A stretch of 21,293 nt of DNA from a virus, in IMG/VR virus record IMGVR_UViG_3300019828_000731, positions 1 through 21,293 of that record; one strand, given 5' to 3'. Numbering within the stretch: the stretch's first letter is position 1; every line of letters begins with the position of its first letter. The notes under the pieces are model-generated. The model was not told the DNA's origin. It worked only from the letters and a program-made list of their open reading frames with translations, and did not search any database. Positions 1 through 21,293 of the stretch are shown here, piece by piece. The position numbers and the translations under genes are program-made.

Positions 1-48
1 GTATCTTCTATATTTAATTCGGAGTTATTATCAGAATTTGATTTTTAA
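1..48 (+). CDS. C-terminal tail of a gene cut by the window edge
   Basis: The first 16 codons of frame 1 are open and end in TAA at 46-48, giving the peptide VSSIFNSELLSEFDF. The next gene starts 12 bases later, which fits the end of an upstream gene on the same strand. Nothing about its function can be said from 15 residues, and it could be a chance open frame. Confidence 0.4.
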   Translation, partial: VSSIFNSELLSEFDF

Positions 49-59
49 TATATATTTAC

Positions 60-1394
60 ATGAACTTAATTGATAAATCATCTTCTTATATGTTAATATC
101 ATCAGATAAGATAGATGATATAACTTCTGTACTTTGGTCTAGGAATTTTAGCATCATAGATATTAAATCACACAAAAATGGATTAAAAGAAGATTGTATT
201 ATAGCATATCCAAATAAAATAGATAATAATTCTATAAGAGAGGATAGTATATTTCTTATGGATAGATTTTTCGAAAAGGATATAATAGTTAAATATTCTG
301 GTGAGGATCACTTTACGAAAATATCAACAGATGGTTCTGAAGATTTATTAGAAATGATATTATATGATACTGATTATGAGAATAGAACTTCATATTTATA
401 TGAGGGCCTATCCTTTTCTTTTAAAGAAAAAATTAGATACTCTAAACCCAAATCAAAAGATGATTTAAAGATTGGGATGATAGTTGAATATCATAACAAA
501 GGAAAATGGGTTGGTTACGAAATAAAAAACCCACAAGAAGACTACGATAAGTTATTTAAGTTATTGATAAAATATGATAAAGTTAGAATCAATGAAAATG
601 AATACACTAAATTAGCTACTCATTTTATGGATGATATGGATAAGGAGTTTAAATTCTTTAGCCCAAATGATGATATAAGGTTAATTTATTGTAATATAAC
701 CTTTCCTGATGGTGTTAAGATGAGATTTAGTTGTCGTGAAAATCTTCACTCTGATACCGAAACATTCACTTTATCTAAAATATCAGGCAATGAGAGAAAT
801 GATTATAACACCTATCTTACTCAACAAAAGTATTTAAACTTATATGGAGATAAAATACAATTTGATAATTTTAATACCTATAGAAGAATAAGACTATATA
901 TGAATAGACAAGATTTATTCGGAACTAATTTTGATGGCTATATATATGATTCTAATAAACTAGGAAATATACCGGTTGTAATTGAATTTGATAAATCAAA
1001 CCAAACTGGTTTGATTCCTAGAGCTTTTTTAAAAAGAGGAATTTTCAAACAAGCGAATGATTCATTTATAGCTTATATTTTAGACCAGGCTTCTTTATTT
1101 TTTAAAAATGATGAATATCTAACTAAATTTAGAGATATAAAAGAATCACTGGTTCATGATTTTTTAGAAGCTTTAGAAAACGAACAACAAGATAGATTTC
1201 TAATATGTGATGTTAGATTAAATGAACCAAATAAAAACATAGATAGACAACTTAGATTAATAAGCTATTTGTATCTTTATTGTATATTTTATAAAACAAA
1301 TGATGATGTATTGGAAATTATTACAAACCCAGGATCATCATTTGATAGGGAGTCTCTAATAGTTCTTTTATATGGTTTAGATTACCTTAAATAA
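60..1394 (+). CDS. Hypothetical protein, 444 aa
   Basis: Long uninterrupted ORF opening with ATG 12 bases after the preceding stop. I do not recognise the family. The protein is soluble-looking and rich in Asp, Lys, Ile and Asn, with no signal peptide or membrane segment. Residues about 135-180 hold a compact block (GMIVEYHNKGKW, then KLLIKYDKVRI) that looks like a separate small domain. The remainder, about 190-444, is mixed alpha/beta with a helical C-terminal third. It converges on the next gene: the two stop codons are only 4 bases apart (1394 versus 1399), with no obvious terminator between them. An 8-bp hairpin (995-1002 with 1008-1015) lies inside the coding region and is probably incidental. 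Confidence 0.85.
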   Translation: MNLIDKSSSYMLISSDKIDDITSVLWSRNFSIIDIKSHKNGLKEDCIIAYPNKIDNNSIREDSIFLMDRFFEKDIIVKYSGEDHFTKISTDGSEDLLEMILYDTDYENRTSYLYEGLSFSFKEKIRYSKPKSKDDLKIGMIVEYHNKGKWVGYEIKNPQEDYDKLFKLLIKYDKVRINENEYTKLATHFMDDMDKEFKFFSPNDDIRLIYCNITFPDGVKMRFSCRENLHSDTETFTLSKISGNERNDYNTYLTQQKYLNLYGDKIQFDNFNTYRRIRLYMNRQDLFGTNFDGYIYDSNKLGNIPVVIEFDKSNQTGLIPRAFLKRGIFKQANDSFIAYILDQASLFFKNDEYLTKFRDIKESLVHDFLEALENEQQDRFLICDVRLNEPNKNIDRQLRLISYLYLYCIFYKTNDDVLEIITNPGSSFDRESLIVLLYGLDYLK

Positions 1395-1398
1395 AATT

Positions 1399-1875
1399 TT
1401 AATTGGTTTTATACAATCCAATTTCTAGAGAATCTGGTTTATATTCTCCATTATAATATACTAACTCAATATCATCTATACTATTTAAATCTATTTCCTG
1501 AGACCTAGTTTTATATGATCGATGAGATACGCTCTTCATCACTAATTTATGATTATCACTTCCTTCAATAAAATCAAATATTCTTTTTATATATCCTATT
1601 AATATAGGATTCAATTTAAAGCTTTTACTATACTCATTATTAGGTAATATTTCGGAAGTTTTAATTTCATCATCTATTGATATATAGATTATCATAATTA
1701 AACCATCTTGATCCCATCGACTTCCTGATGAATCCTGATATACATATAAATATTCTGTATTGGTCTCTAATACCATAGGAGATATGTTAATATCATTAAC
1801 ATCTAATAGTATATCTTTTATCTCTTCTATAACAGAATTATTCTTATTTTCATTGAATAGTTTTAAGTATCTCAT
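1399..1875 (-). CDS. Small acidic protein with N-terminal KLFNEN tag
   Basis: A 158-aa ORF beginning MRYLKLFNENKNN. I do not recognise the body, which is acidic and mixed alpha/beta with no membrane segment. The N-terminus matches the M(x)nKxF-x-E-N/S pattern seen at the start of at least five other unrelated small proteins in this window (minus-strand start 7308; plus-strand 7584, 10233, 10406 and 11913). That suggests a shared leader or targeting segment rather than common ancestry of the whole proteins. It is the last gene of a three-gene minus-strand run (glycosyltransferase, 205-aa protein, this gene), starting 16 bases after the stop of the gene before it. Confidence 0.8.
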   Translation of the reverse strand: MRYLKLFNENKNNSVIEEIKDILLDVNDINISPMVLETNTEYLYVYQDSSGSRWDQDGLIMIIYISIDDEIKTSEILPNNEYSKSFKLNPILIGYIKRIFDFIEGSDNHKLVMKSVSHRSYKTRSQEIDLNSIDDIELVYYNGEYKPDSLEIGLYKTN

Positions 1876-1891
1876 GTTATTAAATTAATTA

Positions 1892-2509
1892 TTAGATTAA
1901 TTTTAAATAAAATTGATTATAATTTTTTTCACAATCCTTTGATTTGTTTAGATAAAATCTTTTATTTTTAGAATCTACTATTAAGTTTATTCCTGGTTGA
2001 CTAAATTCATCAACTAAGCATATTATTACCTTATTAATATCAATTAATCTATCATATATAATATTTATATTAATTGATAGTTTATCGAGCTCTCTTTTAA
2101 GATAGATATTATCTACCGGGTTAGTAGACGGGCCAAATATTATTGTGGTTGTTTCATATATTGATGCAATTCTCATATATAATATATTTTTTATTAACTT
2201 ATCGATATACTCTCTATCATTACTAACTTTAATTACTTTTTTACACTCGAAATTAGTTATTATTTCCATCACACTTTCATAAATAGTATTTTCGTTTATG
2301 AACCTATTACCACTAACTGTGTGTGAGGTAATTTCTCTCTTAACTTCCGATATAATTGGTTCTGGTTCATCTAATATTTTACAAATATTAGTATGTCTAT
2401 CGATTTGCTTATTTGATTTGTTCTCTATAACATATATCTGTATTATGGGCATATCAACTTCGCGCTCTTCGTAATTACATATAGATTTTACTTTATCTAT
2501 GATCTGCAT
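1892..2509 (-). CDS. Hypothetical protein, 205 aa
   Basis: Uninterrupted ORF beginning MQIIDKVKSICNYEE. The family is not recognised. It looks soluble, with several predicted beta strands (IIQIYVIE, TTTIIFGPS, NINIIYD, KVIICLVDEF) alternating with helices, reminiscent of a Rossmann-like alpha/beta fold, but without a nucleotide-binding motif I can name. Its start overlaps the end of the upstream glycosyltransferase by 17 bases (2493-2509), so the two are probably translationally coupled. Confidence 0.75.
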   Translation of the reverse strand: MQIIDKVKSICNYEEREVDMPIIQIYVIENKSNKQIDRHTNICKILDEPEPIISEVKREITSHTVSGNRFINENTIYESVMEIITNFECKKVIKVSNDREYIDKLIKNILYMRIASIYETTTIIFGPSTNPVDNIYLKRELDKLSININIIYDRLIDINKVIICLVDEFSQPGINLIVDSKNKRFYLNKSKDCEKNYNQFYLKLI

Positions 2510-3256
2510 ATTTATTTAGCCTACCTATTTTATTTATCGATCTTTTTATCGATTTCATTAAATCATCCTTACTCATCTTAGATGTTTTATTTAATATATC
2601 CAAGCTTCTTTGATAGAACCTTTCGTCTGGGGCTGATTTCCTGTGCCATAAATGAAAACATTTTGATTTTAATTCTGCCCATTTTAAAAAATTCTTAACT
2701 TTCATAGTTTGGAAATCATCTTCTCCGCCCCATCCTATAAAATCTTCAGACCAACCACCTATTTTTAATATTGCGTCTCTTCTAAATATAGATATACCAC
2801 CAGATATGTTAATTTTTTGATTATCATTTTCTCCTCTTCCGGGTCTATTTATATTAATCATAGATTGTAGTGCAAAATCAGACTCTTGTGGTGTTAAATC
2901 CACAACTGAGTTGTAGGGGCTAACCATTTCATACTCATTCATAGACCTTAAAGCATCTATAAAGTGGTTTGGATCCATTATTAGATCAGAATCACCAAAT
3001 ACTATAATATCAGATTTAGCATACTTTAATCCAACATTAAAGGCCCAAGACCTATTATATGGTAGGTCACTTTTTATGAAAATATGCTGACAATTTAGAT
3101 TTATATTTGATATTTTAGAATGTGAATCTTGTTCGACTAAGATAATTTGTGAATTAGAGAAAGCATTTACCCAATCTATTGTTTTTTAAGATTTTTTATT
3201 CTATCTAACTTGTGTCTGTACCCAATAATAAATGTGAATGAGTGTTTATGGTTCAT
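2493..3256 (-). CDS. GT-A glycosyltransferase with GT7-type C-terminus, frameshifted
   Basis: The intact 3' part (2978-2493) carries GGISIFRRDAILKIGGW followed by GWGGEDDF, the acceptor/catalytic signature of galactosyltransferase-type GT-A enzymes (Glyco_transf_7C-like). Upstream, the minus strand reads MNHKHSFTFIIGYRHKLDR from 3256, shifts frame at the six-base homopolymer 3182-3187, then continues through KSDLPYNRSWAFNVG and VFGDSDLIMDPNHF. The DSD is the expected metal-binding DxD motif. Adding one A to the run gives a single frame of about 254 codons, a normal size for this fold. The product would transfer a sugar from a nucleotide-sugar donor, perhaps onto a phage or host surface structure; the acceptor is unknown. 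Either a real frameshift or a base-call error. Confidence 0.8.
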
Positions 3257-3345
3257 GTTTTTAATTAATTTTTATAATTATTATATGATTTTTAATATTT
3301 ATGTTTAACTTTACAAACATTGATATTTATTTAAATATAATATAG

Positions 3346-3729
3346 ATGAGTAATAAACTAAAAATAGTTGGTAGATTAAAAAAAATAACAATTTCTAATT
3401 TAAAATTAGAAATCAATGCTAAAATAGACACTGGCGCTTGGAGTAACTCATTACATGTTGATTATGTTTATATTAAAGATGGTATACTTTATATAAAAAT
3501 AGAAAATGATGAATTTGAATTTAAAAAATTCAAAGAAGTTATAATAAGAAGTTCCTTCGGAGAAGATCAAAAAAGATTTATAATAAAGATGAAAGTTATT
3601 ATAGATGATTTAAAATACAAAACATCATTTTCTTTAACAAATAGAGATAAAATGAAATATCCTTGTCTATTGGGAAGAAAATTCTTATCTAGATATAACT
3701 TTTTAGTTGATGTTAATCAAAAAAATTAA
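3346..3729 (+). CDS. Retropepsin-like (RimB/Zn_protease family) protein
   Basis: A 127-aa protein with AKIDTGAWSNSLH at residues 25-37; the Asp-Thr-Gly is the catalytic motif of retropepsin-like aspartic proteases. The C-terminal NRDKMKYPCLLGRKFL (99-114) and FLVDVN (119-124) are hallmarks of the family annotated as ATP-dependent zinc protease (PF05618, RimB/RloA2 type). Family members are often associated with RimK-type ATP-grasp peptide ligases. Here an ATP-grasp protein lies 7 kb downstream (10914), so any functional link is inference. The length is close to a minimal single-domain member. The substrate is unknown. Confidence 0.82.
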   Translation: MSNKLKIVGRLKKITISNLKLEINAKIDTGAWSNSLHVDYVYIKDGILYIKIENDEFEFKKFKEVIIRSSFGEDQKRFIIKMKVIIDDLKYKTSFSLTNRDKMKYPCLLGRKFLSRYNFLVDVNQKN

Positions 3730-3773
3730 TAAAATATTCTTTATTTAGAATTATTCTTATTATCTTTACATTC

Positions 3774-4865
3774 ATGAGAATAGCTAGAAAATTTAAACAA
3801 CTTACAAGATACACTTACCCTTACGGAACAGAACAAGGTTTATTGCCTTATTTACCAGAGGGTTATAAAGAAGACGGATTAGGAAATTATTACTTAGAGA
3901 TTGGTGATAAACCATCTACTATGTTTGCTTGTCACTTAGACACTGCTTGTTCAAAGAAAGAAAGAGTAATTCATGTTCAGAAAAGTGCAAATATAATTGG
4001 AACAGATGGTACCACTATATTGGGCGCTGATGATAAAGCTGGTATGGTAGTAATCCTTTATATGATAGAAAACAAAGTCCCTGGTCTTTATTACTTTTTT
4101 GAAGGTGAGGAAGTCGGGTGTATTGGCTCGGGTAAAGTAGCCGATGCTTGGGATAGTATGTTTTTCTCTGATTATATAAAGAAAGTAGTTTCTTTTGATA
4201 GAAGAGGTACAGATTCTATCATAACCGACCAATTCTATGGTCGTTGTTGCTCAGATGAATTCGGTAATGATTTGGCTGAAAAATTAAATTCAACTGGATT
4301 AGGCTTTAATTTCGATTTAGACCCAACCGGTATATTTACTGATTCTGCTAAATTCATGGAATTAGTCCCAGAATGTACAAACATTTCTGTTGGTTATTAT
4401 GATGAGCATACAAAATATGAAACACAAGACATTGAATTTTTACAAAGATTGTGTAAAGGTGTTTGTATGATAGATTGGGAATCACTACCAATCAAAAGAG
4501 ATCATACAGAAGATCCATATCAAGGATATTTCTCTTCTTATGGGTCCCGTAATGTTTCAGTTGAGGATTTTGTTGGTGAAGATTTATCTTGGTCAGAGTA
4601 TAATTACTCTTATTTTGATAGAAAGGGAGCTTCTGTTAAATTATACATTTCCTCTAAATATATCGAATATGAAATAAATATTATAGATGCTTGGATTAGT
4701 GGGTCTGATATGTATCCTGGTGAGAAAAATATAATTTGGAACGGAAATTCACTATACATACAAGGTGATTATGTTGGTGATAGAATAGACTTGTGTGATT
4801 TTATTTCTGAATTAAGTACCGTTCCTGAAAAGCACCTTAGTTCTTTTCATAGTGTTTATAGTTAA
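3774..4865 (+). CDS. M20/M28/M42-like zinc exopeptidase
   Basis: A 363-aa protein retaining the metal-centre motifs of di-zinc exopeptidases in order: FACHLDTA (His54, Asp56), LGADDKAG (bridging Asp86/87), EGEEVGCIGSG (Glu112/113, catalytic and ligand), SFDRRG (Asp142) and YYDEHTKYE (His212). This set matches the M20/M28/M42 clan, best fitting a peptidase of the aminopeptidase or tripeptidase kind. Residues about 240-363 form an extra C-terminal region not needed for catalysis, which I do not recognise. There is no signal peptide, so it probably acts in the cytoplasm. The gene starts 44 bases after the retropepsin-like gene, so both may belong to one transcript. Confidence 0.88.
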   Translation: MRIARKFKQLTRYTYPYGTEQGLLPYLPEGYKEDGLGNYYLEIGDKPSTMFACHLDTACSKKERVIHVQKSANIIGTDGTTILGADDKAGMVVILYMIENKVPGLYYFFEGEEVGCIGSGKVADAWDSMFFSDYIKKVVSFDRRGTDSIITDQFYGRCCSDEFGNDLAEKLNSTGLGFNFDLDPTGIFTDSAKFMELVPECTNISVGYYDEHTKYETQDIEFLQRLCKGVCMIDWESLPIKRDHTEDPYQGYFSSYGSRNVSVEDFVGEDLSWSEYNYSYFDRKGASVKLYISSKYIEYEINIIDAWISGSDMYPGEKNIIWNGNSLYIQGDYVGDRIDLCDFISELSTVPEKHLSSFHSVYS

Positions 4866-5002
4866 AACTTAGGATGCTTATAATCTTCTTTTTTGGAAAT
4901 TATAAGCATCTGATTAGTTGATATATTCTTATCATCCCAATTCATCTTCTTACAGAATTTTTTTATAAATTTTTCCCTTAATATTTTAATATTATTATCC
5001 AT
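4862..5002 (-). CDS. Small basic protein, 46 aa
   Basis: ORF too short for routine calling: MDNNIKILREKFIKKFCKK and onward, ending at a TAA that overlaps the stop of the convergent exopeptidase gene by three bases. Lysine-rich, helical N-terminus, no known motif. Supported only by its fit between neighbours. It also contains the inverted repeat at 4873-4910, so it may be non-coding. Confidence 0.4.
   Translation of the reverse strand: MDNNIKILREKFIKKFCKKMNWDDKNISTNQMLIISKKEDYKHPKF
4873..4910. repeat. 12-bp inverted repeat downstream of the exopeptidase
   Basis: GATGCTTATAAT at 4873-4884 is exactly complementary to 4899-4910, with a 14-base loop. It lies 7 bases after the exopeptidase stop codon. 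No T-tract follows on the plus strand, so it is not a classical intrinsic terminator there. It could act as an RNA 3'-end stabiliser. Confidence 0.5.
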
Positions 5003-5018
5003 AGATTATATATCTTTT

Positions 5019-5050
5019 TTTGATAATCTCGTATTTATTTTGTATCTTCG
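5019..5050 (+). promoter_or_regulatory. Bacteroidetes-type promoter (TTTG-N20-TATCTTCG)
   Basis: TTTG at 5019-5022, a 20-base spacer, and TATCTTCG at 5043-5050. This is one mismatch from the Bacteroidetes housekeeping -7 consensus TAnnTTTG, with the expected spacing to the -33 TTTG. The downstream ATG is at 5055, so the transcript would be leaderless or nearly so. Confidence 0.55.
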
Positions 5051-5054
5051 TTAA

Positions 5055-5531
5055 ATGTTTAAGATAAAAGGTAAAATACAATTCGATCCAATAGATGTAA
5101 CTAAGAAGCACAAAAGTCAATCTTCTTGGAAAAAAACAGTTATTGTTAAATTTGGATGTGATTTATCTAATTATTATGCTTGGTTCTTAAAAAGGCGATT
5201 TGGTGTTGAGTTGAATCCGCCATTAAGAGGGGCTCACTTCACAATTATAAATGATAGAATTGATGATTTAGTTTATAACGAAGCAAAAAAAATATTTAAT
5301 AACACTGATATAGAAATAATTTATGACCCAACAATAGTAAAAACTGATGCTAAAGGTCACTGGTGGATCAAAGCACACTCTCAAGATGCTCAAAACATGA
5401 GAAATGTATTAGGACTAGATAAGCCTTATCATGGATTTCATATTACACTAGGATTAGCCACGCACTTATGGTTAGATCACTCTTTATACATTAGAGAACA
5501 ATGTAGAAGATTTAAGTTATTGGAAATATAA
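5055..5531 (+). CDS. Candidate 2H phosphoesterase (two HxT motifs)
   Basis: A 158-aa protein with two His-x-Thr motifs, AHFTII (His61/Thr63) and GFHITLGL (His129/Thr131), 68 residues apart. Both are followed by hydrophobic strands, as in the 2H superfamily (LigT, 2',5'-RNA ligases, cyclic phosphodiesterases, phage Acb1). The superfamily hydrolyses or ligates 2',3'- or 2',5'-phosphoester bonds in RNA ends or cyclic oligonucleotides. In phages, members of similar length disarm CBASS signalling (T4 Acb1) or handle tRNA ends. I cannot tell which role applies, since overall similarity outside the motifs is not evident. It has its own promoter (5019-5050). Confidence 0.6.
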   Translation: MFKIKGKIQFDPIDVTKKHKSQSSWKKTVIVKFGCDLSNYYAWFLKRRFGVELNPPLRGAHFTIINDRIDDLVYNEAKKIFNNTDIEIIYDPTIVKTDAKGHWWIKAHSQDAQNMRNVLGLDKPYHGFHITLGLATHLWLDHSLYIREQCRRFKLLEI

Positions 5532-5552
5532 TATTATATATATCATGGTGTT

Positions 5553-5580
5553 GCAGATCTGCTAAAAAACACTAGTGTTT
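5553..5580. repeat. Two adjacent perfect palindromes
   Basis: GCAGATCTGC at 5553-5562 and AAACACTAGTGTTT at 5567-5580 are separated by four bases. They lie in the 105-base gap after the 2H gene and upstream of the tnpB remnant. Possible roles are a protein-binding operator, a structured transcript end, or a decayed left end of an IS200/IS605-type element, whose ends carry hairpins. Confidence 0.45.
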
Positions 5581-5636
5581 ACTATAATGATTTCACTACA
5601 ATAATATATATGTTGTAACAAAAATAAAGCAACATT

Positions 5637-5813
5637 ATGAAGAAGTCATTACTTACGACAATTTTTTTATCCTTTTTTATGATATTATTCTCACAAGAGA
5701 GTGGTAAAAATGATAGAATACAAAATTTATTACTTTCTCAGGAACATATTCATATATCTAATCAGTATGAATTGTTGAGAACGCCATATATGATAGGTAG
5801 ATTCTTGTTTTAA
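5637..5813 (+). CDS. Small secreted or membrane-anchored peptide, 58 aa
   Basis: The ORF encodes MKKSLLTTIFLSFFMILFSQ, then a polar tail ending MIGRFLF. The N-terminus is a textbook signal peptide: two lysines, a hydrophobic core at residues 5-18, and a possible cleavage site after the Ser-Gln. The tail (about 38 residues) has no recognisable motif. It may be an exported phage peptide or the 5' remnant of a longer exported protein. It sits between the paired palindromes (5553-5580) and the tnpB remnant, so it could be cargo or debris of that element. Confidence 0.5.
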   Translation: MKKSLLTTIFLSFFMILFSQESGKNDRIQNLLLSQEHIHISNQYELLRTPYMIGRFLF

Positions 5814-5864
5814 CTTTCTAACAATTGATATAAAATGACATTTAAAGTTTAATATATACTTTTA

Positions 5865-6041
5865 ATGAAAACAATATTTAAGTCATGTAACACAACACAC
5901 GATAGAGATTTTAATGCGGCTAAAAATATATTAAAACAAGGTTTAAAAATATTATCTGGTTCATGGATTGAATCGGATGTAAAACAAAAACAGGTGGAGG
6001 CGTTATCGTTAGATGAGTCTATGAAACCTGAAACACATTAG
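5865..6041 (+). pseudogene. tnpB: 3' remnant of tnpB (IS200/IS605 family)
   Basis: The short ORF reads MKTIFKSCNTTHDRDFNAAK, then NILKQGLKIL. The DRDxNAAxNI motif is the diagnostic C-terminal RuvC-III segment of TnpB/IS605 OrfB, preceded by the last part of the zinc ribbon (Cys8). All of the upstream protein, including the other RuvC acidic residues, is missing; only about 58 codons remain. No tnpA is visible nearby. The 3' end runs into a hairpin at 6033-6057, where the right end and guide (omega) RNA of such elements normally lie. The truncated TS gene starts 75 bases further on. This is a dead element remnant. Confidence 0.75.
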
Positions 6042-6057
6042 TCTTTAGCTAATGTGT
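6033..6057 (+). repeat. Right-end hairpin of the tnpB remnant
   Basis: ACACATTAG at 6033-6041 pairs exactly with 6049-6057 around a 7-base loop, and the tnpB stop codon lies within the 5' arm. IS200/IS605 right ends carry subterminal hairpins that also form the 3' part of the omega RNA, so this is probably the surviving element end. It could also simply serve as a transcript-end hairpin. Confidence 0.5.
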
Positions 6058-6115
6058 AGTTCATAGAACACAACAAAGAGATTAAACTTTGTTGTAATTT
6101 TTCATAAAACAGTTT

Positions 6116-6844
6116 ATGAATACATTAGATAAACAATACATAAATTTACTGAAAGATATACTTGATAATGGTGTTAGTAAAGGTGATAGAACCGGAACTG
6201 GCACCATTTCAGTTTTTGGTAGACAGATAAGACATAAAATGTCCGAGGGATTCCCTCTATTAACAACTAAAAAAATGCCATTTAAAACAATAACAACAGA
6301 ACTTCTGTGGTTTTTGAGAGGTGATACTAATATTAAATACTTAGTTGATAATAATTGTAATATTTGGAATGGTGATGCTTATAAGAATTATTTTAATAAA
6401 ACTAAAGATTTGACCTTAGAGACATTACATGTTCCTTTTCAACAAACACATTTATTTGGCACAATAGGTGGATCTGTTAGTAAGGGTAAATTTAGACCAT
6501 ATACTATAGAAGAATTTGTAAATAAAATTAAAACAGATGATGAATTTGCTAATAAATGGGGTGATTTAGGTCCTGTTTATGGTAAACAATGGAGAAACTG
6601 GGAAGGAGTTGACCAAATAGAGAATTTGATAAATGATCTAAAATCAAATCCTGATTCTAGGAGATTAATGGTTAATGCTTGGAACGTAGCCAATATAGAC
6701 CAAATGGTTTTACCGCCTTGTCATTATGGGTTTCAAGTTTATACTAGAGAATTAAGCTTTGATGAAAGATTTGAATTGGCTGTTGATAAAGGAAATAACC
6801 CACTAGATATGGATAAAACAATAACAAAATCTAATGATATATAA
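6116..6844 (+). pseudogene. thyA: Thymidylate synthase, truncated 3' (copy 1)
   Basis: Clear Thy[21 protein letters not shown] near residue 20 (folate/phosphate-binding Arg), [49 protein letters not shown], and the active-site Cys in [11 protein letters not shown]. After about residue 230 homology stops at LDMDK, and the ORF ends 7 codons later. The NQRSCD segment and the dUMP/folate-binding C-terminus (the GDxHIYxNH region) are missing, so this copy should not be catalytic. A second, complete TS lies at 15197 and an extra 3' fragment at 17071. The breakpoint coincides with the end of the convergent minus-strand gene (6803-7308), suggesting a rearrangement. No intron core is evident downstream. 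Confidence 0.85.
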
Positions 6845-7308
6845 CCTTTTTACTTTCATCAGTAAGTAGACATCGGTTAAAGCCTTATACTCATCGACTA
6901 CTTTACTAATAGTACTCTCAAATTTAAATATACTTTCAAATTTAAATATATCATTTTCAATTGTTTTATCCATATTACCACCAATTGAAAACGATGTCTT
7001 TTTAACCTTACTACTGAACCATCCAGTTGAGAATATAAATAGATAAAAGTTTAGCTTTTTACTAAAAATATAATCCATATCTTTACCATAATAATCAAAT
7101 TCTAACTCAGAGTTAAGATGTTTTTTATATTGTATTATTAACCACTTAACATACTTACCTGGTTTAGAAAAATCTTTCTTTCTAACACTTGTAGGGTCGA
7201 TATTAACCAATTTATAAAATACACCCTTATCTAAATCAGAATAATATTTTAATCTTATAGCTTCACTACCTATTGTTTTTCTTCATTAAACTTTCTTAAA
7301 TATCTCAT
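6803..7308 (-). CDS. Tagged accessory protein ([10 protein letters not shown] start), frameshifted
   Basis: The uninterrupted part (7210-6803) has no natural start context. Extending upstream on the minus strand finds [11 protein letters not shown] from 7308. It runs into a stop at a T5 run (A5 on the coding strand, 7276-7280). Adding one A continues as [18 protein letters not shown] and then joins [19 protein letters not shown] in one frame of about 168 codons. The N-terminus carries the shared KFxE tag. The body is unrecognised, basic and aromatic-rich. The duplicated FKFES-I segment near residues 115-130 is a small tandem repeat. Its 3' end overlaps the truncated TS by 42 bases. Confidence 0.6.
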
Positions 7309-7383
7309 AATCTATATATAAAGACATTTTTCTATAAAAGGAATTAAGTATATACTTATATATACCATAAAAATAAACAAATT

Positions 7384-7548
7384 ATGTCAGGAATTAAAGA
7401 TAAGACATTCGTATTAAGGGTATCACAAAGACTATTGGAGGAATTTAGAGAATTTTGTGATGAAAACTCTATTAATATGAGTAAGAGGTTAAGAAAATAT
7501 ATGGAAAATGATATAGAGGCTTGGAAGAAAAGAAAAAGTGAAAATTAA
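7384..7548 (+). CDS. Ribbon-helix-helix DNA-binding protein, 54 aa
   Basis: The ORF encodes MSGIKDKTFVLRVSQRLLEE and then helices through NMSKRLRKYMENDIEAW. A short beta strand (KTFVLRVS) followed by two helices, with the second starting at INMSKRLRKY, is the Arc/MetJ/CopG ribbon-helix-helix pattern. Such proteins dimerise, and the strand inserts into the DNA major groove. It is most likely a small transcriptional repressor or an orphan antitoxin. No toxin gene is recognised beside it. It lies in a divergent arrangement with the tagged gene at 7308, so it could act on the shared upstream region 7309-7383. Confidence 0.7.
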   Translation: MSGIKDKTFVLRVSQRLLEEFREFCDENSINMSKRLRKYMENDIEAWKKRKSEN

Positions 7549-7583
7549 TTTAATATATACACTATATAAAAAATACACATATA

Positions 7584-7726
7584 ATGAAGCACGTAAGGTC
7601 ATATAGTAATTATAAGAAACATAAAAATACACAAGAAAATTCAATGAGAATATCTTAATTCTTAAAGATATTGAACTAAGCTCAAGTGATGAGAATTTTT
7701 CATGGATATTTTTGAGAAAGTCTTAA
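7584..7726 (+). CDS. Small tagged protein (KFNEN), apparently frameshifted
   Basis: As written, the frame gives only MKHVRSYSNYKKHKNTQENS and four more residues. Adding one A to the A5 run at 7623-7627 gives KKYTRKFNENILILKDIELS and onward to a stop at 7724-7726, about 48 aa in total. The restored frame again places a KFNEN tag close to the N-terminus, which favours the repaired reading. The 3' end overlaps the start of the next gene (7702) by 25 bases. Function unknown. Confidence 0.45.
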
Positions 7727-8673
7727 ATAATTATAAGATAGATGAGAGCATAAAGTTAGAAATAAGAGAATATATATCAAATGAGAGCCTTAATGAAAAC
7801 TTCTTTGATAAGCTAAAAGAAAGGTTTCCAAAAGCAGCAGAAGTATCAAAACTACTATCAGATAAAGCAGAGTCTACACTTGGTAACATTCTAAATAAGG
7901 TTAAAGACTTAGTATCTTTTGTTAATAAAATAGCAATAGGTATCAAAGAATTATTTATAATGTTTATAGAAAGTGGTAAGAAATTCTTTATGGAGCAACT
8001 TAAAATGGGCAAACTTAAAGAAAAGCTAGAAGAACTTAAACAAAGTAAAAAAGAAGGACTTGTAAAAGAACTTAAACTTATAAAAGAGATATTAACCTTT
8101 TATAGAAAAGGCTTCGTTGAAAAAGTAACCAATACTATACAGACCAACCTTTCATCGTTCTTTGGTAGTGAACAAGAAGCAGTTGTTGAATCACTACTAC
8201 TTGAAAAAGGAAATGTACTTTCCACATTAGTTCATAAGATAGAAGCAGTTCCACCATTCTCAATATTGCATAAAATTGCATCAGGAGCTGAAAAGGGTGC
8301 TAATGTATTAATACAAGGGGCAAGTGAATTTACTAAAAAAATGGGAGGACCAGAGTTTCAGCTACCAGTGGTTGCATTGTTAGTAGGATTATCAATTGAG
8401 TATATGGTTAAGAGTTCATCAGGACATTGGTTGCTTGATTTAGTTGGACCAACACCTCTTGGTATGGCAATAAAGGGTGTTAAAATTACGGCAACACTTA
8501 TTGCTCTACTAAGTGCTATTGACGGTATTTTCGGAACAGAACTTATTGGTAGTGCTCATCATGGTGAAGAAGTTAAAATGAAAGATAAAGTGGATGTTAA
8601 TCCTGATCAAGAAGAAGTTGATGATAAAGAAAAACCGGTTGTAAATGTTCAAGCAGAAGGTAAAGAAGAATAA
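7702..8673 (+). CDS. Hypothetical helical protein with hydrophobic segments, 323 aa
   Basis: Begins MDIFEKVLNNYKIDESIKL. The first 170 residues are strongly helical and amphipathic, with Lys/Glu-rich heptad-like stretches around 110-135. Two hydrophobic segments follow (VVALLVGLSIEYMV around 222-236 and TATLIALLSAIDGIF around 262-277), then an acidic/basic low-complexity tail after about 290. This could be a membrane-associated or internal virion protein; I do not recognise it. GC content and codon choice look slightly higher than in the neighbouring small genes. A symmetrical terminator immediately follows the stop. Confidence 0.8.
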   Translation: MDIFEKVLNNYKIDESIKLEIREYISNESLNENFFDKLKERFPKAAEVSKLLSDKAESTLGNILNKVKDLVSFVNKIAIGIKELFIMFIESGKKFFMEQLKMGKLKEKLEELKQSKKEGLVKELKLIKEILTFYRKGFVEKVTNTIQTNLSSFFGSEQEAVVESLLLEKGNVLSTLVHKIEAVPPFSILHKIASGAEKGANVLIQGASEFTKKMGGPEFQLPVVALLVGLSIEYMVKSSSGHWLLDLVGPTPLGMAIKGVKITATLIALLSAIDGIFGTELIGSAHHGEEVKMKDKVDVNPDQEEVDDKEKPVVNVQAEGKEE

Positions 8674-8674
8674 T

Positions 8675-8701
8675 AAAAAAGACACTTTAAGTGTCTTTTT
8701 T
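8675..8701. terminator. Bidirectional intrinsic terminator
   Basis: A near-perfect palindrome: six A, GACACTT, a one-base centre, AAGTGTC, then six T. It gives a GC-containing stem flanked by A- and T-tracts and so works in both directions. It serves the plus-strand gene ending at 8673, and it contains the stop codon of the convergent minus-strand gene ending at 8687. Confidence 0.85.
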
Positions 8702-9181
8702 ACTTTCTTTAATTCTTATTATTATTTTAAAGCTACTAATGTTAGACTTATTATCAATTTGATCAATATCAACTCTCTCATTATCTATTTTAAATATCAA
8801 GGAAACATCATCATAAAAGTCAGGTATTATAGTCTTAAATAATCTCACATACTCACTAATATCAGAGAATCTAAAATTTACTCTTTTTGTTATACCAACC
8901 CTATATAAAAACTTAAAATCACCATAAGTAATTACACCGTTATTATTTATATACTCATCACTCTCTCTAAAATATAATGAAATAGTATATAAACCATCTT
9001 CTGATTCATATATATTTTCAATATCTATTAATTTAGATATTTGATTATTATCAGCATAATTAGGTATCTCTGGTTTAGTATTCACTATAAGATTTACTAA
9101 ATCAACCACCTCAGTTTTATTCAAAATATTCACAACTTTACCATTAAACATTTCCATATAATTATATATATAAAAATACAA
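8687..9181 (-). CDS. Hypothetical acidic protein, up to 164 aa
   Basis: Uninterrupted minus-strand ORF. Met1 (9181), Met9 (9157) and Met11 (9151) are all possible starts. The first eight residues (MYFYIYNY) are encoded by very AT-rich DNA that may really be promoter, so 9157 is a good alternative. The product is mainly beta-stranded and acidic, with no membrane segment or recognisable motif. It is divergent from the membrane-protein gene at 9191 and ends inside the bidirectional terminator (8675-8701). Confidence 0.7.
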   Translation of the reverse strand: MYFYIYNYMEMFNGKVVNILNKTEVVDLVNLIVNTKPEIPNYADNNQISKLIDIENIYESEDGLYTISLYFRESDEYINNNGVITYGDFKFLYRVGITKRVNFRFSDISEYVRLFKTIIPDFYDDVSLIFKIDNERVDIDQIDNKSNISSFKIIIRIKESKKDT

Positions 9182-9190
9182 TTATATGTT

Positions 9191-9941
9191 ATGAAAAGAA
9201 TTAGACCAATTAATAAATTTATATTAATATTTATATTAATAACATCACTAATTCTATGTATATCATTTTCGTTTACTAGGTCATATAGAAGTATTGAGAA
9301 AATAAGTAGCGACATATCAATCTATAATGATACTATATTGAAGATTAAAGATGATTTTAATAAATATTTACTATATGATAGTAATATAGAATATGATAAG
9401 AAGAAACACTTGGAGAATACCAAAAAATAACTAGATATATTAAATTATCAAACTAATATCAGAGAAAGAAGAATTAATAAATACATTTAATATTAAAAAT
9501 AATAACATTAAAATAACTAATAAAAGTATTAATTATACTGATACTAAAGGATTCATTTTTAAAAGAAGTATTAATAAGAAAATTTATTACAAAAAAATAG
9601 AAGATGTTGATTTAATAAATTTCAAAAAAATAGAATTATATAATAATAAAGAGATTAAAAACTCCATTGAAGAAAATGATAGAATTAATAGAGAAATCTC
9701 TTATAAAATAGAGAATATAGTTAAAGAGGTAGAAGAAAACCAAAAGATAAGTATTAAAAATAACCTTTCAGAAAGAAAAAATATATTTTATATACTATCT
9801 ATATTATCATTAACTTTCATAACTTTATCAATATATTTAACAATTGGACTTATTAATGATATATCTCTTATGATAAAGAGAAATGAAGTGAATAAAGTTA
9901 CATTATCATTTTTAGTTGAATTTATTAAAAGTAAAAATTAA
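9191..9941 (+). pseudogene. Two-TM coiled-coil membrane protein, broken by frameshift(s)
   Basis: The 5' part (9191-9430) encodes MKRIRPINKFILIFILITSL with a transmembrane helix at residues 9-29, then a helical stretch. It stops just after an A6 run (9422-9427). From 9444 to 9941 another frame is open without its own start. It encodes a long Lys/Glu/Asn-rich helical region and a second hydrophobic helix (NIFYILSILSLTFITLSIYL), followed by a short tail. The whole would be about 250 aa with TM, extracytoplasmic coiled coil, TM, like an envelope-spanning sensor or spacer protein. One extra A at 9422-9427 moves to the middle frame. A second shift between about 9442 and 9454 is also needed, so this is either real decay or clustered base-call errors. 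Confidence 0.6.
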
Positions 9942-9942
9942 T

Positions 9943-10236
9943 ATGGAATATAAAATATTAAATCAATCACTTTATATTTGTGATAGAATGGGTAACCTTG
10001 GTAGAAGAATATCAGAGAATGTTGTATATGGTACATTCGATGATAAAACCTCTACATTTTTAGTTACTAAAATGGATGGTAAAGTGGAACTAAGAGATAC
10101 TAATGGTAATCTTAGAAGAGTTGTATCAAGTGATACAATAGAAGCTAGATATTCAGGTATTGAAATTATTATTAGAAAGAAAGATGGTAGAACTTGTATA
10201 ATAGATCAAATGGGAAATGTTAAGAGGTATATATGA
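9943..10236 (+). CDS. Small beta-hairpin repeat protein, 97 aa
   Basis: Starts MEYKILNQSLYICDRMGN; the ATG lies one base after the previous stop. An upstream in-frame TTG at 9916 is less likely. Three internal repeats are visible: LYICDRMGNLGRRIS, VELRDTNGNLRRVVS and TCIIDQMGNVKRYI, each a strand, a D-x-x-G-N turn and a basic strand, spaced about 35 residues apart. This resembles a fragment of a beta-propeller or a small beta-barrel repeat. Function unknown. It ends in ATGA, overlapping the start of the next gene, so the two are translationally coupled. Confidence 0.75.
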   Translation: MEYKILNQSLYICDRMGNLGRRISENVVYGTFDDKTSTFLVTKMDGKVELRDTNGNLRRVVSSDTIEARYSGIEIIIRKKDGRTCIIDQMGNVKRYI

Positions 10237-10391
10237 TATTAAAATATAAAAAATTCACAGAATCAGATAAATCAACTATAAAAGAAGACTTAATCGATAA
10301 ATTGATATACTATTCTGAATATATGATAGATTATATGAGAGAATATAACAACTCTGGTGTTGGTCGGTATAAAATTATATTTACCATTTAA
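10233..10391 (+). CDS. Small tagged protein, 52 aa
   Basis: The ORF starts in the ATGA overlap with the previous gene and encodes MILKYKKFTESDKSTIKEDL onward. KKFTES matches the shared N-terminal tag (F-x-E-N/S). The body is helical and polar with no motif. It is too short for standard ORF thresholds, but the overlap and the tag support it. It may be longer if a homopolymer error lies near its 3' end. Confidence 0.6.
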   Translation: MILKYKKFTESDKSTIKEDLIDKLIYYSEYMIDYMREYNNSGVGRYKIIFTI

Positions 10392-10405
10392 GAGATAAAA
10401 ATAAG

Positions 10406-10867
10406 ATGAGTATGAGAATTAGAAAGTTTAATGAAAATAATGATATGAATAGATCATTAAAAGATTATATAAGAGGTAAAATAGAATATACTAAGATAAT
10501 TAATCTTATGTATAAAAATATGGATATCTTTGATATATTAGGAGATTATATCTATAATGATATATTTTGTGGTAAGATACCAAAGAGTCTAGACTACATA
10601 ACCAAAAAGGATAAATTAGCAATTTTACTTATAAGTGAATCAGATTTAATTGTAGATAGATTAAAGGAGCTTTATGGTGAGCCAATCTATCATAATGAAT
10701 TTGGTGAAGGATTTGAGGGTAATTATAATCAAGAAACTGATGAGTATATCGAACCCGAAAATAAGAGTGGATTCGCATCATATTTTATAAATATTGAAGG
10801 TGTTGAATTACATGTTGGTTATGATCATAGGGGACTTTCCTTAGAGGTAGAAAAAATATTGAAATAG
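10406..10867 (+). CDS. Tagged hypothetical protein, 153 aa
   Basis: MSMRIRKFNENNDMNRS opens the ORF. The second Met (10412, MRIRKFNEN) places the tag at the same distance as in its relatives and is an equally good start. The body is acidic, with a helical first half and a C-terminal block (FASYFINIEGVELHVGYDH) that looks like a compact beta domain. I do not recognise the family. It follows the 52-aa gene by 14 bases and ends 46 bases before the ATP-grasp gene. Confidence 0.75.
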   Translation: MSMRIRKFNENNDMNRSLKDYIRGKIEYTKIINLMYKNMDIFDILGDYIYNDIFCGKIPKSLDYITKKDKLAILLISESDLIVDRLKELYGEPIYHNEFGEGFEGNYNQETDEYIEPENKSGFASYFINIEGVELHVGYDHRGLSLEVEKILK

Positions 10868-10900
10868 AAAAAATATACAAGTCTCTGAAAATATATTTAC

Positions 10901-10908
10901 TATATTTG
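10901..10908 (+). promoter_or_regulatory. Likely -7 element (TATATTTG) of the ATP-grasp gene
   Basis: TATATTTG fits the Bacteroidetes -7 consensus TAnnTTTG and ends 5 bases before the ATG at 10914, implying a leaderless transcript. No good TTTG is found at the -33 distance, so the call rests on the -7 box alone. Confidence 0.35.
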
Positions 10909-10913
10909 TATTT

Positions 10914-11660
10914 ATGAAAATATATATACTCGCAGATAAAAATAATATACCATATACCGTAAATGCTTATTTAGCATATAATGGCTTTGAACAATTGGGA
11001 TATGAAGTTATCTTAATAAAGACAATCGATGATATTAAAGATAATAATCCAGAAAATATTGTATTTGCTGGTATAGGTAATGTTAAAAACTATATTAATA
11101 ATGTTTTAAAATTAGATATTGATATTGAGAATTTTGACTACCCAAGTGAACTAAGTGAATATTTAGGTCGTAATTTACATAAAGATAAGTTTAATAAGTT
11201 TATTAGTGAATTTACTGGTGATAAACCTTTATTTATAAAACCAGTAAATGAACAAAAGCTATTCACAGGAGTTTTAATCAATGAGTATAAAGACATACCA
11301 CCATTAAAAGAAGATATTGATATATGGGTATCAGAGCCTATTAAATTTATAACAGAATATAGATGCTTTATCTATCATAATAAAATAATAGGATGTAAGA
11401 ATTATAAAGGAAATCCCTTTAGAAGTATTGATGAAAATGTAGTCTTAGGAGCAGTTAAAGATTTTACCAAATCACCTATTTCATATTCAATCGACTTTGG
11501 TCTAACTGATGATGGTAGAACTCTATTAGTAGAAGCTAATGACTCACATTCCTTAGGTGCTTATGGCTTGAACCCACACCTATATGCTAGAATAATAGCA
11601 GCAAGATGGGCAGAGTTAACAAATACAAATGACTACTCCTATTATGAATTTAATATATAA
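10914..11660 (+). CDS. ATP-grasp protein, R2K (DUF4343) type
   Basis: A 248-aa protein with ATP-grasp features: PLFIKPVNEQKLFTG (Lys109, Lys115), the ITEYRCFIYHNKIIG strand pair (Arg150), and YSIDFGLTDDGRTLLVEAND (Asp194, Glu207, Asn209 as Mg/ATP ligands). One Arg and two Lys at these positions match the R2K clade found widely in phages and bacteria. ATP-grasp enzymes form carboxylate-amine or similar bonds via acyl-phosphates. R2K substrates are not established, and peptide tagging has been suggested. The N-terminal 90 residues form the usual pre-grasp Rossmann-like part. The next gene starts 3 bases after its stop. A RimB-type protease in the window (3346) is a possible partner by family habit only. 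Confidence 0.82.
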   Translation: MKIYILADKNNIPYTVNAYLAYNGFEQLGYEVILIKTIDDIKDNNPENIVFAGIGNVKNYINNVLKLDIDIENFDYPSELSEYLGRNLHKDKFNKFISEFTGDKPLFIKPVNEQKLFTGVLINEYKDIPPLKEDIDIWVSEPIKFITEYRCFIYHNKIIGCKNYKGNPFRSIDENVVLGAVKDFTKSPISYSIDFGLTDDGRTLLVEANDSHSLGAYGLNPHLYARIIAARWAELTNTNDYSYYEFNI

Positions 11661-11663
11661 ATA

Positions 11664-11909
11664 ATGTTTAAAATTAGAATTATAGCACAAAAAGTTTTAT
11701 GCTTACTAGGTATACTAACTTCTATATTATTTATACCATATGAGTATATTATTAATAATATAGAAATTTCACCAGGTGGAACTATCGGGATGTTAGTTAT
11801 ATCTTTTTGTATTTTTATATTATGTATGGATGGTTTGATTGAGACAAATAATAAAGAAACAAAATATAACATATTCACAATTAATAATGATTGGAAATAT
11901 AAAAGATAA
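11664..11909 (+). CDS. Small inner-membrane protein, two TM helices
   Basis: An 81-aa product beginning MFKIRIIAQKVLCLLGILTS. Hydrophobic helices at about 9-25 and 42-58 are separated by a short loop with PGG, and the 23-residue C-terminal tail is polar. It starts 3 bases after the ATP-grasp stop, so it is almost certainly cotranscribed. The family is not recognised. Confidence 0.65.
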   Translation: MFKIRIIAQKVLCLLGILTSILFIPYEYIINNIEISPGGTIGMLVISFCIFILCMDGLIETNNKETKYNIFTINNDWKYKR

Positions 11910-11912
11910 AAT

Positions 11913-12179
11913 ATGATTAAGAAGTTTGAAAATTTTGGAGAATCTAAGCTAAGTAAAGTGTGGTATTTAGAATTATATGATTTACAATATTCTCTAGTAG
12001 AGAATGATCCACTATTTATAGAGATAGAAGAATGGGTAAGTGATAATGATCATAATAATGGTTATGCATACTCTTGGAAAGTAGGAGAAGATGATACTGC
12101 ATATCCACTACTAGATAAGTATTTCATAAATAATGGGCTTATAAAAGATGATATAGTCATAGTGCATTGTCTTTGGTAA
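11913..12179 (+). CDS. Tagged hypothetical protein, 88 aa
   Basis: MIKKFENFGESKLSKVWYLE opens the ORF. Both KKFEN and FGES resemble the shared N-terminal tag. The body is acidic and aromatic (four Trp, many Asp/Glu), with a C-terminal VIVHCLW strand and no known motif. It begins 3 bases after the upstream membrane protein, so it belongs to the ATP-grasp run. Confidence 0.7.
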   Translation: MIKKFENFGESKLSKVWYLELYDLQYSLVENDPLFIEIEEWVSDNDHNNGYAYSWKVGEDDTAYPLLDKYFINNGLIKDDIVIVHCLW

Positions 12180-12225
12180 GATAAAGAATTTAATTATTAG
12201 TATAAACGAATTTAAAACAAAAACT

Positions 12226-12375
12226 ATGGGATATTTTATTATAACACTAATCTTTTTATTTATATGTGTGTTATTTTACAAACTTACGAATGTGAATTGG
12301 TATCATCAATTTTTAACACAAGATTTTAAAGATAAAGATTGGTTCACGAAACTTGTTAAATGGTTGGTGAATTGA
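12226..12375 (+). CDS. Small single-TM protein, 49 aa
   Basis: The ORF encodes MGYFIITLIFLFICVLFYKL followed by an amphipathic, Trp/Lys-rich tail (NWYHQFLTQDFKDKDWF). One transmembrane helix at residues 3-19. It is short and unrecognised. It resembles small phage holin-like or membrane-modifying peptides only in layout. Confidence 0.5.
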   Translation: MGYFIITLIFLFICVLFYKLTNVNWYHQFLTQDFKDKDWFTKLVKWLVN

Positions 12376-12404
12376 TTTTTTATTAAAATAAAATAGAAAA
12401 TAAA

Positions 12405-12436
12405 TTTGCAGGTATAAAAACTTTGTTATATATTTG
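12405..12436 (+). promoter_or_regulatory. Strong Bacteroidetes-type promoter of the tRNA island
   Basis: TTTG at 12405-12408, a 20-base spacer, and TATATTTG at 12429-12436: a full match to the TTTG / TAnnTTTG consensus with correct spacing. Transcription would begin near 12441-12443. The transcript would have a leader of about 200 bases carrying the leader ORF (12491) and terminator (12614) before the first tRNA. Confidence 0.65.
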
Positions 12437-12490
12437 TAGTATAATTAAAGAAAAACAAAAAGGAACAATAATAAATTAATATATAAAATT

Positions 12491-12589
12491 ATGAACACAA
12501 CAACTTTAAATACAAACTTATCACTGAGATCTCTTTTATTAAGAGAAGGGTCGGGATTTGTCTTATTTGAACGTTGTGATAGTAAATAA
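12491..12589 (+). CDS. Leu/Arg-rich leader peptide of the tRNA operon
   Basis: A 32-codon ORF, MNTTTLNTNLSLRSLLLREG then SGFVLFERCDSK, between the promoter (12405) and the terminator (12614). Seven of the 32 residues are Leu and three are Arg, with the core Leu-Arg-Ser-Leu-Leu-Leu-Arg at 12524-12544. These are the same two amino acids read by the tRNAs just downstream. The core sits beside a 6-bp hairpin (12530-12535 with 12541-12546), and codons 21-24 overlap the antiterminator strand. No known protein family. The position fits an attenuator leader peptide, but function is inferred. Confidence 0.55.
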   Translation: MNTTTLNTNLSLRSLLLREGSGFVLFERCDSK

Positions 12590-12621
12590 TTACTATAATA
12601 ATATATCTAATACAAACCCGA
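12551..12621 (+). promoter_or_regulatory. Candidate antiterminator pairing in the tRNA leader
   Basis: TCGGGATTTG at 12551-12560 can pair with CAAACCCGA at 12613-12621, giving nine base pairs with one bulged A. The second strand is the 5' side of the terminator at 12614-12647, so the two structures are mutually exclusive. The first strand lies inside the leader ORF, where a translating ribosome would mask it. Seen by eye; not folded. Confidence 0.5.
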
Positions 12622-12647
12622 TACTCATAAAAGTATCGGGTTTTTTT
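12614..12647 (+). terminator. Intrinsic terminator upstream of the tRNA cluster
   Basis: AAACCCGATACT (12614-12625) pairs perfectly with 12632-12643 around loop CATAAA. The 12-bp stem is followed by a T-tract to 12647. It stands only three bases before the first tRNA, so unless read through it would shut off the whole tRNA island. This is what makes an attenuation role likely. Confidence 0.9.
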
Positions 12648-12649
12648 AT

Positions 12650-12733
12650 GCACTTGTGGTGGAATTGGTAGACACCCTGGTCTTAGAAGCCAGTGCTCGG
12701 AAGAGCGTGAGAGTTCGATTCTCTCCAAGTGTA
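12650..12733 (+). tRNA. tRNA-Leu(UAG)
   Basis: Complete class II cloverleaf: acceptor GCACTTG/CAAGTGT (one G-U), D-arm GTG...CAC with AATTGGTAGA loop, anticodon stem CTGGT/GCCAG with loop CTTAGAA (anticodon TAG), long variable arm, T-arm GAGAG TTCGATT CTCTC, and discriminator A. No encoded CCA. It reads CUN Leu codons. Confidence 0.92.
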
Positions 12734-12740
12734 CTATAAT

Positions 12741-12827
12741 GCGGCTATGATGAAATTGGTAGCACATGCTAGACTTAAAATCTAGTGGATAGTAATGTCC
12801 GTGCGGGTTCGACTCCCGTACAAAAAT
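12741..12827 (+). tRNA. tRNA-Leu(UAA), lacking the 3' acceptor strand
   Basis: The D-arm (ATG...CAT, loop AAATTGGTAGCA), anticodon stem CTAGA/TCTAG with loop CTTAAAA (anticodon TAA), long variable arm and T-arm GCGGG TTCGACT CCCGT are all intact. The 5' acceptor GCGGCTA should be matched by TAGCCGC after the T-stem. Instead the T-stem is followed directly by ACAAAAA, the spacer that follows other tRNAs here. It looks as if the seven-base 3' acceptor strand has been deleted. As written, it cannot form an acceptor stem. Confidence 0.7.
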
Positions 12828-12900
12828 GGCCCTATGGTGTAACTGAATAACACACACGCCTTCTAAGCGTATATTCCAAGTTTGAATCTTGGTAGGGTCA
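12828..12900 (+). tRNA. tRNA-Arg(UCU)
   Basis: Acceptor GGCCCTA/TAGGGTC (one G-U), D-stem GTG/CAC, anticodon stem CACGC/GCGTA (outer C-A mismatch) with loop CTTCTAA (anticodon TCT), short variable loop, T-arm CCAAG TTTGAAT CTTGG, discriminator A, no encoded CCA. The D-loop has only one G instead of the usual GG. It reads AGA, the codon expected to be common for Arg in this AT-rich genome. Confidence 0.85.
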
Positions 12901-12913
12901 CAAAAAATTAAAT

Positions 12914-12988
12914 GCTCTGGTAGCCCAATTGGAAGAGGCAATAGTTTTAGAAACTATACAGGTGTGGGTTCAAATCCCACTCGGAGTA
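12914..12988 (+). tRNA. Class I tRNA with anticodon UAG (identity uncertain)
   Basis: Acceptor GCTCTGG/TCGGAGT with three wobble pairs, D-stem GCC/GGC with loop containing AATTGG, anticodon stem ATAGT/ACTAT with loop TTTAGAA (anticodon TAG), a six-base variable loop, T-arm GTGGG TTCAAAT CCCAC, discriminator A. The anticodon reads CUN Leu codons. However, the short variable loop is class I, unlike the long-armed tRNA-Leu genes beside it. It may be a minimal tRNA-Leu or a tRNA of another identity with a changed anticodon. Confidence 0.8.
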
Positions 12989-12992
12989 CAAT

Positions 12993-13073
12993 GTCTCAGT
13001 AGTCCCAGTTGTCTTCTAAACAACTACGGGTAATTGGATGCTGAAAATATAGGTTCGAATCCTATCTGAGACA
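12993..13073 (+). tRNA. Aberrant tRNA-Arg(UCU)-like gene lacking a normal D-arm
   Basis: Perfect acceptor GTCTCAG/CTGAGAC with discriminator A, and perfect T-arm ATAGG TTCGAAT CCTAT. A classical anticodon arm GTTGT CTTCTAA ACAAC (anticodon TCT) starts only eight bases after the acceptor, leaving no room for a D-arm. A 24-base segment containing TAATTGG lies between the anticodon arm and T-arm. CCC (13004-13006) can pair with GGG (13028-13030) to lengthen the anticodon hairpin. This is either a rearranged tRNA remnant or an unusual D-armless tRNA. Confidence 0.55.
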
Positions 13074-13078
13074 CAAAT

Positions 13079-13129
13079 ATCTTGGTGGTGAAACCGTGTA
13101 CGCTGCGGGTTCGACTCCCGTCCAAGATA
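13079..13129 (+). tRNA. Minimal tRNA-like gene: acceptor and T-arm only
   Basis: Acceptor ATCTTGG/CCAAGAT (7 bp, perfect) and T-arm GCGGG TTCGACT CCCGT are intact, with discriminator A. Only 19 bases lie between acceptor and T-arm, with no anticodon arm. The T-arm equals that of the tRNA-Leu(UAA) at 12741, so this may be a class II tRNA that lost D-loop to variable arm. The result is a minihelix of about 51 nt. Confidence 0.5.
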
Positions 13130-13144
13130 CAAAATGAAAGTAAA

Positions 13145-13318
13145 ATGATAATAGAGATAGATAATAAGACATATTTGGTAGAACCTTGTAAGCATTGTAA
13201 AAGAGATGATATCATTTATATAGAGAGTGATTTACCATGGAGTGATAGTAAATTTATATGTGATTTCTGTTGCTCTACCTATTCAATATTTGATACTAAT
13301 ATAGCAAATAAGATATAA
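13145..13318 (+). CDS. Zinc-ribbon protein, 57 aa, within the tRNA array
   Basis: MIIEIDNKTYLVEPCKHCKR opens the ORF, followed by a CDFCC motif. Two Cys-x-x-Cys pairs (PCKHC around residues 15-18 and CDFC around 39-42) are spaced as in a small zinc ribbon. I chose the ATG at 13145 because the in-frame upstream region lies inside the tRNA-like gene at 13079. Such ribbons bind nucleic acid or protein partners. Its place between tRNA genes and just ahead of the LeuRS leader suggests a role in RNA handling or transcription, but this is inference. Confidence 0.65.
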   Translation: MIIEIDNKTYLVEPCKHCKRDDIIYIESDLPWSDSKFICDFCCSTYSIFDTNIANKI

Positions 13319-13337
13319 ATTTGAATAAGAAAAATAA

Positions 13338-13411
13338 GGCTTTGTATCATAATCGCATAATGAAATAGTTTCCTAAACTATCCTATGTGGGTTGGAATCC
13401 CTCCGAAGTCA
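13338..13411 (+). tRNA. tRNA-Arg(CCU), divergent
   Basis: Acceptor GGCTTTG/CGAAGTC with two wobble pairs, anticodon stem ATAGT/ACTAT with loop TTCCTAA (anticodon CCT), discriminator A. The D-loop lacks the usual GG. The T-stem has one T-T mismatch (GTGGG/CCCTC). The T-loop is TTGGAAT instead of TTCGAAT, so both partners of the D-loop/T-loop contact are altered. It would read AGG. Possibly a decaying tRNA. Confidence 0.7.
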
Positions 13412-13429
13412 CAAATAAAAAAATAAAAT

Positions 13430-13471
13430 ATGAAAACTAAAAATACATTACTACTACTACTCAAAGAATGA
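13430..13471 (+). CDS. Leucine leader peptide of leuS (MKTKNTLLLLLKE)
   Basis: A 13-codon ORF with five consecutive Leu codons (TTA CTA CTA CTA CTC, 13448-13462), then Lys-Glu and a TGA at 13469-13471. A terminator (13503-13534) and the LeuRS gene (13561) follow. The Leu codons are those read by anticodons UAA and UAG, exactly the Leu anticodons of the upstream phage tRNAs. The stop codon lies at the beginning of the predicted antiterminator strand, so a ribosome reaching the stop would mask it. This is the classical arrangement of an amino-acid biosynthesis attenuator. Function is inferred from layout. Confidence 0.75.
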   Translation: MKTKNTLLLLLKE

Positions 13472-13515
13472 TTCTTCTTTAGTATAGTAATACCTTATAC
13501 TCAAGTCTTATCATT
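13467..13515 (+). promoter_or_regulatory. Candidate antiterminator of the leuS leader
   Basis: The segment 13467-13485 can pair with 13497-13515: AATGAT with ATCATT (6 bp), CTT with AAG (3 bp), AGTAT with ATACT (5 bp), separated by a small internal loop and a mismatch. The 3' strand includes most of the terminator's 5' arm, so the structures exclude each other. In addition AGTATAGTA (13481-13489) can pair with the Leu-codon run TACTA/TACT (13452-13456, 13458-13461), giving a protector hairpin. By eye only. Confidence 0.55.
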
Positions 13516-13534
13516 AATTTGATAAGACTTTTTT
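13503..13534 (+). terminator. Intrinsic terminator (attenuator) before leuS
   Basis: AAGTCTTATCA (13503-13513) pairs perfectly with 13520-13530 around loop TTAATT, followed by T to 13534. It lies 27 bases before the leuS ATG, with no visible promoter between them. LeuRS expression from the upstream promoter therefore needs read-through or antitermination. Confidence 0.9.
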
Positions 13535-13560
13535 GTTAAAAAAAATTAAAAATATAAATC

Positions 13561-15186
13561 ATGAATATAAAAGAAATAGAAAAAAAGTGGCAAAATAAAT
13601 GGATAGAAGATAATTCATTTAAATTTGATGTAAACTCTAATAAAGAGAAGAAGATTATCATACCTATGTTTCCTTACCCCTCTGGTAATATACATATGGG
13701 TCATATGAGAAATTATACAATATCGGATGTGATTGCTAGATATTGTCGAAATAAAGGATTTAACGTTTGTCATCCAATGGGTTGGGACTCATATGGTTCA
13801 CCAGCAGAAAGTGCTGCTATAAATAATAATGTACATCCAAAAGAATGGACTGATATCAATATTAAGAATATGAAAGAGCAAATGATTAGAATGGGTATGT
13901 CATTTGATTGGAGTAGAGAAATATCAACATGCGAGGTAGACTATTGGAAAAATGAACAGAAGTTCTTTATTGATATGTGGAAAAAAGGATATATTGATAA
14001 GAAGATTGGTTATGTAAACTGGGATCCAATAGATGAGAGTGTGGTTTCAAATGAACAAGTTATAGATGGTAAAGGGTGGAGAACAGGTGCTATAATAGAA
14101 CAAAAAGAAATGATACAATATTACTTTAAAACAACTATGTTTAAAGATGATATGATGAATGTATCCTCTTGTGAAGAATGGCCTGATAATATTACTAAGC
14201 AACAAGTAAACTTCATGAGTAAGGGTATAAGAAATGGTGATGATATAAACCCATTCTCAGATTGGTGTGTATCAAGACAGAAATATTGGGGAACACCAAT
14301 ACCTATGATCAATTGTGACAAATGTGGAACTATTCCAAATGAGAATATCCCAGTAGTAGCACCAATTGATGTTGACTTTAATGGAAAGGGTAATCCTATA
14401 AGAAATCATGCAACATGGGCGAATATAAAATGCCCAAATTGTGGTGGTGATGCTGAGAAAGAAACAGATACAATGGATACATTTGTTCAATCATCTTGGT
14501 ACTTTATAAGATATATCTCAGATTTTTTTAATGGTGAGTTCGATCATGATGTTATTAAAAAAATGTTCCCAATTGATTACTATATTGGTGGCTCAGAACA
14601 TGCTAATAGTCATATGATTTATTCTAGATTTTTTTGGAGAGTTTTTAAAGAAATGAATTATATACCTAAAAATACCTCAATAGAACCATTTAAAAAAGTA
14701 ATAACACAAGGTATGGTGAAAAATGGTGGGAAAAAGATGAGTAAATCAGCAGGTAATGGTATATCACCAATTGATGTAGTTGATAAATATGGTTGTGATG
14801 TTGTAAGAATGTATATGATGTTCAGTGGACCAGTTGAACAAGATATTGATTGGAATGAAGATGGTATAAAAGGTGTGTCTAGATTTATAACTAAAATTAT
14901 AAATGCTATAACTAAAATAAAAGATAAAGATTTCATATATATTAAAAATGTAAAAAATGAACAAATATCTAAAACTAAAATAGAAGAATTGAATAAAAGA
15001 ATTGAAAATGTATATGAAGATAATATGAAATTTAATACAATAATAGCATTTTCAATGGAAACATATAATGCAATATCAAAAACAACTGATATAAATATAT
15101 GGAAAGAGGGAATAGATACCATAATGCGTGGTATAGGTCCAATAATTCCACATATTTATAGTGAAAATTATGAAAATTATGAATAG
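13561..15186 (+). CDS. leuS: Leucyl-tRNA synthetase lacking the CP1 editing domain
   Basis: Charges tRNA-Leu with leucine using ATP. Class Ia motifs are intact: FPYPSGNIHMGHMRNY (HIGH motif, residues 38-53), CHPMGWDSYGSPAE, VNWDPIDESVVSNEQV, WCVSRQKYWGTPIP, a zinc knuckle (CDKCG then CPNCGG, before ETDTMDTFVQSSWYF), YIGGSEHANSHMIYSRFF and KKMSKSAGN (KMSKS). Ordinary bacterial LeuRS is about 860 residues; this is 541. Between QQVNFMSKG and SDWCVSRQ only about a dozen residues remain where the CP1 editing domain normally inserts. The C-terminus stops soon after GPIIPHIYSE, so the end of the anticodon-binding bundle and the C-terminal domain are absent. Mycoplasma mobile LeuRS is a known natural case lacking CP1. 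Thymidylate synthase follows 10 bases later. Confidence 0.95.
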   Translation: MNIKEIEKKWQNKWIEDNSFKFDVNSNKEKKIIIPMFPYPSGNIHMGHMRNYTISDVIARYCRNKGFNVCHPMGWDSYGSPAESAAINNNVHPKEWTDINIKNMKEQMIRMGMSFDWSREISTCEVDYWKNEQKFFIDMWKKGYIDKKIGYVNWDPIDESVVSNEQVIDGKGWRTGAIIEQKEMIQYYFKTTMFKDDMMNVSSCEEWPDNITKQQVNFMSKGIRNGDDINPFSDWCVSRQKYWGTPIPMINCDKCGTIPNENIPVVAPIDVDFNGKGNPIRNHATWANIKCPNCGGDAEKETDTMDTFVQSSWYFIRYISDFFNGEFDHDVIKKMFPIDYYIGGSEHANSHMIYSRFFWRVFKEMNYIPKNTSIEPFKKVITQGMVKNGGKKMSKSAGNGISPIDVVDKYGCDVVRMYMMFSGPVEQDIDWNEDGIKGVSRFITKIINAITKIKDKDFIYIKNVKNEQISKTKIEELNKRIENVYEDNMKFNTIIAFSMETYNAISKTTDINIWKEGIDTIMRGIGPIIPHIYSENYENYE

Positions 15187-15196
15187 AAAACTAAAA

Positions 15197-16245
15197 ATGA
15201 ATAAAGTAGATAAAAAATATTTAAAACTTCTTAAAAAAATTTTAAAAAAGGAATAGTTAAAAAAGATAGAACCAGAACTGGGACAATATCCTTATTTGGT
15301 CATTCGATGCGTTTTAACATGAGTGATGGCTTTCCACTATTAACGTCTAAAAAAATGTTTACAAAAGCAATAATAATTGAATTAATATGGTTTATAAATG
15401 GAGATACTAATATTAAATATTTAGTTGACAATGGATGTAATATCTGGAATGGAGACGCTTATAAAAATTATTGTAATAAGTATTGGACATTAGATGAATT
15501 ATGTAAAATTGAATATGGTAGCTCATATTATGATCATGAGTTAAATGAATATAATTTTGAAGTTTGGACAATTGAAAAATTTATTGAGAAAATAAAAACA
15601 GATGATGTCTTCTGTAAAAAATGGGGTGAGTTGGGACCAGTATATGGGAGACAATGGCGTGATTTTAATGGCGTTGATCAATTTAAAGATTTGTTAGAAA
15701 CTCTTAAAAAAAATCCGGACTCTAGAAGAATGATGGTTAGTGCATGGGATCCATCAAAACTTAATGAAATGGTTCTACCACCTTGCCACTTTAACTTCCA
15801 ATGTTATACAACAGAAATGACTTACAATGAAAGAATTAAAAGGTGGTTAAAATCTATCAATAAAGATGAATCATATTCAAAAGAAATGACAATGGAAAAA
15901 TTAGATTTACAAGGATTTCCAAAAAGAAAATTGGATATAAAATGGAGTCAACGCAGTTGCGATTTTTTCCTAGGAATTCCGTTCAATATAGCATCCTATG
16001 GTCTCCTACTACATTTATTAGCAAAAGAAGTTAATATGATTCCTAATGATTTAATATTTTCCGGTGGAGATTGTCACATCTACCTAAATCATATAGATGT
16101 TGTTAAAGAACAATTAAAAAGTGAAACATTTAAATTATGTAATTTGGAGTTATTGAATAACTCAATATTTAATTTAAAATATGAGGATTTTAAGATTCTA
16201 AATTATAAATCTTCCCCTGTATTAAAAGGAAAATTATCAAATTAA
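15197..16245 (+). CDS. thyA: Thymidylate synthase, full length, one frameshift (copy 2)
   Basis: Makes dTMP from dUMP and methylene-tetrahydrofolate. MNKVDKKYLKLLKKILKK starts at 15197. At the A6 run 15244-15249 the frame shifts, and one extra A restores GIVKKDRTRTGTISLFGHSM. The rest is intact: FPLLTSKKM, GPVYGRQWRDF, PDSRRMMVSAWD, active-site Cys in LPPCHFNFQCY, WSQRSCDFFLGIPFNIASYG and GGDCHIYLNHID. Repaired length is about 349 aa. In phase, the site reads TTA AAA AAG, containing the slippery heptamer A AAA AAG, so -1 frameshifting is an alternative to base-call error. The last nine bases overlap the 3' end of the antisense GIY-YIG gene. Confidence 0.88.
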
Positions 16246-16255
16246 AATATAATTA
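16231..16255. repeat. 25-bp direct repeat across the TS stop, first copy
   Basis: Positions 16231-16255 are identical to 17287-17311. In both places the sequence covers the last codons and stop of a TS reading frame on the plus strand and the last codons and stop of a GIY-YIG gene on the minus strand. The spacing of 1,056 bases marks the period of a diverged tandem duplication. Confidence 0.85.
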
Positions 16256-17046
16256 ATAAACCTAGGATTATCTGACAAACATCTCCATCTAATTGTCACC
16301 ACAGGTAATCCTATATCTTTTGATGCATCATGATAGGATTCATAAATTATTCCATCAACTGATAATTTAATTCTATTTATGGGCTTTTTACCAATTCTTT
16401 TTTGTCTAATTTTATCCTTGCTTTCCTCACTATGTTTTTTCCCATAAAAGTGATTTTTATCACCTATTCTTTCAGATGCACTTTTTGATAATTTATCACT
16501 TATAATATTTGCTCTTTCTAAACCATATAATTCAATATTAGTCTTTCCCTTATTAATTGGCTCTATTCCAATTCTTCTCAAAGATGCAATTTCTCTCATC
16601 TCATCATTCCACCTTTTACCATAATTTGGATTTGACTCACCAGATTTACCCCATTTTTCTACCCTTTCTTCCTTTGACATATTAGATATTTTATTATTTA
16701 AAGTCTCTGTAATTCGTTTAATTATATCTTCTCTATTTGGATTATTAGTCAAATTATCACCACCTGATGCGTTTTTACCTATATTGAAACCATTATTATT
16801 AAATGGTTGAAACTCATCAATAAAATATTAATCTCTTATAAGTAGTTGATCTATTTCACATAATTCTAAAATTTCAAACTTAAAATTGTTTATACCATAT
16901 TTATCAAATGCTCTTTGTAAATGTATATTTATGTGTTTATTCCCATTTAGGTCATTTATATGCCTCCTCCATCTTTTTCTAATATTATTTGATGAGCCTA
17001 TGTAAAGTTTATCATTACAAGTTATTTTATATATTCCTATTTCCAT
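16237..17046 (-). pseudogene. GIY-YIG homing endonuclease 1, one in-frame stop
   Basis: The N-terminal part (17046-16828) has EIGIYKITCNDKLYIGSSNN with GIY and YIG, IRKRWRRHI (catalytic Arg) and KFEILE (catalytic Glu), so the nuclease core is intact. A TAA at 16828-16830 interrupts the frame at codon 73. Without changing frame it continues as YFIDEFQPFNNNGFNIG and ASGGDNLTNNPN. The C-terminal part carries NUMOD3-like modules (SNPNYGKRWNDEM; NHFYGKKHSEESKDKIRQKR) and a helix-turn-helix module (VDGIIYESYHDASKDIG). Relative 17293-18113 has EQKY where the stop occurs. The phage T4 enzyme I-TevI is also GIY-YIG and also targets TS. Either inactive or expressed as separate domains (a Met lies at 16752). 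Confidence 0.82.
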
Positions 17047-17070
17047 AACTTATATATTAATAGTTGGGTC

Positions 17071-17301
17071 TTATTAGCAAGGGAAGCTAACATGATACCA
17101 GATGAATTAATAGGAAATTTAGGAGATTGTCATATATATTTAAATCAAATAGATCCTATTCAAGAACAACTTAATAATAAATCATATAAATTACCAGAAT
17201 TAAAATTATCAAATAATTCAATCTTTGATATAAAAATAGAAGAAATTTCTATTATAGGTTATAAATCATCTAAAAGAGTTAATTATAAATTATCAAATTA
17301 A
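17071..17301 (+). pseudogene. thyA: Orphan 3' end of thymidylate synthase (copy 3)
   Basis: The frame reads LLAREANMIPDELIGNLGDC, then HIYLNQIDPIQEQL, and ends YKLSN. It matches the last ~76 residues of copy 2 (LLAKEVNMIPNDLIFSGGDC onward). It begins abruptly at TTATTAGCA with no upstream TS sequence; the preceding bases belong to the upstream region of endonuclease 1. Its GNLGD is closer to the usual TS GSLGD than the FSGGD of copy 2, so this may be the original gene end, displaced when endonuclease 1 arrived with its own copy of the end. Confidence 0.8.
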
Positions 17302-17311
17302 AATATAATTA
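17287..17311. repeat. 25-bp direct repeat across the TS stop, second copy
   Basis: Exact copy of 16231-16255, again at the junction where a TS 3' end and an antisense GIY-YIG 3' end overlap. It defines the second unit of the duplication. Confidence 0.85.
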
Positions 17312-18113
17312 TCAAATTTTTTATTTTTTGATAAACATCGCCACCTAATTGTAACAACTGGTATTTCTTTATCTTTTTGAAGCATCACCATAGGAATCAT
17401 ATATTTTTCCATCTATTGAGAGTTTAACTCTATTTGACGGCTTTATACCCATTCTTTTTTTACTAATTTTATTTTAGTTTCATCACTATGTTTTTACCAT
17501 AGAATCCATTTTTTTCACCTATTCTTTGTGAAGCTAAAAAAGATAGCTTCTCACTTATTCTTTTTGATATTTCTTCGCCATATAATTCAGTGTTTGTTTT
17601 TCCAAACCTATTTCTTAGTCCATTTTTCAAATTAGATTTTTGATAATTTGAAAAATCTAATTTCATTTTATCAGACCATCTATTGCCATAATTTGGATTT
17701 AATTTACCTATTTTGCCCCATTTTTCTTTTTTTCCTTTTGTTGTCATATTTGATATGTTATAATTAACAGACTCTTTAATTCTATTTATTATATCTATTC
17801 TTTTTGGATTATTTGTTAGGTTATCTCCACCAGAAGCACCAGTGCTTATATTTAATACATTTTCATTAAATGGTAAAATACTTTTCAAATATTTTTGCTC
17901 TGTTATTAATAATTCTTTTACTTTACATAATTCTATAACCTCAAATTTAAAATTATCTAATCCATATTTATTAAAAACTCTTTGTAATTTTATATTTATG
18001 TGTTTATTTTTATTTAAATCATCTATATGTCTTTTCCACCTTTTTTCTATATTTTTTGATGATCCTATGTAGAATTTTTCACCACAACTAATTTTATATA
18101 TTCCTGAACTCAT
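17293..18113 (-). CDS. GIY-YIG homing endonuclease 2, frameshifted near C-terminus
   Basis: MSSGIYKISCGEKFYIGSSK carries the GIY and YIG motifs. IEKRWKRHI and KFEVIE supply the catalytic Arg and Glu, then SGGDNLTNNPKR and the NUMOD-like LNPNYGNRWSDKM. The uninterrupted frame ends at 17469 with FYGKNIVMKLK. At the T5 run 17491-17495 one added A restores KKHSDETKIKLVKKRMGIKP and a helix-turn-helix module up to DAS. A second, opposite shift near 17374-17378 is needed to finish PVVTIRWRCLSKNKKFDNYILI at 17293. It is a clear paralogue of the endonuclease at 16237-17046. It overlaps the TS fragment's 3' end antisense. Probably an active or recently active mobile endonuclease with base-call errors. 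Confidence 0.8.
17623..17663. repeat. Two overlapping inverted repeats inside endonuclease 2
   Basis: AAATTAGATTTTT (17629-17641) pairs with 17651-17663 over 13 bp. The overlapping TTTTTCAAATTA (17623-17634) pairs with 17644-17655 over 12 bp. The two hairpins compete for the same bases. The segment is coding (KLDFSNYQKSNLKNG) and has no counterpart in endonuclease 1. Confidence 0.6.
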
Positions 18114-18196
18114 ATATTATTTATTAAATAGTTAGATGTCCCCTTTAGTAAACTAATGAAATTTATTTTTATATAAAAATAAATAATTAAAAACAA

Positions 18197-18688
18197 ATGA
18201 ACAACGAAACTAATTACCGAGAAAAAATATTAGAGAGCATAAGAGAGATTAAAAACGATGATATTAAAAAAATGAATTTTGATCAAAAATCTGGACCAAT
18301 AACTAATATAATTGAAGAACAAAAAGTATATTTCTGGATAAGATTATATTTAAATGAAGAAAATGCCATTAATATTGGTGAAAAAATAATAATTAAGTGG
18401 AAACAAAGTGGTGAAGAGTTAGAAACACAATTCATGGCTTATGGCAAAGAAGGACTTAATAGAGACAGGGCCGAAGATTTAGTAAATTATGTTCTAGAAG
18501 ATGATAAAAAAGTATTAACACTAATGGTTGATACCAAAGAAGTAGATATGAGTGATGATATTCCTTTTATAAGAACCCTATTCAAAACTAGCCGCCATTA
18601 TGAATATAGATTAGTAAAAAGAATAGACTTAGTTTTTATAAATAAAGAAACCGGTGAAGAATTGGATTATTATGATTGTGATTTTTAA
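18197..18688 (+). CDS. Hypothetical acidic protein, 163 aa
   Basis: Uninterrupted ORF beginning MNNETNYREKILESIREIKN. Helical N-terminal third, then a beta-rich middle (KVYFWIRLYL, KIIIKWKQSG) and an acidic C-terminus ending DYYDCDF. No membrane segment and no recognised motif. It is divergent from endonuclease 2 across 83 bases that must contain both promoters. The next gene starts 45 bases after its stop. Confidence 0.75.
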   Translation: MNNETNYREKILESIREIKNDDIKKMNFDQKSGPITNIIEEQKVYFWIRLYLNEENAINIGEKIIIKWKQSGEELETQFMAYGKEGLNRDRAEDLVNYVLEDDKKVLTLMVDTKEVDMSDDIPFIRTLFKTSRHYEYRLVKRIDLVFINKETGEELDYYDCDF

Positions 18689-18733
18689 CTAAATTGTGTT
18701 AACTTTACTAAATATATAAAAATAAAAAATAAA

Positions 18734-19330
18734 ATGACAAGAACTATACACCCAACGATTATACAAAAGGTAGTAGAAAAAGAAGACCATTGGTTAGTTT
18801 CCATTAAAGAGGGGGATATAAAATTACTAAAATCAACACACATAAAAGCACCAATCGTTAGATATGTTTACTCATTTGAGTGCAAGGGTGATGTAATCAC
18901 AAAAATAATGATGCTAACTGCTGATATTTGTGTTTTCTCTGGTGATTATGTTTTGTTAATAACAAGAAAATCAAACCCATTTAGAGGAATGAAAGCCTTA
19001 CCGGGCGGAATAATAGATCCAGGAGAGACCCCTATCATAGCCGCTAAAAGAGAATTGAAAGAAGAAACTAATTTAGATTGTGATATCAAAGATCTAATAG
19101 GAATTGGTATTTTTGATGATCCAAATAGAGACCCAAGAAACAGACATGTTATATCTTATGTATTCTCATTTATTGCTCCAGATTCACAAGAATTTAGAGA
19201 TATAGCAGAGGGATTAGATGATGCTGAAGAGGCTCATTGGGAAAAAATAGAAGAGGCTAGGGAATTTGAATTAGCATTCGACCATAGTAATATCCTTAAA
19301 GAAGCAATATCTAAAAATTATTTTAAATAG
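18734..19330 (+). CDS. Nudix hydrolase, ADP-ribose-pyrophosphatase-like
   Basis: A 198-aa protein with a Nudix box at residues 92-114: GIIDPGE, seven residues, RELKEETNL. This fits GX5EX7REUXEEXGU except Asn in place of the last Gly. Following DDPNRDPRNRHVISYVF and the late AFDHSNIL are typical of the COG1051-type ADP-ribose / NUDT5-like branch. Such enzymes cleave nucleoside diphosphates linked to another group. ADP-ribose is the leading substrate guess, which would touch NAD turnover. The first 60 residues are an unassigned N-terminal extension. No NAD biosynthesis gene is next to it. Confidence 0.88.
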   Translation: MTRTIHPTIIQKVVEKEDHWLVSIKEGDIKLLKSTHIKAPIVRYVYSFECKGDVITKIMMLTADICVFSGDYVLLITRKSNPFRGMKALPGGIIDPGETPIIAAKRELKEETNLDCDIKDLIGIGIFDDPNRDPRNRHVISYVFSFIAPDSQEFRDIAEGLDDAEEAHWEKIEEAREFELAFDHSNILKEAISKNYFK

Positions 19331-19489
19331 TCTTATAACCCGATACCCAGGCTATTTCTCTTTTTCCTATATCTGATAAAAAAGAATTAAACCTATCTAG
19401 TATAATTGCTGGCTCTCCATCCACATATCTGATAATATCACTAACCCATTTTCTATTGTATAATCTTCTATACGATGTTTTTTACACAT
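19323..19489 (-). CDS. Small basic protein, 55 aa after frame repair
   Basis: From the minus-strand ATG at 19489 (ATG TGT) the frame fails. Adding one A to the run 19478-19483 gives MCKKTSYRRLYNRKWVSDII then RYVDGEPAIILDRFNSFL and KREIAWVSGYKTI, ending at 19323. The repaired frame is protein-like, and its stop overlaps the Nudix stop tail to tail. Family unknown. Without the repair there is only a long start-less frame. Confidence 0.45.
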
Positions 19490-19533
19490 TCTATGTATAT
19501 TAAAAACAGTAGAAATACTTTGTATATTTTTAG

Positions 19534-19541
19534 TATATTTG
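19534..19541 (+). promoter_or_regulatory. Likely -7 element (TATATTTG)
   Basis: Matches TAnnTTTG. A TTTG lies at 19519-19522, but the spacer is only 11 bases, so the -33 assignment is doubtful. With a start site near 19547, the upstream ATG at 19545 could not be used. This favours the ATG at 19578, which is preceded by the purine-rich AAAGGAAAAGGAAAT. Confidence 0.4.
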
Positions 19542-19577
19542 TATATGTTTAATAAGATAAAAGGAAAAGGAAATCAT

Positions 19578-19868
19578 ATGGGTTATTCAAGATATAAGGG
19601 ACAAACTAAATCTGAATTTAATAAGAATTATAAAAGAGTTAATGATATAATTGATAAATCACTTGGTGATGTTGACAAAGAAACTTCTTTGGCCCGTAGA
19701 CAAGCCAATCTAATTAAAGACGAACACAAAGCTATAAACAGAGCAATGGCCGCAAAAGAAATTGGGAACATTCCTATATTTGAGGTTTTCTTTAAAAGAG
19801 CACACGAACTCGGTAGTGTATCCACACAAGATTATAGAAGTTATAGATTACAAAAATTAGGAATCTAA
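19578..19868 (+). CDS. Small basic helical protein, 96 aa
   Basis: MGYSRYKGQTKSEFNKNYKR opens the protein. I prefer 19578 over the upstream in-frame starts (TTG 19539, ATG 19545), because a promoter -7 box overlaps those and a purine-rich ribosome-binding stretch precedes 19578. The protein is almost entirely helical, basic and Lys/Arg/Ala-rich. No known domain. Codon use has slightly more GC than the surroundings. It converges on the homing endonuclease, with stops 7 bases apart. Confidence 0.7.
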   Translation: MGYSRYKGQTKSEFNKNYKRVNDIIDKSLGDVDKETSLARRQANLIKDEHKAINRAMAAKEIGNIPIFEVFFKRAHELGSVSTQDYRSYRLQKLGI

Positions 19869-19875
19869 TAGCTAA

Positions 19876-21293
19876 CTAAGTATATAAGAATAGTTCATAC
19901 TTTATTTTACCACAATCCCATATTCTATATAAACCAATGGATCTCATATAAGTGCTCTCAGTTATTTTCGACCCTTTTATCCCTAGTTTACTTTTTTTAA
20001 ACCTAGATTTATGGACCCTTTTGTTTTCTGTGATGTATTTATAATCAGGATTAGACATACTCACTAATTTAAATTTTAAATTCAGATAAAGATTACCAAG
20101 TGACCAATCTCTATCTGCATAACTAATTACCCTAGTTGGGTTGTAATTTTTGATAAAGAAATTTAATAATTTACTAGCCCCACCAACAACAGACATATTT
20201 AATTTATTGCAAAATCTTGATAAATTCCAACCACTTTCTTCCATCTTCTTCCGACCTTCATTTTTATCAAAGGTCATAATAGATATTAGTTCTTTTTTGT
20301 AGAATAAACCAATTGATACTTTGTTATTTGAAGAACCTCCTTGTATGTGATTATCATTTAAAAATTCATTAATGGTTTTATAATCCTTTATTTCTTTAAC
20401 AACACAATTTCTGGCATATATCCTTTCGTTGGTTAATCCCAACCAATTTATAATTTGACTTTCTAGTATATTTCTTTTGAATGTCCAATCATCTTCCCAG
20501 ATATGAATAATCCTTATTCCTTTTTCTTCAAAGTGTCTACTCTTATTTAAATGATAGTTTTTATCTTTAAATTCTTCTGAGTGCCAATATAACCCATTTA
20601 ATTCAAATCCTATTTTTAATTCCGGTAAATAAATATCAATTTCTAAACCATCACGATATGATTGAATTATTTTACCATCATATATTGAATCTATAAAATT
20701 AAATAGTTCTTTTTCTTTTATTGAAACTGAATCACCAATTGGATTACAAACGGTACATAGAGGGATATTTGATTTTTTTCTCTTTGTGTAATTATCAATA
20801 TCTATATCAAACTCATGTGGAAGGTCATAATCACAAGAAAATAAAGAAATTCCATTATTTTTGTACTCTATATAATACATGTCATTGGTTATTCTATATT
20901 TTAGCCTATATTCTATATTTTTACTTATATGCTCCTCATTATATTTTTCAATATTTGTCTTTTTGATTTTATCTGATATCTCTTTTATTGAATTCAAGTT
21001 GAGCGTTCCGTATTTTTTTATTATTGAACTTCTTATCTTATTCTTTACCCTATCTGATTTTGATGGATTATCAACTCCATATCTGTCTATATTTGTTGAT
21101 TTTATTTTATTTTTTATATCAATATTTTGTATTGGAAATTCTACTCCCGATTTTTTAAAATTAGTTTTTTTTAGTTTAGTTATAAAATCTTTGTTCTGTA
21201 AAGCATACTCAACTCCATATCTTTCTAACATAGTTTCTTTTGTCTTTTTCTTAAACTCGTCCAATTTTAGTGGATTATCAACCCCATATTTTT
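19876..21293 (-). CDS. EDxHD/Vsr-like homing endonuclease, 5' end off the window
   Basis: The C-terminal half has a PD-(D/E)xK/Vsr-like core: GLEIDIYLPELKIGFELNG then LYWHSEEFK, with RIIHIWEDDWTFKR after it. This is the pattern of phage EDxHD homing endonucleases such as I-Bth0305I. The N-terminal half is a run of at least six imperfect repeats of about 20-25 residues built on KYGVDNPLK, ERYGVEYALQ, KSGVEFPIQ, DRYGVDNPSK and similar, which look like DNA-recognition modules. A CTVCN motif lies between the two halves. The frame is open to the window edge (KYGVDNPLKLDEF upstream of the first internal start), so the gene continues beyond 21293. Likely a free-standing mobile endonuclease. Confidence 0.8.
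   Translation of the reverse strand, partial: KYGVDNPLKLDEFKKKTKETMLERYGVEYALQNKDFITKLKKTNFKKSGVEFPIQNIDIKNKIKSTNIDRYGVDNPSKSDRVKNKIRSSIIKKYGTLNLNSIKEISDKIKKTNIEKYNEEHISKNIEYRLKYRITNDMYYIEYKNNGISLFSCDYDLPHEFDIDIDNYTKRKKSNIPLCTVCNPIGDSVSIKEKELFNFIDSIYDGKIIQSYRDGLEIDIYLPELKIGFELNGLYWHSEEFKDKNYHLNKSRHFEEKGIRIIHIWEDDWTFKRNILESQIINWLGLTNERIYARNCVVKEIKDYKTINEFLNDNHIQGGSSNNKVSIGLFYKKELISIMTFDKNEGRKKMEESGWNLSRFCNKLNMSVVGGASKLLNFFIKNYNPTRVISYADRDWSLGNLYLNLKFKLVSMSNPDYKYITENKRVHKSRFKKSKLGIKGSKITESTYMRSIGLYRIWDCGKIKYELFLYT

Follow-up and report, generated by a model that had tools for sequence, protein, structure and literature searches.

Putative ribosome-stalling attenuators upstream of tRNA arrays and aminoacyl-tRNA synthetase genes in huge phages

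Expression of the synthetase operon pheST of Escherichia coli depends on a leader peptide with many cognate residues and on a ribosome-dependent antiterminator/terminator switch. In Firmicutes, T-box riboswitches turn on synthetase genes in response to uncharged tRNA, which they bind directly and without translation. The leaders of the trp, his, leu and thr operons (Rfam families Trp_leader, RF00513, and Thr_leader, RF00506) have a regulatory-codon ORF, an antiterminator and an intrinsic terminator, and these three elements are shared by the phage loci dealt with here.

Huge phages with tRNAs and synthetases of their own, including one with a 735-kb genome, have been described (Al-Shayeb et al., 2020; PMC7162821). 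They are of the same kind and have the same gene content as the phages considered below; the words "attenuat", "leader" and "terminator" are absent from the main text of that paper. Attenuators would bear on the questions of why large phages have dozens of tRNAs and how these are deployed.

The Leu/Arg tRNA-leuS locus

The stretch of DNA analysed, in the following called the window, comprises the 21,293 nucleotides of IMG/VR virus record IMGVR_UViG_3300019828_000731. A preliminary description, made from the sequence without database searches, had proposed that a phage gene for leucyl-tRNA synthetase (LeuRS) is preceded by a five-leucine leader, an antiterminator and a terminator. Indeed, a 13-codon ORF on the plus strand at 13430-13471 (leader peptide 2, MKTKNTLLLLLKE; codons ATG AAA ACT AAA AAT ACA TTA CTA CTA CTA CTC AAA GAA TGA) contains the five Leu codons and the TGA that had been claimed. 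It is followed by an intrinsic terminator at 13503-13534 (plus strand), the stem of which (AAGTCTTATCA/TGATAAGACTT, 13503-13530, -12.8 kcal/mol) has the predicted 11 perfect base pairs, with a T-run to 13534. The proposed pairing of the segment after the leader with the 5' arm of the terminator is also real: the antiterminator strand (13466-13488, plus strand) pairs with 13495-13516 (duplex -12.1, hairpin -10.0 kcal/mol). AGTATAGTA at 13481-13489 (plus strand) has the Leu-codon run as alternative partner (a 1:2 protector hairpin), and this pairing, likewise foreseen, is present in the minimum free energy structure of the free leader.

The whole leuS leader folds better than 200 of 200 shuffled sequences (z -4.9), and the terminator and the 1:2 hairpin account for most of this excess; taken alone, the antiterminator duplex with the terminator arm is about as good as in shuffled sequence (z 0.18). 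In cotranscriptional folding with a masking ribosome, which had been suggested as a check, the terminator arm is predicted to be sequestered to 0.79 with the ribosome at the Leu codons, as against 0.66 in shuffled sequences, and to 0.02 with the ribosome at the stop. Without a ribosome, when the 1:2 hairpin can form, the value is only 0.45. As a single sequence the antiterminator of the window leuS is thus unremarkable, and relatives are needed for a decision. Significance is derived from 53 non-homologous leaders elsewhere.

That the downstream gene (leuS, 13561-15186, plus strand) encodes a LeuRS was borne out by a match of 590 bits to NCBIfam TIGR00396, which exceeds the curated cut-off. 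The 541-aa enzyme lacks the CP1 editing domain, since it is colinear with 3ziu, which we take to be the editing-domain-free LeuRS of Mycoplasma mobile, and since it aligns to full-length LeuRS as two separate stretches. The phage enzyme from genome LR745206.1, also without a CP1 domain, has just 422 aa (6007-7275 of locus L003).

A second leader and terminator (12491-12643), overlooked in the preliminary description, head the tRNA array upstream of leuS. A Bacteroidota-type promoter, TTTG-N20-TATATTTG (12405-12436, plus strand; -33 box at 12405-12408, -7 box at 12429-12436), lies 54 nt upstream of the first leader ATG. Leader peptide 1 (MNTTTLNTNLSLRSLLLREGSGFVLFERCDSK, 12491-12589, plus strand) is rich in Leu and Arg codons, and of 47 arrays the one that it heads (Leu, Arg) is its best match. 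The antiterminator strand of attenuator 1 (12542-12566, plus strand) has its partner at 12607-12627 (-15.3 kcal/mol), and the intrinsic terminator (12614-12646, plus strand), consisting of a 12-bp stem (12614-12643, -16.4 kcal/mol) and a T-run, lies 8 nt upstream of the first tRNA. The array (12650-13412, plus strand) has five called tRNAs, in the order tRNA-Leu(TAG) at 12650, tRNA-Arg(TCT) at 12828, tRNA-Leu(TAG) at 12914, tRNA-Arg(TCT) at 12979 and tRNA-Arg(CCT) at 13338, all on the plus strand. Also in the array are a degenerate tRNA on the plus strand at 12748-12819, not called by ARAGORN and scoring 29.5 bits in RF00005, a degenerate tRNA-like sequence at 13080-13130, again without an ARAGORN call, and a small ORF at 13146-13318. 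At both sites of the window the regulatory codons are concentrated in the short leader ORFs (12491-12589 and 13430-13471). No Bacteroidota-type promoter box was found within 110 nt of the leuS leader, and leuS therefore appears to lie behind two serial gates, one for Leu/Arg and then one for Leu alone.

Elsewhere in the window there are two copies of thymidylate synthase (6116-7210 and 15307-17301) that seem to be broken or split; the opposite strand carries NUMOD3/I-TevI-like and GIY-YIG endonuclease genes (16237-16752 and 17469-18113), an arrangement that looks like invasion by homing endonucleases or introns.

Relatives and the match between leaders and downstream genes

The LeuRS genes closest to that of the window among phage records are found in the huge-phage genomes LR756501.1 (735 kb; 64% identity) and LR745206.1 (634 kb; 36%). 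With the window LeuRS as single-sequence query no relative was found among viral contigs; a LeuRS-profile search of IMG/VR yielded 64 loci. In LR756501.1, five tRNA-Leu genes and leuS lie behind a terminator and a leader in which every one of the six Leu codons occurs (MNNILHINLLNSLCLLGIKLIG); a homing-endonuclease-like ORF (5259-6028 of locus L002) separates the tRNA-Leu array from leuS there, whereas the two are contiguous in the window. The preliminary description had recommended a search of related leuS loci for Leu-run leaders before a terminator, and several independent loci have them, each with an antiterminator: MINNNVNILLLPLT in LR745206.1 (L003), MNTNLLLLADS and MKQNAKSLLLLLL directly upstream of leuS in loci L069 and L072, and further ones in L050, L051, L057, L061, L065 and L074. 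Relatives that keep leuS and the terminator without the Leu codons or the alternative pairing had been named as the case that would speak against the proposal, and the outcome of this comparison favours an attenuator. It should be noted that no attenuator was seen at about 30 other viral leuS loci; the device is not common to all phage leuS genes. None of 79 bacterial leuS loci has a terminator-like hairpin in the 400 nt upstream of the gene; as these loci are mostly alphaproteobacterial, the comparison with host-type leuS attenuation is weak.

The original proposal, supported for leuS by the relatives, proved too narrow in that the same device also heads several other synthetase genes and tRNA arrays that together cover almost all amino acids. 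The leader-terminator layout is also present in the two complete huge-phage genomes and in about ten IMG/VR contigs, before tRNA arrays and/or aminoacyl-tRNA synthetase genes. For example, QQIQQQQ precedes three tRNA-Gln, SKSSSRSSSMSEIR Arg and Ser tRNAs, YESYYEE Glu and Tyr tRNAs, HKNFSKSHKWF His, Phe, Trp and Lys tRNAs, and LSLSLSLSLS Leu/Ser tRNAs; in IMG/VR loci, MKTTLSLSLSLSLSLSG stands before Leu,Ser,Ser,Ser,Leu,Leu-leuS and LYYLYLYLY before Tyr and seven Leu tRNAs. When the arrays of nine further contigs were scanned, leaders were found in eight; contig G009 (L068) has tRNAs and no leaders.

When terminator-preceded arrays were collected by a rule blind to amino acids (n = 47), all 47 leaders were richer in the residues of their own array than expected (mean 0.43 vs 0.19), and none of 100,000 permutations reached the observed match (z 15.4). 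After homologues had been collapsed and the leaders of phage G, SCTP-2, Atu_ph07 and Lak-A1 and four synthetase leaders of LR745206.1 had been added, 52 of 53 independent, non-homologous leaders were above expectation (z 16.4, 0/200,000 permutations), these additions having been picked by eye or after scans. One array leader, at 11801 of L074, has no cognate match. By simple wobble rules, the anticodons of a leader's own array can read 84% of the cognate codons. In all, 66 leaders were tabulated. The IMG/VR set was entered via LeuRS, and so were the two whole-genome scans, which were blind to leaders; a panel of 12 phages was picked independently of LeuRS.

In both complete genomes a strong terminator before a tRNA array is always accompanied by a matching leader. 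LR745206.1 (W02) has 130 strong terminators outside ORFs, and the seven before tRNAs all have cognate leaders; the mean z of the antiterminator duplex is -2.5 before tRNAs as against -0.6 before ORFs and -0.3 elsewhere. In LR756501.1 (W01) there are 116, of which four precede tRNAs, all with cognate leaders, and the corresponding values are -4.2, +0.4 and +0.3. Most of the strongest antiterminator cases among the ORF-preceding terminators of LR745206.1 adjoin synthetase genes with matching leaders: VVVNV upstream of a ValRS-like gene, IIII upstream of ileS, NILLLPL upstream of leuS, and FNFFF upstream of the PheS-related ligase SrmL. A weaker case (z -1.8) is NDDRF upstream of an aspartyl-tRNA(Asn) synthetase. 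SrmL, a "mystery ligase" (NF051887, 423 bits) near 614957 on the minus strand, lies behind the Phe-run leader MNTNTTFNFFFSHKMV, which hints at phenylalanine or tRNA-Phe as its substrate. Strong terminator/antiterminator candidates also stand before small unknown genes in this genome at 345154 (plus strand, z -7.4) and 48062 (minus strand, z -5.3), with no obvious cognate leader at either. In general, large tRNA arrays are gated and single or paired tRNAs mostly ungated. The box TAnnTTTG occurs upstream of 32 of 54 leaders, where 2.2 would be expected.

The 12 phages of the panel all bear tRNAs and had been selected in advance by fame, size or number of tRNAs; four of them have the device. Gp86 of Bacillus phage G (JN638751, 58381-58515; with the terminator, 58381-58576), annotated without function, has the leader residues C, S, W, F, E, D, T and Y and lies upstream of tRNAs for Cys, Asp, Phe, Tyr, Glu, Thr, Ser and Trp (Trp by the record's annotation); its sequence fits a leader peptide of this cluster. 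Applied to the second tRNA cluster of phage G (402000-414500), the same rule finds no leader. Salicola phage SCTP-2 has four gated arrays, e.g., QYQLQQLPLVLYPY upstream of Leu,Pro,Leu,Tyr,Gln. The leader of Agrobacterium phage Atu_ph07, annotated merely as hypothetical protein AUZ95228.1, holds all nine amino acids of its own array, and in Prevotella phage Lak-A1 GMHPVCGMVHMFPCGGGRPM precedes His,Pro,Arg,Arg,Gly,Cys,Met tRNAs. By the same rule the device is absent from the other eight (KVP40, T5, XacN1, crAss001, 121Q, RaK2, phiKZ and Serratia BF); Tenacibaculum PTm1 has no tRNAs. With four of 12 positive, the device crosses host phyla, yet is not universal for tRNA-bearing phages.

Competing structures, proposed mechanism and alternatives

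Pairing of a leader segment with the 5' arm of the terminator beats dinucleotide shuffles in 47 of 54 leaders (mean z -2.9). The pairing strand follows directly after the cognate codons, in the C-terminal part of long leaders or just beyond the stop of short ones. In homologous attenuators the stem sequences diverge and the 2:3 and 3:4 pairings are both retained, for example in the HKF family with TTCGGGGTT/AACCCCGAA, TATCGGGGTT/AACCCCGATA and GTTCGG/CCGAAC. When the complete terminator is folded at equilibrium, it prevails nearly everywhere and no switch is visible; a switch must therefore be kinetic. Equilibrium folding was accordingly replaced by cotranscriptional truncation, in which the transcript stops within the terminator loop. 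The 5' arm is then predicted to be sequestered to 0.84 with the ribosome at the cognate codons and to 0.13 with the ribosome at the stop, as compared to 0.57 in shuffled leaders, and 53 of 54 leaders are predicted to switch, in most cases no more than a few codons from where the cognate block ends. In RNA free of ribosomes, predicted sequestration of the arm is 0.79 on average and at least 0.5 in 44 of 54 leaders, so that arrays are predicted to be on also when initiation fails; in these predictions the classical 1:2 protector hairpin is not general. A leader ORF, cognate codons, an intrinsic terminator and an exclusive antiterminator, the last in silico and weak in the window leuS taken alone, are thus all present.

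We consider it very likely (probability about 0.9) that the leuS leader region attenuates transcription by ribosome stalling and is the second of two such devices arranged in series within a single Leu/Arg tRNA-leuS transcription unit, a reading that draws on the observed anatomy, cognate matching, competing structures and promoter enrichment. RNA polymerase would start shortly after the promoter, which ends at 12436. If the leader is translated fast, the ribosome at its end would cover the antiterminator strand and the terminator would halt transcription. A shortage of Leu- (or Arg-) tRNA, or of its charged form, would stall the ribosome on the cognate codons, and the antiterminator would pair with the 5' arm before the 3' arm is synthesized. 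Read-through would then lead to the matching tRNAs and, past the second, Leu-only gate, to leuS, and the added tRNA and LeuRS would restore leader translation in a negative feedback loop. We infer leader translation, these kinetics, low charged tRNA as the physiological signal and the physiological role from the arrangement. The same device, with codons matched to each array or synthetase, would serve the majority of the large tRNA arrays in these huge phages. At even odds, huge phages of several host phyla possess a genome-wide, multi-channel sensor of charged tRNA, in which every large array and every synthetase gene has as its gate a separate leader that reads the amino acids supplied (up to eight or nine), and translation capacity is rebuilt on demand, including after host tRNA-cleaving defences.

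The terminators could instead simply end upstream transcripts, with the short ORFs being there by chance and the tRNAs and leuS having promoters of their own further downstream. T-rich hairpins before genes are indeed common (116-130 strong terminators per genome outside ORFs), and in the window a tRNA gene ends 18 nt upstream of leader 2. However, leader residues match the downstream array in a way reached by none of 200,000 permutations, strong antiterminators are concentrated at array and synthetase sites, promoter boxes precede the leaders, and the terminators are often only 6-30 nt upstream of the first tRNA, which leaves scant space for a downstream promoter; we regard this explanation as nearly negligible. 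Very unlikely, too, is that the signal is translation itself (a failure of coupling or initiation) rather than a particular amino acid or tRNA, with arrays turned on whenever leader translation fails. Lost initiation would activate arrays, since most untranslated leaders are also predicted to be antiterminated (0.79), but the match of leader codons to specific downstream tRNAs would be left unexplained.

Phage tRNAs are known to replace host tRNAs that have been cut. The attenuator could therefore be real and act mainly as a counter-defence sensor, host tRNA-cutting nucleases stalling the leader ribosomes and thereby releasing phage replacement tRNAs. Stalling should report tRNA abundance besides charging, and the gated arrays mostly encode tRNAs rather than synthetases; leaders before ileS, the ValRS gene and leuS, on the other hand, also suggest a role in charging. 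As the main function we consider counter-defence possible, although rather doubtful; it is compatible with the attenuator explanation and does not exclude it.

Significance and comparison with known systems

If the attenuator explanation is true, phage tRNAs are an on-demand answer to the loss of particular charged tRNAs and not constitutive supplements for codon usage. The question becomes testable in cultured phages, namely with gp86 of Bacillus phage G, in Agrobacterium phage Atu_ph07 and in Salicola phage SCTP-2. Small "hypothetical" ORFs gain a role as leaders, leaders become a means of inferring the substrates of unknown ligases, and ribosome-stalling attenuation is extended to tRNA genes and to leaders for several amino acids.

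No Rfam leader was found at the gathering score, attenuator 1 reaching 20.2 of 55 bits with Thr_leader and 19.3 of 41 bits with Trp_leader, and the T-box covariance model had no match in any locus scanned. A known Rfam leader or a T-box was rejected as explanation because no model reached its curated threshold. No description of attenuation of phage tRNAs or phage synthetases was found in the open-access literature, subscription papers and preprints being outside the scope of the search.

T-boxes share the regulon logic with the phage loci and differ in that the phage device is proposed to read tRNA via translation of a leader. The trp, his, leu and thr leaders govern genes of amino-acid biosynthesis, whereas the proposed targets of the phage leaders are tRNAs and synthetases, and a single leader can read as many as eight or nine amino acids; the trp paradigm differs also in that most leaders here are predicted to be antiterminated without a ribosome. 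The closest functional precedent is the pheST attenuator, with a synthetase target, a cognate leader and a ribosome-dependent switch, as proposed for the phage loci. There, however, a host gene is controlled in response to a single amino acid, whereas the main targets of the phage device are tRNA arrays and its leaders read several amino acids. Leader-peptide attenuation as a class of mechanism is classical; within the literature searched, novelty lies in the targets, the leaders for several amino acids and the phage setting.
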